53,807 bases of DNA from Candidatus Borkfalkia faecavium (GTDB lineage: Bacteria; Bacillota; Clostridia; Christensenellales; Borkfalkiaceae), in the NCBI GenBank assembly GCA_019114755.1, contig DXEW01000015.1, positions 1 to 53,807 of the forward strand. Reading direction: 5' to 3'. This document shows, piece after piece, positions 1 through 53,807 of this stretch. Made by a program: the position numbers and the translations under genes. Positions within the stretch are counted from its first letter, which is position 1. Every line of letters starts with the position of its first letter. Under the pieces are notes generated by a model. The model was not told the origin of the DNA. It worked only from the letters and a program-made list of their open reading frames with translations, and made no database searches.

Positions 1-89
1 ATGGCAGACGGCGCACTACGTTTGCCGTATTGCCCGCAGCGCCTGCCGCTCCTCTTCCCAAAAAGTTCTTCGATACTTTTTGGGAGCCC
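1..89 (-). repeat. Inverted copy of a dispersed repeat module
   Basis: The reverse complement of this stretch matches 15773-15867, from the GGGCTCCC edge to the CGTCTGCCAT edge. Both copies begin with a hairpin whose arms differ but still pair: CCCAAAAAGT/ACTTTTTGGG here against CCCGAAAAATC/GATTTTTGGG there. A short reading frame starting at base 1 is similar between copies, but the paired stems fit a structured non-coding repeat better. The copy may continue left of the window. Confidence 0.6.
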
Positions 90-164
90 TATATATGCGG
101 TCCCCCTTCCCCCTTAAAAAGGGTGAAGGCATGAGAAAGGGGAGAATGTTCTTCATAGATACGC

Positions 165-445
165 AAACGCGCAAGATTTCTCCACTCGGTCAGTCGCGGC
201 TGCTCCTTCCCTCGGTCGAAATGACAAGGATGGTATTATTTTAAGAGACCCATTCGACTGCGCGGCTTTGGCTATGCCTCCGCCGCTCCGCTCAGGGTGA
301 AAGGGATAGGGGCGACGCGCGCGGCACGCCCCTTTTGTCATCCTGAGCAAGCGCGGGCACAGCCCGCGCGCGTCGAAGGATCTCTGAAAACTAATATTCT
401 CCTTGTCATCCCGAGCGGTAGTCGAGGGATCTTGTATAGGACGCA
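165..445. repeat. Cluster of dispersed 'catcctgagcg ... gaaggatct' repeats
   Basis: At least four degenerate copies in both orientations of the motif catcctgagc(n)gtcgaaggatctc (about 170-230, 264-305, 339-388, 405-440). The same family is seen at 2376-2455, 14281-14325 and 35448-35815. Intergenic elements of this look are frequent in gut Clostridia. No gene or promoter is evident between 1 and 805 apart from these repeats. Confidence 0.7.
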
Positions 446-475
446 AAAGCTGTTTCGAACACGGCTCTATTCTTG

Positions 476-590
476 CCTTCCCCCTCGGGGGAAGGTGTCA
501 CGAAGTGACGGAAGAGGGGAGTGGGGAAACGCGAAGGCAAACGCCCCTCATCAGTCGGCTTCGCCGCCAGCTTCCCCCACAGGGGGAAGC
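476..590. repeat. Palindromic 'CTTCCCCC' intergenic element
   Basis: Two strong hairpins, CCTTCCCCC-TC-GGGGGAAGG at 476-495 and GCTTCCCCC-ACA-GGGGGAAGC at 570-590, flank a smaller GTCACGAAGTGAC palindrome. This looks like a compact dispersed palindromic element and not a terminator, because neither hairpin is followed by a T tract. Confidence 0.6.
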
Positions 591-737
591 CGAGGCAAAC
601 GGTAGGGCAAACTGCCTTTCATAGCGCCAATGCAGGAAGCCGAGGTATACAGAGAGGCATAACCCGCCGTGCGGGGGCATAGGATAGCGTGCGGGCGGCT
701 TTTGCGCAAAGGCGGCGCCTTTCAAACAAAAGACCGC

Positions 738-802
738 AACGGCGGTCGGAAAAAAGTAAAAAAATCGGCGCAACGGCGGTCAGTGGAAAATAAAAAATCG
801 GC
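738..802. repeat. Degenerate 34-bp minisatellite before the peptidase gene
   Basis: AACGGCGGT occurs at 738 and 772 (34-bp period), each followed by an A-rich run ending AAAAAATCGGC. The A-rich/ATCGGC half resembles the units upstream of fhs (19076-19192). Confidence 0.5.
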
Positions 803-856
803 TTTGTGACGGTCAAAAATACAAAGATGAGCGTCGGGCTGTGGGGGGCAAACAAA

Positions 857-2350
857 ATGCGGCTTTGTAAAGGAGAAAGGGGGCAGGCGGGCGTGCGGCG
901 GGCGTTCCTGTGGCAGGCGGGCGTGCGGCGGCTGACGGCGCTTGTGGCGGCAACAGTGCTGCTGCTATGCCTGTGCGCGCCCTTTGCCGGCTGCGGCAAA
1001 GCGGAAGAGGAGCGCGCGCAATATTCCATCGAGGCGGTGTACGAAGAGGGCGTGGTGCGCGCGCGCATGCGGGTAGAGGCGGAAAGCAGCGGCGAACTGC
1101 GCTTCAACCTCTACGGCAACGCCTACCGCGAAGGGGCGGCGTATCCGCCCGTCGCCGCGGTCTATCAGAAATCGGCGTATTACGGCGGCGAAAGCTACGG
1201 CGGGATGCGGGTGCTGTCCGTTTCGCCCTGCCAAAGCTGGGAGGTGGCGGGGGAAGACGAAAACGTGCTCGCGGTGCGCCTTGCAAAGGGCGGGCGGGCA
1301 GCGGTGGAGATCGAGTACGAGCTCGCGCTCGCCCATATCGACCACCGCACGGGCATCTCGCATGCGGGCGTCAACCTCGGCAACTGGTACCCCGTGCTGT
1401 GCGAACATGAAGACGGCGCCTTTGTCGAATGCCCGTATTACGCGGCGGGCGATCCCTTTTACAGCGCCTGCGCCGATTACGACGTCACCTTCACCGCCCC
1501 CGCCGAACTTACCGTGGCGGCCTCGGCGGCGGCGCTTTCCTGCCGTGCGGCGGCGGGGCAAAAAGTGTATCGATACCGCCTGGAGAACGCGCGCGATTTT
1601 GCCCTCGTTTTGGGCAGCTTTTCGCTGGCGCAGACGGAGGCGGGCGGCGTTTCTTTCCGCTATTATTATACGCAGGACGACGCCCCGCAGGCGAAGACGG
1701 AGCTGCTCGCCGATTGTTTTTCATTCTTTACAAAAAAATTCGGAAGGTACCCGTACGGCAGTTTTTGCGCCGTGCAGACGGGCTTTTGCTACGGCGGCAT
1801 GGAGTACCCGGGGCTGGTGATGCTCTCCGACGCGCTCGAAGGGCGCGATTACCTGTACACCATCGTGCACGAGGCGGCGCACCAGTGGTGGTATGCCGCC
1901 GTGGGGAGCGACGCCATCGGCAATGCCTGGCAGGATGAAGGCCTGGCGGAGTATTCCGCCCTGTTGTTTTTTGAGGAGAATGAAGAATACGGCATACGCG
2001 CGGCGCAGCTGTTGGAGCGGGCGCGGGAGGCGCTGCGGGCGTATTGCGGCGTGCACGAGCAGATCTTCGGGCGGGCAGATACATCGATGGCGCGGCCGCT
2101 GAGCGACTACGCGGGCGGGTATGCGTATGTGACCATCGCCTATTGCAAGGGGATGCTGCTGTTCGATACGCTGCGGAGCGCTTTGGGCGACGACCGCTTT
2201 TTTGCAGGGCTCCGCCGCTATTATGCCGAAAACGCGGGCAAGATCGCTTCCCCGCAAGACCTGGCTGCGGCGTTTGCAAGCCCCGGCGCGGAAGGCGTCA
2301 TCCGCTCGTTCGTAGACGGTAGCGCCGCAGTATGCGGGGCGATGGGCTGA
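857..2350 (+). CDS. M1-type gluzincin metallopeptidase, lipoprotein
   Basis: Zinc metallopeptidase of the M1 aminopeptidase type. The motif HEAAHQWW followed about 18 residues later by DEGLAEY gives the HExxH and downstream Glu zinc ligands, and CYGGMEYPGL upstream matches the GxMEN-type exopeptidase region. The N-terminus is basic, then hydrophobic (LVAATVLLLCLCAPFAG), ending in a lipobox-like FAGC, so the enzyme is probably lipid-anchored outside the membrane. It is about 500 residues, shorter than full M1 enzymes, and lacks an obvious C-terminal helical domain. I chose ATG 857 because GGGGGG lies 8 bases upstream; GTG 806 and ATG 827 are in frame but have no clear ribosome binding site. 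It stands alone, with repeats on both sides. Confidence 0.85.
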   Translation: MRLCKGERGQAGVRRAFLWQAGVRRLTALVAATVLLLCLCAPFAGCGKAEEERAQYSIEAVYEEGVVRARMRVEAESSGELRFNLYGNAYREGAAYPPVAAVYQKSAYYGGESYGGMRVLSVSPCQSWEVAGEDENVLAVRLAKGGRAAVEIEYELALAHIDHRTGISHAGVNLGNWYPVLCEHEDGAFVECPYYAAGDPFYSACADYDVTFTAPAELTVAASAAALSCRAAAGQKVYRYRLENARDFALVLGSFSLAQTEAGGVSFRYYYTQDDAPQAKTELLADCFSFFTKKFGRYPYGSFCAVQTGFCYGGMEYPGLVMLSDALEGRDYLYTIVHEAAHQWWYAAVGSDAIGNAWQDEGLAEYSALLFFEENEEYGIRAAQLLERAREALRAYCGVHEQIFGRADTSMARPLSDYAGGYAYVTIAYCKGMLLFDTLRSALGDDRFFAGLRRYYAENAGKIASPQDLAAAFASPGAEGVIRSFVDGSAAVCGAMG

Positions 2351-2375
2351 GGGGCGGCGCGGGTATATCCCCCCC

Positions 2376-2489
2376 CTGTCATCCTGAGCGAGCGAAGCTC
2401 TTTTTCTGTCATCCTGAGCGAGGGAGCGAAGCGATCGAGTCGAAGGATCTCATTATGAATGGTAAATGTAAAATGTAGAATGTAAAATT
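2376..2489. repeat. Dispersed repeat plus AAAATGT heptamer tract
   Basis: Two 'tgtcatcctgagcgag' copies (about 2378 and 2407) run into the 'gaaggatctc' end, followed at 2460-2489 by a degenerate tract of TAAATGT/AAAATGT heptamers. Similar heptamer tracts occur at 20861, 21266, 34513 and 35840. Confidence 0.6.
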
Positions 2490-2613
2490 GCGGATACATT
2501 AAAACAATTCTCGAAAAAGGCAAAACCGCGCTTTTGCGCCGGCGCACCCAATTTGCCGTAAGGCTTCCGCAGGAAAGGTGAAGCCGCCGCGTTTTATTCC
2601 AAACAAATACTCA

Positions 2614-2645
2614 AAAAAAGGAAAAATCACACTTTTTCCTTTTTT
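2614..2645. terminator. Symmetrical A/T-rich hairpin, possible bidirectional terminator
   Basis: AAAAAAGGAAAAA-TCACAC-TTTTTCCTTTTTT is a 13-bp perfect stem with T runs in both directions. Equivalent hairpins in other copies keep pairing with different bases: ACGGCAAAA/TTTTGCCGT at 15356-15379 and GAGGCAAAA/TTTTGCCTC at 15517-15540. Confidence 0.5.
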
Positions 2646-2673
2646 CCCTTATAAGCATACGGATGGAGGTGAA

Positions 2674-2718
2674 TTTTTTTGCCGTTTATAAAACGTGAGC
2701 CCCTAAACGGCAAAAAAA
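2674..2718. repeat. 15-bp perfect inverted repeat
   Basis: TTTTTTTGCCGTTTA (2674-2688) pairs perfectly with TAAACGGCAAAAAAA (2704-2718) around a 15-base loop. This replaces the much longer segment found at the same place in the second array. Confidence 0.7.
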
Positions 2719-2782
2719 GAGGGGAGAAACCGTTGCAGAGCCGCCAAAGGCGGTGAACAACAGGTTTCCCCCTTAATCTCGA

Positions 2783-2812
2783 CGATTTGTTTTGTCAGCT
2801 CAAAACAAATCG
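2783..2812. repeat. Hairpin with conserved TCAGCT loop
   Basis: CGATTTGTTTTG / CAAAACAAATCG is a 12-bp perfect stem around TCAGCT. The counterpart at 15952-15990 keeps loop and closing pairs but has a different, still paired stem. Confidence 0.7.
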
Positions 2813-2908
2813 TGAGAACAAAATAAATTTTTGCGCGTCCGAAAGCCGCGCCTTTCGGTAAGCGCACTCAATTTGCCGCATACCTGCGGCTTTTGCAGGA
2901 AAGGTGAA

Positions 2909-3060
2909 GGCGGCGCGCGTTAAAAAAGGCGTGCCCCGAAAGGCGCGCCGCCGAGGAAAACTCCGAACAGAAAGCGCGCTATCTGCCGATAGCGCGCTTT
3001 GGTTGGGGTTTTCCTCAAATCACGGCAATTCGCAGCCGCCGTCGCGGCGAGAAGTGCGTG
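2909..3060. repeat. Three-hairpin terminal module, copy A
   Basis: Stem 1: GGCGGCGCGC/GCGCGCCGCC. Stem 2: GAGGAAAAC...GTTTTCCTC enclosing AAAGCGCGCTATC-TGCC-GATAGCGCGCTTT. Stem 3: CACGGCAATTC...GAAGTGCGTG enclosing GCCGC-CGTC-GCGGC. It ends 7 bases beyond the stop codon of the minus-strand gene 3068-3265, so it may also shape that gene's 3' end; on the minus strand a GGCGCGCC/GGCACGCC hairpin is followed by TTTTTT. The partner copy at 16080-16232 shows compensatory changes. Confidence 0.75.
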
Positions 3061-3067
3061 AATCTCT

Positions 3068-3265
3068 TCACTTGCATCCCCCGCACGTCTTGCAGTTGCC
3101 GCTGCAATGGGCGGGCTTGGTGCCGGTGGCGGAAAACATCTTTCCGCTCCAGGCGCGTTCCGCTTTTGCCTTGCAGGCGGGGCAGTAGGCGGGGTCGTCA
3201 AACTTCTGTACCAGTTCTTCAAATTCTTTGCCGCACTGAGGGCAGCGGTATTGCAGGATAGGCAT
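3068..3265 (-). CDS. FmdB-family zinc ribbon protein
   Basis: A 65-residue protein with the FmdB/CxxC_CxxC_SSSS start: PILQYRCPQCGKEFEEL, then CPAC after a short spacer, giving the CxxC...CxxC zinc knuckle. Family members are annotated as putative regulatory proteins, but no biochemical role is established. An extra Cys-rich tail, CSGNCKTCGGCK, follows the ribbon and could hold a second metal. The start lies 3 bases from the stop of the upstream membrane-protein gene, so the two are probably co-transcribed from the promoter at 4206-4234. Confidence 0.85.
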   Translation of the reverse strand: MPILQYRCPQCGKEFEELVQKFDDPAYCPACKAKAERAWSGKMFSATGTKPAHCSGNCKTCGGCK

Positions 3266-3268
3266 GGT

Positions 3269-4066
3269 TTATTTTTCCTCCGTGTATTGCGATTCTTGCG
3301 GCGCGGTGCTTGTGAGTTCTGCGGCGCTTGTGAATTCCGCGGCGTTTGTGAGTTCTGCGGCGCTTTCAATATTCTCTGCGGGCGATGGCTTTTTCCCGAT
3401 GGAAAAATCTTTCATAAACATACAAAAGCCGAGCGAGCGGCGGCTGAGGCGGTGCAGGCCGTAATGCAGCAGAAAGAGGACGGCGCCCGCTAAATTGCAG
3501 ATGATGTCTTCCATGGTGTCGTTGACGGGGATGAACAGTTCGCCCGTCACCGTCTGCACGGGGTCGCCCTGGGCGTTGTTGCCGAGCAGCAGATCGCCCG
3601 CAAATTCAAACACTTCCCATAGGGCGGCGAACATCAGCGACACGCAGAAGCAGAAAAGTGCGATAAGCAGCGGCCGCAGCGCATAGATATCCGCCAGCTT
3701 GCAGGCGAAAAACAGCCCGATCAGGCAGCCGATATAGCCGAAGACGGTGTGCATCGCCAAGTCGTACCACCAGATGTTCTCGTAAAAGCGCATGATCGTC
3801 CCCAAAAAGGAAGCGAAAAAGGCGAACACGGCGAACAGCAGCCACAAGCTGTCGCCGATATAGCGGCGCAGCAGCGGCCCGAGCACGAAGGGCACCAGCC
3901 ACAGGACGGCGTTGCCCAGCACCACGGCGGGGCCCTCTTCCGGCCAGCCCGCCATGCCCTGGCGCACGGCGATGACCGCCATGGCGATAAACAGGGCGGC
4001 GGAGATCAGGTACACCGCCAGCCGCAGAGGCGGGATCTTTTGCAGGATAGATCGGCTTTTATGCAT
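3269..4066 (-). CDS. Polytopic membrane protein, DUF2238/YjdF-like
   Basis: A 265-residue integral membrane protein with about six hydrophobic segments. The motifs WEVFEF and NDTMEDIICNLAGA resemble the acidic/aromatic motifs of DUF2238 (YjdF) membrane proteins, whose function is unknown. The C-terminal cytoplasmic tail contains three copies of a six-residue unit (AAELTN, AAEFTS, AAELTS) encoded by an 18-bp tandem repeat (3312-3365). ATG 4066 is chosen because CAAGGAGAG lies 5 bases upstream; an open frame continues to 4357 but reads through the promoter and the divergent gene region. Confidence 0.75.
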   Translation of the reverse strand: MHKSRSILQKIPPLRLAVYLISAALFIAMAVIAVRQGMAGWPEEGPAVVLGNAVLWLVPFVLGPLLRRYIGDSLWLLFAVFAFFASFLGTIMRFYENIWWYDLAMHTVFGYIGCLIGLFFACKLADIYALRPLLIALFCFCVSLMFAALWEVFEFAGDLLLGNNAQGDPVQTVTGELFIPVNDTMEDIICNLAGAVLFLLHYGLHRLSRRSLGFCMFMKDFSIGKKPSPAENIESAAELTNAAEFTSAAELTSTAPQESQYTEEK

Positions 4067-4205
4067 GAGGGCTCTCCTTGCCGCATACAGTGTTTGCGGG
4101 GCGCTTTTCCGAAAAAACGGTACAGACGAAACGGTATCCGCCGCACAAAAGAGAAGGGCGGAACGGTTTCTGCGGAAAATAGAATTTTCAGAAAAATATA
4201 ATACT

Positions 4206-4234
4206 ATTATAGCGCGAACCGCCGCGTTTGGCAA
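4206..4234 (-). promoter_or_regulatory. Sigma-A-type promoter for the membrane protein/FmdB pair
   Basis: On the minus strand TTGCCA (4234-4229), 17-bp spacer, TATAAT (4211-4206). It leaves a leader of roughly 130 bases before ATG 4066 and overlaps the region in front of the divergent yqfC gene. Confidence 0.6.
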
Positions 4235-4289
4235 GCGAATGGGGCGGGGCGCGGGCGGGCGGAGGGATCGCCTGCGGGCGGGGGTGTGT

Positions 4290-4700
4290 ATGCGGCTGTT
4301 TGACGAAATTGTAACGCGCCTGGGTGCGGATGCGGATGTGTGTTTCGGCGGCGCCAAGGCGGTGCTGCTGGTGGGGAAATGCGCCTATTTTGAAAACGTG
4401 CGCGGCATCGCCTCCCTTTCGGCGGAAGAGGCGGTGCTCGCCTTCGCGGGCGTGCGCCTGCGGGTGACGGGGCGGGGCATGACGGTGGCGCGCTACGGCG
4501 GGGGCGACCTACTGCTGGCGGGCGACGTGCGCGGCGTGGAGGCGGAAGGATCGCCCGCGCCGTCTTCCGCTCCTGCTTCGCGGGAAGAGGACGTGCGCGG
4601 CGGAGAAAGATCGTTGCCGGCAGGGGACGTGCGCGGCGTGGGAGACCCGATGCCGGCAGAAGGGTTGCGCGACGTGCGCGGCGTGGAGGCGGAAGGATGA
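4290..4700 (+). CDS. yqfC: Sporulation protein YqfC with duplicated C-terminal tail
   Basis: First gene of the yqfC-yqfD-phoH-pgpH-ybeY-era cluster. Residues 1 to about 87 show the YabP/YqfC pattern (MRLFDEIVTRL start, then a small beta-rich domain ending GGDLLLAGDVRG). In Bacillus yqfC is a sporulation gene expressed in the mother cell; that is family knowledge. About 50 extra residues follow, rich in Gly, Glu, Ala and Pro, in which the DVRGVEAEG end recurs at the true C-terminus, as if the 3' end had been duplicated. GTG 4284 is an alternative start two codons upstream. The stop overlaps the yqfD start (ATGA). Confidence 0.7.
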   Translation: MRLFDEIVTRLGADADVCFGGAKAVLLVGKCAYFENVRGIASLSAEEAVLAFAGVRLRVTGRGMTVARYGGGDLLLAGDVRGVEAEGSPAPSSAPASREEDVRGGERSLPAGDVRGVGDPMPAEGLRDVRGVEAEG

Positions 4701-5599
4701 GGCCGCCCTTCTGCTGCGAGGTGGAGATCGGCGGCGTCATGCCCCTTTCCGCCCTCGAACGGCTGGCGCGCGCGGGCATCCGCACCTACTGCGTGCGCAA
4801 AGTGAGCGTCTGCCGGCTGAAATTATACGTCCGTGCAAAAGAAATGCAAAAAGTTTTTGCAATTTTGCGCGGTTCGTGTTATACTGTAACTAATAAGGGG
4901 AGCGTCGGCTGCAAGCGGCTTGCCGACGCCCTGCTCGCCCGCCCCGGGCTATGGATCGGGGCGCTGCTGCTTGCCGCCGCGCTGTGGGCGGGCGGCGCCG
5001 CCGTATTGCGGATCGAGGTAGAGGGGAGCGCCGCATGGAACGCCGCCCGCGTGCGCGAGGTGCTGCAAGAGGCGGGCATTGCCCCCTTCACCTTCTACCG
5101 CGAAGAAGAGGGGGAAGCCGCCCGCACGGCGCTGCTCGCCCTTCCCGGGGTGGTGTTCGCCTCTGTGGAAAAGAGCGGCTGCGTTCTGACCGTCACCGTG
5201 GAAGAGTCCGCCGAGCCCCCCGCGCCCGTGCGGAAGCAGTCGCTCGTCGCCCCGCGCGCAGGGGTGGTGGAAGAGCTCACCGTGCTGCGCGGCACGGCGG
5301 AAGTTTGCGTCGGCGAGGCCGTGTCTGCGGGGCAGACGCTGGTCGGCGGCTATTTTGTGCAGGGGGAAGAGAGGCACGAGACCTTCGCCATCGCCAGGTG
5401 CTCGCTGCTGTGCTCCTTTCAAGGCGAATACGCCTTTGCCGCGGAGAGCGAAGCCGCGCGGGAGAGCGCGCTGGCGCAGGCGCTGTTGGCGGCGGGCGGC
5501 GAACCCGTTGCGCAGGAGATCTCCGTGCGCGCGGAAGGGGAAGGCGCCGTATATGCGGTGCGCCTTACCGTGCGGGTGCGGCTGTCGGCAGGCCTTTGA
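4697..5599 (+). CDS. yqfD: Sporulation protein YqfD
   Basis: A 300-residue YqfD-family protein. It has an N-terminal cytoplasmic part (LERLARAGIRTYCVRK, then a region like the stage IV sporulation protein C-domain), one membrane helix (LWIGALLLAAALWAGGAAVL, about residues 86-105) and an outer portion with a POTRA-like stretch (VLQEAGIAPFTFY) followed by a beta-rich region. Placement directly after yqfC and before phoH matches the conserved Bacillota order. ATG 4697 overlaps the yqfC stop by 4 bases, indicating translational coupling. The length is below that of the Bacillus protein. Confidence 0.85.
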   Translation: MRPPFCCEVEIGGVMPLSALERLARAGIRTYCVRKVSVCRLKLYVRAKEMQKVFAILRGSCYTVTNKGSVGCKRLADALLARPGLWIGALLLAAALWAGGAAVLRIEVEGSAAWNAARVREVLQEAGIAPFTFYREEEGEAARTALLALPGVVFASVEKSGCVLTVTVEESAEPPAPVRKQSLVAPRAGVVEELTVLRGTAEVCVGEAVSAGQTLVGGYFVQGEERHETFAIARCSLLCSFQGEYAFAAESEAARESALAQALLAAGGEPVAQEISVRAEGEGAVYAVRLTVRVRLSAGL

Positions 5600-5766
5600 A
5601 CGCTTCCGCTTTTTGGAAGGGCGCGTCGGCGCGGCGGAATAAAGGCGTTCCGCCCGTCCGCGGTAAAATGCGCCGTGCTGACCTAAAAGACGCGTTGGCG
5701 CGAGGCTCCTTCCCAAACCATGTGTGACAGCATTTGCGACAGATAGAAAGAGACAAAAGGAAAACT

Positions 5767-6756
5767 ATGCAGACAAAAATTGTCATCGACGCCGGCAGCT
5801 TAGACGACATGCAGCGGCTGGTCGGCATTTACGACGAAAATCTGAATATCGTCACCCGCGAGCTGTGCGTTTCGGCGTCCGTCGAGGGGGTGCGGCTGAA
5901 GATCTCGGGCGAGGAGGGCAACGTCGCCCTCGCCGCGCGGGTGCTGGAGGGCATCTTAAAGCTCATCCGCGCCGGCGAACCCGTGGATAAGACGCGCATC
6001 GTCTACTGCATCGAGCTGGCGCGCGAGGGGAATTTAGAGGGCATCGAACAGGTGATGAGCGACGTGGTCGCCATCACTTCCCGCGGCAAGCAGATCAAGT
6101 GCAAGACGGTGGGGCAGAAAAAGTATGTAGACGCCATCAAAAAGAACACGGTGGTGTTCGGCATCGGCCCCGCGGGCACGGGCAAAACATACCTCGCCGT
6201 GTGCCTGGCTGCGGGCGCGCTCAAGGGCAAGCAGGTGGAAAAGATCATCCTCACCCGCCCCGCGGTGGAGGCGGGCGAAAAGCTCGGCTTTCTGCCCGGC
6301 GACCTGCAGACCAAGGTGGATCCGTACCTGCGCCCCCTGTACGACGCCCTGCAGGAGATGTTCGGGCTGGAAACGTACGCAAAGCTGATGGAAAAGGGGG
6401 TCATCGAGGTGGCGCCGCTGGCGTATATGCGCGGCAGGACGCTTTCCAACGCCTTCATCATCTTAGACGAGGCGCAGAACACCACCTGCGAGCAGATGAA
6501 GATGTTCCTCACCCGCATGGGCGAGGGGAGCAAGGTGGTAGTGACGGGCGACGTGACGCAGATCGATCTGCCCGAAGGCAAGCGCAGCGGCCTCAAACAC
6601 GCCGTTTCCGTACTGAAGAACATCGAGGGGGTGGAAACGGTCACCCTCACCGCCAAAGACGTCGTGCGCCATCCGCTGGTCATGGCCATCGTCCACGCCT
6701 ACGAGCGAGACGCCGCGCGGCGCGAATACATCCGGGAGGAACGCAAGAAAAAATGA
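5767..6756 (+). CDS. phoH: PhoH-family ATPase (PhoH/YbeZ type)
   Basis: A 329-residue cytoplasmic PhoH-like P-loop ATPase. Walker A is GPAGTGKTYLA at about residue 135 and Walker B is FIILDEAQN at about 231; a KH-like N-terminal region precedes them. PhoH/YbeZ proteins partner with YbeY in ribosome and RNA metabolism, and ybeY is two genes downstream. ATG 5767 is preceded by AAAGGAAAAC; an in-frame ATG at 5734 lacks a good site and would add 11 residues unlike the family start. The 3' end overlaps the start of the next gene. Confidence 0.93.
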   Translation: MQTKIVIDAGSLDDMQRLVGIYDENLNIVTRELCVSASVEGVRLKISGEEGNVALAARVLEGILKLIRAGEPVDKTRIVYCIELAREGNLEGIEQVMSDVVAITSRGKQIKCKTVGQKKYVDAIKKNTVVFGIGPAGTGKTYLAVCLAAGALKGKQVEKIILTRPAVEAGEKLGFLPGDLQTKVDPYLRPLYDALQEMFGLETYAKLMEKGVIEVAPLAYMRGRTLSNAFIILDEAQNTTCEQMKMFLTRMGEGSKVVVTGDVTQIDLPEGKRSGLKHAVSVLKNIEGVETVTLTAKDVVRHPLVMAIVHAYERDAARREYIREERKKK

Positions 6757-8252
6757 TGCGGTTTTCTGAAACGCCCGAAAACACGAAATTCGGCAAAAAG
6801 GAATGCGTAAAGAGCGTGTTCCTCTTTCTGGCAAACTATATCCTGCTCATGCTCATCGTCAGCCTGTTCATCTGGCTGAATTCGCTGCGCATCCCCGGGC
6901 AGGAATTTTTGCCCTACATTACCGAAAATTACGCCTCCGCCATCTACCTGGCGTCCAGCCTCTTGATGCTGTGCTGCACCATCTATTTTTATTATATCTT
7001 TGAAGACAGGCGGGTGCTCGCCTCGGCGCGCAGCATCTGGCTCATCTTCATGGTGCTGGACGTCAGCCTGCTGGTGTGCTACTTCTTCGGCTACTTTTTC
7101 AATATCTATTCCCGCCCCATCGCCCTGTTGGCGCTGCTGGCGCTCCTCCTTTGCGGCAGGCGCGACGCCATCTTTTTGAACGTCATCTTCGCCCTGGGGA
7201 TGTTCTCTATCGACAACTTTTCCAACTTTTCCGCCATCAACGAGTACAGCAACGCCATGCTCGTCACCCCGCTGCTGACCTTTTCGGCGGGGATGGTGGG
7301 CATCTTTGTGGGCAGCAAGGTCAAGACCCGCCTGCGCTCGGTGTGCACGGGCTTTGCCATCTGCCTGCCCATTCTGGTGATGATCGCCTGCCTCGAATAC
7401 GACCGCGGCGCGCAGATCGTGTGGCCGCTGCTGTACGGGCTGGAAGGGGGCGTGGTGTCCGCCGTGCTGTTCATGGCCCTTCTGCCCGTGTTCGAGGCCC
7501 TGTTCAACTGCATCACCGACTATCGCCTGCGCGAGCTTACCGACCACGACGCGCCCCTGATGCGCGAGCTCAAGCAGAACGCCTTCGGCACCTTCAACCA
7601 CTCCATCGTGGTGGCGCACCTGGCGGAGGCATGCGCCATCGCTTTAGACGAAGACACCGCCCTCGCCCGCGCCGCCGCCTACTATCACGACGTGGGCAAG
7701 CTGCGCCAGCCCGAATACTTCACCGAAAACCAGACGGGCTACAACCCGCACAACGAGCTGACGCCTGAACTTTCGGTAGACATCATCCGCTCGCACGCGC
7801 GCGACGGCTACGAGCTCATCCGCTCCAAGCACCTGCCGCAGATATTGGCGGACGTGGCGCTGCAGCACCACGGCACCCTGCCCGTGCGCTACTTTTACGC
7901 CAAGGCGATGAAGATCTCCGACGGCGACGTGAAGATCGAAGAATATTCCTATTCCGGCCCCAAGCCGCAGAGCAAGATCGCCGCCATCATCATGATCGCC
8001 GACGCCAGCGAGGCCATCTCCCGCTCCCTTTCAGACCGTTCGCACCAAAAGGTGGAAAAGGCGGTGCGCGAGATCATCGAAGAGCGCATGGACCTTGGGC
8101 AGTTCGACGAGTGCGACATCACCATGCGCGACCTCTCCGTTATCCGCGTGGCCATCGTCAACTGCCTCTCGGGCGTGTACCACGGCCGCATCCAATACCC
8201 GCAGCTGAAATTGCAGCGCAAAAAAGAAGGCGAAACCAAGGAGAACGACTAA
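6753..8252 (+). CDS. pgpH: PgpH/YqfF-type HD phosphodiesterase without extracellular domain
   Basis: Membrane HD-domain phosphodiesterase of the 7TMR-HD (PgpH/YqfF) family, known for hydrolysing c-di-AMP. An N-terminal helix (VFLFLANYILLMLIVSLFIW) runs almost directly into the multi-helix membrane region. The cytoplasmic HD domain has HSIVVAHL at about residue 282, YYHDVGKLRQPEYF at about 309 and later LQHHGTLP, giving the expected His/Asp metal ligands. At 499 residues it is about 200 shorter than the Bacillus enzyme, because the extracellular 7TMR-HDED domain normally between helix 1 and helix 2 is absent. ATG 6753 overlaps the phoH stop; ATG 6756 is the next codon and equally possible. Confidence 0.88.
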   Translation: MMRFSETPENTKFGKKECVKSVFLFLANYILLMLIVSLFIWLNSLRIPGQEFLPYITENYASAIYLASSLLMLCCTIYFYYIFEDRRVLASARSIWLIFMVLDVSLLVCYFFGYFFNIYSRPIALLALLALLLCGRRDAIFLNVIFALGMFSIDNFSNFSAINEYSNAMLVTPLLTFSAGMVGIFVGSKVKTRLRSVCTGFAICLPILVMIACLEYDRGAQIVWPLLYGLEGGVVSAVLFMALLPVFEALFNCITDYRLRELTDHDAPLMRELKQNAFGTFNHSIVVAHLAEACAIALDEDTALARAAAYYHDVGKLRQPEYFTENQTGYNPHNELTPELSVDIIRSHARDGYELIRSKHLPQILADVALQHHGTLPVRYFYAKAMKISDGDVKIEEYSYSGPKPQSKIAAIIMIADASEAISRSLSDRSHQKVEKAVREIIEERMDLGQFDECDITMRDLSVIRVAIVNCLSGVYHGRIQYPQLKLQRKKEGETKEND

Positions 8253-8253
8253 A

Positions 8254-8733
8254 ATGGCAGAACTTATCCTGCATTGTGAAGAAGAGGGCTTCGACGCCGC
8301 CCTGCTCGAGGCGCACGCCCTTGCGGGCATCGACAGCGACGTGCTCCTCTCCGCCGAGCTCGTGTTCACCGACGAGGCGGGCATCCGCGCCCTCAACGCC
8401 GCCGAGCGCGGCATCGACGCCGTCACCGACGTGCTCAGCTTCCCCAATTTAGAGGGCATCCGAGGCGTTCCCCTGCGGAAAGGAGATTTTCCCTTCGATA
8501 TCGACGAAGAGGGAGCGCTGTTTTTGGGCAGCGTGGTCATCTGCCGTCAGCGCGCCGCCGAACAGGCGCAGGAATACGGCCATTCGCTGCGGCGGGAAGT
8601 GTACTACCTCGCCGTGCACGGGCTGTGTCACCTGCTGGGGTACGACCATGAAACGGAAGAGGACAAGGCGGAGATGCGCGCCCGCGAAGAGGCGGTGCTC
8701 GCGGAAATGAACATAGCGAGGGACGAGGCATGA
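8254..8733 (+). CDS. ybeY: Endoribonuclease YbeY, rRNA maturation factor
   Basis: A 159-residue UPF0054/YbeY protein, a zinc-dependent single-strand RNase acting in 16S rRNA maturation and ribosome quality control. The signature HGLCHLLGYDHE at about residues 121-132 supplies the three zinc-binding His residues, and VTDVLSFP is the conserved upstream motif. AAGGAGAACG precedes ATG 8254. It starts one base after the pgpH stop and overlaps era by 4 bases (ATGA), consistent with one operon. Confidence 0.95.
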   Translation: MAELILHCEEEGFDAALLEAHALAGIDSDVLLSAELVFTDEAGIRALNAAERGIDAVTDVLSFPNLEGIRGVPLRKGDFPFDIDEEGALFLGSVVICRQRAAEQAQEYGHSLRREVYYLAVHGLCHLLGYDHETEEDKAEMRAREEAVLAEMNIARDEA

Positions 8734-9626
8734 AGGCGGGAACGGTAGCCGTCATCGGCAAGGCAAACGCGGGCAAGAGCACGCTGGTCAACTGCATGGT
8801 GGGCGAAAAGGTCGCCATCGTCTCCCCCAAACCCCAGACCACGCGGGACCGCATTTTAGGGGTACTGAACGAGCCCGGCCTGCAGATCGCCTTCCTCGAT
8901 ACGCCCGGCATCTACCGCTCCAAAACGGTGCTGTCCGAGCGCATGATGAAGACGGCGGAAAGCTCCGCCAAAGACGTAGACCTCATCCTATATGTGCACG
9001 ACGGGCACAAGGGGGTGACGGATGCGGACATCTCCCTCATGCGCCACTATCTCGCTTTGGGCGAGCCCATGCTCATCGCCTATACCAAGACGGACATCAT
9101 GCCCGCCGAAAACATCCCCGCCGACGCGCAGAAATTGTTTGAAGCGGGCATCTCCTGCACGGTGGTGCCCGTCTCCGCACGCAGGGGAAAAAATATTTCT
9201 AAATTAAAAGACGCCATCGCCGAACTTCTGCCCGAGGGCGAGCCGCTCTTCCCCGAAGACGTGCTCTCCGACAAGAGCGAAAAGTTCATGGTGGGCGAGA
9301 TCATGCGCGAGGGCATCCTCCTGCGCTACGATAAAGAGATCCCGCACGGCGTGGCGGTGCTGGTCAACACCTTCAAAAAGCGGGAAGACGCCGAGATCTA
9401 CGATATCGACCTCGACATCATCTGCGAAAAATCGAACCACAAGGCCATCCTCATCGGCAAACAGGGCAGCGCCCTCAAAGAGACGCTCTCCGGCGCCCGC
9501 CGCGAGATGGAAAAGTTTTTGGGCTGCAAGGTGTTTTTGACGGCGTACGTCAAAGTCAAAGACGACTGGCGCGACAAGGCGAATTTGTTGAAGGAATACG
9601 GCTACGGCGAGGCGGACAAGTTCTGA
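8730..9626 (+). CDS. era: GTPase Era
   Basis: A 298-residue Era GTPase that binds the 3' end of 16S rRNA and assists 30S assembly. G1 is GKANAGKST, the switch region carries PQTTRD, G3 is DTPGIY, G4 is TKTD and G5 is VSARRG. A C-terminal KH domain includes GKQGSALKETLSGARREME. It closes the operon; the strong hairpin at 9661-9691 follows. Confidence 0.96.
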   Translation: MKAGTVAVIGKANAGKSTLVNCMVGEKVAIVSPKPQTTRDRILGVLNEPGLQIAFLDTPGIYRSKTVLSERMMKTAESSAKDVDLILYVHDGHKGVTDADISLMRHYLALGEPMLIAYTKTDIMPAENIPADAQKLFEAGISCTVVPVSARRGKNISKLKDAIAELLPEGEPLFPEDVLSDKSEKFMVGEIMREGILLRYDKEIPHGVAVLVNTFKKREDAEIYDIDLDIICEKSNHKAILIGKQGSALKETLSGARREMEKFLGCKVFLTAYVKVKDDWRDKANLLKEYGYGEADKF

Positions 9627-9660
9627 CCGGTCTTGGCAAAACAGCGTACAGTATACAGTA

Positions 9661-9691
9661 CGGGCAGGGGCGGCAATGCCGCCCCTGCCCG
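9661..9691. terminator. Bidirectional terminator between era and ldh
   Basis: CGGGCAGGGGCGGC-AAT-GCCGCCCCTGCCCG is a 14-bp perfect stem followed by CTGTTTTAT on the plus strand. It lies between convergent genes and can serve both. Confidence 0.7.
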
Positions 9692-9747
9692 CTGTTTTAT
9701 GCAGTAAAAGCCCGATGCGTTTGCCCGGGCAAAGAAGTTCGCTGCGC

Positions 9748-10686
9748 TCACAGCCCTTCATAGATGCCGCGCAGCATATCCGCCGAATAGCGCAGGCGGG
9801 TGAGCTCGTTTTCGTCCAGCGACACGGGCACCACCTTTTCCACCCCGCGCGCGCCCAAGATGGCGGGCACGCTGAGGGTGACGCCGTCGATGCCGAATTC
9901 GCCGTGCAGCGCCGTGGAGACGGGCAGGACGGACTTTTCGTCGCGCATCACCGCCTCGCAGATGCGCTGCACCGCCATGGCGATGCCGTAGTAGGTGGCG
10001 CCTTTTCTTTCGATGATCTTGTAGGCGCTGTTTTTCACGCTCTCGCCGATCTCGCGCATGGCGTTTTCGTGGTCGAAGTAGCCGCGCATCTCGCAGAATT
10101 CGTGTAAGGGAACGCCGGAAACGTGGGCGCTGCTCCACACGGCGATCTCGCTGTCGCCGTGTTCGCCGACGATAAAGGCGTGCACGCCGCGGCTGTCCAC
10201 CTGCAAATGCTCGCCCAAAAGGTAGCGCAGGCGCGCCGAATCGAGCACCGTGCCCGAGCCGAACACGCGCGCTTCGGGCAGCCCTGCGCAGCTCTGCGCC
10301 ACGCGGGTCAAAATGTCTACGGGGTTGGCAACGACGAGCAGCATCCCTTCGTACTGCCGCTCGCGCAGCTGCCCCGCCACCGAACGCATGATGGCGCTGT
10401 TCTTTTTGACCAGGTCGAGCCGCGTTTCGCCCGGCTTTTGGTTGGCGCCCGCGGTGACGATGACAAGCGCCGCGTCGGCGGCGTCGTCGTAGTTCCCTGC
10501 GTAGATGTTCATGGGCTTGGCAAACAGCAGCCCGTGGGCGATGTCCATCGCCTCGCCCTCCGCCTTGCGGCGGTCGGCGTCGATGAGCACCATTTCAGAA
10601 AACAGCCCGTGCTGCATCAGCGTAAAGGCGCAGGCAGAGCCGACAAAGCCGCAGCCGACGACGGCAACTTTTCTGGGGTCGATCAT
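9748..10686 (-). CDS. ldh: L-lactate dehydrogenase
   Basis: A 312-residue NAD-dependent L-lactate dehydrogenase that reduces pyruvate to lactate in fermentation. The N-terminal Rossmann motif is VAVVGCGFVGSA; GETRLDL supplies the loop Arg (89), DSAR the Asp149/Arg152 pair, and GEHGDSE the catalytic His176. Gln83 in ANQKPGETR is the position that separates lactate (Gln) from malate (Arg) dehydrogenases, supporting lactate specificity. AAGGAAGG lies about 8 bases before ATG 10686. A plausible promoter is TTGCGC-18-TATACT at 10754-10725 on the minus strand. It is monocistronic and convergent with era. Confidence 0.94.
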   Translation of the reverse strand: MIDPRKVAVVGCGFVGSACAFTLMQHGLFSEMVLIDADRRKAEGEAMDIAHGLLFAKPMNIYAGNYDDAADAALVIVTAGANQKPGETRLDLVKKNSAIMRSVAGQLRERQYEGMLLVVANPVDILTRVAQSCAGLPEARVFGSGTVLDSARLRYLLGEHLQVDSRGVHAFIVGEHGDSEIAVWSSAHVSGVPLHEFCEMRGYFDHENAMREIGESVKNSAYKIIERKGATYYGIAMAVQRICEAVMRDEKSVLPVSTALHGEFGIDGVTLSVPAILGARGVEKVVPVSLDENELTRLRYSADMLRGIYEGL

Positions 10687-10913
10687 TTCGGTATTCCTTC
10701 CTTTATGATTTATATTTTGAATATAGTATAGCGCCGGGCGGGCGCTCTGCGCAAGCGGCAAATGCCGCCGTTTGCGGCGGAAAATACCACCGATCTCGGC
10801 GGGGTATTCTTTCGCAGGGGCGGGGCCGTTTGCACGCGGCGCGCCCGTTTCCGGCGGGGCGGCCGCTTTCTTTTCAGTATGTGCCGCAGGGGGCAAAATG
10901 TATGCGCCGCCGC

Positions 10914-10943
10914 TTGCAAAGGGCGGGGCTTTCGTGGTATAAT
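10914..10943 (+). promoter_or_regulatory. Promoter of the aldo/keto reductase gene
   Basis: TTGCAA (10914-10919), 18-bp spacer, TATAAT (10938-10943), about 30 bases before ATG 10974. Confidence 0.65.
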
Positions 10944-10973
10944 CAAAGCGATATCACCAAAGAGGAAATTGCC

Positions 10974-11945
10974 ATGCAGGAACCGATCGCCGCGCTGCCC
11001 GGCAGCGACAAGCGCGTATCGCGCATCTTTTTAGGGCTCGCCTCGCCGCCGTACACGGCGGGCGAGCAGAATAAACTGCTCGACGAGATGTTCGGCCTCG
11101 GCATCACCGCCTTCGACGCCGCCCGCGTCTATAAGGGCGCGGAAGAATGCCTGGGCGCCTGGGTCGCCGCCCGCGGCAACCGCGACAAGATCTTTATCGA
11201 AACAAAGTGCGCGCACCCTTCCGTGTTCGGCCGCAGCCGCGTGGACGCCAAAAGCATCCGCAAAGACGCCGAGCGCTCGCTGCGCGCCCTGCGCACCGAC
11301 TATATCGACCTTCTCCTTTTACACCGCGACGACGAGCGCCTGCCCGTCTCTTCCATGGTAGAGGCGCTGGGCGCCTTGTATAAAGAGGGGAAGGTGCGCG
11401 CCTTCGGGGCTTCCAACTGGCGGCACGAGCGCATCGCCGCCGCCAACGCCTGTGCTAAGGAGCTGGGCCTGCCCCCCTTTGCCGCCTCCAGCGTGCACTT
11501 CGGGCTGGCGGAACAGGTCGAAAACCCGTGGCCGGGCGCGTGCGTCAGCGTCACGGGCGAAGGGGAACAGGCCGCGCGCGATTGGTATAAGGAGACGCAG
11601 ACGCCGCTCATCGCCTATTCCTCCCTCGGCAGGGGGATGCTCTCGGGCAGGGTCAAAACGCAGGACCCCGTCACCGCCGCCTCGCTGGACGGCTTTGCCC
11701 GCCGCGGCTATTTTTGCGGGCGCAACATGGAGCGGCTCAGCCGCTGCGAACAGCTCGCCGCCGAAAAAGGCGCCGCCGTGGCGCAGATCGCCCTGGCGTG
11801 GACCTTCCAAAGCGGGCTCAACGCCTTCGCCGTGCTCTCCACGGCCAGCCCCGCGCATATGCGGGCAAACCTGGCGGCACTGCGTTTGGAACTTTCCGAG
11901 GCGGAATGCCGCTGGCTGAATTTAGAGTCGGAAGAGCGGGAATAA
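10974..11945 (+). CDS. Aldo/keto reductase
   Basis: A 323-residue NAD(P)H-dependent aldo/keto reductase with a TIM-barrel fold. The catalytic tetrad is visible: Asp in FDAARVY, the Tyr of that motif, Lys in IETKCAH and His in LLLLHRDD. FGASNW and a C-terminal AWTFQSG-type segment fit the cofactor site. The substrate cannot be read from the sequence. AGAGGAAATT precedes ATG 10974. It has its own promoter and a terminator-like hairpin after it, so it appears monocistronic. Confidence 0.88.
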   Translation: MQEPIAALPGSDKRVSRIFLGLASPPYTAGEQNKLLDEMFGLGITAFDAARVYKGAEECLGAWVAARGNRDKIFIETKCAHPSVFGRSRVDAKSIRKDAERSLRALRTDYIDLLLLHRDDERLPVSSMVEALGALYKEGKVRAFGASNWRHERIAAANACAKELGLPPFAASSVHFGLAEQVENPWPGACVSVTGEGEQAARDWYKETQTPLIAYSSLGRGMLSGRVKTQDPVTAASLDGFARRGYFCGRNMERLSRCEQLAAEKGAAVAQIALAWTFQSGLNAFAVLSTASPAHMRANLAALRLELSEAECRWLNLESEERE

Positions 11946-11962
11946 AATATGTTTATAATTAA

Positions 11963-11990
11963 GGGCGCCCCGCAAAATTGCGGGGCGCCC
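11963..11990. terminator. Strong GC hairpin after the aldo/keto reductase
   Basis: GGGCGCCCCGCAA-AA-TTGCGGGGCGCCC, a 13-bp perfect stem starting 17 bases after the stop codon. The T tract is weak (CTGCGTTTGC). Confidence 0.5.
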
Positions 11991-12074
11991 CTGCGTTTGC
12001 CCCGCAAAGGGCGGGGCGGTTTTGCAGCGCGGGGGCACGCTCCCTTCGGAGCGCGCCCCCGCGTGCGGCGAATA

Positions 12075-12102
12075 AGCGCCCGCCCTGTACAGGGCGGGCG
12101 CT
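12075..12102. terminator. 28-bp perfect palindrome, likely terminator for the minus-strand gene
   Basis: AGCGCCCGCCCTGT is followed directly by its reverse complement. It lies 56 bases beyond the 3' end of the ThiT gene and between convergent genes. Confidence 0.45.
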
Positions 12103-12157
12103 TCTGCCTGCGGTTTGCAGTTGTTGCGCTTTTGTTCCGCGCCGCTGTCAAAACGCC

Positions 12158-13369
12158 TTATTTCTGCGCCTGTTTGGCTTCAGCGGGCGTTTCGGGAATG
12201 GCGGCTTCGGCCTGCGCCTCTTGCGAAGAGGCGGCCGCTTCCTGCACGGGGGCAGCCTTAACGGGCTTGGCGGGGGAAGCGATGCGCTCCATCTCCTTCA
12301 GGAATGCTTTGGAAGAGAGTACGATGCACCCGGCTGCGACGACGATGACGAGTTCGATCGGTAAATAGGTCGCCTGATAGATCAAAGAGTGCAGCCATGC
12401 GGGCCTTCCTTCTGCGGCAAATGCGCCAAAGGCGAATACACCGGAGAGATAGGCGGAAAGGAATCTTCCCACAACAGCTACAATGGCGCCTAAAGTAAAC
12501 TTTAACTGCGGATAACGCAGCGAATCGGTATGGGCAAACATGCCCGCGAGGCCGATGGCGGCAAACGCAAGCGGATAATCAAGCAAGAACTGCGCCGGGT
12601 GCAGGATGTAAGTATCCTGGAAGGCCTGCAAAATGCCGTAGATAAAGCCCGCGAACACGCCCTTTCTGGTGCCGAACATGTACGAGAAGATCATCAGCGG
12701 CAGCATGCTGGCGATGGTGATGGAACCGCCCTGCGGCATTTCCACTACCTTCAGGTACGAGAGGGCGAAGCTCATGGCGATGCACACGGCGGCAAACGCT
12801 AAAGAACGCGAATTCCATCCTGTTTTGTCTTTTCTTCCGAAAAGGAATGCTGCGCCGATGATGACCAGCGCCAATACCACCGCGCTCACATAGAGAGCTA
12901 CCGTGTTCACCTGGTCTTCGGTCAGCCAGTTGTCTTCCAGGGCGCTGCCGTTTGCATAGTTGACGCCCATGCACACAAAGGTGGCGATGAGCGCCGCGCC
13001 CGCCGCGCAGCCGATGGCGATGAGCGCCGCTTTACTGCGGTTGAAGAACAAGACCACCCCGCCTGCCGCCACCACGGCGATGAGCACCAGGATGGGATAG
13101 AAGAGGATGGGCTTGATGCCGTCTTCAATAAAGGCGAGGATGAGGAATACCAGGCACAGCGCCGCCGTATAGATGACGGTGACGATGCCGCCCACGCGCA
13201 GGAATTTTTTGCGCCCTTCGCCGCGGATGGCGATAAGCAGGATGAGCCCGACGGCGATGTAGAGGACGGATACCCAAAACAGTACCGCGCGGATCGCGTC
13301 GAACGGGGTGCCGAACTCGAGGGGGAACCAGATCGCGCCCTCTTCGTCCAGCAAGTTTCCGAGAAACAT
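12158..13369 (-). CDS. thiT: ThiT-family thiamine transporter (ECF S component) with extra N-terminal membrane domain
   Basis: The C-terminal half (about residues 187-375) is a ThiT-type thiamine-binding S component: six helices with EMPQGGSITIASMLP, a FIYGILQAF segment and HPAQFLLDYPLAF. ThiT normally has under 200 residues; here about 180 residues with five predicted helices precede it, giving 403 residues, and an Ala/Glu/Gln-rich tail follows. The role of the N-terminal domain is unknown. Thiamine specificity is supported by the TPP riboswitch and terminator in the leader (13401-13522). No ECF ATPase or T component is nearby, so it presumably uses a shared module encoded elsewhere. AAAGGAGG precedes ATG 13369. 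Confidence 0.88.
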   Translation of the reverse strand: MFLGNLLDEEGAIWFPLEFGTPFDAIRAVLFWVSVLYIAVGLILLIAIRGEGRKKFLRVGGIVTVIYTAALCLVFLILAFIEDGIKPILFYPILVLIAVVAAGGVVLFFNRSKAALIAIGCAAGAALIATFVCMGVNYANGSALEDNWLTEDQVNTVALYVSAVVLALVIIGAAFLFGRKDKTGWNSRSLAFAAVCIAMSFALSYLKVVEMPQGGSITIASMLPLMIFSYMFGTRKGVFAGFIYGILQAFQDTYILHPAQFLLDYPLAFAAIGLAGMFAHTDSLRYPQLKFTLGAIVAVVGRFLSAYLSGVFAFGAFAAEGRPAWLHSLIYQATYLPIELVIVVAAGCIVLSSKAFLKEMERIASPAKPVKAAPVQEAAASSQEAQAEAAIPETPAEAKQAQK

Positions 13370-13400
13370 AAAAATACCTCCTTTCCGCCGAACGACGTCA

Positions 13401-13434
13401 TAAAAAAGACGGCTCGCCCCCTTGGGGCAAGCCG
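13401..13434 (-). terminator. Riboswitch expression-platform terminator
   Basis: On the minus strand CGGCTTGCCCC-AAG-GGGGCGAGCCG is followed by TCTTTTTT. It sits between the TPP aptamer and the thiT ribosome binding site, the expected place for TPP-induced premature termination. Confidence 0.85.
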
Positions 13435-13448
13435 AAACGTATCTTTGA

Positions 13449-13522
13449 AACCTCCCGTTCAGGTATTATCCTGTCCGGTTCAAAGGGTATGATCTCAGCC
13501 TTTTACAGCACCCCCGGCGGAT
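13449..13522 (-). promoter_or_regulatory. TPP riboswitch (THI element)
   Basis: The minus strand carries the aptamer landmarks in order: GGGGGTGC, GGCTGAGATCATACCC, TTTGAACCGGA, CAGGATAATACCTG and ACGGGAGG. These correspond to the P2/P3 CUGAGA core and the P4/P5 GGAUAAUACC loop. It lies in the thiT leader and is coupled to the terminator at 13401-13434, so thiamine pyrophosphate should reduce transporter expression. Confidence 0.95.
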
Positions 13523-13571
13523 ATGCGATTGTTGCGGCGGAGCCGGTTGCCTTTCCCGCCGTCATTTTCAA

Positions 13572-13600
13572 ATTATAATATAAACGGGCGGGAAAGTCAA
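13572..13600 (-). promoter_or_regulatory. Promoter of the thiT transcript
   Basis: Minus strand TTGACT (13600-13595), 17-bp spacer, TATAAT (13577-13572), about 50 bases upstream of the aptamer. Its -35 box abuts the -35 box of the divergent promoter. Confidence 0.75.
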
Positions 13601-13629
13601 TTGATATAAATCAGAAAATGTGTTACAAT
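13601..13629 (+). promoter_or_regulatory. Promoter of the YfbR-like gene
   Basis: TTGATA (13601-13606), 17-bp spacer, TACAAT (13624-13629). The -35 hexamer begins at the base after the divergent -35 hexamer. Confidence 0.7.
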
Positions 13630-13685
13630 ATCCAAAAAATCATCGCCGCCGCGGCAAAAGCCCGCGTGCGGCAGGGAGAAAGACT

Positions 13686-14270
13686 TTGGCTTACAACTTT
13701 TTTGCCTTTTTAGACAGGATGAAGTACATCCGCCGCTGGGCGCTGATGCGCTCCTCGCGCGACGAAAACATCATGGAACATTCGCAGCAGGTGGCGATGT
13801 TCGCCCACGCCCTCGCCGTCATCGATACGCGCATCTTCGGCAACGCGCCCGACGTCACGAAGACGGTGCTCTGCGCCCTCTACCACGAGAGCAGCGAGGT
13901 GATGACGGGCGACCTGCCCACGCCCATCAAGTATTTCAACGGCGAAATGCGCGGGGCGTACCGGCGGGTAGAAGATTTGGCCAACAGCAAGCTGCTTTCC
14001 ATGCTCCCGCAAAAGCTTTCGCAAGATTTTGCTCCCGTCCTCTTGGCGGATGCAAATTCCTACGAGTATAAGCTGGTGAAGGCTGCAGACAAGCTCTCCG
14101 CCTACGTCAAGTGTTTGGAAGAGCTGAAGGGGGGCAACGCCGAATTCAAAAAGGCGAAGGAGAGCATCGAAGAAGACCTGCGCGCGCGCGATCTCCCTTG
14201 CCTGCAATATTTTATGGAAAACTTTATCCCCGCCTTTTTGCTGACGCTGGACGAGATGGATACGCTGTAA
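13686..14270 (+). CDS. YfbR-like HD-domain 5'-deoxynucleotidase
   Basis: A 194-residue HD-domain hydrolase. The start MAYNFFAFLDRMKYIRRW, then RDENIMEHSQQVAMFAHAL, LYHESSEVMTGDLPTPIKY and VKAADKLSAYVKC closely follow YfbR, which dephosphorylates deoxynucleoside 5'-monophosphates. The metal-binding His, HE and downstream Asp are all present. TTG 13686 is chosen as start because it gives the family N-terminus and has AGGGAGAAAG just upstream; GTG 13620 would start at the promoter -10 and add unrelated residues. Confidence 0.88.
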   Translation: MAYNFFAFLDRMKYIRRWALMRSSRDENIMEHSQQVAMFAHALAVIDTRIFGNAPDVTKTVLCALYHESSEVMTGDLPTPIKYFNGEMRGAYRRVEDLANSKLLSMLPQKLSQDFAPVLLADANSYEYKLVKAADKLSAYVKCLEELKGGNAEFKKAKESIEEDLRARDLPCLQYFMENFIPAFLLTLDEMDTL

Positions 14271-14280
14271 AATGTGTCGT

Positions 14281-14403
14281 CATCCTTCTCTCCTGTCATC
14301 CTGAGGAGCAACGCGACGAAGGATCTCTGAAAACAAATACTCAAAAAAGGAAAAATCACACTTTTTCCTTTTTTCCCTTATAGGCATCCGGATGGAGGTG
14401 AAT
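14281..14403. repeat. Dispersed repeat plus terminator-like hairpin module
   Basis: A 'gtcatcctgaggagcaacgcgacgaaggatctc' copy is joined to the AAAAAAGGAAAAA/TTTTTCCTTTTTT hairpin and the GGATGGAGGTGAAT tail, the same hairpin and tail as in array A (2605-2674). It lies between two genes on the plus strand. Confidence 0.65.
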
Positions 14404-14453
14404 GCGGCGCGCTGAAGGGAAGAGAGGCGCGCACCGAGCTCGTGCGCAAACGG

Positions 14454-14482
14454 TTGCCTTTTTGTCATACCCGTGCTATAAT
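14454..14482 (+). promoter_or_regulatory. Promoter of the acyltransferase gene
   Basis: TTGCCT (14454-14459), 17-bp spacer, TATAAT (14477-14482). Confidence 0.6.
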
Positions 14483-14538
14483 TGTAACAGGAGTTTAGTA
14501 CATTTCAAAGAGAAACAAAAGCAGGAAGGGAGAGCGGC

Positions 14539-15339
14539 ATGGCGAAGATCGACCTGGCTGCCCGCCAGCGCGAGCTGGAAGCGCGGGGCGCCTACGATGT
14601 GGATATGAACGAGCAGCACCGCACCTTCGACGCGCAGGCGATCGACGGCGGCTACGAATACCTCACGCGCACCCCCGTCGAAAGGGTGCGGCGGGCAGTG
14701 GTGCTGTCGGTGGTGCGCGTCGTGGGGCCGCTGCTCACCTGGTTCGGGCAGGGGGCGTACACGGTGGGGCGCAAAAACCTGCGCGCCCTGCGCGGGCAGG
14801 GGGCGATCTCGGTGTGCAACCACACGCACACGCTGGATACGCTGCTGGTCAAAAACGCGCTGGGGCCTTTCCGCGTCTATCACACGGGCTCGTATTACCT
14901 GTTGAAGCGGGGAGAGCTGGGGCGCATCTTCAAATCGGGCGGTTTTCTGCCCGTCGGCACCACCGTCAGCGACATCAAAAATTTACAGCTCGCCGTAGGT
15001 GTGCTGATGGAAAAGCATAAGATCGTCAACTTTTATCCGGAACACGCCCTGTGGCCGCGGTACGAAAAGCTGCGCCCCTTCAAGTCGGGCGCCTTCCGCT
15101 ACGCCGTCAAGTTCGGCGTGCCCGTGCTGCCGCTGTTTATCGAATTCCGCCAGACCCGCCTGCGCAAGTTTTTGCATCTGAAAAAGAAGGTCGTGCTGCA
15201 CATCCTGCCCGCCGTGTATCCTGCGGCAGAGGGCTCGGAACGCGCGCGCACGCAGGCGCTGTCGGACGAAGTATTTCGCTGCATGAAGGAGTACGGCGCG
15301 GCGCTGTACGGCCGCCCCGTGGCCTGGAATGAGCGATGA
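14539..15339 (+). CDS. PlsC-type 1-acylglycerol-3-phosphate acyltransferase
   Basis: A 266-residue acyltransferase of the PlsC/LPLAT type. Motif I is NHTHTLDT (HxxxxD form), a substrate motif is PEHALWPRYEKLRPFKSGAF and motif IV-like VPVLPLFIEF follows. Such enzymes acylate lysophosphatidic acid at the inner membrane, but relatives act on other lysolipids, so the exact acceptor is open. GGAAGGGAGAGC precedes ATG 14539. It has its own promoter, and hairpin array B follows it. Confidence 0.85.
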   Translation: MAKIDLAARQRELEARGAYDVDMNEQHRTFDAQAIDGGYEYLTRTPVERVRRAVVLSVVRVVGPLLTWFGQGAYTVGRKNLRALRGQGAISVCNHTHTLDTLLVKNALGPFRVYHTGSYYLLKRGELGRIFKSGGFLPVGTTVSDIKNLQLAVGVLMEKHKIVNFYPEHALWPRYEKLRPFKSGAFRYAVKFGVPVLPLFIEFRQTRLRKFLHLKKKVVLHILPAVYPAAEGSERARTQALSDEVFRCMKEYGAALYGRPVAWNER

Positions 15340-15400
15340 CCGCAATTTACGAAAAACGGCAAAATCACACTTTTGCCGTTGTTCTCTATTGCAAACAATT

Positions 15401-15712
15401 TCTGCGCGTCCGAAAGCCGCGTCTTTCGGTAAGCGCACTCAATTTGCCGCAAACCTGCGGCTTTCGCGGAAAGAGTGAATTTGCGCGGCGTTTTTATTCC
15501 AAACAATACTTAAAACGAGGCAAAATCGCATTTTTGCCTCTTTTCCTTTCACAAACAATCTCTGCGCGTCCGAAAGCTGCGTCTTTCGGTAAGCGCCCTC
15601 AATTTGCCGCAAACCTGCGGCTTTCGCGGAAAGAGTGAATTTGCGCGGCGTTTTTATTCCAAACAATACTTAAAACGAGGCAAAATCGCATTTTTGCCTC
15701 GTTTCCCTTATG
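15401..15712. repeat. Two tandem 160-bp hairpin-rich units
   Basis: TCTGCGCGTCCGAAAG starts at 15401 and again at 15561. Each unit holds CCGAAAG/CTTTCGG, GCCGC/GCGGC and GAGGCAAAA/TTTTGCCTC stems and TTTTTATTCCAAACAATAC. They differ by few bases until about 15700. Single related left modules lie at 2831 and 16011. Confidence 0.85.
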
Positions 15713-15951
15713 AGCATACGGATGGAGGTGAATGCGGCGCGCATAAAAAAAGGCGTGCCCCGAATACAAACAGGGCTCCCGAAAAATCGCAGCGAAGCGA
15801 GATTTTTGGGAAAGAGGAGCGGCAGGCGCAGCGGGCAAGACGGCGAACATGGCGCGCCGTCTGCCATGGCGCCTTGACGCGACGAGCCGCAGAGGGGAGA
15901 AACCGCCGCCAGCACGGCGAAGCCGCGCGCACGGCAGGTTTCCCCCTTCCT

Positions 15952-15990
15952 CACGGAAAATTCTTTTGTCAGCTCAAAAGAATTTTCGTG
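15952..15990. repeat. Hairpin with conserved TCAGCT loop, copy B
   Basis: CACGGAAAATTCTTTTG / CAAAAGAATTTTCGTG with one bulged G and the loop TCAGCT. It follows GGTTTCCCCC as in copy A, but the stem sequence is largely different while pairing is kept. Confidence 0.7.
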
Positions 15991-16079
15991 AATTTAAAAA
16001 CAATTCTCGCGCAAGCAAAACCACGCTTTTGCGCCAGCGCCCTCAATTTGCGCGGAAGCGCTCATGCAGGAAAGGTGAA

Positions 16080-16232
16080 GGCGGTGCGCGTTTTATAATG
16101 GTGTGCCCCCAAATGCGCACCGCCGAGGAAAACTCCGAACAGAAAACGCGCTATCTGCCGATAGCGCGTTTTGGTTGGGGTTTTCCTAAAATCACGGCAA
16201 TTCGCAGCCGCCGTCGCGGCGAGAATTGCGTG
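16080..16232. repeat. Three-hairpin terminal module, copy B
   Basis: Homologous to 2909-3060. Stem 1 is GGCGGTGCGC/GCGCACCGCC (C-G changed to T-A). Stem 2 core is AAAACGCGCTATC-TGCC-GATAGCGCGTTTT (G-C changed to A-T). Stem 3 is CACGGCAATTC/GAATTGCGTG. It ends 10 bases from the glyQS stop codon. Confidence 0.75.
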
Positions 16233-16242
16233 AACAGAGTTC

Positions 16243-17622
16243 CTAGTGTTCCATCGTCTTTTCGATATAGGGAGCGACGGCGTCGATGTCCAGGCGGATC
16301 TGCGCCATGGTGTCGCGGTCGCGCACGGTGACGGTGCCGTTTTCCAGCGTGTCGAAGTCGATGGTGATGCAGAAGGGGGTGCCGATCTCGTCCTGGCGGC
16401 GGTAGCGCTTGCCGATGGAGCCGGCCTCGTCGTAGGTGCACATAAAGCGCTTGGAAAGCTGCTTATACACCTCTTTCGCCTTTTCGGAGAGGTTCTTCTG
16501 CAGGGGCAGCACGGCTGCCTTGTAGGCGGCGAGGGCGGGGTGGAAGTGCATCACGGTGCGCACGTCGCCCCCTTCCAGCTCTTCCTCTTCATACGCCTCG
16601 CACAGCACGGCGAGCATCAGGCGGTCGGCGCCGATGGAGTATTCCACCACATAGGGGATGAACTTTTCGCCCGTCGTCGGGTCGAGGTAGTTCATGTTCT
16701 TGCCCGAATATTCCTGATGGCGGGAAAGGTCGTAGTCGGTGCGGTCGTGGATGCCGTTGAGCTCGGACCAGCCGATGGGGAACAGGTACTGGATGTCGCA
16801 GGCGGACTTGGCGTAGTGCGCCAGCTTATCGTGGTCCTTAAAGCGCAGGTGCTCGGGCTTGAAGCCGAGACCGAGCAAAAAGTTCATGGCGCGGCTCTTG
16901 TATTCTTCGTAATATTCGAGGTCCGTGCCGCCCTTGCAGAACCACTGGTGCTCCATCTGTTCGAACTCGATGGTGCGGAAGATGAAGTTGCCGGGCGTGA
17001 TCTCGTTGCGGAATGCCTTGCCGATCTGGGCGATGCCGAAGGGGATCTTGGCGCGGGTGGTGCGCTGCACGTTCAAAAAGTTGACAAATTCCCCCTGCGC
17101 CGTTTCGGGGCGGAGATAAATTTTGTTCTGGCTCTCGTCCGTCACCCCGCGCGAGGTCTCGAACATGAGGTTGAAGGTGCGGATGGGCGTCCAGTTGTGC
17201 TTGCCGCAGTTGGGGCAAGCCACCTTGTGCTCGGCGATGTACGCCTCCATCTCTTCGTTGGTCATGGTATCGGGGTTGACTTTGCCCTTGGAATGCGCCT
17301 CGATGAGGTTATCGGCGCGGAAGCGCGCCTTGCACTCCTTGCAGTCCATCTTGGGGTCGGTGAAGGAGGCGGTGTGGCCGCTGGCTTCCCATACGCGCGA
17401 ATTCATGAGGATGGCGGCGTCTACGCCGAACGAATTTTCGCTCTCCTGCACGAACTTTCTCCACCAGGCGCGCTTGATGTTGTTTTTGATCTCCACGCCG
17501 ACGGGGCCGTAGTCCCAGGTGTTGCCCATGCCGCCGTAAATTTCGCTGCCGGGGAAGATGATGCCCCGCGTCTTGCACAGGTTGACGATCTTGTCCATCG
17601 TCACCGCATGTTTGTCTGCCAT
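16243..17622 (-). CDS. glyQS: Glycyl-tRNA synthetase, single-chain class II type
   Basis: A 459-residue homodimeric-type glycyl-tRNA synthetase that charges tRNA-Gly. Class II motifs include FPGSEIYGGMGNTWDYGP near the start, the zinc-binding CKEC...CPNC insert, RPETAQGEFVNF, FRNEITPGNFIFRTIEFEQME and, near the C-terminus, PYVVEYSIGADR, with an anticodon-binding domain after it. The length is normal for the family. CGAGG lies just before ATG 17622, with a promoter at 17659-17687. No T-box leader is visible in the short upstream region. Confidence 0.96.
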   Translation of the reverse strand: MADKHAVTMDKIVNLCKTRGIIFPGSEIYGGMGNTWDYGPVGVEIKNNIKRAWWRKFVQESENSFGVDAAILMNSRVWEASGHTASFTDPKMDCKECKARFRADNLIEAHSKGKVNPDTMTNEEMEAYIAEHKVACPNCGKHNWTPIRTFNLMFETSRGVTDESQNKIYLRPETAQGEFVNFLNVQRTTRAKIPFGIAQIGKAFRNEITPGNFIFRTIEFEQMEHQWFCKGGTDLEYYEEYKSRAMNFLLGLGFKPEHLRFKDHDKLAHYAKSACDIQYLFPIGWSELNGIHDRTDYDLSRHQEYSGKNMNYLDPTTGEKFIPYVVEYSIGADRLMLAVLCEAYEEEELEGGDVRTVMHFHPALAAYKAAVLPLQKNLSEKAKEVYKQLSKRFMCTYDEAGSIGKRYRRQDEIGTPFCITIDFDTLENGTVTVRDRDTMAQIRLDIDAVAPYIEKTMEH

Positions 17623-17658
17623 ATTGTACCTCGGTATCCTTTCAAAATTTTCTTTATT

Positions 17659-17687
17659 ATTGTACTTTTTTGCGGCTGCATTGTCAA
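17659..17687 (-). promoter_or_regulatory. Promoter of glyQS
   Basis: Minus strand TTGACA (17687-17682), 17-bp spacer, TACAAT (17664-17659). It gives a leader of about 30 bases. Confidence 0.7.
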
Positions 17688-17715
17688 ATCATTGCGCCCG
17701 CAAACGGCCGATTTG

Positions 17716-18579
17716 TCAAATTTTCAGCGCCTTGAAGAGGAAGGGCGCCAAAGTCGTGGCGGTAAACAGGGTCAAAAAATATTGCAGGAAGGAGAACCAT
17801 TCCCCCTCCGGCAGCCACAGTGCGCAGGGGATGTAGACGATCGCCGCCGCCGCCCCCGTGAGGGCGAGGCGGAACAGGCGGTGCAGCCACTTCTTCGCGT
17901 TTGCAAAGCGGATGAATCTGTCTTCGATCAAAAGCCCCGCGGCCGTCGCCAGGGTGATGGCGGAGATCTGGAACATCGAATGGGTCGCCGTGCGCTCGAT
18001 GAATAAGAGGGGAAGGGTCAAAAGCCCCGCGGCGAGGTAGATATACAGCCGCGCGCCGTACCACTTGCTGTACACCAGCTGCCACAAGAAGGCGCACCCC
18101 GCCCCGATCAACAGGCCCGTGAGCACGTCGGTAGGGTAATGCACGCCGAAGTACAGGCGCGAGAGCATCACCAGCAGCGTGAACGCCGCGCACAGGGCGA
18201 TGGAAAGCGGCCTGCGGAAGCGGATGGCGAGGGAGGTGAAGAACCCGCCCGTGGCGGTGGCGTGCCCGCTGGGGAAAGACATGTCCGCATCCAGGTCTGT
18301 GGTGGAAACGAGCGGCGCGTCAATATCCACCCGCGTCACCACCCCCGCCGCGTACGGCCGCAGGCGGCGCACGGCGCTCTTGACGCCCGCCGTCAGGCAG
18401 GAGGCGGTCATCACCGTCAAAAGCGCCTGTTCGCCCGTGCGCTTGTCGATGCAGACGTAGACGGCGGCGATGACCGCCGCGATGATCAGTTCTTCGCCCA
18501 GCGCCGTAAATATCCCGAAAAATACGTCTAAAAAGGGGCAGCGGATGTGTTCCAGCGCCCGCAGGATGGCTGCGTCCAT
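17716..18579 (-). CDS. PAP2-family membrane phosphatase
   Basis: A 287-residue integral membrane PAP2 (phosphatidic acid phosphatase type 2) enzyme. The three active-site motifs are KSAVRRLRP (67-75), SFPSGHAT (101-108) and SRLYFGVHYPTD (140-151), with the catalytic His residues in the last two. Family members dephosphorylate undecaprenyl pyrophosphate, phosphatidate or PGP; the sequence alone does not decide. Several helices follow beyond the usual six-helix core. GAGGAGAAAAG precedes ATG 18579. It has its own promoter, and the glyQS promoter lies within its 3' flank. Confidence 0.88.
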   Translation of the reverse strand: MDAAILRALEHIRCPFLDVFFGIFTALGEELIIAAVIAAVYVCIDKRTGEQALLTVMTASCLTAGVKSAVRRLRPYAAGVVTRVDIDAPLVSTTDLDADMSFPSGHATATGGFFTSLAIRFRRPLSIALCAAFTLLVMLSRLYFGVHYPTDVLTGLLIGAGCAFLWQLVYSKWYGARLYIYLAAGLLTLPLLFIERTATHSMFQISAITLATAAGLLIEDRFIRFANAKKWLHRLFRLALTGAAAAIVYIPCALWLPEGEWFSFLQYFLTLFTATTLAPFLFKALKI

Positions 18580-18629
18580 CTCTTTTCTCCTCTTTTCTTT
18601 CGCGGCAAACTTTCCGCCGCGGTAAAAAA

Positions 18630-18658
18630 ATTATACCATATTTGCCGCGGCAGTACAA
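18630..18658 (-). promoter_or_regulatory. Promoter of the PAP2 gene
   Basis: Minus strand TTGTAC (18658-18653), 17-bp spacer, TATAAT (18635-18630). Confidence 0.65.
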
Positions 18659-18664
18659 CTTTTT

Positions 18665-18693
18665 TTGCCTTTGCGCGCGATTTATGCTATAAT
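18665..18693 (+). promoter_or_regulatory. Promoter placed directly at a start codon
   Basis: TTGCCT (18665-18670), 17-bp spacer, TATAAT (18688-18693). The ATG of the following gene begins only 6 bases after the -10 box, where transcription itself should start. Confidence 0.65.
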
Positions 18694-18699
18694 GGGCGT

Positions 18700-19002
18700 A
18701 TGTTGAGCGTTTTATTGCAAAAACGGGAAGGATACGCCTTTTGCTATGCGCTGCAAGACGGCGCCGCCGTCTTTTACGGCGGCATGACGCCCGCGGGCGA
18801 GCTGGTGTGCGACGAGGCCTGCACCCAAAAAGAGCTGATGCTGCGCACCCTCGTCTTTAAGTGCATGAACGACTTTGTGCCCCGCGTGACTACGCGCGGC
18901 GTGTGGGGCGTTCCGCCCGAGCGCTTCGGCTTCCGGCGGGAGGGCGAGGCGTACGCGGCGGAGCTTGCCGACCTGCGCCTGCCGCACGACTGTAAAGAAT
19001 AA
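18700..19002 (+). CDS. Unknown 100-residue protein, apparently leaderless
   Basis: I do not recognise the family. The product is a small, soluble-looking protein starting MLSVLLQKREGYAFCYALQDG, with a mix of charged and aromatic residues, no membrane helix and no clear motif. ATG 18700 lies at the predicted transcription start, so the mRNA would be leaderless; no ribosome binding site is visible upstream. A later in-frame ATG (18784, MTPAG) is possible but also lacks a convincing site. It is followed by a minisatellite and fhs. Confidence 0.6.
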   Translation: MLSVLLQKREGYAFCYALQDGAAVFYGGMTPAGELVCDEACTQKELMLRTLVFKCMNDFVPRVTTRGVWGVPPERFGFRREGEAYAAELADLRLPHDCKE

Positions 19003-19075
19003 GGCGTCTGCCGTTCTGCGCCCGAGGCGGCTTCTGCCGCAGGGCGGTAAAGGATGAAGCGCTGCGGCGGCCGCG

Positions 19076-19192
19076 GGCTTCCCTAATAAAAAAATCGGCG
19101 GCCGTTGGATTCCAAAATAAAAACTGCGGCGCTCGCGGGCTTCCAAAATAAAAAAATCGGCGGCCATGGGCTTCCGAAACAAGAAAAATCGG
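19076..19192. repeat. Four degenerate 30-bp tandem units before fhs
   Basis: Units GGGCTTCC..AATAAAAAAATCGGCGGCC at about 19076, 19106, 19137 and 19168 (the last shortened). The A-rich/ATCGGC pattern also appears at 738-802. Confidence 0.75.
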
Positions 19193-19211
19193 AAACGGAG
19201 GAAAAGTGAGA

Positions 19212-20861
19212 ATGTTATCGGATATCGAGATCGCGCACGGCTGTAAGATGCAGGATATCGGCGCGGTGGCGGCAAAGCTGGGCATCGGCGAAGAGCAGCT
19301 GGAGCGCTACGGCAAGTACAAGGCCAAGCTGCCAATCGGCACGGGGGCGCGGAAGGGCAAGCTCGTCCTGGTCACCGCCATCAACCCCACCGCCTCGGGC
19401 GAGGGGAAGACGACGGTATCCATCGGCCTGGCAGACGGCATGGCGCGCCTGGGCAAACAGGTGTGCCTGGCGCTGCGCGAACCCTCTCTCGGCCCCGTGT
19501 TCGGCATCAAGGGGGGCGCCGCGGGCGGCGGCTACGCGCAGGTGGTGCCCATGGAAGAGATCAACCTGCACTTCACGGGCGATCTGCACGCCATCACGGC
19601 GGCGAACAACCTGCTGTGCGCCATGCTCGATAACCACATCTTCCGCGGTAACGCGCTGGATATCGACCCCGCCAAGGTGTATTTCCGCCGCTGTCTCGAC
19701 ATGAACGACAGATCCCTCCGCAACGTCACCATCGGGCAGAAGGGGGAGGGAGTCGAGCGCGAAGAGCACTTCGAGATCACCGCCGCCTGCGAGGTGATGG
19801 CGATCTTGTGCCTTGCCACTTCTCTTCAAGACTTGCAGCGGCGCCTGGGCAATATCATCGTGGGCGAAAACCGCAAAGGCGAATATGTGTACGCGCGCGA
19901 CCTGCACGCGGAGGGCGCCATGTGCGCGCTGTTGAAGGACGCCATCAAGCCCAACCTCGTGCAGACGCTGGAGGGCACCCCCGCCATCGTGCACGGCGGG
20001 CCGTTCGCCAACATCGCCCACGGCTGCAACAGCATCATCGCCACCTATACGGCGCTGTCGCTGGCAGATTGGGTGGTCACGGAGGCGGGCTTCGGCGCCG
20101 ACCTGGGGGCGGAAAAATTCCTCGATACCAAGTGCCGCGTGGCGGGCATCCAGCCCGACTGCATCGTCATCGTCGCCACCGTCAAGGCGCTCAAACTGCA
20201 CGGCGGGGCGGATAAGGCTTCCCTTGCGGAAGAAGACCTGCCCGCGCTGCAGGCGGGCATGCCCAACCTGTATAAACACATCGAAAATATGAAGAACGTC
20301 TACAAAAAGCCGGTCGTCGTGGCCATGAACCGCTTTGCCGGCGACACCCCCGCCGAGATCGAGGCGGTGATGCGCGGCGTGCGCGAAGCGGGCGCGGAAG
20401 TCGTGTTTACAGACGTGTTCCTGCAGGGCGGCAAGGGGGGCGAAGCGCTTGCCGAGGCGGTGTGCAAAGCCGCCATGCAAAAGAGCGAACTGCACTATTC
20501 TTACGACCTGAACGATCCTATCCGCAAAAAGATCGAAGACATCGTCAAAAACGTCTACGGCGGCAGCGGGGTCGAGTTTTCGCCGCTCGCTTCCCAAAAG
20601 ATCGACGAGGCGGAGGCGCGCGGCTACGGAAAGCTGCCCGTCATCATCGCCAAAACGCAGTATTCCCTCTCGGACGACGCCAAACTTCTGTCCCGCCCGC
20701 AGGGCTTTACCGTGCACGTGCGCGACATCATCGTCAAGGGCGGCGCGGAATTCGTGGTGGCGGTGGCAGGGAACATCATGCTGATGCCCGGCCTTGGCAA
20801 AGTGCCCGCTGCCGAGCACATCGGCGTAGACGAGAGCGGAGAAATAGTCGGGCTTTCTTAA
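19212..20861 (+). CDS. fhs: Formate-tetrahydrofolate ligase
   Basis: A 549-residue ATP-dependent formyltetrahydrofolate synthetase of one-carbon metabolism, feeding formate into 10-formyl-THF. Visible are NPTASGEGKTTVSIGLADG (P-loop region), REPSLGPVFGIKGGAAGGGY, FTGDLHAITAANNLL and VVTEAGFGADLGAEKF, all typical of the family. Residue Ala in PTASGEGKT replaces the common PAGEGKT spacing by one residue. GGAGG lies 10 bases before ATG 19212; GTG 19206 is two codons upstream. No other Wood-Ljungdahl genes are in the window, so an acetogenic role cannot be claimed. Confidence 0.95.
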   Translation: MLSDIEIAHGCKMQDIGAVAAKLGIGEEQLERYGKYKAKLPIGTGARKGKLVLVTAINPTASGEGKTTVSIGLADGMARLGKQVCLALREPSLGPVFGIKGGAAGGGYAQVVPMEEINLHFTGDLHAITAANNLLCAMLDNHIFRGNALDIDPAKVYFRRCLDMNDRSLRNVTIGQKGEGVEREEHFEITAACEVMAILCLATSLQDLQRRLGNIIVGENRKGEYVYARDLHAEGAMCALLKDAIKPNLVQTLEGTPAIVHGGPFANIAHGCNSIIATYTALSLADWVVTEAGFGADLGAEKFLDTKCRVAGIQPDCIVIVATVKALKLHGGADKASLAEEDLPALQAGMPNLYKHIENMKNVYKKPVVVAMNRFAGDTPAEIEAVMRGVREAGAEVVFTDVFLQGGKGGEALAEAVCKAAMQKSELHYSYDLNDPIRKKIEDIVKNVYGGSGVEFSPLASQKIDEAEARGYGKLPVIIAKTQYSLSDDAKLLSRPQGFTVHVRDIIVKGGAEFVVAVAGNIMLMPGLGKVPAAEHIGVDESGEIVGLS

Positions 20862-20893
20862 AATGTAAAATGTAAAATGTAAAGTGTAAAATT
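20861..20893. repeat. AAAATGT heptamer tract, left flank of the four-helix gene
   Basis: About four copies of AAAATGT/AAAGTGT begin at the fhs stop codon. The reverse-complement tract lies on the other side of the next gene (21266-21330). Confidence 0.8.
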
Positions 20894-20905
20894 TTGGATA
20901 AGGGA

Positions 20906-21256
20906 ATGAAAAGAAACGCAATCACAGAGAAGGCTGAAGACCTTGCCGTGCGCATCGTTCGCCTGTATCGTTACTTGGTAAGTAAGGGCGAAACAGTCAT
21001 GTCAAAGCAACTGCTGAAGGCCGGCACCAGTATCGGAGCAAACAACAGTGAGGCGCAATACGCGCAGAGCAGGGCAGAGTTTAAAGCAAAGATGAATATC
21101 GCCTTAAAAGAGGCAAATGAAACGCTGTATTGGCTGCGGATACTCTTTCTTTCCGATTATTTGACGAAAGAAGAATTTTGCTCGATCGATGCCGAAGCAT
21201 CGGAAGTGAAAGGATTGCTGATAGCGATCATTAAATCCACCAACGAGCATGAATGA
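20906..21256 (+). CDS. Four-helix-bundle protein (23S rRNA intervening-sequence family)
   Basis: A 116-residue protein of the four helix bundle/IVS family (S23-like), seen from EKAEDLAVRIVRLYRYL, LKAGTSIGANNSEAQYAQS and FKAKMNIALKEANETLYWLRIL. Members occur in rRNA intervening sequences or as stand-alone intergenic genes; their molecular role is unknown. Base composition is clearly lower in GC than the flanking fhs and glnS. It is bracketed by inverted heptamer tracts, suggesting a transferable cassette. ATG 20906 gives the family start; TTG 20894 is in frame. Confidence 0.85.
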   Translation: MKRNAITEKAEDLAVRIVRLYRYLVSKGETVMSKQLLKAGTSIGANNSEAQYAQSRAEFKAKMNIALKEANETLYWLRILFLSDYLTKEEFCSIDAEASEVKGLLIAIIKSTNEHE

Positions 21257-21265
21257 TTTTTCATT

Positions 21266-21330
21266 CCTCAATTCTACATTTTACATTCTACATTCTACAT
21301 TCAGACTCAATTCTACATTTTATATTTTGA
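21266..21330. repeat. ACATTTT heptamer tract, right flank of the four-helix gene
   Basis: Repeated TCTACATT/TTACATT heptamers, with two CAATTCTACATTTTA segments, in inverted orientation to 20861-20893. Confidence 0.8.
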
Positions 21331-21378
21331 ATGGTTTGAGCAAAACAATTATTTTGATATATTTCAGTGGAGCAATGT

Positions 21379-23043
21379 ATGCCTGAAACTTCTTTTTCGT
21401 TGCCGGAGGCAACCAACTTTATCGAGCAGATCATCAATGAAGACATCGCCGCGGGCAAGCTGCGGCCCGAGCAGGTGCAGACCCGCTTCCCGCCCGAACC
21501 CAACGGCTATCTGCACATCGGCCACGCCAAGAGCATGTTCGTCAACTTCGGCACGGCGCTCAAATACGGCGGCAAGTGCAATCTGTTCTTCGACGACACC
21601 AACCCTTCCAAAGAGAAGACGGAATTTGTAGACGCCATCCGCGCCGACATCCATTGGCTGGGTTACGAGTGGGCGCGCGAGTGCTACGCTTCCGACTTCT
21701 TCGATACCATCTACGAGTATGCCGTGCGCCTCATTAAAGAGGGGAAGGCGTTCGTGTGCGACCTCTCCGCCGAAGAGATCAAGGCGACGCGCGGCACCCT
21801 CACGGAGCCCGGCACCGAAAGCCCGTACAGGGACCGCTCGGTGGAAGAAAATCTGCGCCTGTTTGAAGAGATGAAGGCGGGCAAGTACAAAGACGGCGAA
21901 AAGTGCCTGCGCGCCAAGATCGACATGGCCTCGCCCAACGTCAACATGCGCGACCCCGTCATCTACCGCATCCTGCACGCCACCCATCACCGCACGGGAG
22001 ACAAGTGGTGCATCTATCCCATGTACGACTACGCCCACCCCATCTGCGATTATTTGCAGGGCGTCACCCATTCCCTGTGCACGCTGGAGTTCGAAGACCA
22101 CCGCCCCCTGTACGACTGGGTGGGCATCTCTCTCGGCTTCGACCCCAAGCCGCGGCAGATCGAGTTCGCGCGGCTGAACATCACCAACACGGTGATGAGC
22201 AAGCGGTATCTGAAAAAGCTGGTGGAAGAGGGGCAGGTGCACGGCTGGGACGACCCGCGCATGCCCACCCTCTCCGGCCTTCGCAACCGCGGCATCCCTG
22301 CGGCGGCGGTGCGCGACTTCTGCTCCCGCATCGGCATCGCCAAGGCGCAGTCTGAGTGCGAATATTCTTATTTTGAAGCCTGCGTGCGCGAATACTGCAA
22401 CGCCAATGCCGAGCGCGCCATGGCGGTGCTCTCTCCGCTGGCGCTGACCATCACAGATTATGAAGGGACGGAGCAGCTGGAATTCGATATCAACCAGGCG
22501 CAGGAAGGGGCGGGCAAGCGCGCCATCTCCTTCGGCAAGCACCTGTTCATCGAAAGTTCCGACTTCTCGCTCGACCCTCCCCCCAAATATTTCCGCCTCA
22601 AACCGGGCGGGTATGTGCGCCTGAAAAACGCCTATATCGTCCGCTGCGACGACGTCAGAAAGGACGAGGCGGGGAACGTCGTCGAGGTGCTGTGCTCGTA
22701 TGTGCCCGAAAGCCACAGCGGCAGCGATACCAGCGGCATCAAGGTCAAGGGGGTCATCCATTGGGTGAACGCGGATACCTGCGTCGACGCCGAGGTGCGC
22801 CGGTACGAGAGCCTCTTGCGCGACGCCGAGTACGCCGGGCAAGATTTTTCCGAACGCATGAATGAAGAGAGCGAAAAGATCGTTCCCTGCGCCAAGGTGG
22901 AGCCATACCTGGCGGAAGCGGCGGAGGGCACGCCCTTCCAGCTCATGCGCACAGGGTACTACAAAAAGTGCACCGAGGGCGGCAAGCTGGTGCTTTCCGA
23001 GATCGTGTCGCTGAAAGATAACTTCAATAAGCCGCGCGGGTAA
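21379..23043 (+). CDS. glnS: Glutaminyl-tRNA synthetase
   Basis: A 554-residue class I glutaminyl-tRNA synthetase. RFPPEPNGYLHIGHAKS contains the HIGH box (about residue 45) and VMSKRYL the KMSKS-type loop (about 271); LFFDDTNPSKEKTEF is the conserved following motif, and a beta-barrel anticodon domain fills the C-terminal half. Most Bacillota lack GlnRS and make Gln-tRNA through GatCAB, so this gene is likely of transferred origin in the lineage; that is inference. ATG 21379 with TGGAGC 8 bases upstream is preferred over GTG 21367. Confidence 0.95.
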   Translation: MPETSFSLPEATNFIEQIINEDIAAGKLRPEQVQTRFPPEPNGYLHIGHAKSMFVNFGTALKYGGKCNLFFDDTNPSKEKTEFVDAIRADIHWLGYEWARECYASDFFDTIYEYAVRLIKEGKAFVCDLSAEEIKATRGTLTEPGTESPYRDRSVEENLRLFEEMKAGKYKDGEKCLRAKIDMASPNVNMRDPVIYRILHATHHRTGDKWCIYPMYDYAHPICDYLQGVTHSLCTLEFEDHRPLYDWVGISLGFDPKPRQIEFARLNITNTVMSKRYLKKLVEEGQVHGWDDPRMPTLSGLRNRGIPAAAVRDFCSRIGIAKAQSECEYSYFEACVREYCNANAERAMAVLSPLALTITDYEGTEQLEFDINQAQEGAGKRAISFGKHLFIESSDFSLDPPPKYFRLKPGGYVRLKNAYIVRCDDVRKDEAGNVVEVLCSYVPESHSGSDTSGIKVKGVIHWVNADTCVDAEVRRYESLLRDAEYAGQDFSERMNEESEKIVPCAKVEPYLAEAAEGTPFQLMRTGYYKKCTEGGKLVLSEIVSLKDNFNKPRG

Positions 23044-23097
23044 GGCGCGGCAAAGGGGAGGGCGGCCCAAAAAAGCGCTCTCTCCCCCGCGGCGGCA

Positions 23098-23126
23098 TTG
23101 ACATTTGCCGCCGCAAGCTGTATAAT
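23098..23126 (+). promoter_or_regulatory. Perfect consensus promoter
   Basis: TTGACA (23098-23103), 17-bp spacer, TATAAT (23121-23126), upstream of the zinc-ribbon membrane protein. Confidence 0.85.
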
Positions 23127-23150
23127 AGAGCAAAAATACGCGCAAAGGAG

Positions 23151-23975
23151 GTGAGGAAGACGGAAGACAAGGTCTGCAGGCAGTGCGGCAGCCCCGTGCG
23201 GGGCGGCGGCAGGTATTGCCCGCACTGCGGATGTTTACAGACGGAAGATTTGGACGGGCTGATCGTGCACATGCGCGAGAACGTGCGCGCCTGCCGGCGG
23301 CAGTACGAGCACATGGAGAACATGCGCGCCGAGGGCGGCAGGGCGCGGGCGGGCGTCGTCGATGCGGGCGTGTACGCCTCTCCCGCGGGCGGCTATCCGC
23401 GCTCGGAAGAGCATCCGCGCGTTCCCGCCGGGGCGCGGGGCAGCATGCGCGCCCCCAGCCGCAACCGCATCTTCATCTCCTGCCTGTGCGCGGCGCTGCT
23501 GCTGCTGTCGCTGGGGCTGTGCTTTGCCCCCTGGCTGAACGGCGAGGGCGCCTTTACGGGGCTGGAAGCGGCGCTGGGGCTGTTCGGCAGCGGCTACGGC
23601 GCTTCCTTTTCGCAGTATATGGAGGGCATCGCCGAAAAGGTGTTTTTCGGCAGCGAGCTCATCACCTCTGTCTGCCGCGCCTTCTGCCGCCAGGTGCTGC
23701 GCATCGGCGTGCCCGCGTACATACTCTCCCTCCTTCTGGGCCTGCCCGTGTTTTTGAGCGCCTTCGGCAAGGTGCGCCTGGCGGGCTGGCACCGCTGCTT
23801 CGCCTGGACGGCGTTCCTCGTTTCGGTACTGTTGATGCTGGTATTTTTGTGGGTGAGCGGCGCCGAAAGCGTGTCGGTGTGGTTCATCTTGGGCGGCACC
23901 GCCAACCTGGTGCGCGGTGTACTGCTCATCTTTTATGACAATCGCCCCCGCTTTTGGGGCGGACTGGAACGGTAA
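23151..23975 (+). CDS. Zinc-ribbon multi-pass membrane protein of unknown function
   Basis: A 274-residue protein with an N-terminal zinc ribbon (CRQCG...CPHCG, about residues 9-28), a basic, proline-containing linker and four or so membrane helices in the C-terminal 170 residues. Zinc-ribbon membrane proteins of this layout are common in Clostridia and have no fixed function. The start is awkward: GTG 23151 directly abuts AAAGGAG, leaving almost no spacing, while the codon 8 bases from GGAGG is ACG (23160). The gene follows a perfect promoter and ends before a double terminator. Confidence 0.75.
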   Translation: MRKTEDKVCRQCGSPVRGGGRYCPHCGCLQTEDLDGLIVHMRENVRACRRQYEHMENMRAEGGRARAGVVDAGVYASPAGGYPRSEEHPRVPAGARGSMRAPSRNRIFISCLCAALLLLSLGLCFAPWLNGEGAFTGLEAALGLFGSGYGASFSQYMEGIAEKVFFGSELITSVCRAFCRQVLRIGVPAYILSLLLGLPVFLSAFGKVRLAGWHRCFAWTAFLVSVLLMLVFLWVSGAESVSVWFILGGTANLVRGVLLIFYDNRPRFWGGLER

Positions 23976-23994
23976 ACTTGCCGCAAATACGGCG

Positions 23995-24019
23995 GCCGCC
24001 CCGCATCATGCGGGGCGGC
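23995..24019 (+). terminator. Terminator after the zinc-ribbon gene
   Basis: GCCGCCCCGCA-TCA-TGCGGGGCGGC followed by TTTTG. Confidence 0.75.
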
Positions 24020-24036
24020 TTTTGTATACGTCTGCT

Positions 24037-24068
24037 GCCGCCTCGTTCGGGGCGGCTTTTTTGTTTTT
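24037..24068 (+). terminator. Second tandem terminator
   Basis: GCCGCCTCG-TT-CGGGGCGGC followed by TTTTTTGTTTTTTTT. Confidence 0.75.
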
Positions 24069-24098
24069 TTTGGGAAGGAAGGGCGCTTTGCGGCGTTC

Positions 24099-24617
24099 TC
24101 ATTTCACCCACAATACCCGCCCTTCCAAGCGGGGTTTGGGTGCGGGCGGTTCGCCTTCGATATAGCCGAGCGCGACGTGCCCGATGCCGATATATTCGCC
24201 CGTAAGGCCGAGCGAGGCGAGCAGCTCTTTCCCGAAGGGGCGTTCGAGCTCTTCTTTGGCGCGGTGGATCCAGCACGAGCCGAGCCCCATCGCCCATGCG
24301 GCGTTGAGCAGGTTATCCATCACGCAGCTGCCGTCATACACGGCGTTGGGGCAGGCCTTCGCCGCCACCAACAGGATGACGGGCGCGCCGTAGAAGGGGT
24401 CGGTATCTCTCCCCATGATGGCGGCGTTCTCTTTGGCGATCCTGTCGCGCAGCTCCTTGTTCGTCACGGCGATGATGACGGGGTCCTGCAGCCCCATCCC
24501 CGTGGGCGCATACAGCCCCGCCTCCACGATCTTTTCGATGACCTCTTTCGGCACGGGGTCGCTCTTGTAAGAGCGGATGCTCCTGCGCGTCAAAAGCACT
24601 TGCATGGCTTCATTCAT
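24099..24617 (-). CDS. Nitroreductase-family flavoprotein
   Basis: A 172-residue FMN-dependent nitroreductase-type oxidoreductase. The N-terminal RRSIRSYKSDPVPKEVIE and GLYAPTGMGLQDP are the FMN phosphate-binding region, and AAWAMGLGSCWI followed by GHVALGYIEGE the C-terminal FMN motif. The physiological substrate is unknown. A perfect consensus promoter precedes it at 24677-24705; it appears monocistronic. Confidence 0.88.
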   Translation of the reverse strand: MNEAMQVLLTRRSIRSYKSDPVPKEVIEKIVEAGLYAPTGMGLQDPVIIAVTNKELRDRIAKENAAIMGRDTDPFYGAPVILLVAAKACPNAVYDGSCVMDNLLNAAWAMGLGSCWIHRAKEELERPFGKELLASLGLTGEYIGIGHVALGYIEGEPPAPKPRLEGRVLWVK

Positions 24618-24676
24618 GACCTGCCTCCCGATGGCGCCCTCTTTTTTGTTGAGCGAGGGGCGCCCGTTTTTTCTTT

Positions 24677-24705
24677 ATTATAACAAAAGAGCCGCGCGGT
24701 GTCAA
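24677..24705 (-). promoter_or_regulatory. Perfect consensus promoter of the nitroreductase gene
   Basis: Minus strand TTGACA (24705-24700), 17-bp spacer, TATAAT (24682-24677). Confidence 0.85.
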
Positions 24706-24790
24706 TCGGCGGGCGGAATTTCGCCAAAGCCTGCCGCGCTTTCGGCTTCCCCCTCTTTTTCGCGCCGATTTTTAGAAAAATGCGCCGCTT

Positions 24791-24819
24791 TTCAAAAAAA
24801 TGCGCCGCGCGGGTATAAG
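24791..24819 (+). promoter_or_regulatory. Possible promoter of the rubrerythrin gene
   Basis: TTCAAA (24791-24796), 17-bp spacer, TATAAG (24814-24819). A direct repeat AAAAATGCGCCGC (about 24776 and 24795) overlaps the -35 and spacer and could be an operator. Confidence 0.4.
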
Positions 24820-24865
24820 CGGCGGGGCGTGTGGGAAAACTAATGGATGTAAGGAGGAGAATGCA

Positions 24866-25456
24866 ATGCAGTTCCGGGATACGAAAACGTTCAAAAACCT
24901 CGCCCGCTCGTTTGCGGGGGAAAGCCAGGCGGGCATGCGCTATCAGCTGATCGCCAAGCTCGCCACGGCGGAAGACTATGCCGTGCTGGCAGACATCGTC
25001 CGCTCCATCGCAAAAAACGAGACGTTCCACGCCAAAACTTTTTACGATACCCTCATCCAAAAGGCGGGCAACCATGAAAATATCGCCCCGGGCGGCGGCT
25101 ATCCTTTCCGTTTCGGCACCCTTGCCGAAAATCTCGGGTTCGCCGCCCAAGACGAGCGCGCGGAATTCGAAGAGGTGTACCCCGCCTTTGCGCGCGAGGC
25201 GAAAGAAGAGGGATTTGCCGACGTCGCGGCGCTGTTCGAGCGGGTCGCTTCCGTCGAAAAGTGCCACGAGGTCATGTTCCGCTTCTTAGCCGAGTCGCTC
25301 AAAAGCGGCGCGCTGTACAAGCGCGATAAGCCGACGCTTTGGATCTGCAGCGAGTGCGGCTACCGCGCCGTCACCAAAGAGGCGTGGCAGGTGTGCCCGC
25401 TGTGCAAGGCGAAGCAGGGGTTTGCCGAAATACCCTTACCGTTCGATCAATCGTAA
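24866..25456 (+). CDS. Rubrerythrin
   Basis: A 196-residue rubrerythrin, a cytoplasmic peroxide-reducing di-iron protein of anaerobes. The ferritin-like domain has GESQAGMRYQ and later Glu/His ligands (KNETFHAKTF, VEKCHEVMF), and the C-terminal rubredoxin-like domain has WICSECGYRA and CPLCKAKQGF for the FeS4 site. AAGGAGGAG precedes ATG 24866. A 45-residue gene follows 12 bases later, ahead of a shared terminator. Confidence 0.95.
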   Translation: MQFRDTKTFKNLARSFAGESQAGMRYQLIAKLATAEDYAVLADIVRSIAKNETFHAKTFYDTLIQKAGNHENIAPGGGYPFRFGTLAENLGFAAQDERAEFEEVYPAFAREAKEEGFADVAALFERVASVEKCHEVMFRFLAESLKSGALYKRDKPTLWICSECGYRAVTKEAWQVCPLCKAKQGFAEIPLPFDQS

Positions 25457-25468
25457 AGGAGAAAAGTG

Positions 25469-25606
25469 ATGAGAAACAGCAACGAGCAAAATCAGCAGGC
25501 CAAGCAGGCGCAGAGCAAAGCCGCGCAGAGTAAATCTGCGCAGGGCAAAACGAGCGCCAAGGCAGGGGCAAAGAGCTGCTCTTCCAAAGCGAAGTCCTGC
25601 AAGTAA
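25469..25606 (+). CDS. 45-residue Lys/Gln/Ala/Ser-rich small protein
   Basis: A short gene in the rubrerythrin transcript, preceded by TAAAGGAGAAAAGTG, a strong ribosome binding site. The product starts MRNSNEQNQQAKQAQSK, repeats a SKxAQ/GK pattern and ends with two Cys in KSCSSKAKSCK. It is very basic, has no hydrophobic core and is probably disordered; metal or nucleic-acid binding is conceivable. I do not recognise a family. The reading frame ends at TAA 25604-25606, just before the terminator. Confidence 0.7.
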   Translation: MRNSNEQNQQAKQAQSKAAQSKSAQGKTSAKAGAKSCSSKAKSCK

Positions 25607-25635
25607 AAAACGGAGCCCCGCCCATGCGGGGAAAG

Positions 25636-25672
25636 AGCGGCGCAGAGCATCTGCGCCGCTTGGCTTTTGCCA
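25636..25672 (+). terminator. Terminator of the rubrerythrin operon
   Basis: AGCGGCGCAGA-GCA-TCTGCGCCGCT followed by TGGCTTTTGCC. Confidence 0.6.
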
Positions 25673-25762
25673 AAAAAGCGGGCAAGGGCGCAGCGAAAAG
25701 GGGAGGCGGCGGGCGGCAAGCAAAAATTATATACTTTTTTTCACAAAAAAATAAAAATCGTA

Positions 25763-25791
25763 TTGACGGAAGGGCGCATCGATGGTACAAT
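25763..25791 (+). promoter_or_regulatory. Promoter of the phosphofructokinase gene
   Basis: TTGACG (25763-25768), 17-bp spacer, TACAAT (25786-25791). Confidence 0.75.
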
Positions 25792-25875
25792 AAATAGGAG
25801 CACAATATATCGGGCATCACATCGGTAACGTCAGCGCCCTCGGGGCGGAAATATATCGTGAGAGGAGGCTTTCCC

Positions 25876-26946
25876 ATGAAGATAGGGATCTTGACAAGCG
25901 GCGGCGACTGCGCCGGGCTGAATTCCGTCATGCGCGGCATCGGCCTGTATGTGTATCAGAACATCAAAAATGCCGAGATCGTCGGCATTCCCGACGGCTA
26001 CAGCGGCCTCATCCGCGGCGAATGCCGCCCCATGCCGCGCGAAGAGTTCGAGCGCCTGCTCGACGTGGGCGGCACCGTGCTCGGCTCGGTGCGCACCCCC
26101 TTCAAGATGATGACCGTGCCCGAAGAAGACGGCTCTACCCGTTTGGAAAAGATGTGCGCCAACTACCGCAAGATGGGGCTGGACTGCCTGTTCACCCTCG
26201 GCGGGGCGGGCACTCACCGCACGGCGGCGCTGCTGTGCGCGGAGGGGTATAACGTCATCGGCCTTCCCAAGACCATCGACAACGACATCTACGGCACCGA
26301 CTATACCTTCGGCTTCCATACCGCGCTCGACGTGGTCACCGACGCCATCGAGCGGGTGCGCACCACGGCAGACAGCCACGGCCGCACCATCCTCGTGGAG
26401 GTGATGGGCAATAAAGCGGGCTGGCTGACCCTGTTTTCGGGCATCGCCGGCGGGGCAGACGCCATCATTTTGCCCGAGATCCCCTTCAATATCGATAAGA
26501 TCGTCGAATGCGTGCAAAACACCTACGCCTCCGGCAAGCGCAGCTGCGTCATCGCCATCGCCGAAGGCGCCGTGCTGGACAGCGAAGCGCCCTTCAAGCG
26601 GCGCGAGCGCGCCTTCATCCGCCTCGATAGGGGCGAGACGACCGCCACCCGCCACCTTGCCGAGATCGTCGGCGAGCGCACGGGCGCGGAGACGCGCGGC
26701 ACCGTGCTCGGCTATATCCAGCGCGGCGGCAGGCCCTCCGCCTACGACAAGGTGTTCTCCACGCGCCTGGGCAGCTACGCCGGCAAGCTCGCCGCCGAAG
26801 GCCGTTTCGGCGTCACCGTCGCCCTCGTCGGCAACCGGATCACCTTCAACGCCCTTGCCGACATCGCCGGCAAGTACAAGCTCGTCGATCCCGAAAGCGA
26901 AGTGGTGAAGGCGGCGGAGGGGATAGGCATTTGTTTGGGAAGATAG
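25876..26946 (+). CDS. pfkA: 6-phosphofructokinase with mixed donor-site residues
   Basis: A 356-residue phosphofructokinase of glycolysis. GILTSGGDCAGLNSV starts the protein, GGTVLGSVRTPFK, LGGAGTHRTA (about 107-116), PKTIDNDIYGTD (about 131) and LGYIQRGGRPSAYD follow. In the E. coli enzyme the donor loop is GGDGS and the catalytic loop PGTIDND; here the Asp of GGDGS is Ala, the next Gly (ATP-type) is kept and the catalytic-loop residue is Lys (typical of PPi-type enzymes). The phosphoryl donor is therefore uncertain. GAGAGGAGGC precedes ATG 25876; GTG 25858 is an upstream alternative. Confidence 0.9.
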   Translation: MKIGILTSGGDCAGLNSVMRGIGLYVYQNIKNAEIVGIPDGYSGLIRGECRPMPREEFERLLDVGGTVLGSVRTPFKMMTVPEEDGSTRLEKMCANYRKMGLDCLFTLGGAGTHRTAALLCAEGYNVIGLPKTIDNDIYGTDYTFGFHTALDVVTDAIERVRTTADSHGRTILVEVMGNKAGWLTLFSGIAGGADAIILPEIPFNIDKIVECVQNTYASGKRSCVIAIAEGAVLDSEAPFKRRERAFIRLDRGETTATRHLAEIVGERTGAETRGTVLGYIQRGGRPSAYDKVFSTRLGSYAGKLAAEGRFGVTVALVGNRITFNALADIAGKYKLVDPESEVVKAAEGIGICLGR

Positions 26947-27167
26947 CTCCCCGCACGGCATTCATCCGCAAATACTGTGTCAGGCTTGCGTTTTGCTTCG
27001 GGTCACGTATGTTTGGATACGCTCCCCTTGCAAAGCCGCGCCTTCCTTGTCTTTGCGGCGACTGCCGCACGGGGCGGGGCAGCGGAGCGGCAAGTCCCCG
27101 CACGGCATTTTTGCGCCGCATCCATAGAATATGTTCATATAATACGTTTATCATATAAGGAGTTCAG

Positions 27168-28163
27168 ATGAAATACGCTGTCATCGACATCAGTTCCAGC
27201 AACACGTCTATGATCGTGGCGGAGGTCAACGACCGCATCACCGAGGTCATCTTCCGCGACCGCACCAGCCTCACGCTGCAGCACTACATGGAGGGGCGCA
27301 AACTCTCTTCCCGCGGCATCGACAAGGTGGTCGAGTCCGTGCAGGCGATGAAGGACAAGTGCGTCAGCCTGGGCGCGGACGTGCTGTACGTCATCTCCAC
27401 CGCGGCGCTGCGCCTTGTGGAGAATTTTGAAGAGGTGGGCGCGGCGGTCTTGAACCGCACGGGCGTGCCCATCAACGCCGTAGACGGGCAGAAAGAGGCG
27501 CTGTGCGACTACATCGCCAACCGCTTTTACAGCGCTTACGAGCGCGCGGTGCTGGTCGATATCGGCGGCGCCAGCGTGGAGGTGTGCGACCTCTCCGCCG
27601 AGAGCGCCGACCGCTGCAGCCTCGACTTCGGCATCTACACCCTGCACCGCAAGTTCGTGGAAAAGATCCAGCCGGACGAAGAGGAGGCAAAGCGCATCAA
27701 AAAGTATATCGGCCGCAAGCTCGACAAGGCGGAGCTGCCCGGCAAAGACAGCTTTGTGACGGTGGTGCTGTGCGGCACGGTCACCCTGGCGCTGTACGAC
27801 ATCTATACCGCCTTCGCGGGCTCGAAGGGCGAGCCGAGCGAGCGCGCCATGGACGGCAAAAAGTTCAAAAAACTGGCAAAACACCTCGTCGGCGGGCACG
27901 ACCGCTCCAAGCTCATCCTCGAAGTTGCGCCCGAGCGGCTGTATTCCGTGGGCATCGCCGCCCTCATCGTGCGCACCATCGCCCGCCGCTTCGGGGCGGA
28001 AAACATCCTCGTATCCGACCGCGGCGTCAAAGAGGGGTACTTGCAGCTGGTTTTGGACGGCAGGGAACAGGGCGCCTATTTCGACTTTGCCAAAGACGCT
28101 CCCGTCATCGAACGGGAGGCGGACGCGGAAGAAGCGGAAGAGAAGGGCGAACAGGAAGAATAA
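27168..28163 (+). CDS. Ppx/GppA-family phosphatase
   Basis: A 331-residue member of the exopolyphosphatase/guanosine pentaphosphatase family (ASKHA fold). YAVIDISSSNTSMIVAEV is the first phosphate-loop motif, VISTAALRLVENFEEV and LVDIGGASVEVCDL the second, and GIAALIVRTI a C-terminal family motif. The usual SNS and GGGSTE are altered to SSSN and GGASVE. It lies directly upstream of ppk, supporting a role in polyphosphate turnover, though pppGpp hydrolysis cannot be excluded. The Glu-rich C-terminus is low complexity. AAGGAG lies 7 bases before ATG 27168. Confidence 0.85.
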   Translation: MKYAVIDISSSNTSMIVAEVNDRITEVIFRDRTSLTLQHYMEGRKLSSRGIDKVVESVQAMKDKCVSLGADVLYVISTAALRLVENFEEVGAAVLNRTGVPINAVDGQKEALCDYIANRFYSAYERAVLVDIGGASVEVCDLSAESADRCSLDFGIYTLHRKFVEKIQPDEEEAKRIKKYIGRKLDKAELPGKDSFVTVVLCGTVTLALYDIYTAFAGSKGEPSERAMDGKKFKKLAKHLVGGHDRSKLILEVAPERLYSVGIAALIVRTIARRFGAENILVSDRGVKEGYLQLVLDGREQGAYFDFAKDAPVIEREADAEEAEEKGEQEE

Positions 28164-28304
28164 GGCGGCAATACAGGCGCCTCTATAGGGGCGCCGAAAG
28201 AGAAGAGAGGTATCAGCGCGGCAGGGCTGCGCAGATAGAAGCGCGGCATACTGCGCGGTCTTTCAGAGAAAAAAAGTAAGAAAAAGGATAAGAGTGCGGA
28301 AAAC

Positions 28305-30398
28305 ATGGCAAAAGGCAAGGAGGCAGGAAGAGTGAAAGGACAAATGACCGCCGAAAAGGCTAAAAAGAGATTTATGCGCGGGATCTACGTCAACAGGGAG
28401 TATTCGTGGCTGCTTTTCAACAAGCGCGTGCTCGACCAGGCGAACGATCTGACCAACCCGCTGTTGGAGCGCTGCAAATTTTTATCCATTTTCGGCTCCA
28501 ACTTAGACGAATTTTTTATGGTGCGCGTGGGCAGCCTGTATAACGACAGCATCACAAGCCCCAACGTGACCGACAACAAGACGGGCTTGACGGCGGCAAA
28601 GCAGCTGGCGGGCATCCTCGCCGTGGTGCGCAAGCAATACCAAAGCCGCGCGTCCACCTACATAAAGCTGCGCGCCGACCTCGACAAGGCGGGCCTTCGC
28701 ATCCTGCGCGCGGCGGAACTCACGCCCCGCCAGAGCGAGGAGTGCCGCGCCTACTTTGTGGCGCACGTGCTGCCGCTGCTTTCCATGATGGTGCTGGACG
28801 CCAAGCATCCGATGATGCAGTTTGAAAACAGAAAGCACTACATGATCTACGACCTGGAAAAGGACGGCCGCCGCATGATCGGCGTCATGTACCTGAACCC
28901 CGCCGCCGACAGGCTGTACCGCATCGGCTACGGCAAAAAGACCAAGCTGGTGCCGGTGGAAGAGCTGTTGAAGGCGTTCGGCCACCTCGCCTTTATGGGC
29001 TATACCGTCAAAAACAAGATGATGATGCGCGTCACGCGCAATGCCGATATCGACACCAGCGTCGACGATTCCGACGTCGAGCACGACTTTTCCGAATTCA
29101 TGAAGCGCAAGATCGAATCGCGCGCCCACCTGGGGGTGGTGCGGCTGGAAGTGGACGACGAGAACAACCCCCTCAAAGACTTCGTGCTGCGCCTTCTCAA
29201 TACCGACGAGAGCTGCTGCTTTGAAGACGCGCACTTCTTCGACTACAAGTTCCTCTTCTCGCTGGGCAACTACTTCCCCAAAGAAGAGGCGCAGGCGCTG
29301 CGCTACCCGCCCTTCAAGGGCGCCGTCGCCAAAGAGCTGGAAGAGGCGCCCTCCCTCATCGACTACATCTACGAGCACAACGTCTTCCTCTCCTACCCGT
29401 ACGACAGCATGGAGCCCGTCGTCGATCTGCTGGACGAGTGCGCCAAAGACCCGCGCGTGCTCTCGGTCAAGATCACCATCTATCGCCTTGCCAACCATTC
29501 GCGCATCGTAGACGCGCTGTGCAAGGCGTGCGAGCGCGGCAAGCAGGTGACGGTGGTCATCGAGCTGATGGCGCGCTTTGACGAAGAGAACAACCTCCAC
29601 TTTGCGAGCAAATTGCAGGAGGCGGGCTGCACCATTATCTACGGCATGGGCAACTACAAGGTGCACTCCAAGATCATCTCCATCGTCTTGAAGGAAGGGG
29701 AAGACATCCGCTATATCACCCATCTGGGCACGGGCAACTACAACGAGTCCACTTCCAAGCAATATACCGACCTCAACGTCATCACCGCCGATACCGCCAT
29801 CGGCGAAGACGCCGTCGCCTTTTTCCGCAATATTTCCATCTGCAATACAGACTTTATCTATCAGCGGCTGCTGGTGGCGCCCAAAACGCTCAAGCCCGGC
29901 ATCATCTCCCTCATCGATAGAGAGATCGAAAAGGCGAAGGCGGGCGGGGAGGGCAAGATCCTCGCCAAGATGAACAGCCTCACCGACAAAAAGATCATCG
30001 ACAAGTTCGTAGAGGCGAGCTGCGCGGGGGTGCAGATCGAGCTCATCATCCGCGGCATCTGCTGCCTGCTGCCGGGCGTGCCCGGGCAGACGGAAAATAT
30101 CCGCGTCATCTCCATCGTGGGCAGGTTTTTGGAGCATTCGCGCGTGTACTGCTTCGGCGGCGAAGAGGACCGCGTGATGTATATCTCCAGCGCAGACCTG
30201 ATGACCCGCAATACCGATAAGCGCGTAGAGATCGCCGCGCCCATTTTGGATAAAGAGATTGAAAAGAAGATCTACGATATCCTGCAGACCATGCTCGCCG
30301 ACAACGTAAAGGCGCGCAAGCTCTGCCCCGACGGCAAGTACCGCCCCGTGGAAACGCTGGGGCCGGCGCTGGACGCGCAGAACTCTTTCCTCAAATAA
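28305..30398 (+). CDS. ppk1: Polyphosphate kinase 1
   Basis: A 697-residue Ppk1, which reversibly forms polyphosphate from ATP. The N-terminal domain shows VNREYSWLLFNKRVLDQA and KFLSIFGSNLDEFFMVRVG; the PLD-like catalytic halves carry KITIYRLANHSRIVDAL, the autophosphorylated His in NYKVHSKI (about residue 454), HLGTGNYNESTSKQYTD and a second-domain motif SSADLMTRNTDKRVE. Length matches the family. ATG 28305 is about 140 bases after the Ppx/GppA stop; a later in-frame ATG (28344) would also retain the catalytic part. Confidence 0.95.
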   Translation: MAKGKEAGRVKGQMTAEKAKKRFMRGIYVNREYSWLLFNKRVLDQANDLTNPLLERCKFLSIFGSNLDEFFMVRVGSLYNDSITSPNVTDNKTGLTAAKQLAGILAVVRKQYQSRASTYIKLRADLDKAGLRILRAAELTPRQSEECRAYFVAHVLPLLSMMVLDAKHPMMQFENRKHYMIYDLEKDGRRMIGVMYLNPAADRLYRIGYGKKTKLVPVEELLKAFGHLAFMGYTVKNKMMMRVTRNADIDTSVDDSDVEHDFSEFMKRKIESRAHLGVVRLEVDDENNPLKDFVLRLLNTDESCCFEDAHFFDYKFLFSLGNYFPKEEAQALRYPPFKGAVAKELEEAPSLIDYIYEHNVFLSYPYDSMEPVVDLLDECAKDPRVLSVKITIYRLANHSRIVDALCKACERGKQVTVVIELMARFDEENNLHFASKLQEAGCTIIYGMGNYKVHSKIISIVLKEGEDIRYITHLGTGNYNESTSKQYTDLNVITADTAIGEDAVAFFRNISICNTDFIYQRLLVAPKTLKPGIISLIDREIEKAKAGGEGKILAKMNSLTDKKIIDKFVEASCAGVQIELIIRGICCLLPGVPGQTENIRVISIVGRFLEHSRVYCFGGEEDRVMYISSADLMTRNTDKRVEIAAPILDKEIEKKIYDILQTMLADNVKARKLCPDGKYRPVETLGPALDAQNSFLK

Positions 30399-30416
30399 GC
30401 TTTCAGCGGTATGCGG

Positions 30417-30458
30417 CCGCCGCGGCGCTCTTTACAGAGGCGCCGCGGCGGTTTTGTC
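30417..30458 (+). terminator. Terminator of ppk1
   Basis: CCGCCGCGGCGC...GCGCCGCGGCGG, 12-bp perfect stem with an 11-base loop, followed by TTTTGTCTT. The T tract runs into the -35 box of the next promoter. Confidence 0.75.
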
Positions 30459-30487
30459 TTGCAAAATTCCCGTACGGGTGGTATAAT
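30459..30487 (+). promoter_or_regulatory. Promoter of the 325-codon membrane-protein gene
   Basis: TTGCAA (30459-30464), 17-bp spacer, TATAAT (30482-30487), directly adjoining the ppk1 terminator. Confidence 0.7.
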
Positions 30488-30591
30488 GGAAGGCGGAGAA
30501 ACAGGAAGCGCCGCAGCGCGCAAGGCAAATTGTTTTTCGCCGCGCCGAAAAGGTCTGTACGCCGCGGCGGCTTTTGCCGCAAGGAACAAGC

Positions 30592-31566
30592 ATGAAAAAA
30601 TTCTTTTCTTATTTGAAGCGCCCGCCCGCAGGTTTTGTCGTCTTCGCCGTATTGGCGGCGGCTGCCTGCATCGCGGGGGCGATCGCCTGCGCCGCCTGCG
30701 GGTATACGGGGTGGTATGTGTACGCGCTGTATGCTGCGGCGGCGCTTTCCCTTGCCTATATCGTATACCTGTCCGTGCGCGGCGGCTCCGCCCTGCGGGC
30801 AAAGGCGGAGGCGCGGGCAAAGGCGCACCCTTTGGCGGAGAGCTTCCTTTTTAATGGCAGTTTCCGCGCGGGCGTGCTGTTTTCGCTGTCGTTTATCGTC
30901 AACGTCGCCTATGCGCTGCTGTGCGGCGTGCTCGGCATCGCCTTGCGCGCTTCATGGTACGGCATGTTTTCCTTCTACTATTTACTGCTGAGCGCCCTGC
31001 GCTGCGGGCTGCTGGCGGGCGCCATGCGCAGCCGCAGGCGCGCCGCCGGCGACGCGCGCGGCTTGCTCGTTTCCCGCTGGAAGCTGTACCGCCTGTGCGG
31101 CATCGCCCTGTTCGTGCTGGAATTTGCCCTCGCCGCGGCGGTCACGGTGATGGTCGCCGTCGGCAGGCCCGCGCCCGTCAGCGAGGTGATGGCCATCGCC
31201 TCGGCGGCGTACACCTTTTATAAGGTCATCTCTGCCGCCGTCGCCTTTGTCAAGGTGCGCCGCCTGCACGACCCGCTGCTGCAGGCCTTCCGCAACATCA
31301 ATTTGGCGGACGCGGCGGTGTCGCTGCTGTCGCTGCAGGTCACGCTGGTGGCCGTGTTTTCGCAAGGAGAGGGCGAGAGCATGAAGCCGCTGAACGCCGC
31401 CATGGGCTTTTTCGTCTGCCTCTTCACCATCGCCTTGGGGGCGTGGATGATCGCCGAGGCGGGCGCGCGCCTGCGCAAATTGCAAAAAGAAGAAGGAGTG
31501 ACGGAAAAGGACAAGGCAGGGGATGCGCGGGACGAAAACGCATCCGCCGAAGATAAATCAAATTGA
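30592..31566 (+). CDS. Polytopic membrane protein of unknown function
   Basis: A 324-residue protein with about eight hydrophobic segments (for example FVVFAVLAAAACIAGAIACA, YALYAAAALSLAYIVYL, LFVLEFALAAAVTVMVAV) and a highly charged cytoplasmic C-terminal tail from KLQKEEGVTEKDKAG on. No recognised motif. CAAGGA precedes ATG 30592. It is transcribed alone from a good promoter and followed by the terminator at 31592-31625. Confidence 0.7.
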   Translation: MKKFFSYLKRPPAGFVVFAVLAAAACIAGAIACAACGYTGWYVYALYAAAALSLAYIVYLSVRGGSALRAKAEARAKAHPLAESFLFNGSFRAGVLFSLSFIVNVAYALLCGVLGIALRASWYGMFSFYYLLLSALRCGLLAGAMRSRRRAAGDARGLLVSRWKLYRLCGIALFVLEFALAAAVTVMVAVGRPAPVSEVMAIASAAYTFYKVISAAVAFVKVRRLHDPLLQAFRNINLADAAVSLLSLQVTLVAVFSQGEGESMKPLNAAMGFFVCLFTIALGAWMIAEAGARLRKLQKEEGVTEKDKAGDARDENASAEDKSN

Positions 31567-31591
31567 AATCAATCAGCCCCTCCGAAGGGGC

Positions 31592-31625
31592 AAAGCCGCC
31601 CCGAAAGTGCTTTCGGGGCGGCTTT
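31592..31625. terminator. Bidirectional terminator between convergent genes
   Basis: AAAGCCGCCCCGAAAG-TG-CTTTCGGGGCGGCTTT, a 16-bp perfect stem with A/T runs on both ends. It can end both the plus-strand membrane gene and the minus-strand feo operon. Confidence 0.8.
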
Positions 31626-31651
31626 GCCGTCGTTTATCGCTGCTTTGTCAG

Positions 31652-31885
31652 TTATTTTTGCCTATCTCCGCCGTCGTTGCCGCGGGAAGCAGAGCCGCTG
31701 CCGCCGCAGTTAGGGCCGCTGCCGCCGCAGTCAGTACCGCTGCAGCCGTCATAGCGGCAGCTGCCGCAAAAGCCGCCGCAGCCTTCGCACTTGCCGCGCT
31801 TTTTCTTCCTGCGGCGGACGATGCCCCAAACCGCCAATGCCAGCAGCGCCGCCAACAGGGCGCAGATGAGGATGCTCGCCCACAT
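31652..31885 (-). CDS. FeoB-associated Cys-rich membrane protein
   Basis: A 77-residue protein with one N-terminal membrane helix (ASILICALLAALLALAVWGIV), a basic stop-transfer RRRKKKRGK and a Cys/Gly-rich cytoplasmic part with CEGCGGFCGSC, CSGTDC and NCGGSG. This is the layout of the FeoB-associated Cys-rich membrane proteins, often the last gene of feoAB operons in Clostridia and possibly equivalent to FeoC or an iron-binding accessory. It begins 12 bases after the feoB stop, with AGGAGGGAAGG before ATG 31885. Confidence 0.88.
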   Translation of the reverse strand: MWASILICALLAALLALAVWGIVRRRKKKRGKCEGCGGFCGSCRYDGCSGTDCGGSGPNCGGSGSASRGNDGGDRQK

Positions 31886-31897
31886 ACGCCTTCCCTC

Positions 31898-33973
31898 CTA
31901 TACGATCAACAGGCCGATCTGGTACACGAGCGTCGCCATCACCCACGCCACCAGCAGCTGGAACAGCGCCGTGACGCCCGTCCACGCCCAGCTCTTCGAC
32001 TCTTTGTGGATGGTAGCCAGCGTCGCCGCGCAGGGGATATACAGCAGGCAGAACACCATCAGGCTGACGGCGTTGAGGGGGCCGAAGCCGATCTCGGCAA
32101 GCGCCGCCGCAAAGGCGCCCATGCCCGCGGCGGAGGCGGTATTCGCCACCCCGAACAGCACCGCGCAGCTGGTGACCACCACTTCTTTGGCGGAAATGCC
32201 GGCGATGAGCGCCACCACGATCTGCCAGTAGTTCAGGCCCGCGGGCGCGAACACGCCTTCCAAAGCCCTGCCCACATAGGCGGCAAAGCTGTATTCCATA
32301 TCGATGCCGTCCACATACCCGGCGGGCCCGAAGTGCAGCAGCGCCCAGATGATGATGGTGGCCACAAAGATGGTGGTGCCCGCCTTCTGCAGATAGTCTT
32401 TCACCTTTTCCCATACATAGATGGCGACGGTGCGCGCGTCGGGCGCCTTATATTCGGGCAGCTCGATCAAGAGGTAGTTGGCGCTCTTTTTGCGGTCGAC
32501 AAGGTGCAGCACGGCCGCCACGCCGATGGCGACGAGGATGCCGAGGATGTACATGGAAAACGCCGCCAGCATGGCGTATTCGGCAAAGAACATCTCCGCA
32601 AATAAAATATAGATGGTCAGGCGCGCCGAACAGCTCATAAAGGGGGTGACCAGCATCACCTTATAGCGGTCGCGCTTGCTCTCCAAGGCGCGCGAGGCCA
32701 TGATGGCGGGCACCGTGCAGCCGAAGCCGAGCAGCATGGGGATGAAGGCGCGGCCGGAAAGGCCGATCTTGCTCATGATCCCTTCCATCACATAGGCAAC
32801 GCGCGCCATGTAGCCGCTGTCTTCCAAAAAGGCGAGGGCGAGGAAGAGGATGAAGATGTTGGGCAGAAAGGTGATGATGGTGCCCACGCCGCCGATGACG
32901 CCGTCCACGACGAGGGAGATGACCGCCTCGTGCGTGCCCAGCGAGGAAAGCCCGCCCTGCGCCGCCTCCGAAAGCCAGCCGATGCCCAGCTCCATCCAGC
33001 CCTTGATGAGGTCGCCGATGAAAAAGGTCAAAAAGAACACCAGCGCCATGATGCCCAAAAAGATGGGGATGCCCCAGATGCGGTGGGTGAAGGCGGCGTC
33101 CAGCTTTTCGGTGAACTTGTCCTGCCGCTCTTTATGCACCATCACCTCGTCCACGATCTCGTCGATGAAGTCGTATTTTTGGTTGATGATGTCGCTCTCG
33201 CAGTTCAGGTCGATGCCCGGCAGCGAAACGGGGTACTTTTCGCCGATCTCCTTGTCGTTTTCCAGCAGCTTGATGGCGTGCCAGCGCTTGTTGGGAAGGT
33301 CGGGGTATTTTTCTGCGAGGGCGGGGATGATCTTGTCGATCTTGTCCTCGATGTCGTCCGAATACACCATGGCAAATTCCGCGTGGTGGTCGTGCCGGTG
33401 GTGCGAAACGGTGGTATGCTCGTGCACCAGCGTATCGGGGCGGGTGTGCCCCTTGTGGTGGATGGCGGCGTGCAGCAAAATATCCAGCCCTTCGCGCTTC
33501 CTTGCGGATACGGGGATGACGGGGATGCCAAGCATCTCCGGCAGGCGGTGCAGGTCGATCTCCATGCCCCGCTTTTTGACGATGTCCATCATGTTCAGCG
33601 CCATCACCACGGGCTTGTTCAGCTCCAAAAGCTGCAAGGTCAGATACAAGCTGCGCTCGATGGCGGAGGCGTCTACCACGTTGATGACCACGTCTACCTC
33701 GTCGCTGAGGATAAAGCTGCGCGAGACCGTCTCTTCCATCGTGTACGAGGTCAAAGAGTAGGTGCCGGGCAGGTCTACCAGACGGATCTTCTGCCCGTGG
33801 TCTTTGATGGCGCCCTCCACCTTTTCCACCGTCACCCCCGGCCAGTTCGCCACCTTCAAATTGGCGCCCGTATAGGCGTTGAACAGCGTCGTCTTGCCGC
33901 AGTTGGGGTTGCCGATAAAGCCGATGGTCATGGAATTTCCGCCCTCGGCGGGCCTTTCTTTTTTGTCACTCAT
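31898..33973 (-). CDS. feoB: Ferrous iron transporter FeoB
   Basis: A 691-residue inner-membrane Fe(II) transporter. The N-terminal G domain has GFIGNPNCGKTTLFNAYTGA (G1, about residue 18), WPGVTVEK (G2), DLPGTYSL (G3) and NMMD (G4); the membrane domain carries two Gate motifs, including the Cys-containing LLGFGCTVPAIMASRAL. A His-rich loop, HEHTTVSHHRHDHH, in the cytoplasmic region is a possible metal-binding addition. It overlaps feoA by 8 bases and is followed by the Cys-rich companion. Confidence 0.96.
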   Translation of the reverse strand: MSDKKERPAEGGNSMTIGFIGNPNCGKTTLFNAYTGANLKVANWPGVTVEKVEGAIKDHGQKIRLVDLPGTYSLTSYTMEETVSRSFILSDEVDVVINVVDASAIERSLYLTLQLLELNKPVVMALNMMDIVKKRGMEIDLHRLPEMLGIPVIPVSARKREGLDILLHAAIHHKGHTRPDTLVHEHTTVSHHRHDHHAEFAMVYSDDIEDKIDKIIPALAEKYPDLPNKRWHAIKLLENDKEIGEKYPVSLPGIDLNCESDIINQKYDFIDEIVDEVMVHKERQDKFTEKLDAAFTHRIWGIPIFLGIMALVFFLTFFIGDLIKGWMELGIGWLSEAAQGGLSSLGTHEAVISLVVDGVIGGVGTIITFLPNIFILFLALAFLEDSGYMARVAYVMEGIMSKIGLSGRAFIPMLLGFGCTVPAIMASRALESKRDRYKVMLVTPFMSCSARLTIYILFAEMFFAEYAMLAAFSMYILGILVAIGVAAVLHLVDRKKSANYLLIELPEYKAPDARTVAIYVWEKVKDYLQKAGTTIFVATIIIWALLHFGPAGYVDGIDMEYSFAAYVGRALEGVFAPAGLNYWQIVVALIAGISAKEVVVTSCAVLFGVANTASAAGMGAFAAALAEIGFGPLNAVSLMVFCLLYIPCAATLATIHKESKSWAWTGVTALFQLLVAWVMATLVYQIGLLIV

Positions 33974-34190
33974 GTGCCGTCACCTCGATGTTTTTGGTGA
34001 TATTGTACCCGAGGGCGAACCGCGTGCCCCGCAGTTTGATGATGAGTATGCCCTTTCCCTTGCGGTTGAGCACCGAAACGGGCGCTTCGTCCGTCATGCC
34101 CAGCGCTTCCAACCGCCGCTGCATCTCAAAGGGCAGGTCGATGCGTTTCACCGTGTACGTCTGCCCGACGCGTGCTTCGTTCAGCTGCAT
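33966..34190 (-). CDS. feoA: FeoA, SH3-like partner of FeoB
   Basis: A 74-residue FeoA with an SH3-like fold: TYTVKRIDLPFEMQRRLEALGM and GTRFALGYNITKNIEV are the family patterns. It is thought to bind the FeoB G domain. The stop overlaps the feoB start, so translation is coupled. GGGAGAA lies about 10 bases before ATG 34190. A TATAAT at 34251-34246 (minus strand), with a weak GATACA -35, may be the operon promoter. Confidence 0.92.
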   Translation of the reverse strand: MQLNEARVGQTYTVKRIDLPFEMQRRLEALGMTDEAPVSVLNRKGKGILIIKLRGTRFALGYNITKNIEVTAHE

Positions 34191-34554
34191 ATGTCTACTA
34201 TTCTCCCGTAAAGCGCGGGCTGTCCCGCGCAAAAGTTCCGCCCCTATTATAGCGCATTTTCTGTCGTTTTGTATCGATTTTTCGGGAATATTCTGAATTT
34301 TTTGCGGAAACAGGAAGCAGCCCGCCGTCGCACCTTTCCGCGGGCAAGATCTTTGCCCGCGCAGACAGCCACCCCGCCGGCCGCTTGCAAAGAGACAGCC
34401 GCCCCGCCATGCCCGCCTGCAAAGAGACAGCCGCCCCCTTTCTCCCTGCGGAAGAAAGGGGGCGGCTTCAAAACGGCGATGGCTCTTGCACGAAAAAAAC
34501 GTTCCGCCCACCATTTTACATTCTACATTTTACATTTGTTTCTTTTCGCAGCGG
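34191..34554. other. Intergenic region upstream of feoA: promoter, repeats and a strong hairpin
   Basis: Contains the putative feo -10 (34246-34251), two exact copies of TGCAAAGAGACAGCCGCCCC (34385-34404, 34418-34437), a long hairpin GCCGCCCCCTTTC...GAAAGGGGGCGGC (about 34430-34468) and a TTTTACATT heptamer tract (34513-34537). No gene is supported. Confidence 0.6.
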
Positions 34555-35358
34555 TCAGGCAAGGTATTCGGAAACCTCTTCCCCGCGCACGCGCTCGGCG
34601 TTGTTCTCTTCCAGCCGCTGCAAGAGGGGCTGGGGATGTTCCCGCCGCCGCAGCCGCTCGGTAAAGCGGGCGGAATAGGCGAGGAAGATGACGTAGATAT
34701 ACGGCATGCCCAAATTGGTCTCCAACAGCGAATTGGTGACGAGGGTCAACAGTTTATCGGCAAAGCTGGTAAAGCCGGCGCTGCGGATGCCGCCCAAAAG
34801 CAGCCCCGCCTCCCAGCCGAACTGCACCAAAATGCCGATGGCGAGCAGCCACAAGATGTTGACGCGCCGCCCCTTGTCTTTGTGCGCCAAATTCCAGGCG
34901 ATGAGCGCCGCGTAGCCCACAAACAGGATGAGCGCCATATACCCGTGGTACGAGCCGGTGGTGCGCTGGATGACGATGGGCTCGGCATTCCCGCCGAAGG
35001 TGGCGGCGAGCATGGGCGCGCACAGCCACCAGCAGAGGATGAAAAGCGACCATTCGAACAGGTTTTTGTCCTTCGAGATCCACAGCCATATCCACACAAA
35101 GTTGGTAAAGCCGTAGCTCATCGACATCCACAGCAGCACCCAAAACAGGCTGTACCCCTCCGAAATGGTTCGCGCGTGGCACACGAGGTGGAAGATGCCG
35201 TAGTCCACGGCAAAATACACCAGCCCGAATACGATACCTACCAAAAAGGTCATGTACTTTTTCCGCCACAGCAGCAGCGCCGCAAATACCGCCAAAAAGG
35301 CGATGTCCAGCCAGATATACAACGGGTCGAACTGCCGCCGCGCGATGATCTCGCTCAT
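34555..35358 (-). CDS. Polytopic membrane protein of unknown function
   Basis: A 267-residue membrane protein with seven or eight predicted helices, rich in Trp and aromatic residues (IWLWISKDKNLFEWSLFILCWWLC), and a short basic/acidic C-terminal tail. I do not recognise a family. ATG 35358 is chosen because ACGGAGG lies just upstream; the longer open frame (to 35796) reads through a consensus promoter and dispersed repeats. Transcribed from a perfect consensus promoter at 35398-35426. Confidence 0.75.
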   Translation of the reverse strand: MSEIIARRQFDPLYIWLDIAFLAVFAALLLWRKKYMTFLVGIVFGLVYFAVDYGIFHLVCHARTISEGYSLFWVLLWMSMSYGFTNFVWIWLWISKDKNLFEWSLFILCWWLCAPMLAATFGGNAEPIVIQRTTGSYHGYMALILFVGYAALIAWNLAHKDKGRRVNILWLLAIGILVQFGWEAGLLLGGIRSAGFTSFADKLLTLVTNSLLETNLGMPYIYVIFLAYSARFTERLRRREHPQPLLQRLEENNAERVRGEEVSEYLA

Positions 35359-35397
35359 AGTGCCTCCGTAAAAATCATAAAAAACTATGACAAAATA

Positions 35398-35426
35398 ATT
35401 ATACAGCCTTACAAAAAATTTGTCAA
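35398..35426 (-). promoter_or_regulatory. Perfect consensus promoter
   Basis: Minus strand TTGACA (35426-35421), 17-bp spacer, TATAAT (35403-35398). Confidence 0.85.
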
Positions 35427-35447
35427 CCGCGGAGGCAGCGGTTTTTG

Positions 35448-35876
35448 TTTTCAGAGATCCTTCGACTCGCTTCGCTCGCTCAGGATGACAAGGGGAGGGC
35501 GTCATTTTGTCATTTCGACCGAGCAACGCGAGTGGAGAAATCTTGCGCGCAAGCGTTGTGGTTACGAACGCCTTATGGTTTGACGTCCTAAAAACCTCAT
35601 CCTTGTCACCCTGAGCGGAGCGGCGAATGGATATGAGCCGCGCAGTCGAACGGGTCTCGCACGGAAGCGCATCCGTAAGCTGGGCTTTTGCCGTGTTCTT
35701 CCCTGCTTTTGCGTTCAAGGCAAGATCCCTCGACTGGCGCTCGGGATGACAAGGTTGGTTTTTGTTTTCAGAGATCCTTCGACTCGCTTCGCTCACTCAG
35801 GATGACAGAGACGAGGCAAACATTTTTCAAAGCATCCAAAATTTTACACTTTACATTTTACATTTTACATTTTAAT
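35448..35876. repeat. Cluster of 'gatccttcgactcg...caggatgac' repeats and a heptamer tract
   Basis: Five or so copies of the dispersed repeat in both orientations (about 35453, 35510, 35605, 35722, 35771), two nearly identical over 'gtttttgttttcagagatccttcgactcgcttcgctc', followed by TTTACATT heptamers (35840-35876). No gene is credible between 35359 and 35888. Confidence 0.75.
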
Positions 35877-35888
35877 AAAGCCGCTGCG

Positions 35889-36845
35889 CTACTTTTCGCC
35901 CGTCCTGTACCGGTGCGGGGTGGCGCCGTAGTGGGCGCGGAACATGCGGTGGAAGTGGCTGAGGTTCTCGTAGCCCACCGTGCGGGCGATCTCGTCCACG
36001 GGCAGGCGGCTTTCGCGCAGCAGGCGCGCCGCCACTTCCAGCCGCCGCGCCATCAGCAGCGAGCGGAAGGGCGCCCCGCACACGGCGCGGATGCGGTGCG
36101 ACAGGTATTCCGCCGTATATCCCAGGCGGGAAGACAGCTCCGCGAGGGTGGCGTTGGGGTAGTGCCGTTCGAGGTAGGCGCTCACCGCCTGCCGCAGGCG
36201 GGTATCGGGCGAGGAGATGCGCAGCCCGCTCTGCAGCGTTTCTTTATAATAGGAAAGGTAGGAAAACAGCAAAGACACCAGCTGCGATAGGATGCCGTAC
36301 CCGCCCGCCGTCTGCTTTGCCAGGGCAAAGATGAGGTTGTCCATCAGGTTGCGGATGGGGAACACGTCTTTGGTCTGGAAGAACAGGTATTCCCCCTCGC
36401 CGTTCTCGTCGAAGTTGCGGGAGAGGAAGCCGCCCATCACGTCGTCGTTTTTCACGTTGTGGAACACATACTGCAAAAAGGCGTTGGAGAGGATGAAGTT
36501 GATGCCCACGTCTCCTTCCCCCGCCCGCAGGATGCTGTGGCGGATGTGCTTGTTCAACAGCAAAATGTCGCCGCTCTGCAGGGTGATGCGCCTCCCTTCG
36601 ATGACGTGCGTGATGCTGCCCGCGTACACATACATGAACTCGGTATAGTCGTGCCCGTGTTCGGGGAAGTCGATAAAGCGGGTGTGCAGGCGCATGTCGA
36701 TCTCGCGCGCGCCCAGCACCTTTTCGCTGTTGACGATGAACTCTTTGGAGAGGGTGTAGTCGTCCTTTTTCACCTTCTGCCCGCCGAGGATGAGTTTTTC
36801 CTCTGCCGAAAGGCGGCAGAGGTCTTTGATGATCTGTGCGTCCAT
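35889..36845 (-). CDS. AraC-family regulator, probable rhamnose-operon activator
   Basis: A 318-residue AraC/XylS-type regulator. The N-terminal cupin domain shows FPEHGHDYTEFMYVYAG and LQSGDILLLNKHIRHSI; the C-terminal two-HTH domain shows LAELSSRLGYTAEYLSHRIR and VDEIARTVGYENLSHFHRMF ending in GATPHRYR. It is divergent from rhaB with 125 bp between start codons, the classic arrangement of an L-rhamnose sensor (RhaS/RhaR type). Ligand identity is inferred from context only. Confidence 0.88.
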   Translation of the reverse strand: MDAQIIKDLCRLSAEEKLILGGQKVKKDDYTLSKEFIVNSEKVLGAREIDMRLHTRFIDFPEHGHDYTEFMYVYAGSITHVIEGRRITLQSGDILLLNKHIRHSILRAGEGDVGINFILSNAFLQYVFHNVKNDDVMGGFLSRNFDENGEGEYLFFQTKDVFPIRNLMDNLIFALAKQTAGGYGILSQLVSLLFSYLSYYKETLQSGLRISSPDTRLRQAVSAYLERHYPNATLAELSSRLGYTAEYLSHRIRAVCGAPFRSLLMARRLEVAARLLRESRLPVDEIARTVGYENLSHFHRMFRAHYGATPHRYRTGEK

Positions 36846-36911
36846 GCCTCTATCCTATCACACTTTTCCAAAAAAAGCAAGTAAAGACAGTTTATTGCGC
36901 AAATAGTGTCA

Positions 36912-36940
36912 TTGTTTGTTCAAAAGACCTGTGCTATAAT
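36912..36940 (+). promoter_or_regulatory. Promoter of the rhaBAD operon
   Basis: TTGTTT (36912-36917), 17-bp spacer, TATAAT (36935-36940). A TTGCGCAA palindrome lies just upstream (36895-36902) and may be part of the regulator site. Confidence 0.7.
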
Positions 36941-36970
36941 AGAGGCACAAACATACAAGGAGGAAATGAG

Positions 36971-38335
36971 ATGAAGCAATACCTGGCCATCGACATCGGC
37001 GCCAGCTCGGGCAGGCACATCGTCGGCAGGGCAGAGGGCGGTAAGATCGTCACGCAGGAAGTGTACCGCTTCCCCAACGGCGCAAGGCAGGAGAACGGCC
37101 ATCTGGTGTGGGATACCGCCGCGCTGCTCTCTTCTGTCAAGGCGGGCATCGCCGCGGCCTTTGCCGCCTGCGGCAAGATCGACAGCATCGCCATCGACAC
37201 CTGGGGCGTCGACTATGTGCTGATGCGCGGAGAAGAAGAGGTACTGCCCTGCTACGCCTACCGCGACGGCAGGACGGAGCAGGCGATCGCCGCCGTGCAC
37301 GAGATCGTTCCCTTTGCAAAGTTATATGAGCGCACGGGCATCCAGTTCCAGCCCTTCAACACCGTCTACCAGCTGTACGCGGACAAGTGCGCGGGCAGGC
37401 TGGAGGGGGTGACCGACTTTTTGATGATCCCCGCCTGGCTGACGTATAAGCTGACGGGCGTCAAGGCGCACGAATACACCAACGCCACCACCACAGGCCT
37501 TGTCAACGCCGAAACGCGCGCCTTCGACAAAGAGATCTGCGCCGCGCTCGGCCTGCCTGAGCACCTGTTCGGCGAAACGGTACAGCCGGGCGCCGCTGCG
37601 GGCAGGCTGCTGCCGGAGGTCGCCGCCAAAGTGGGGGGTGAGGCGGAAGTCGTGTTCTGCGCCTCGCACGATACCGCCAGCGCCGTGCTGGCCGCTCCCG
37701 TGGAAGAGGGCGAGCCGTACATCTCCAGCGGCACCTGGTCGCTGCTCGGCATCGAACAGAGCGCCGCGCATACCGACGCGGAGAGCCGCGCCAACAACTT
37801 TTCCAATGAAGGCGCGCCCGGGGGCAGATTCCGCTACCAAAAGAATATTATGGGGCTGTGGATGCTGCAGTCGGCGCGCAAAGAGCTGGGCATGGGCTTT
37901 GCCGAGGCGGAAGAGGCGGCGCGCGCCTGCCCCTGCAAGGCGCTTGTAGACTGCAACGACGAGATCTTCCTCGCCCCCGCGAGCATGTGCGCCGCCGTGC
38001 GCGAAAAGGCGGGCGCAAAACTTTCCAAGGCGGAAGTGCTGGCCTGCATCTACCGCTCGCTGGCAGATTGCTACCGCAGGGCGCTTGCAGAAATGGGCGG
38101 AAAGGCGGGCGCACGGTTCAGCGCCTTGCATATCATCGGCGGCGGCAGTAAAGACGGATTTTTGAACGAGCTGACCGCGCGGGCGGCGGGCGTCAGCGTG
38201 ATCGCGGGCCCCACCGAGGCGACTGCCATCGGCAACTTGCTGGCGCAGTTTTTGGCGGGCGGCGAGATCGGCGGCATCTACGAAGGCAGAGAGCTGGTGA
38301 AGCGTTCCTTCCCCCTCCAAACCTTCGAAGCATAA
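36971..38335 (+). CDS. rhaB: Rhamnulokinase
   Basis: A 454-residue FGGY-type sugar kinase that phosphorylates L-rhamnulose at O-1. The start QYLAIDIGASSGRHIVG, IDTWGVDYVLM, the substrate segment SHDTASAVLAAP, SSGTWSLLGIE and the ATP-site motif HIIGGGSKDGFLNELTA are typical of RhaB. AAGGAGGAAATGAG precedes ATG 36971. It is the first gene of rhaB-rhaA-rhaD, with 34 bases to rhaA. Confidence 0.95.
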   Translation: MKQYLAIDIGASSGRHIVGRAEGGKIVTQEVYRFPNGARQENGHLVWDTAALLSSVKAGIAAAFAACGKIDSIAIDTWGVDYVLMRGEEEVLPCYAYRDGRTEQAIAAVHEIVPFAKLYERTGIQFQPFNTVYQLYADKCAGRLEGVTDFLMIPAWLTYKLTGVKAHEYTNATTTGLVNAETRAFDKEICAALGLPEHLFGETVQPGAAAGRLLPEVAAKVGGEAEVVFCASHDTASAVLAAPVEEGEPYISSGTWSLLGIEQSAAHTDAESRANNFSNEGAPGGRFRYQKNIMGLWMLQSARKELGMGFAEAEEAARACPCKALVDCNDEIFLAPASMCAAVREKAGAKLSKAEVLACIYRSLADCYRRALAEMGGKAGARFSALHIIGGGSKDGFLNELTARAAGVSVIAGPTEATAIGNLLAQFLAGGEIGGIYEGRELVKRSFPLQTFEA

Positions 38336-38369
38336 TTTCATTCCCAAAATCAAATAAGGAGGACAAAAC

Positions 38370-39620
38370 ATGAGCAGATACGAACAGGCAAGAGAGATGT
38401 TCGCAAAAGCGGGCGTGGATACGGAGGCGGCGCTGCAGAAGCTGGCAGGCATCCCCATCTCCGTGCACTGCTGGCAGGGCGACGACGTGGTCGGCTTTGA
38501 CGGCGCCGGCGCCGCGGGCGACGGCATCCAGACGACGGGCAACTACCCCGGCAGGGCGCGCACGCCCGAAGAGCTGATGGCGGATATCCGCCTCGCCTTC
38601 TCGCTGATGGCGGGCAAAAAGCGGCTCAACCTGCACGCCAGCTACGCCCTGTTGGGCGACGAGCTGGGCAAGGTGGACCGCAACGCCTACCGCCCCGAGC
38701 ACTTCGCCCCCTGGGTGAAGTTCGCCAAAGAGGTGGGCGCCGTCGGCATCGACTTCAACCCCACCTGCTTCTCGCACCCCATGGTCAAAAATGGCCTCAC
38801 CCTGTCCAGCCCGGACGATGCCGTGCGCAAATTCTGGGTGGAGCACTGCATCGCCTGTTTGAAGATCGCCGAATACTTCGCAGGCGAAATGGGCACTTAC
38901 TGCGCGGTCAACATCTGGGTGCCCGACGGGCTGAAAGACGTGCCCGCCGACAGGCTGGGCCCCCGCCTGCGCCTGAAGGACTCGCTGGACAAGATCCTCG
39001 CCTGCGGCTACGATAAGAACAAGGTGCGCGTGGCGGTGGAGAGCAAGGTGTTCGGCATCGGGCTGGAAAGCTACACCGTGGGCAGCAACGAATTTTATCA
39101 GAACTACGCCGCCACCCGCGGCATCTGCTGCCTGCTGGATAACGGCCATTACCATCCGCTGGAATACGTCTCCGACAAGATCCCCGCCCTCCTCGCCTTT
39201 TACGACACGGTCGCCCTGCACGTCACCCGCGGCGTCCGCTGGGACAGCGATCACGTCGTATTGCTGGAAGACGAGCTCAAAGAGATCTGCAAAGAGATCG
39301 TCCGCAACGACGCCACCGAAAAGGTGATGATCGCCCTCGACTATTTCGACGCCTCCATCAACCGCATCTCTGCCTGGGTGGTGGGCGAGCGCAACGTGCA
39401 GAAGGCGCTGCTGTTCGCGCTGCTGCAGCCGTATGAACAGCTCAAAAAGATGCAGGACGAGGCGAACTTCAGCGAGCAGATGATGCTGCAGGAAGAGATG
39501 AAGACCCTCCCTTACGGCGACGTGTGGGAAGAGTACCTCAGCCGCAACCGGTTTGCGGGCAGCGACTGGTTTGAAGCCGTCCGCGACTACGAAAATAAAA
39601 TTTTGAAGGAGAGAAGATGA
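38370..39620 (+). CDS. rhaA: L-rhamnose isomerase
   Basis: A 416-residue metal-dependent TIM-barrel isomerase converting L-rhamnose to L-rhamnulose. Recognisable from ISVHCWQGDDVVGF, NLHASYA, IDFNPTCFSHP, LDNGHYHPLEYVSDK and VRWDSDHVV, which contain the Glu/Asp/His metal ligands. AAGGAGGAC precedes ATG 38370. Its stop overlaps the rhaD start. Confidence 0.96.
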   Translation: MSRYEQAREMFAKAGVDTEAALQKLAGIPISVHCWQGDDVVGFDGAGAAGDGIQTTGNYPGRARTPEELMADIRLAFSLMAGKKRLNLHASYALLGDELGKVDRNAYRPEHFAPWVKFAKEVGAVGIDFNPTCFSHPMVKNGLTLSSPDDAVRKFWVEHCIACLKIAEYFAGEMGTYCAVNIWVPDGLKDVPADRLGPRLRLKDSLDKILACGYDKNKVRVAVESKVFGIGLESYTVGSNEFYQNYAATRGICCLLDNGHYHPLEYVSDKIPALLAFYDTVALHVTRGVRWDSDHVVLLEDELKEICKEIVRNDATEKVMIALDYFDASINRISAWVVGERNVQKALLFALLQPYEQLKKMQDEANFSEQMMLQEEMKTLPYGDVWEEYLSRNRFAGSDWFEAVRDYENKILKERR

Positions 39621-40453
39621 TGAAAAACATTTTTGAAGCGCCCTTTGTGCGCGAAATGTGCGAAACCACTGCCAACATGTACCGCCTGGGCTGGGACGAG
39701 CGCAACGGCGGCAACATCTCCTACCTCTTGGACGAAAAAGAGGTAGGGGAGTACCTCGACCTGACCAAGGTGCTTCGCACCATCCCCCTGATGGGCGTCA
39801 ACGAAGAGGACTTCGATGCTTCCCCGCTGGAAGGCAAGATCTTCATCGTCACCGGCACGGGCAAATACTTCAAGAACGTGGAAAAAGACCCCGAGACCAA
39901 CCTCGGCATCGTCCGCATCGGCAAGGGCGGCAAGAACATCGAGCTGCTGTGGGGCTACAAGGGCGGCGGCAGGCCCACGTCCGAATTCCCCGCCCACATG
40001 ATGAGCCATATCGCTCGTTTGAAGGTGGACCCCGAAAACCGCGTGGTCATGCATTCGCATCCCACCAACACTTTGGCGATGAACTTCGTCCACGATTTAG
40101 ACGAAAAGAAGTTCACCCACACCCTGTGGGAGATGTGCACCGAGTGCATCGTCGTCTTCCCCGAAGGCGTGGGCGTGCTGCCCTGGATGCTGTGCGGCAC
40201 TTCCGAGATCGGCGTGGCAACCGCCAAAAAGATGGAGCAGTTCCGCCTCGTCGTTTGGGCGATGCACGGCATCTACGGCGCCGGCAAGACGATGGACGAG
40301 ACCTTCGGCCTCATCGAAACGGTGGAAAAGGCGGCGCAGATCTATATGCTGACGGCGCACCTGCCCCGCAAGAACACCATCAAAGACGCCGACATGCTCA
40401 AGCTCATCGAGCTGTTCGGCATCAGCTGCCGCAAAGACTTTCTCGACCTGTAA
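39617..40453 (+). CDS. rhaD: Rhamnulose-1-phosphate aldolase
   Basis: A 278-residue zinc-dependent class II aldolase of the AraD/FucA family, splitting L-rhamnulose 1-phosphate to dihydroxyacetone phosphate and L-lactaldehyde. WDERNGGNISYLL is the N-terminal phosphate-binding motif, MHSHPTNTLAM carries two zinc His residues, and VWAMHGIYGAG the third. It overlaps rhaA by 4 bases. No lactaldehyde reductase or rhamnose transporter gene is seen nearby. Confidence 0.95.
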   Translation: MMKNIFEAPFVREMCETTANMYRLGWDERNGGNISYLLDEKEVGEYLDLTKVLRTIPLMGVNEEDFDASPLEGKIFIVTGTGKYFKNVEKDPETNLGIVRIGKGGKNIELLWGYKGGGRPTSEFPAHMMSHIARLKVDPENRVVMHSHPTNTLAMNFVHDLDEKKFTHTLWEMCTECIVVFPEGVGVLPWMLCGTSEIGVATAKKMEQFRLVVWAMHGIYGAGKTMDETFGLIETVEKAAQIYMLTAHLPRKNTIKDADMLKLIELFGISCRKDFLDL

Positions 40454-40510
40454 AAGGGCGCGGGAGCAAAACAAATAAGTTCATACACTTTTCATACCAT
40501 TCCTAAAAGC

Positions 40511-40541
40511 AGGGGAGAGGCGGAGCGTTTCCGCCCCTCTC
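40511..40541 (+). terminator. Probable terminator of the rha operon
   Basis: An imperfect GGGGAGAGGCGGA...TCCGCCCCTCTCC stem-loop about 60 bases after rhaD; the T tract is weak. Confidence 0.4.
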
Positions 40542-40568
40542 CTTGCGCGTATATTTTATGATTTTCCC

Positions 40569-40597
40569 TTGACTTGCGCCTCTTTTTCATTTATACT
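40569..40597 (+). promoter_or_regulatory. Promoter of the two-component operon
   Basis: TTGACT (40569-40574), 17-bp spacer, TATACT (40592-40597), about 70 bases before the response-regulator start. Confidence 0.75.
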
Positions 40598-40666
40598 CTT
40601 TATAAGGGAACGTTCATACGGGAAGTTCCGCAGAGGCGGCTTCGGCACATGCAGGAGGATATTTTT

Positions 40667-41371
40667 ATGATCAAGATCGCCATCGTGGAAGATACGCCCG
40701 CCGAGGCGCAGACCCTCAGCGACAGCGTGGCGGCGTTTTTCAAAAAAGAGGGCGCCGCCTTCGAATGCACCGTCTACGGCGACGCCATGAGCTTTCTCAC
40801 CGGCTATAAATCTGTATACGACATGGTGTTCATGGATATCGAACTGCCGCTGCTCGACGGCATGACCGCCGCCGAAAAGCTGCGCAAGTTCGATAAAAAG
40901 ATATTGCTCATCTTCGTCACCAACATGGCGCAGTTCGCCGTCAAGGGGTACGCGGTAGACGCCTTCGACTATATCGTCAAGCCCGTCCGCTATCAGAATT
41001 TTGAAATGAAGATGAAAAAGGCGCTCGCCCGCATCCGCGCGGAGATGGACGCCATCGTCGTCGCCAAGCCGGGCGGCATGATCCGCGTGCGCACCGGCGA
41101 TATCCGCTTCATCGAGGCGCGCGGCCACAGCATCATCTACCATACCGACGGGGAAGAGATCGTGGGCAGCAGCACCTCGCTCGCCTCGCTGGAAGAGCGG
41201 CTGGCCCCTTCCGGCTTTTTGCGCTGCAACAAATGTTACCTCGTCAACTACAAGCACATTCAGGCGGTGCAGGGCAACACCGTCACCGTGTACGGCGGCG
41301 ACGAATTGCAGATCAGCCGCCTGCGTAAAAAACAGTTCATGACCGAACTTGCCGATTGGATGGGAAAATGA
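40667..41371 (+). CDS. LytTR-type response regulator
   Basis: A 234-residue AgrA/VirR-like regulator. The receiver domain begins MIKIAIVEDTPAEAQ with the acidic pair, has the phospho-acceptor Asp in MVFMDIELPLLDGM (about residue 57) and the conserved Lys in FDYIVKPV. The C-terminal LytTR DNA-binding domain (about 137-230) shows IRFIEARGHSIIYHT, LRCNKCYLVNYKHI and LQISRLRKKQF. GCAGGAGGAT precedes ATG 40667. The stop overlaps the kinase start, so the pair is co-translated. Confidence 0.93.
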   Translation: MIKIAIVEDTPAEAQTLSDSVAAFFKKEGAAFECTVYGDAMSFLTGYKSVYDMVFMDIELPLLDGMTAAEKLRKFDKKILLIFVTNMAQFAVKGYAVDAFDYIVKPVRYQNFEMKMKKALARIRAEMDAIVVAKPGGMIRVRTGDIRFIEARGHSIIYHTDGEEIVGSSTSLASLEERLAPSGFLRCNKCYLVNYKHIQAVQGNTVTVYGGDELQISRLRKKQFMTELADWMGK

Positions 41372-42675
41372 CTGCGATCTATAACTTTTTTATCGATTTC
41401 GGGTTCATCTTCGAGCTGGTGCTTTCGTTTGCGCTGTTCACCTTCTTTTTCGGGCGCAGAAAGCTGTTCTGGCTGCGGCTTATCGCCTGCATCGCCTGCC
41501 TGTTCGCCTTTTCGTGGCTGCGAGACGCCACCCCCAGCGACAGCCCCTGGTGGCAGGCGCTCAAATACATGGTGCTGTACGCCACCTGTTTAGGCTCGCT
41601 GTTTTTCCTCTTCGGCGAGTCCGCGCGCAATATCCTCTTCGCCTTTATCGGCGCCAGCCTCACCCAGCACTGCGCCTTCAAATTGGGCGACCTGGTGCGC
41701 TACGTCATCGCCCCGCAGACGGATATCGTCAACGCGGTGGTGTACTGCGGCATCGTCATCGCCGTAAACTTATTCATCTATATCTTCCTCGCCCGCCGCA
41801 GGCAGGGCGGGTTCGAGGGCCTGCCTTTAACGCCCATTTTGGCGCTGGGCGGGGCGATGCTGGTGGTGTGCGTGCTCTTCCAGCAGCTGTTTGAAGTGTA
41901 CGGCGAAGACGGCGGCCTGCCCATGTACGCGCTGTTTTCCAGCTTCGATTTCATCGCCACCCTCATCATCCTCTGCCTGCTGTACGCCGTGCTGCAGAGC
42001 AACCGCATGCGGCAGGAATCGCGCATGACCGAGCACCTTTTGTACCTGCAGCAGGCGCAGATGGAGGCTTCGAAGGAGACCATCAACCTCATCAACATCA
42101 AGTGCCACGACCTGAAAAAGATGATCGGCACCTTCGGCGAAAAGATGCACATCGAAAAAGACGAGGTGGAAGAGCTCCGCCGCGCCATCAACATCTACGA
42201 CGGCGCCGTAAAGACGGGCAACGAGGCGCTGGATATCCTCATCGCCGAAAAGTCCTTTTTCTGTCAGGAAAAGGGCATCCAGTTCAACTGCATCGTCGAC
42301 GGCGGCAGCTTGCAGTTCATGAAGACGTCGGATATCTATTCCCTCTTCGGCAACGCCATCGACAACGCCATCGAGGCCGTGTGCAAGATCGAAGACCCCG
42401 CCCGCCGCATCATCGGCATGACGGTCAAAGGTTCGCGCGGCATGATCACCGCGCATGTGGAAAATTACTTCACAGGCCCCCTGCGCTTTGCCCAGGACCT
42501 GCCCGTCACCACCAAGGCGGACGATCGCTATCACGGCTTCGGCACCCGCTCCATCCGTTACATCGTCAATAAATACGGCGGCTGGGTGTCGATGAAGGCG
42601 GAAGGGGATATTTTTAATCTGAATATCCTCCTGCCCGTGCCCAAAGCGCCGGGCGAAGAGGTCAAGAGCGCCTGA
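41368..42675 (+). CDS. AgrC-like GHKL sensor histidine kinase
   Basis: A 435-residue membrane kinase. The N-terminal 200 residues form about six membrane helices with no large outer domain, as in AgrC-type peptide or membrane-state sensors. The dimerisation/phospho-acceptor region is NIKCHDLKKMIG (His at about 248); the HATPase domain has LFGNAIDNAIEAV (N box, about 327) and DRYHGFGTRSIRYIV (G box, about 386). No agrB/agrD-like peptide genes are nearby, so the signal is unknown. ATG 41368 overlaps the regulator's stop. Confidence 0.92.
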   Translation: MTAIYNFFIDFGFIFELVLSFALFTFFFGRRKLFWLRLIACIACLFAFSWLRDATPSDSPWWQALKYMVLYATCLGSLFFLFGESARNILFAFIGASLTQHCAFKLGDLVRYVIAPQTDIVNAVVYCGIVIAVNLFIYIFLARRRQGGFEGLPLTPILALGGAMLVVCVLFQQLFEVYGEDGGLPMYALFSSFDFIATLIILCLLYAVLQSNRMRQESRMTEHLLYLQQAQMEASKETINLINIKCHDLKKMIGTFGEKMHIEKDEVEELRRAINIYDGAVKTGNEALDILIAEKSFFCQEKGIQFNCIVDGGSLQFMKTSDIYSLFGNAIDNAIEAVCKIEDPARRIIGMTVKGSRGMITAHVENYFTGPLRFAQDLPVTTKADDRYHGFGTRSIRYIVNKYGGWVSMKAEGDIFNLNILLPVPKAPGEEVKSA

Positions 42676-42687
42676 GGGCGCAGAAAT

Positions 42688-42717
42688 GCTTTTCAGGAAA
42701 ATTTTTCGACAGTTCAG
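42688..42717 (+). promoter_or_regulatory. Candidate LytTR-regulator binding site
   Basis: ACAGTTCAG (42709-42717) matches the LytTR half-site pattern seen for AgrA; GCTTTTCAG lies exactly 21 bp upstream (42688-42696), sharing six of nine bases. A 9-bp half-site with a 12-bp gap is the normal LytTR direct-repeat geometry. It ends 10 bp before a possible -35 box. Confidence 0.4.
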
Positions 42718-42727
42718 GCGATACGGC

Positions 42728-42755
42728 TTGTAAAAAAATCAAAAAGAGTTAGAAT
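42728..42755 (+). promoter_or_regulatory. Possible promoter of the GH3 operon
   Basis: TTGTAA (42728-42733), 16-bp spacer, TAGAAT (42750-42755). Transcription would start inside the 5' arm of the hairpin below, so the new transcript would escape that terminator. Confidence 0.4.
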
Positions 42756-42788
42756 GTTCCCGTACTCAGCGAGGCGGGAACATTTTTT
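42753..42788 (+). terminator. Terminator of the two-component operon
   Basis: AATGTTCCCG...CGGGAACATT stem followed by TTTTTGTTG, about 80 bases after the kinase stop. Confidence 0.75.
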
Positions 42789-42888
42789 GTTGCCGCGGCA
42801 CAAAAATCGGTAATATCCGCGACGTTTGCTGCCGGGGAGATGGCGGCGGGCGGGCGGAGTTATAAAAAAATCCTATTGGAGGAAGGAC

Positions 42889-45800
42889 ATGTTGAAGAAA
42901 TTGTTACCTCTTTGGCGCGGCCTGGCGGTCGTCTTCTTGTCGCTTCTGGTAGCGGGTGTCATGCTTCTCGACATCGCCACCCAGTGGAGATCGACGGTAG
43001 ACGGTTTCTTTGGAACGCAGAGCTACGTCATCGACACAGAGAGCGGCAGCAGGTTCCAGAGCCATTACGATTCTGCGACCGAGATGATGGAAGCTGCAAA
43101 GAACTTTGCCATCAAACAGGGCCGCGAGGGCTTCGTCGTGATGAAGAACGACAACAACGCGCTGCCCCTCGATAAGTCGAAGAGCATTGCCCTGTTCGGC
43201 GCGGCGGCCTGGAAGCCGTACATGCAGTCTGCGGGCGACCTGAAGGCGGGCAACGCCGACAGGAAGAACCTTGACGAGGCGCTCGTCGACGCAGGCTTCA
43301 CGCTCGACCAGCAGATGAAGGATATTTACGACAACATCCTCGCCGACTACACGGAGAGCAGCCGTTTCGGCAACACCACCATCACCTACGACAACGGTTA
43401 CGTCACCAGCCCCGGCGACTTGGCAAACTATCAGGTGCGCGAGGTACCGCCCGACAGGTATACGGATACATCGCTCCGCTCTGCAGATGCAGGCCCCTGG
43501 ATCGACATCCCTTCCGACTGGCGCGAGCAGATGGCGCAGACCAAGGAAGACCGCATCGGTATCGTCGTGTTTGCCCGCGGCGCAGGCGAATCCAACACCT
43601 ATAAGCCGGGCGCAGGCACCACGAACTTCGCAGGCGAAACGACGGATAAAGACCCGCTGGCCCTCTCCGACGACGAGCTCGCCGTGGTCGATGCCGCCAA
43701 GGACACCTGCGATACGGTCATCGTCCTCCTCAACACCGGCAACGCCATGGAGATCGGCGACATCGCCGAAGGCGGCGCGCACGAAGTGGACGCCATCGGC
43801 TATATGGGCGTCATCAACGACTATCAGTGCATCGGCATCGTGCAGGTGCTCTCCGGCGAATACAACGCCACCGGCGCTCTGCCCGATACATACGCTTACA
43901 AGAACATGTCCGCCCCCGCAATGATGAACTTCGGCGGCGATGAATATGTGAACATCAGCGAAGTAGACGCAGAAGTGGGCGAAGATCCCCGTTGGCCGAA
44001 CGAAGCGATCTATTCCGGCGCTTCCGGCACCTCCGGCTTCGGCGGCTCTTCGTACAGCGGCAGCAATTACATCGTCGAAGCGGAAGGTATCTACACCGGT
44101 TACAACTATTACGAGACCCGTTATTACGACAGCATCGCTAATTCTTCGTTCAATGCGGACTCCGCGAAGGGCTCTACGCAGGGCGGCGGCTGGGACTATG
44201 ACAAAGAAGTGTCGTATACTTTCGGCCACGGGCTCTCTTACATCCCGTACACGCAGCGCATCACCGCCATCAGCGTGGAAGATAAAGTGGGTGGCTATAT
44301 CACCGCTACGGTCGAAGTGACCAACGAAGGCGAACAGGACGGCTTGTTCCTGGCGCAGCTGTACGTGCAGCAGCCGTACACCGAATATGACCAGGACAAC
44401 CTCGTTGAAAAGTCCGCCATCATGTTCCTCAACTCTGCGAAAGTAGAAGTTGCTGCGGGCGCGAGCGAAGAGGTCACCATCTCTATCCCCACCAAGTATT
44501 TGGCAAGCTACGATTATAAGAGCGCTAAGACGTACATCCTCGACGGCGGCGACTACTACTTCACGGCGGCAGCCGGCGCGCACGAGGCGGTCAACAACGT
44601 TTTGGCGGAACAGGGCTATGAAGTCGACGCAGACGGCGCGGTCGTCACCTGGAACAACGGCGACGAATCCGATCCCGACCTGACGACGTTCAGCGTTTCC
44701 GATACCAACACCAAGATCACCAACGTTGCCGATAACGCAGACCTCAACTATTATCTGCCCGGCACGGTCACCTACCTCTCCCGTCAGGATTGGGACGGTA
44801 CCTATCCCATCAACTACAACACCGATGTGGAGATCTCCATCTCCGACAGCAGCAAGAAGGATGAATGGCTGGCAGAGCTGCGCAACCAGCAGCACACCGT
44901 CGCCACCAACGACCCCGTTGACAATGTTGACGGCATCGCCGGCCCGACATTCCAGGATATCGGTTATGAGCAGCAGATCAACCTCGAAGACCCGTTCTGG
45001 GACGAACTCGTGGCGGCGATCACTGTAGACAACGCAGTCGGCGCGGTCGCGCACGGCGGTTCGCGTTCGGATACGCTGGATAACATCAACAACCCTGCCG
45101 TCATTCAGAACGACGGCCCCAACGGCTTCAACCGCACACCTTTGTCCAGTAACAACGGCGAAGAGGGCGAAGACCCGTACTATGTAGACCCCGAATCGGA
45201 AGCGGGCCAGTTCAAAGTGGCGATCAACTCGCAGACACTGCTCGGCTCCAGCTTCAACCCCGACCTCGCGCTCGCTTGGGGCCGTATCCTCGGCAACAGC
45301 GGCCTGTGGACGGGCAAGTATCAGATTTGGGGCGGCGGTTTGAACTATCACCGTTCCCCGTACAACGGACGTAACACCGAGTACCTCTCCGAAGACCCGA
45401 TGCTGACCAACGTGCTCGGCGCGGCGCTCATCCAGGGTTCCAATGAGTTCGGTATCATCAACGGGCCGAAGCACATCGGCTTCAACGATCAGGAATATGA
45501 CCGTTCCGGTATCTGCGTATACATGGACGAGCAGAAACTGCGTCAGACCGACCTGCGCGGCTTCCAGGGCGCGGTCGAAGAGGGTGAAGCTCTCGGCCTG
45601 ATGGTCGCCTTCAACCGTATCGGCGCTATCAACGCTTCGCATCATGTGGGCGTGTTCATCAATATCGTTCGTGAAGAATGGGGCTTCCAAGGCCTGATCT
45701 CCACCGACATGATGAACAACAAGTATTACTTCAATCCCGAAAGCTGCATCATGGCGGGTATCACGCAGATGGCAGACTTCGCCGGCGACAACAGCACGCT

Positions 45801-46071
45801 GGGCGGTGCAGGCGGGCAGGATGCTACTTGGACGTATCTCTCCGTTGAGTCCGTCAGCCAGGATGCAGAATTGGTCGAAATGGCCCGCCAGTGCATGAAG
45901 TGGCAGCTGTACGCGTTCGCCAACAGCGCCGTGCTCAATATCAGCACCACGTTCGTCATGCCCGGTTGGGAAAAGGCCATCATCGCAGGCATTTCTGTGG
46001 CGTCTGTGCTCTCCGCTGCGGCGATCGTTTTGTGGGTGATCGCTGAGTTCAAGGGCAAAAAGGAGGACTAA
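42889..46071 (+). CDS. Membrane-anchored GH3 glycoside hydrolase with swapped domain order
   Basis: A 1060-residue beta-glucosidase-type GH3 protein. An N-terminal helix (about 8-28, not followed by a cleavage site) leads into the GH3 C-terminal-type domain first: GREGFVVMKNDNNALPL and IALFGAAAW (about 80-105). A fibronectin-III-like domain follows (about 457-530, ITATVEVTNEGEQDG), and the catalytic TIM barrel comes last (about 697-970) with GPKHIGFNDQE (about 860) and the predicted nucleophile Asp940 in GLISTDMM. A second membrane helix (about 1030-1055) and KGKKED end the protein. Swapped GH3 enzymes are known from ruminal Clostridia. The Thr before the nucleophile replaces the common Ser of SDW. 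TTGGAGGAAGG precedes ATG 42889. Substrate is unproven. Confidence 0.88.
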   Translation: MLKKLLPLWRGLAVVFLSLLVAGVMLLDIATQWRSTVDGFFGTQSYVIDTESGSRFQSHYDSATEMMEAAKNFAIKQGREGFVVMKNDNNALPLDKSKSIALFGAAAWKPYMQSAGDLKAGNADRKNLDEALVDAGFTLDQQMKDIYDNILADYTESSRFGNTTITYDNGYVTSPGDLANYQVREVPPDRYTDTSLRSADAGPWIDIPSDWREQMAQTKEDRIGIVVFARGAGESNTYKPGAGTTNFAGETTDKDPLALSDDELAVVDAAKDTCDTVIVLLNTGNAMEIGDIAEGGAHEVDAIGYMGVINDYQCIGIVQVLSGEYNATGALPDTYAYKNMSAPAMMNFGGDEYVNISEVDAEVGEDPRWPNEAIYSGASGTSGFGGSSYSGSNYIVEAEGIYTGYNYYETRYYDSIANSSFNADSAKGSTQGGGWDYDKEVSYTFGHGLSYIPYTQRITAISVEDKVGGYITATVEVTNEGEQDGLFLAQLYVQQPYTEYDQDNLVEKSAIMFLNSAKVEVAAGASEEVTISIPTKYLASYDYKSAKTYILDGGDYYFTAAAGAHEAVNNVLAEQGYEVDADGAVVTWNNGDESDPDLTTFSVSDTNTKITNVADNADLNYYLPGTVTYLSRQDWDGTYPINYNTDVEISISDSSKKDEWLAELRNQQHTVATNDPVDNVDGIAGPTFQDIGYEQQINLEDPFWDELVAAITVDNAVGAVAHGGSRSDTLDNINNPAVIQNDGPNGFNRTPLSSNNGEEGEDPYYVDPESEAGQFKVAINSQTLLGSSFNPDLALAWGRILGNSGLWTGKYQIWGGGLNYHRSPYNGRNTEYLSEDPMLTNVLGAALIQGSNEFGIINGPKHIGFNDQEYDRSGICVYMDEQKLRQTDLRGFQGAVEEGEALGLMVAFNRIGAINASHHVGVFINIVREEWGFQGLISTDMMNNKYYFNPESCIMAGITQMADFAGDNSTLGGAGGQDATWTYLSVESVSQDAELVEMARQCMKWQLYAFANSAVLNISTTFVMPGWEKAIIAGISVASVLSAAAIVLWVIAEFKGKKED

Positions 46072-46074
46072 ATC

Positions 46075-46545
46075 ATGGCTGAAACGAAAAAGAAACTTTC
46101 CGGCATCGTCGCAACGGCGGTCGTAACGGTACTTGCAATTGTTTCGTGCATCTTATATTGCGTCAACGGGACGGCAGAAGGGTACTTCAAGGGCACAAAC
46201 GAGGGAGTTGTGGTGGCAATGAGCGTCATCGCCATCGTCTGCCTGCTCGGTTCCATTGCCCTGACCTATACCAAAACGGATAGTAAATTTGTCGTCCTTC
46301 TGATCGATGCTCTCCGCATCGCCGCAACGGCGCTCCTCATCGCCTGCCTGCTGATGTTCATCAGCACCCGCGTGCAGGGCTTGGGCTATATCTTCTTCTC
46401 GGATGAAAACGTCTTGGACGAAGTGCAGACCCCTGCGAACATGAGCTCCGCGTACACCGCGATTACCGGGTTCGTCTTCTACGGCTTGGCTTGGATCGCA
46501 GGCATTGTGGCTTGCTTCATGGGCATGGTCAAAAAAGAAGACTGA
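46075..46545 (+). CDS. Four-helix membrane protein, companion of the GH3 enzyme
   Basis: A 156-residue protein with four predicted helices (IVATAVVTVLAIVSCILYCV, VVVAMSVIAIVCLLGSIAL, a central LRIAATALLIACLLMFI and a last AITGFVFYGLAWIAGIVACF) and Lys-rich ends. It starts 3 bases after the GH3 stop, so the two are translated together; a structural or anchoring partner is a reasonable guess, but no family is recognised. Its codon use resembles the GH3 gene, with more T-ending codons than neighbours. Confidence 0.75.
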   Translation: MAETKKKLSGIVATAVVTVLAIVSCILYCVNGTAEGYFKGTNEGVVVAMSVIAIVCLLGSIALTYTKTDSKFVVLLIDALRIAATALLIACLLMFISTRVQGLGYIFFSDENVLDEVQTPANMSSAYTAITGFVFYGLAWIAGIVACFMGMVKKED

Positions 46546-46578
46546 TAAAACTTAGCTTACACGGTCATTGTGCTTAAA

Positions 46579-46610
46579 GGAGGGGAGCGGGCCTTTCGTC
46601 CGCTTCCCTT
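46579..46610 (+). terminator. Weak terminator after the GH3 operon
   Basis: AGGGGAGCGG...CCGCTTCCCTT stem-loop followed by CACCTTTATC. Confidence 0.45.
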
Positions 46611-46644
46611 CACCTTTATCGCCATATAATTTACAATGCAGTAC

Positions 46645-46672
46645 TTGCTTTTTTGTAAATGTGTGGTATAAT
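46645..46672 (+). promoter_or_regulatory. Promoter of the GH78 gene
   Basis: TTGCTT (46645-46650), 16-bp spacer, TATAAT (46667-46672), about 28 bases before ATG 46701. Confidence 0.65.
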
Positions 46673-46700
46673 ACGTTTGTAACTATCGAGGGAGAAAGAC

Positions 46701-49256
46701 ATGCTGCGTATCACCGATTTTACTTGCGAACATTTGCAGGAAGGCTGCGTGACCGACAGGCCGCATCCCCGTTTTTCGTTCGCCGCCGAAAGCGGCAGGC
46801 AGGGGGCAGAGCTTCGCTCCGCCGCCATCCGCGTGGCGGGCTGCGAATTTGCTGCCGGCGGGCAGATCGACGTGCCCTATGCGGGCGAACCCCTTCGCCC
46901 CTTTACGCGGTACACGGCGGAACTTTCCGCCCAAGACGACGCGGGCGAGACGGCTTCGGCGCGGCTGACTTTTGAAACGGGCCGCATGGGCACCCCCTGG
47001 GCGGCGCAGTGGATCACCGACGGCAGCTACCGCTTCACCGAAAAAAAGACCTCGCCCGTGCCGCTCACATTCCGCCGCGTTTTTGCCTGCAAAGGGCAGG
47101 TGGAGAGCGCGCGCATCTACGCAACGGCGCTGGGTATCTACGAATTGCAGCTGAACGGCGAAAAGGTCGGCGATGAATTTTTTGCTCCCGGGTTTACTTC
47201 TTACAAACACAACTTGCAGTATCAGGTGTACGACGTCACCGCGCAGCTCAAAGAGAGCAACGCGCTGACGGCGGTCGTCGCCGGCGGCTGGGCGGTGGGG
47301 GCGTTCGTCATGAACCGCAAAAACCGCATCACCGCGCCGCGGCAGGCGTTTTTGGCGGAGATACGCATCCGCTATGCAGACGGCTCGGAAGAGGTCGTCG
47401 GCACCGACACTTCCTGGCAGGTGACGCGGGAAGGGAACGTCCGCTTTGCCGAGTTTTACGACGGCGAAACGTACGACGCCACCGTCGATTTGGATAAGGC
47501 GCACTGGCACGCGGCGGCCGTGGAGCGCGTCAAGATCCATCCCTCTATCGAAGCCGCCTGCGGCGCGCCCGTGCGCGCGCACGAGGTGTTTGCGCCCGTC
47601 GCCGTCACCCGCACCGCCGCGGGCGAAGTCATTTACGACATGGGCCAGAACTTTGCCGGCGTGGTGCGCCTGCATATCGAAGACGCGGAGGCGGGGCAGC
47701 AGATCGTCGTCCGCCATGCGGAAATTTTGACGGAATCGGGCGAGCTGAACACGGCATTCCTGCGCACGGCAAAGTGCACCGCCACCTATATCTGCCGCGC
47801 GGGCGCCCAGGTGTACATGCCCCGCATGACGTATATGGGCTTCCGCTACGTCGGCATCCGCGGCATCGCCGCCGACAGGGTGCGCGTCGAAGGCGTGGCG
47901 CTGTATTCGAATATGGAAAAGCGCGGCAGCTTTACCTGTTCGGACGAGCGCATCAACCAATTGCAGAGCAACCTCGTGTGGAGCGGAAAGTCGAACTTCG
48001 TCGATATCCCCACCGACTGCCCGCAGCGCGACGAGCGCATGGGCTGGACGGGCGACATCGCCCTGTTCGCGCCCACCGCCTGCTATAATTTTGACGCCCG
48101 CAGATTTTTGGAGAAATGGCTCAAAGACGTCAAGGCGGAACAGACGCGGCACGGCGGCATCCCCAACACGGTGCCCGTGCAGGGGTACGGCTTCCCCCTC
48201 ACCATGCCCAAAAAGGCCATCGCCTTCTGGGGCGACGCCTGCATCTTCGTGCCCTGGGCCATGTATCTGGCCTACGGCGATACGGATATCCTTGCCGCCA
48301 TGTACCCGACCATGCAGCGGTACATCAAGGCGTGCAAGTTCTGGGCAGGATTTCTTTCCTGCGGTAAAAACAAGTATATCTGGAACGACATCCCCGCCAT
48401 GCAGTTCGGCGACTGGGTCGCGCCCGACGTGCCCAACATGGGCCAGTGGCAGGCGCGCTGCAAGTGGACGGGGACGGCGGCACTGTGCCGCTCGAGCGCC
48501 CTTTTGGCGAACATCGCCTGCCTGCTCGGCAAGGCGGAAGACGCCGCCTATTACAAAGACCTCAGCGAAAAGGTGGCAGACGCCTATTGCAGCGTCCTCA
48601 CGGACGGACACGGAAAATTATTGGAGGAGTTTCAAACAGCTTACGTACTGCCGCTGCACTTTGGCATGTTCCCCGAAAGCGTGCGGGCGCAGGCGGCGCA
48701 GAACTTGGCCGCGCTCATCAAAAAGAACGACTACTGCATCGGCACGGGCTTCCCGGGCACGCCGTATATTTTGTTCGCCCTGGCGGACAACGGCCATGCC
48801 GATACCGCCTTCAAAATGCTGACCAACACCAAGTGCCCTTCCTGGCTGTACGAGGTGAAGGTGGGCGCCACCACCATCTGGGAGCGGTGGGACGCGTTGG
48901 ACGAGCAGGGCCGCTGCACCATCGGCGAAGACGGCACGGGCGGCATGATCTCGTTCAACCATTACGCTTTCGGCGCCGTGGGCGACTTTTTGTACCGCCG
49001 CGTGGCGGGCATCGAGCCGCTGGAAGGGGGGTATAAGCGCTTCGCCGTCAAGCCACTCGTGGGCGGCGGCATCACCTCCGCAAAGGCGGCGGTCATATCT
49101 CCGTATGGAAAGATCGAAAGCTCCTGGCAGGCGGAAGGGGGCAAGTTCACCCTGCACGCCAAGGTGCCGATGGGCACGGTGTGCGAGCTGACGCTGCCGA
49201 ACGGCGAAACCAAGAGCCTTGCAAGCGGCAGTTACGAGTTCACCTGCGCGCTGTAA
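46701..49256 (+). CDS. GH78 alpha-L-rhamnosidase
   Basis: An 851-residue inverting alpha-L-rhamnosidase. Order: short fibronectin-like N-terminal domain, the Bac_rhamnosid N domain (AQWITDGSY, LYELQLNGEKVGDEFFAPGFTSY-type region), a beta-sandwich, the (alpha/alpha)6 catalytic barrel with DCPQRDERMGWTGD (about 438-451, general acid) and WERWDAL (about 727, predicted base Glu), then a C-terminal beta-sandwich. There is no signal peptide, so it should work in the cytoplasm on imported rhamnosides. GAGGGAGAAAG precedes ATG 46701. The product L-rhamnose would feed rhaBAD about 6 kb upstream. Confidence 0.94.
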   Translation: MLRITDFTCEHLQEGCVTDRPHPRFSFAAESGRQGAELRSAAIRVAGCEFAAGGQIDVPYAGEPLRPFTRYTAELSAQDDAGETASARLTFETGRMGTPWAAQWITDGSYRFTEKKTSPVPLTFRRVFACKGQVESARIYATALGIYELQLNGEKVGDEFFAPGFTSYKHNLQYQVYDVTAQLKESNALTAVVAGGWAVGAFVMNRKNRITAPRQAFLAEIRIRYADGSEEVVGTDTSWQVTREGNVRFAEFYDGETYDATVDLDKAHWHAAAVERVKIHPSIEAACGAPVRAHEVFAPVAVTRTAAGEVIYDMGQNFAGVVRLHIEDAEAGQQIVVRHAEILTESGELNTAFLRTAKCTATYICRAGAQVYMPRMTYMGFRYVGIRGIAADRVRVEGVALYSNMEKRGSFTCSDERINQLQSNLVWSGKSNFVDIPTDCPQRDERMGWTGDIALFAPTACYNFDARRFLEKWLKDVKAEQTRHGGIPNTVPVQGYGFPLTMPKKAIAFWGDACIFVPWAMYLAYGDTDILAAMYPTMQRYIKACKFWAGFLSCGKNKYIWNDIPAMQFGDWVAPDVPNMGQWQARCKWTGTAALCRSSALLANIACLLGKAEDAAYYKDLSEKVADAYCSVLTDGHGKLLEEFQTAYVLPLHFGMFPESVRAQAAQNLAALIKKNDYCIGTGFPGTPYILFALADNGHADTAFKMLTNTKCPSWLYEVKVGATTIWERWDALDEQGRCTIGEDGTGGMISFNHYAFGAVGDFLYRRVAGIEPLEGGYKRFAVKPLVGGGITSAKAAVISPYGKIESSWQAEGGKFTLHAKVPMGTVCELTLPNGETKSLASGSYEFTCAL

Positions 49257-49389
49257 AGGCCTGCCCCGCTTGCATAGGGCTGCGGCCCCGCTTGCAGATG
49301 GCTGCGGCCGGCGCGGCGGGAAGGAGCGGCACGCTTATCTGCGCGCAGTAAAGGCCGGCCGAACAAACATCTAAGGGATAAAAGTGAAG

Positions 49390-49418
49390 AAAGGCGGGCA
49401 GATGTCCGCCTTTTGTTC
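49390..49418 (+). terminator. Terminator after the GH78 gene
   Basis: AAAGGCGGGCA-GA-TGTCCGCCTTT followed by TGTTC. Confidence 0.6.
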
Positions 49419-49452
49419 ATCCAATTTTCGCCGTTTGCCGCCGTGCAGCTCT

Positions 49453-49481
49453 TTGACAGGCGGCGCGCGGCGTGGTATACT
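49453..49481 (+). promoter_or_regulatory. Promoter of the YiiX-like gene
   Basis: TTGACA (49453-49458), 17-bp spacer, TATACT (49476-49481). Confidence 0.8.
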
Positions 49482-49516
49482 GGATACCGATATCAAATTT
49501 TGACGGGAGAAGGCGC

Positions 49517-50524
49517 ATGAGGGCGGGCTTTTGCGACAACTGCATAGAGGGCCGCGGCCGAAGGGGCTGCGGCCTGCAGGGGAGCCGCGGCGCGCACGGG
49601 CACGCCCCGGCGGCGCCGCCCGCGGGCGGCGCCGCACAAAGCCCCGCCGCACAAAAGCCCGCCCGCAAAAGGTGGCTGCGCGCCCTGTGCATCGTTTTGG
49701 CCGTGCTTCTGTTTTTGGGGCTGGCGCTGTTTGGCATGCAGGTCGGCGTATGGGCGGGCAACGCGGCGGCGGACAGGGCGGCGGCTGCCGCCATGGAGCG
49801 CGCGGCGGCGTACGCGGATACGGACCTTTCTTCCGTCCTTTCCAAAGAACACCTGACGGACGCCGACTACGAGCTTATTTACCGCTGCACGGGGCTGACG
49901 CGCGCGGGGGTGGATCGCTGCCTGGCGCAGGGGGAAGAGGGGAAAGACCGAATCTTGCAGGTACAGCGGAGTTTTTGCGCCTCGTACGGCGTGCGGCACA
50001 CGCAGTTCGGCTTTTTCTGCGTCAACGACTATTTAGACCGCGGCATCGCCGTCGCCACCGCCTTTTTGGAAAACGGCGACATCCTCGTCACCCCTTCGGT
50101 GCGCCTTTCGGGCCTGACCATGGGGCACGCGGGGCTGGTGACGGACGCGGAACAGGGGCGCGTCTTGCAGGCCATCGCCTACGGCTGGCCGAGCGGCATC
50201 GTCTCCGTGCGCGAATTCACCCGCCGCCCCGCCTTTATGATCTTGTCGCCCCGCACAGACGCTGAAACCAAAAAAGCCGTGGCCGCGTATGCGGCGGAAG
50301 AGCTCGTCGGCATCCCGTACGACATCACCGCGGGCGTTTTGAGCGATAAAAATTCCTGTAACAGCACCCAGTGCGCGCATATCATCTGGTACGCCTATGC
50401 GCAGTTCGGGCTGGATATCGACGGCGACGGCGGCCTCGTCGTCACCCCGCACGACCTTGCCATCTCTCCGCAGCTGGAAGTGGTGCAGGTGTACGGCTTC
50501 GATTTAGACGAATTGTGGCAGTAA
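49517..50524 (+). CDS. YiiX-like permuted NlpC/P60 cysteine hydrolase, membrane-anchored
   Basis: A 335-residue protein. The N-terminal cytoplasmic segment has FCDNC and a Gly/Ala/Pro-rich linker, followed by one membrane helix (about 52-80, LCIVLAVLLFLGLALFGM). The outer domain carries GDILVTPS...MGHAGLV (catalytic His, about 201) before NSTQCAHIIWYAY (catalytic Cys, about 288), the His-then-Cys order of the circularly permuted papain-like YiiX/YebB family. The substrate may be peptidoglycan or lipid. GGGAGAAGG precedes ATG 49517. Single gene with its own promoter and terminator. Confidence 0.8.
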   Translation: MRAGFCDNCIEGRGRRGCGLQGSRGAHGHAPAAPPAGGAAQSPAAQKPARKRWLRALCIVLAVLLFLGLALFGMQVGVWAGNAAADRAAAAAMERAAAYADTDLSSVLSKEHLTDADYELIYRCTGLTRAGVDRCLAQGEEGKDRILQVQRSFCASYGVRHTQFGFFCVNDYLDRGIAVATAFLENGDILVTPSVRLSGLTMGHAGLVTDAEQGRVLQAIAYGWPSGIVSVREFTRRPAFMILSPRTDAETKKAVAAYAAEELVGIPYDITAGVLSDKNSCNSTQCAHIIWYAYAQFGLDIDGDGGLVVTPHDLAISPQLEVVQVYGFDLDELWQ

Positions 50525-50540
50525 AATTTTTGGTAAAAAA

Positions 50541-50578
50541 GCGGCGGCGGCTCTTTCAACGGAAAGAGCCGCCGCCGT
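50541..50578. terminator. Bidirectional terminator
   Basis: GCGGCGGCGGCTCTTT-CAACGG-AAAGAGCCGCCGCCGT, between convergent genes, with an A run before and TTATAAG after. The outermost pair is G-T. Confidence 0.65.
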
Positions 50579-50606
50579 TATAAGCGTTTGGCGCTGTCAA
50601 AAAAAC

Positions 50607-51446
50607 TTATGGCCGCCGCGTCTGTACGATCTGCCCGCGGGCCTCGGGGTCGTCGAGCACGATCTCCTGTACATAGGGCAGGGTGATGATGCCGCTTTTG
50701 GGGTTCTTGATGCTCGCAAGGGGCGAGCGCAGCTGCGCCTGCACGTCCGATTTTTCAAAACAGAGGTCGCCTTCCAGCTCGCAGCCGATGAGGGTCAGGT
50801 TTTTGCAGTAGCAAAAGGGCTGGGTGCCGCGGATCTTGCAGTTTATCAGCGTCAGCCCGTCCGAATACCATGCCATGTACTCGCCGTCTATCTCGCTGTC
50901 GCGCACGGTCACGTTGCGGCAATGCCAAAAGGCGTCTTTGGTCTTTAACGTGCAGTTTGCAAAGGCGGCGTTTTCGATGTATTGGAAGGAATATTTGCCG
51001 TCAAAGCGCAGGTCCTGAAAGTCGAGGTCTTTGCCGCGCAGAAAAAAGTATTCGCCTGCGGCGGTGCAGCCGCGCAGCTTTACGCCCTGCGAAAACCAGC
51101 CGAACTCGGCAGAGTCGATGTCGCAGTCTTCTATGCGCGCCCCGCGGCACTCGCGCAGCGCCTTTACGCCGTGCAGCGCCGTCTCGCGCAGATATATATC
51201 TTCCGAATACCACAGCGGCGCGCGGCAAGAGGGCGCCAGTTCGCAGTGTTCCAGGCGTACGCCCGCGCCGTGCCACAGCGGATAGCGCAGTTCGAACACG
51301 CAGTTTTCCGCCTGCACGCCGGCGCATTCTTTGAGGGCGCTCTCGCCGTCGGCGGGGCCGGCAAAGCGGCAGTTTTTTAACAGCACGCCCCGCTTGCCGT
51401 ACAGGGCGCGCTCTTGGTCGAATGTCTTGTTTTCAATGATCTCCAT
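50607..51446 (-). CDS. DUF3737 family right-handed beta-helix-like protein
   Basis: A 279-residue protein of the DUF3737 family. It is built of short repeats such as LKNCRFAG, AENCVFEL, LEHCELAP, IEDCDIDS and LINCKIRG, spaced about 20 residues apart, indicating a right-handed parallel beta-helix with stacked Asn-Cys steps. The start MEIIENKTFDQERALYG is typical of the family. Function is unknown; DUF3737 genes are widespread in gut Bacillota. GGAAGG lies 5 bases before ATG 51446. Confidence 0.85.
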   Translation of the reverse strand: MEIIENKTFDQERALYGKRGVLLKNCRFAGPADGESALKECAGVQAENCVFELRYPLWHGAGVRLEHCELAPSCRAPLWYSEDIYLRETALHGVKALRECRGARIEDCDIDSAEFGWFSQGVKLRGCTAAGEYFFLRGKDLDFQDLRFDGKYSFQYIENAAFANCTLKTKDAFWHCRNVTVRDSEIDGEYMAWYSDGLTLINCKIRGTQPFCYCKNLTLIGCELEGDLCFEKSDVQAQLRSPLASIKNPKSGIITLPYVQEIVLDDPEARGQIVQTRRP

Positions 51447-51517
51447 ATATCCTTCCGCCGTGCCGCCCGGCAGTGCATTGCCCAAAGCGCGCGGCACATT
51501 CTTTCATTTCACATACC

Positions 51518-51546
51518 ATTATACCCGATTTTTCCTGCAAAGGCAA
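51518..51546 (-). promoter_or_regulatory. Promoter of the DUF3737 gene
   Basis: Minus strand TTGCCT (51546-51541), 17-bp spacer, TATAAT (51523-51518). Confidence 0.65.
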
Positions 51547-51617
51547 ATATTTATTTCTCATCGCCGAACATGCGCGCGGTGCATGGCGGGGGATAGTTTT
51601 TTAGTATGAAAAAGTAT

Positions 51618-51647
51618 TTGACAGGGCGGCGGGGGAGCGTCTATAAT
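51618..51647 (+). promoter_or_regulatory. Promoter of the ferredoxin-type aldo/keto reductase gene
   Basis: TTGACA (51618-51623), 18-bp spacer, TATAAT (51642-51647). Confidence 0.8.
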
Positions 51648-51676
51648 ACTATTGTATCATAGGAAGGGAGGTTATT

Positions 51677-52816
51677 ATGATCTACAGAGAGTTCCAAGGG
51701 CTGCGGCTTTCGGCGCTCGGCTTCGGCATGATGCGCCTGCCGGTGCGCGGCGCCTATAACGACATCGACGAAGCGCAGGCCGCCGCCATGTTAGACTATG
51801 CCATGCGCAGCGGCGTCAACTATTACGACACCGCCTGGGGGTATCACGACGGCGAATCGGAGCGCATCGCGGGCAAGCTCCTTTCTCAGTACCCGCGCGG
51901 CAGCTACTATCTTGCCAGCAAGTTCCCCGGCTACGACCTTTCCAATATGGACAAGGTGGAAGAGATCTTTGAGGCGCAGCTGCAAAAGTGCCAGACGGAC
52001 TACTTCGACTTCTATCTCTTCCACAACGTGTGCGAGATGAACATCGACGACTATGTAGACGAGCGCCACGGCATCTTCGCCTACCTTTCCGAGCAGAAGC
52101 GGCGCGGGCGCATCCGCCACCTCGGCTTTTCGGCGCACGGCGACCTCGGCGTCATCCACCGCTTTTTGGAAAAGTATGGGAAGGATATGGAATTTTGCCA
52201 GCTGCAGATCAACTATCTCGACTGGACCTTCCAAAACGCCAAAGAAAAAGTGGAGCTTTTGTCGGCGTGGAACATCCCCGTGTGGGTGATGGAGCCGCTG
52301 CGCGGCGGAAAGCTCGCTTCCCTCGCCCCCGCAGACGAGGAAAAGCTCAAGGCGCTCCGCCCCGAAGAGAGCATCCCCGCCTGGGCGTTCCGCTTTTTGC
52401 AGGGCATCCCGCAGGTGAAGGTGATCCTTTCGGGCATGTCGAATATGCGCCAGGTGGAGGAGAACGTCGCCACCTTCGCGGAAGACAAGCCGCTTTCGGA
52501 TCAGGAGCGCGGGGCGCTTTTGTCCATCGCCGATGGCATGGTCAAAGGGCGGGTGCTGCCCTGCACGGCCTGCCGCTACTGCACGAGCCATTGCCCGCGC
52601 GGGCTGGATATCCCCGGCCTTATCAAGCTGTACAACGAGCACAGCTTTACGGGCGGCGGCTTCATCGCCCCCATGGCGCTTTCGGCGCTGCCCAAAGACA
52701 AGTGGCCGAGCGCCTGCGTCGGCTGCCGCAGCTGCGAAAAGGTGTGCCCGCAGCAGATCAAGATCTCGGAAATGATGAAGGACTTCACGGCCCGTCTGCA
52801 GGAGTCCGAAGAATAA
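51677..52816 (+). CDS. Aldo/keto reductase with C-terminal iron-sulfur domain
   Basis: A 379-residue oxidoreductase. The N-terminal TIM barrel (about 1-275) has the aldo/keto reductase motifs YYDTAWGYHDGESE (Asp/Tyr), LASKFPGYD (Lys) and FYLFHNV (His). The C-terminal part has CTACRYCTSHCPRGLD (about 295) and CVGCRSCEKVCPQ (about 347), enough Cys for two [4Fe-4S] clusters. This fused class is common in anaerobes, with electrons probably from ferredoxin; substrates are unknown. GGAAGGGAGG precedes ATG 51677. Confidence 0.92.
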   Translation: MIYREFQGLRLSALGFGMMRLPVRGAYNDIDEAQAAAMLDYAMRSGVNYYDTAWGYHDGESERIAGKLLSQYPRGSYYLASKFPGYDLSNMDKVEEIFEAQLQKCQTDYFDFYLFHNVCEMNIDDYVDERHGIFAYLSEQKRRGRIRHLGFSAHGDLGVIHRFLEKYGKDMEFCQLQINYLDWTFQNAKEKVELLSAWNIPVWVMEPLRGGKLASLAPADEEKLKALRPEESIPAWAFRFLQGIPQVKVILSGMSNMRQVEENVATFAEDKPLSDQERGALLSIADGMVKGRVLPCTACRYCTSHCPRGLDIPGLIKLYNEHSFTGGGFIAPMALSALPKDKWPSACVGCRSCEKVCPQQIKISEMMKDFTARLQESEE

Positions 52817-52954
52817 TAGAAGGAAGGGCCCGCGCCCGCGAAGGCGCGGAAGGATCAAAAAAGGCCCGCCTGCGAAGGAGTGAAAAACGCTCGCAGAAGG
52901 CCCGGCCGCGCCCGCGAAGGCGCGCGAGAACAAAACCAAAAGGAGAAAACAGAT
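52817..52954. repeat. GC-rich intergenic tract with direct repeats
   Basis: CGCGCCCGCGAAGGCGCG occurs at about 52831 and 52908, and GAAGGCGCG/GCCTGCGAAGGA variants lie between. No gene; AAAAGGAG for the next gene sits at its right end. Confidence 0.5.
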
Positions 52955-53536
52955 ATGATCGAATCTATCCTCACCCGTAAAAACGTAGGCATCCGCGGCA
53001 GGGTCACCGTCAAGGCGGTGCTGTCTGCGGGCATCATCGCCCTCGCCGTGCTGCTGCCGCAGCTGGTGCACATGGCGGCGGGGCCGCAGGGCGGCATGCA
53101 GTGGCTGCCCATGTACCTGCCCGTGCTGCTGGGCGGCTGCCTGCTCGGCTCTGTATGGGGCCTTGGCATCGGCGTGCTGGCGCCGCTTGCAAGCTTTGCC
53201 GTCACCTCCGCCATGGGCAATGCCATGCCCGCGGCGGCGCGCCTTCCCTTTATGATGGCGGAACTGGCGGTGTTCGCCGCCGTCTCCGGCGCTTTCTCCC
53301 AAAAGATCGCCGCAAACAGCTGGATGGCCTTCCCCGCCGTGCTGCTCGCCTCGGTGTGCGGCAGGCTGGCATTTTTGGCGCTGGCGGCCGTCTTCCAGGG
53401 CGCTTCCGGGCTGACTGCCGCCGCCGTCTGGTCGCAGATCCAAACGGGGCTTTTGGGCCTCGTGGCGCAGGCGGTGCTCGTGCCCGTTATCGTCATGGCG
53501 GTCGCCGCCCTGGCGAACAGGGAAAAGGAAGAATGA
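52955..53536 (+). CDS. ECF transporter S component-like membrane protein
   Basis: A 193-residue protein with about six helices and few charges (KAVLSAGIIALAVLLPQL, MYLPVLLGGCLLGSVWGLGIGVLAPLASF, LPFMMAELAVFAAVSGAF). The layout, with a P-V-LLGG-LG--WG segment followed by a RLPFMM-AE-A motif, resembles substrate-binding S components of energy-coupling-factor transporters; the vitamin bound is not evident. AAAAGGAG precedes ATG 52955. It may share the promoter of the upstream reductase, 138 bases away. Confidence 0.65.
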   Translation: MIESILTRKNVGIRGRVTVKAVLSAGIIALAVLLPQLVHMAAGPQGGMQWLPMYLPVLLGGCLLGSVWGLGIGVLAPLASFAVTSAMGNAMPAAARLPFMMAELAVFAAVSGAFSQKIAANSWMAFPAVLLASVCGRLAFLALAAVFQGASGLTAAAVWSQIQTGLLGLVAQAVLVPVIVMAVAALANREKEE

Positions 53537-53558
53537 CCTCTCCTTTGCCGCCCGCCGC

Positions 53559-53629
53559 GCGGCGCGCATAGGCGCATGTTCTGCCCCGCCCCGCCGTGCG
53601 GCGCGCATAGGCGCATATTCTGCCCCGCC
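53559..53629. repeat. Two 32-bp direct repeats
   Basis: GCGGCGCGCATAGGCGCATR then TTCTGCCCCGCC, at 53559-53590 and 53598-53629 (39-bp period). Confidence 0.75.
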
Positions 53630-53650
53630 CGCGGGGCGGAGCGTTCGCAA

Positions 53651-53684
53651 GCAAAAAGCCTTCCCCTGCGGGAAGGCTTTTTGC
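53651..53684. terminator. Bidirectional terminator
   Basis: GCAAAAAGCCTTCCC-CTGC-GGGAAGGCTTTTTGC, a 15-bp perfect stem with A and T runs at its ends. It can serve the plus-strand gene before it and any minus-strand gene after it. Confidence 0.85.
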
Positions 53685-53740
53685 GCGCTTATCGTGCGGC
53701 GGCAAGGTTTTTGCACATTACCCATGCGGCGCCAATGCTT

Positions 53741-53807
<67 letters not shown>

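What the first reader, a model, noticed from the sequence alone, without database searches (positions are those of the whole stretch)
2510..3060. Two intergenic mosaic hairpin arrays share modules in the same order
The gene-free stretches at 2510-3060 and 15340-16232 are built from the same modules in the same sequence: left module, A/T hairpin with GGATGGAGGTGAAT tail, a variable segment, GGGGAGAAACC...GGTTTCCCCC block, TCAGCT-loop hairpin, left module, three-hairpin end. Both lie between convergent genes, and a partial copy lies at 14328-14403. The conserved order with variable fillings looks like a composite element (BIME-like or a non-autonomous mobile element) or a structured RNA, and I know no named family that fits.
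Basis: seen in the sequence. Interest (0 to 1): 0.7.

Follow-up and report, generated by a model that had tools for sequence, protein, structure and literature searches.

The report
Mobile hairpin element near stop codons
The two hairpin-rich patches are tandem copies of one roughly 220-base, five-hairpin DNA element that occurs in dozens of copies in this bacterium's genome, often just behind the stop codon of an ordinary gene, and that seems to be mobile although no enzyme that moves it was found.

Summary
Each window array is two tandem copies of one ~215-245-nt unit plus remnants. Read from the neighbouring minus-strand gene the unit is: stop codon, 5-8 nt, hairpins P5, P4, P3, P2, then P1 with a T-rich tail resembling an intrinsic terminator.

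Covariation is strong: in 110 relatives' copies 98.2% of 2,770 stem cells pair; covariation 0.706 against 0.204 shuffled and at most 0.160 slid. P5 lies 0-15 nt after a stop in 46 of 110 relatives' copies; on the P1 side a facing stop lies within 125 nt in 9 of 110. Of 30 species read, 3 carry an intact unit behind glyS (a fourth decayed) and 21 behind asnS. Two species pairs differ by one 223- or 225-nt unit.

Best explanation: a non-autonomous mobile element acting as a portable 3' end. No Y1 transposase, reverse transcriptase or IS110 transposase was found in this genome. Mobiliser and cellular role are unknown.

The parts
3068..3265 (-). FmdB-type zinc-ribbon gene; its TGA (3068-3070) is 5 nt from the first unit
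   Evidence: Pfam PF09723 E 1.4e-12; NCBIfam TIGR02605
2820..3062 (-). Array 1, gene-proximal full unit (A/F/G/H subtype): P5 3019-3062, P4 2954-3018, P3 2908-2953, P2+P1 about 2825-2907, tail to about 2820
   Evidence: nhmmer modules, R1 match 2903-3062 E 1.8e-27, sequence
2601..2819 (-). Array 1, second full unit (B/F/D/E subtype): P5 2776-2819, P4 2720-2775, P3 about 2675-2719, P2+P1 2606-2674, T-rich tail about 2601-2605
   Evidence: R1 match 2668-2818 E 3.6e-31
2505..2600 (-). Array 1, remnant of a further unit (P2-P1 only)
   Evidence: (module A 2520-2581)
16243..17622 (-). glyS, glycine--tRNA ligase; its stop lies 8 nt from array 2
   Evidence: NCBIfam NF003211 E 4e-196
15993..16234 (-). 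Array 2, gene-proximal full unit (A/F/G/H): P5 16191-16234, P4 16126-16187, P3 16081-16123, P2+P1 16003-16078 and tail
   Evidence: R1 match 16074-16234 E 1.7e-29
15659..15992 (-). Array 2, second full unit (B/F/D/E), P3 interrupted by about 127 nt of another small repeat (about 15766-15892)
   Evidence: R1 match 15842-15992 E 2e-20; part of the insert matches window 1-64 inverted (I2)
15340..15658 (-). Array 2, remnants: P1/P2 parts in a 160-bp tandem (15371-15530 / 15531-15690, 92% alike, the second copy overlapping the unit above)
   Evidence: (D4)
14336..14402 (+). Solo P1-P2 fragment; 14331-14403 is 96% identical to 2601-2674

Best explanation
Each array is a head-to-tail stack of copies of one non-autonomous mobile element of about 215-245 nt, whose five stems fold in order P5-P4-P3-P2-P1 when read outward from a gene boundary. 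Shown: the unit, its covarying stems, its high and labile copy number, presence or absence between species at the same gene, two differences of exactly one unit next to a stop codon, and the one-way orientation (P5, not P1, towards stop codons). Inferred: copies are moved in trans by an unidentified enzyme that recognises the folded (single-stranded or cruciform) form and places a new copy at the edge of a coding sequence, so stacks grow by adding a unit between the stop codon and the older units (the two differences could also be losses). Also inferred: in place the unit is transcribed as the gene's 3' UTR, P5 a few nt after the stop codon and P1 with its T-rich tail (about GAGTATTTGTTT) able to end the transcript, so an insertion supplies a portable 3' end; where neighbours are co-directional (asnS and the next gene) it puts a terminator-like block between them.
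For: One unit with subtypes: 46 own-genome units align. Structure: RNAalifold 26 pairs, 23 with both-sided compensatory change; 110 distinct copies from relatives, not used to build the model but aligned to it: 98.2% of cells paired, covariation 0.706 vs 0.204 shuffled and at most 0.160 slid. Abundance and lability: model R1 in 37 of 40 genus genomes, 0 to 76 scored copies, 76 being the cap; zero in G015, G028, G034. Within-genome spread: nearest neighbour in the same genome for 101 of 181 copies (25.2 expected), or 40 of 118 without the own genome (3.5 expected) (219 rows, 193 after dropping loci L122-L129 and lengths outside 105-175 nt, 181 distinct). Site polymorphism: of 30 glyS loci fetched (36 of 40 genomes had a match), 3 have an intact unit after the stop, 1 a decayed one, 26 none there; of 30 asnS loci fetched, 20 by model plus 1 by eye are filled, 9 empty. 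The gap from asnS to the next gene (plsX by a recalled motif) was 146-900 nt in 17 filled species and 46, 99, 106, 109, 142, 234 and 362 nt in 7 empty ones. Single-unit differences: 223 nt, G006 vs G007 at glyS; 225 nt, G007 vs G031. Placement: P5 0-15 nt after a stop in 46 of 110 relatives' and 25 of 68 own copies; a stop facing the P1 side within 125 nt of the model end in 9 of 110 and 2 of 68; median spacer 5 and 7 nt.
Against: No mobilising enzyme found: Y1_Tnp, RVT_1 and IS110 have no match in the own genome (assembly 89.9% complete), and other transposase families were not searched. No terminal inverted repeats seen by eye; a target-site duplication could not be separated from the element's own start (7- and 12-nt overlaps). 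40 of 110 relatives' copies and 29 of 68 own have no gene boundary called within 60 nt of P5 (probably inner units, but not all checked), and 21 and 8 abut a gene start instead of a stop. The terminator scan found none in array 1 (1.3 expected) and 6 in array 2 (2.9 expected), so termination is argued from shape only. Only four of the 109 candidate gap pairs were read base by base. No transcript data.
Confidence: 0.66

Rival explanations
1. A host-functional structured 3'-UTR (or leader) RNA: copies are kept because they regulate or stabilise the mRNA they are attached to, for example by blocking exonucleases or by slowing ribosomes at the stop codon as E. coli REPs do; copy similarity within a genome comes from gene conversion.
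For: P5 often starts within the 15 nt behind the stop codon that matter for E. coli REP stalling (passages of PMC12306157); element at the asnS 3' end in 21 of 30 species read; architecture kept in other genera of the family and in G425 of another family.
Against: Copy number falls to 0 in 3 of 40 genus genomes and is 1-7 in six more; 26 of 30 glyS sites have none; host genes form no evident regulon; 3 of 14 asnS copies listed are closest to another copy of their own genome.
Confidence: 0.2
2. The pairing is kept at DNA level, not by RNA function: quasi-palindrome (template-switch) correction or cruciform/single-strand recognition keeps both arms complementary, so covariation does not show a functional RNA.
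For: Wobble pairs are very rare: 16 of about 2,660 cells apart from one column pair that holds 32; in the 46 own units only 49 of 1,707 cells are G-U on one strand or the other. Neither strand is clearly the folded one: antisense more stable in 29 of 46, gene strand in 13, Wilcoxon p 0.0065.
Against: Unpaired stretches are conserved too (TTCAC invariant, AGGGC..TTATAAA loop), and TTCAC recurs in other genera, which arm correction alone does not predict. Compatible with the mobility part of the best explanation.
Confidence: 0.35
3. A REPIN/BIME moved by a Y1 (IS200/IS605-like, RAYT) transposase encoded elsewhere in the population.
For: Y1_Tnp matches in 23 of 40 genus genomes, among them the high-copy G003, G008 and G025; hairpins at the ends and stacked arrays resemble this class.
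Against: No Y1_Tnp match in the own genome nor in G006, G007, G031 where single-unit differences were seen, nor in high-copy G018 and G039; 3-7 matches in each of the three zero-copy genomes. Copy number against Y1 count: Spearman -0.34, p 0.033; genomes with against without Y1: Mann-Whitney p 0.17, not significant (capped counts).
Confidence: 0.07
4. Unrelated GC-rich terminators or an assembly artefact that look alike by chance.
For: GC-rich genome; units at several contig ends.
Against: Ordered multi-part architecture in 46 own and 110 relatives' copies with covariation.
Confidence: 0.01

Closest known systems
REP / BIME / REPIN elements (enterobacteria, pseudomonads)
   Same: High-copy, intergenic, hairpin-based, stacked in mosaics, non-coding; part of E. 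coli REPs lie within 15 nt of a stop codon (260 of 496 in an earlier study, 446 of 4,072 in RepRanger; passages of PMC12306157)
   Different: Unit is five different stems in fixed order and polarity instead of 20-40-nt palindromes; no Y1/RAYT match in this genome; placement is oriented, distances to the stop peaking at 3-9 nt; the REP tags GTAG/CGTC (passages of PMC3733652) were not searched for
BOX, RUP and SPRITE of Streptococcus pneumoniae
   Same: Modular composite (BOX), strongly folded, expanded in one lineage; SPRITE is terminator-like and over-represented between convergent genes (passages of PMC3049150)
   Different: No BOX, RUP or SPRITE model was run here; BOX varies by boxB number while this varies by whole units and stem swapping; orientation rule towards stop codons not mentioned in the passages seen
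bcr1 and other stem-loop repeat families of Bacillota
   Same: Structured interspersed repeats; bcr1 listed at 167 nt and, in a cited title, as having mobile-element characteristics (passages of PMC2267715)
   Different: Different lineage; fold not compared; no stop-codon rule in the passages seen
MITEs
   Same: Short, non-coding, non-autonomous, multi-copy
   Different: No terminal inverted repeats seen by eye; no clean target duplication; no parent element found (none was searched for by its ends)

Membership tests
REP/BIME/REPIN | RAYT (Y1_Tnp) transposase in the genome or tracking copy number | tested here: not met
   PF01797 no match in G000; 23 of 40 genus genomes have one, Spearman -0.34 with copy number, Mann-Whitney not significant
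REP/BIME/REPIN | 20-40-nt palindrome tagged GTAG or CGTC | tested here: inconclusive
   Units are about 220 nt with five stems, stacked head-to-tail; the tag itself was not searched
REP/BIME/REPIN | High copy, intergenic, mosaic stacks | tested here: met
MITE | Terminal inverted repeats | tested here: inconclusive
   Unit ends GTTCAC and about TATTTGTTT; none seen by eye, no systematic test
MITE | Target-site duplication | tested here: inconclusive
   7- and 12-nt overlaps at two single-unit differences coincide with the unit start
BOX-like modular repeat | Fixed order of distinct modules with strong fold | tested here: met
BOX-like modular repeat | boxA/boxB/boxC sequence | not tested
   No BOX model was run
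Known Rfam RNA | Score above a family's gathering threshold | tested here: not met
   0 matches in the whole window; at the arrays the best are below gathering score, E 0.019 or worse
Intrinsic terminator | GC stem followed by a T-run | tested here: inconclusive
   P1 has a T-rich tail; consensus scan 0 in array 1 (1.3 expected), 6 in array 2 (2.9 expected)
Group II intron or retroelement derivative | Reverse transcriptase available | tested here: not met
   RVT_1 in 4 of 40 genus genomes, not in G000, G006, G007 or G031

The most novel reading that the evidence does not exclude
A previously undescribed class of mobile element that targets the edges of coding sequences, above all the first nucleotides behind stop codons, and installs a complete, self-terminating 3' UTR, spreading to about 75 or more copies per genome without a Y1, reverse-transcriptase or IS110 enzyme of its own genome; it may move by a new enzyme or by copying of its own terminated RNA or of extruded hairpins by host machinery, and it may rewire mRNA ends across a bacterial family.
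Probability: 0.3. Interest if true: 0.82.

Novelty: new variant of a known kind. Interest (0 to 1): 0.62.

Why it matters
If right, these bacteria carry a family of portable 3' ends that occupy the same sites in different species, giving a natural experiment on what happens when a strong hairpin is put within 10 nt of a stop codon and between co-directional genes. It offers a counterpart to REP/BIME elements without the expected Y1 transposase, and a clear target (the stop-codon edge) for finding an unknown mobilising activity. It may also explain some contig breaks and gene-free patches in such assemblies.

Tried and rejected
Y1/RAYT mobilisation, reverse transcriptase, IS110 with structured bridge RNA: none is found in the own genome and none follows copy number; other transposase families were not searched. 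Known RNA families: none. Carriage on phages or plasmids: no match to the first array in the plasmid or phage collections; one P4 pattern gave 0 in viral contigs. The exact pattern in genome contigs gave 2 Bacteroidales contigs, about what chance gives (my estimate, roughly 2); R1 found nothing in the fetched parts of either at E up to 1. Strand of the active fold: not settled. Insertion into native terminators as the targeting rule: hairpins with T-runs are seen by eye at many empty glyS sites, but at asnS the next gene starts 46 nt (G021) and about 10 nt (G034, by eye) after the stop in empty species, so a terminator is not needed. An apparent excess of tRNA-ligase genes in front of units (Gly, Asn, Arg, Tyr among 31 genes) was noticed after the fact and not tested. 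The first control for orientation (33 of 69 against 1 of 69) measured the other end from the end of the model, which stops about 70-90 nt short of the unit end; it was replaced by the wider one. Literature: searches listed no title or abstract describing this element; only passages of PMC12306157, PMC3049150, PMC3733652 and PMC2267715 were read.

Full report
What is there. The stretches 2510-3062 and 15340-16234 are real repeats of each other and match 76 and 98 places, themselves included, in the 1.73-Mb, 38-contig assembly. Two recurrent strings stand out, B-F-D-E and A-F-G/H (or E), nearly always with one polarity within an array. Aligned, they are the same thing: a five-stem unit. A and B are alternative P1+P2 ends, F is P3, D and G (and a third class) are alternative P4, E and H are alternative P5.

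Direction. Read from the gene on the minus strand, array 1 starts 5 nt after the stop of a zinc-ribbon gene (3068-3265) and array 2 starts 8 nt after the stop of glyS (16243-17622). The unit therefore runs P5-P4-P3-P2-P1 away from the gene and ends with P1 and a T-rich tail, about GAGTATTTGTTT.

Placement. In the own genome many P5 ends lie 0-9 nt behind a stop of a gene reading into the unit. P5 lies 0-15 nt after a called stop in 46 of 110 distinct relatives' copies and 25 of 68 own copies. As a control, a stop of a gene facing the P1 side lies within 125 nt of the model end (the unit ends about 70-90 nt beyond it) in 9 of 110 and 2 of 68. An earlier version of this test gave 33 of 69 against 1 of 69 with a control that was too narrow. 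With a 60-nt window P5 abuts a stop in 49, a gene start in 21 and neither in 40 of 110; for 68 own copies 31, 8 and 29. Distances to the stop peak at 3-9 nt (median 5 and 7). Gene calls were made by a simple codon score trained on the window, so small genes are missed (the zinc-ribbon gene was). Gene orientation around arrays is mostly tandem, not convergent (28 tandem, 9 convergent, 2 divergent, 9 edge of 48).

Structure. On 46 own units RNAalifold predicts 26 pairs in P5 and P3, 23 with compensatory double changes. P4 was paired by hand, class by class (18, 20 and 8 units): over P5, P4 and P3, 1,590 of 1,707 cells are Watson-Crick. On 110 distinct copies from relatives, aligned to the model (which leans to the structure), 98.2% of 2,770 cells pair; covariation 0.706 against 0.204 shuffled and at most 0.160 slid. 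Wobble pairs are nearly absent, which is unlike what I would expect of an ordinary RNA helix (recalled, no control obtained) and leaves open that the palindromes are kept as DNA. Strand tests are weak: 41 A-C against 8 G-U cells on the gene strand, but 20 of the 41 are one position; the antisense strand folds better in 29 of 46, the gene strand in 13.

Spread. The covariance model (P5 to P3) finds the element in 37 of 40 genus genomes with 0 to 76 scored copies, 76 being the cap, in 136 of 398 genomes and 5 of 18 genera of the family (7 candidates scored per genome) and in 14 of 396 of the order, two of them, G402 and G425, outside the family. I read 20 distant copies by eye: the P5-P4-P3-TTCAC order holds in those of genera g3 and g4 and in the six of G425; the one of G402 keeps P4, P3 and a TTCAT but no clear P5. 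Only 3 of these 20 have an ORF of more than 150 aa ending within 15 nt of P5; several others stand next to what look like gene starts. By BLAST, 176 of 398 family genomes match the first array (2 candidates scored per genome).

Mobility. Nearest neighbours lie in the same genome for 101 of 181 copies (25.2 expected; 40 of 118 against 3.5 without the own genome; 219 rows, 193 after dropping loci L122-L129 and lengths outside 105-175 nt, 181 distinct). At glyS, 36 of 40 genomes had a match and 30 loci were read: G000, G006 and G007 carry intact units directly after the stop, G022 a decayed one, 26 none there; G023 has parts farther downstream. At asnS, 30 loci were read: 20 by the model and one more by eye are filled, 9 are empty. 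Where the next gene (plsX, by a recalled motif) could be placed, the gap was 146-900 nt in 17 filled species and 46, 99, 106, 109, 142, 234 and 362 nt in 7 empty ones; an eighth empty one (L183) was mis-set by the script and reads about 10 nt, and five loci gave no distance. Comparing loci gave 109 candidate pairs with a gap on one side; of the four read base by base, two are single-unit differences: G006 has 223 nt more than G007 between the glyS stop and a shared unit, and G007 has 225 nt more than G031 behind another gene. If these are gains, new units appear next to the stop, in front of older ones. Short remnants of P5 (GTTCACGAAA...) between stop and unit in several loci suggest that sites are re-used.

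What moves it. Nothing found. Y1_Tnp has no match here or in G006, G007, G018, G029, G031 and G039, yet has 3-7 matches in each of the three zero-copy genomes; it is present in the high-copy G003, G008 and G025. Copy number and Y1 count correlate weakly and negatively (Spearman -0.34, p 0.033); genomes with and without Y1 do not differ significantly (Mann-Whitney p 0.17). Reverse transcriptase is in 4 of 40 and IS110 in 5 of 40, neither here. The assembly is 89.9% complete, so absence here is not proof, and other families were not searched. No match of array 1 in plasmids or phages, and none of one P4 pattern in viral contigs.

What it does. Inference: transcribed as a 3' UTR, it gives the gene a structured end and a terminator-like P1. 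The consensus scan gives little support (array 1: 0 found, 1.3 expected; array 2: 6 found, 2.9 expected). In E. coli, REPs within 15 nt of a stop codon are reported to stall ribosomes and lower translation (passages of PMC12306157); the P5 spacing here falls in that range, so an effect on the upstream gene is plausible and untested. The 31 genes found in front of units are varied housekeeping genes, among them Lon, ObgE, RecR, YchF, H+-pyrophosphatase, RNase E/G and four tRNA ligases, five of them without a Pfam family, which speaks against one regulon.

Comparison. It behaves like REP/BIME/REPIN, BOX/SPRITE or bcr-type repeats, but fails the Y1-transposase feature of REPs, shows no inverted-repeat ends by eye, and matches no Rfam family. 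Literature searches listed nothing that by title or abstract describes it. I file it as a new variant of the known kind 'dispersed, folded, non-autonomous bacterial repeat', with an unusual oriented preference for stop codons.

Noticed in passing
window 15766-15892 and 1-64; L012, L014, L015, L016, L041: A separate small repeat of about 127 nt is nested in P3 of several units and part of it lies inverted at the start of the window.
   Followed up: partly
L010 and L038, inside P2: Insert of about 290 nt with ends AACCAAGCCAAAGCAA / TTGCTTTGGCTTGGTT or near, MITE-like, inside units.
   Followed up: no
window 368-465, 2369-2455, 14312-14340, 35440-35807: Repeats of the type CATCCTGAG...GAAGGATCTCTGAAAA; some sit against the P1 end of units.
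   Followed up: no
window 2458-2504, 20851-20899, 21259-21327, 34508-34537, 35834-35882: Runs of TTTACATTCTACATTTT-like repeats; such runs often lie directly beyond the P1 end of units in the own genome.
   Followed up: no
L171, L181 and other asnS loci: The same intergenic region can hold units in opposite orientation, one with P5 against the asnS stop and others pointing the other way; P5 next to a gene start is seen in 21 of 110 relatives' copies.
   Followed up: partly
own genome, 31 genes in front of units: Four tRNA ligases (Gly, Asn, Arg, Tyr) among 31 genes; looks like an excess but was noticed after the fact.
   Followed up: no
window 19062-19185: 31-nt tandem repeat before the formate--tetrahydrofolate ligase gene.
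   Followed up: no
window 3302-3365: 18-nt tandem repeat inside the C-terminal coding part of the gene 3269-4066(-).
   Followed up: no
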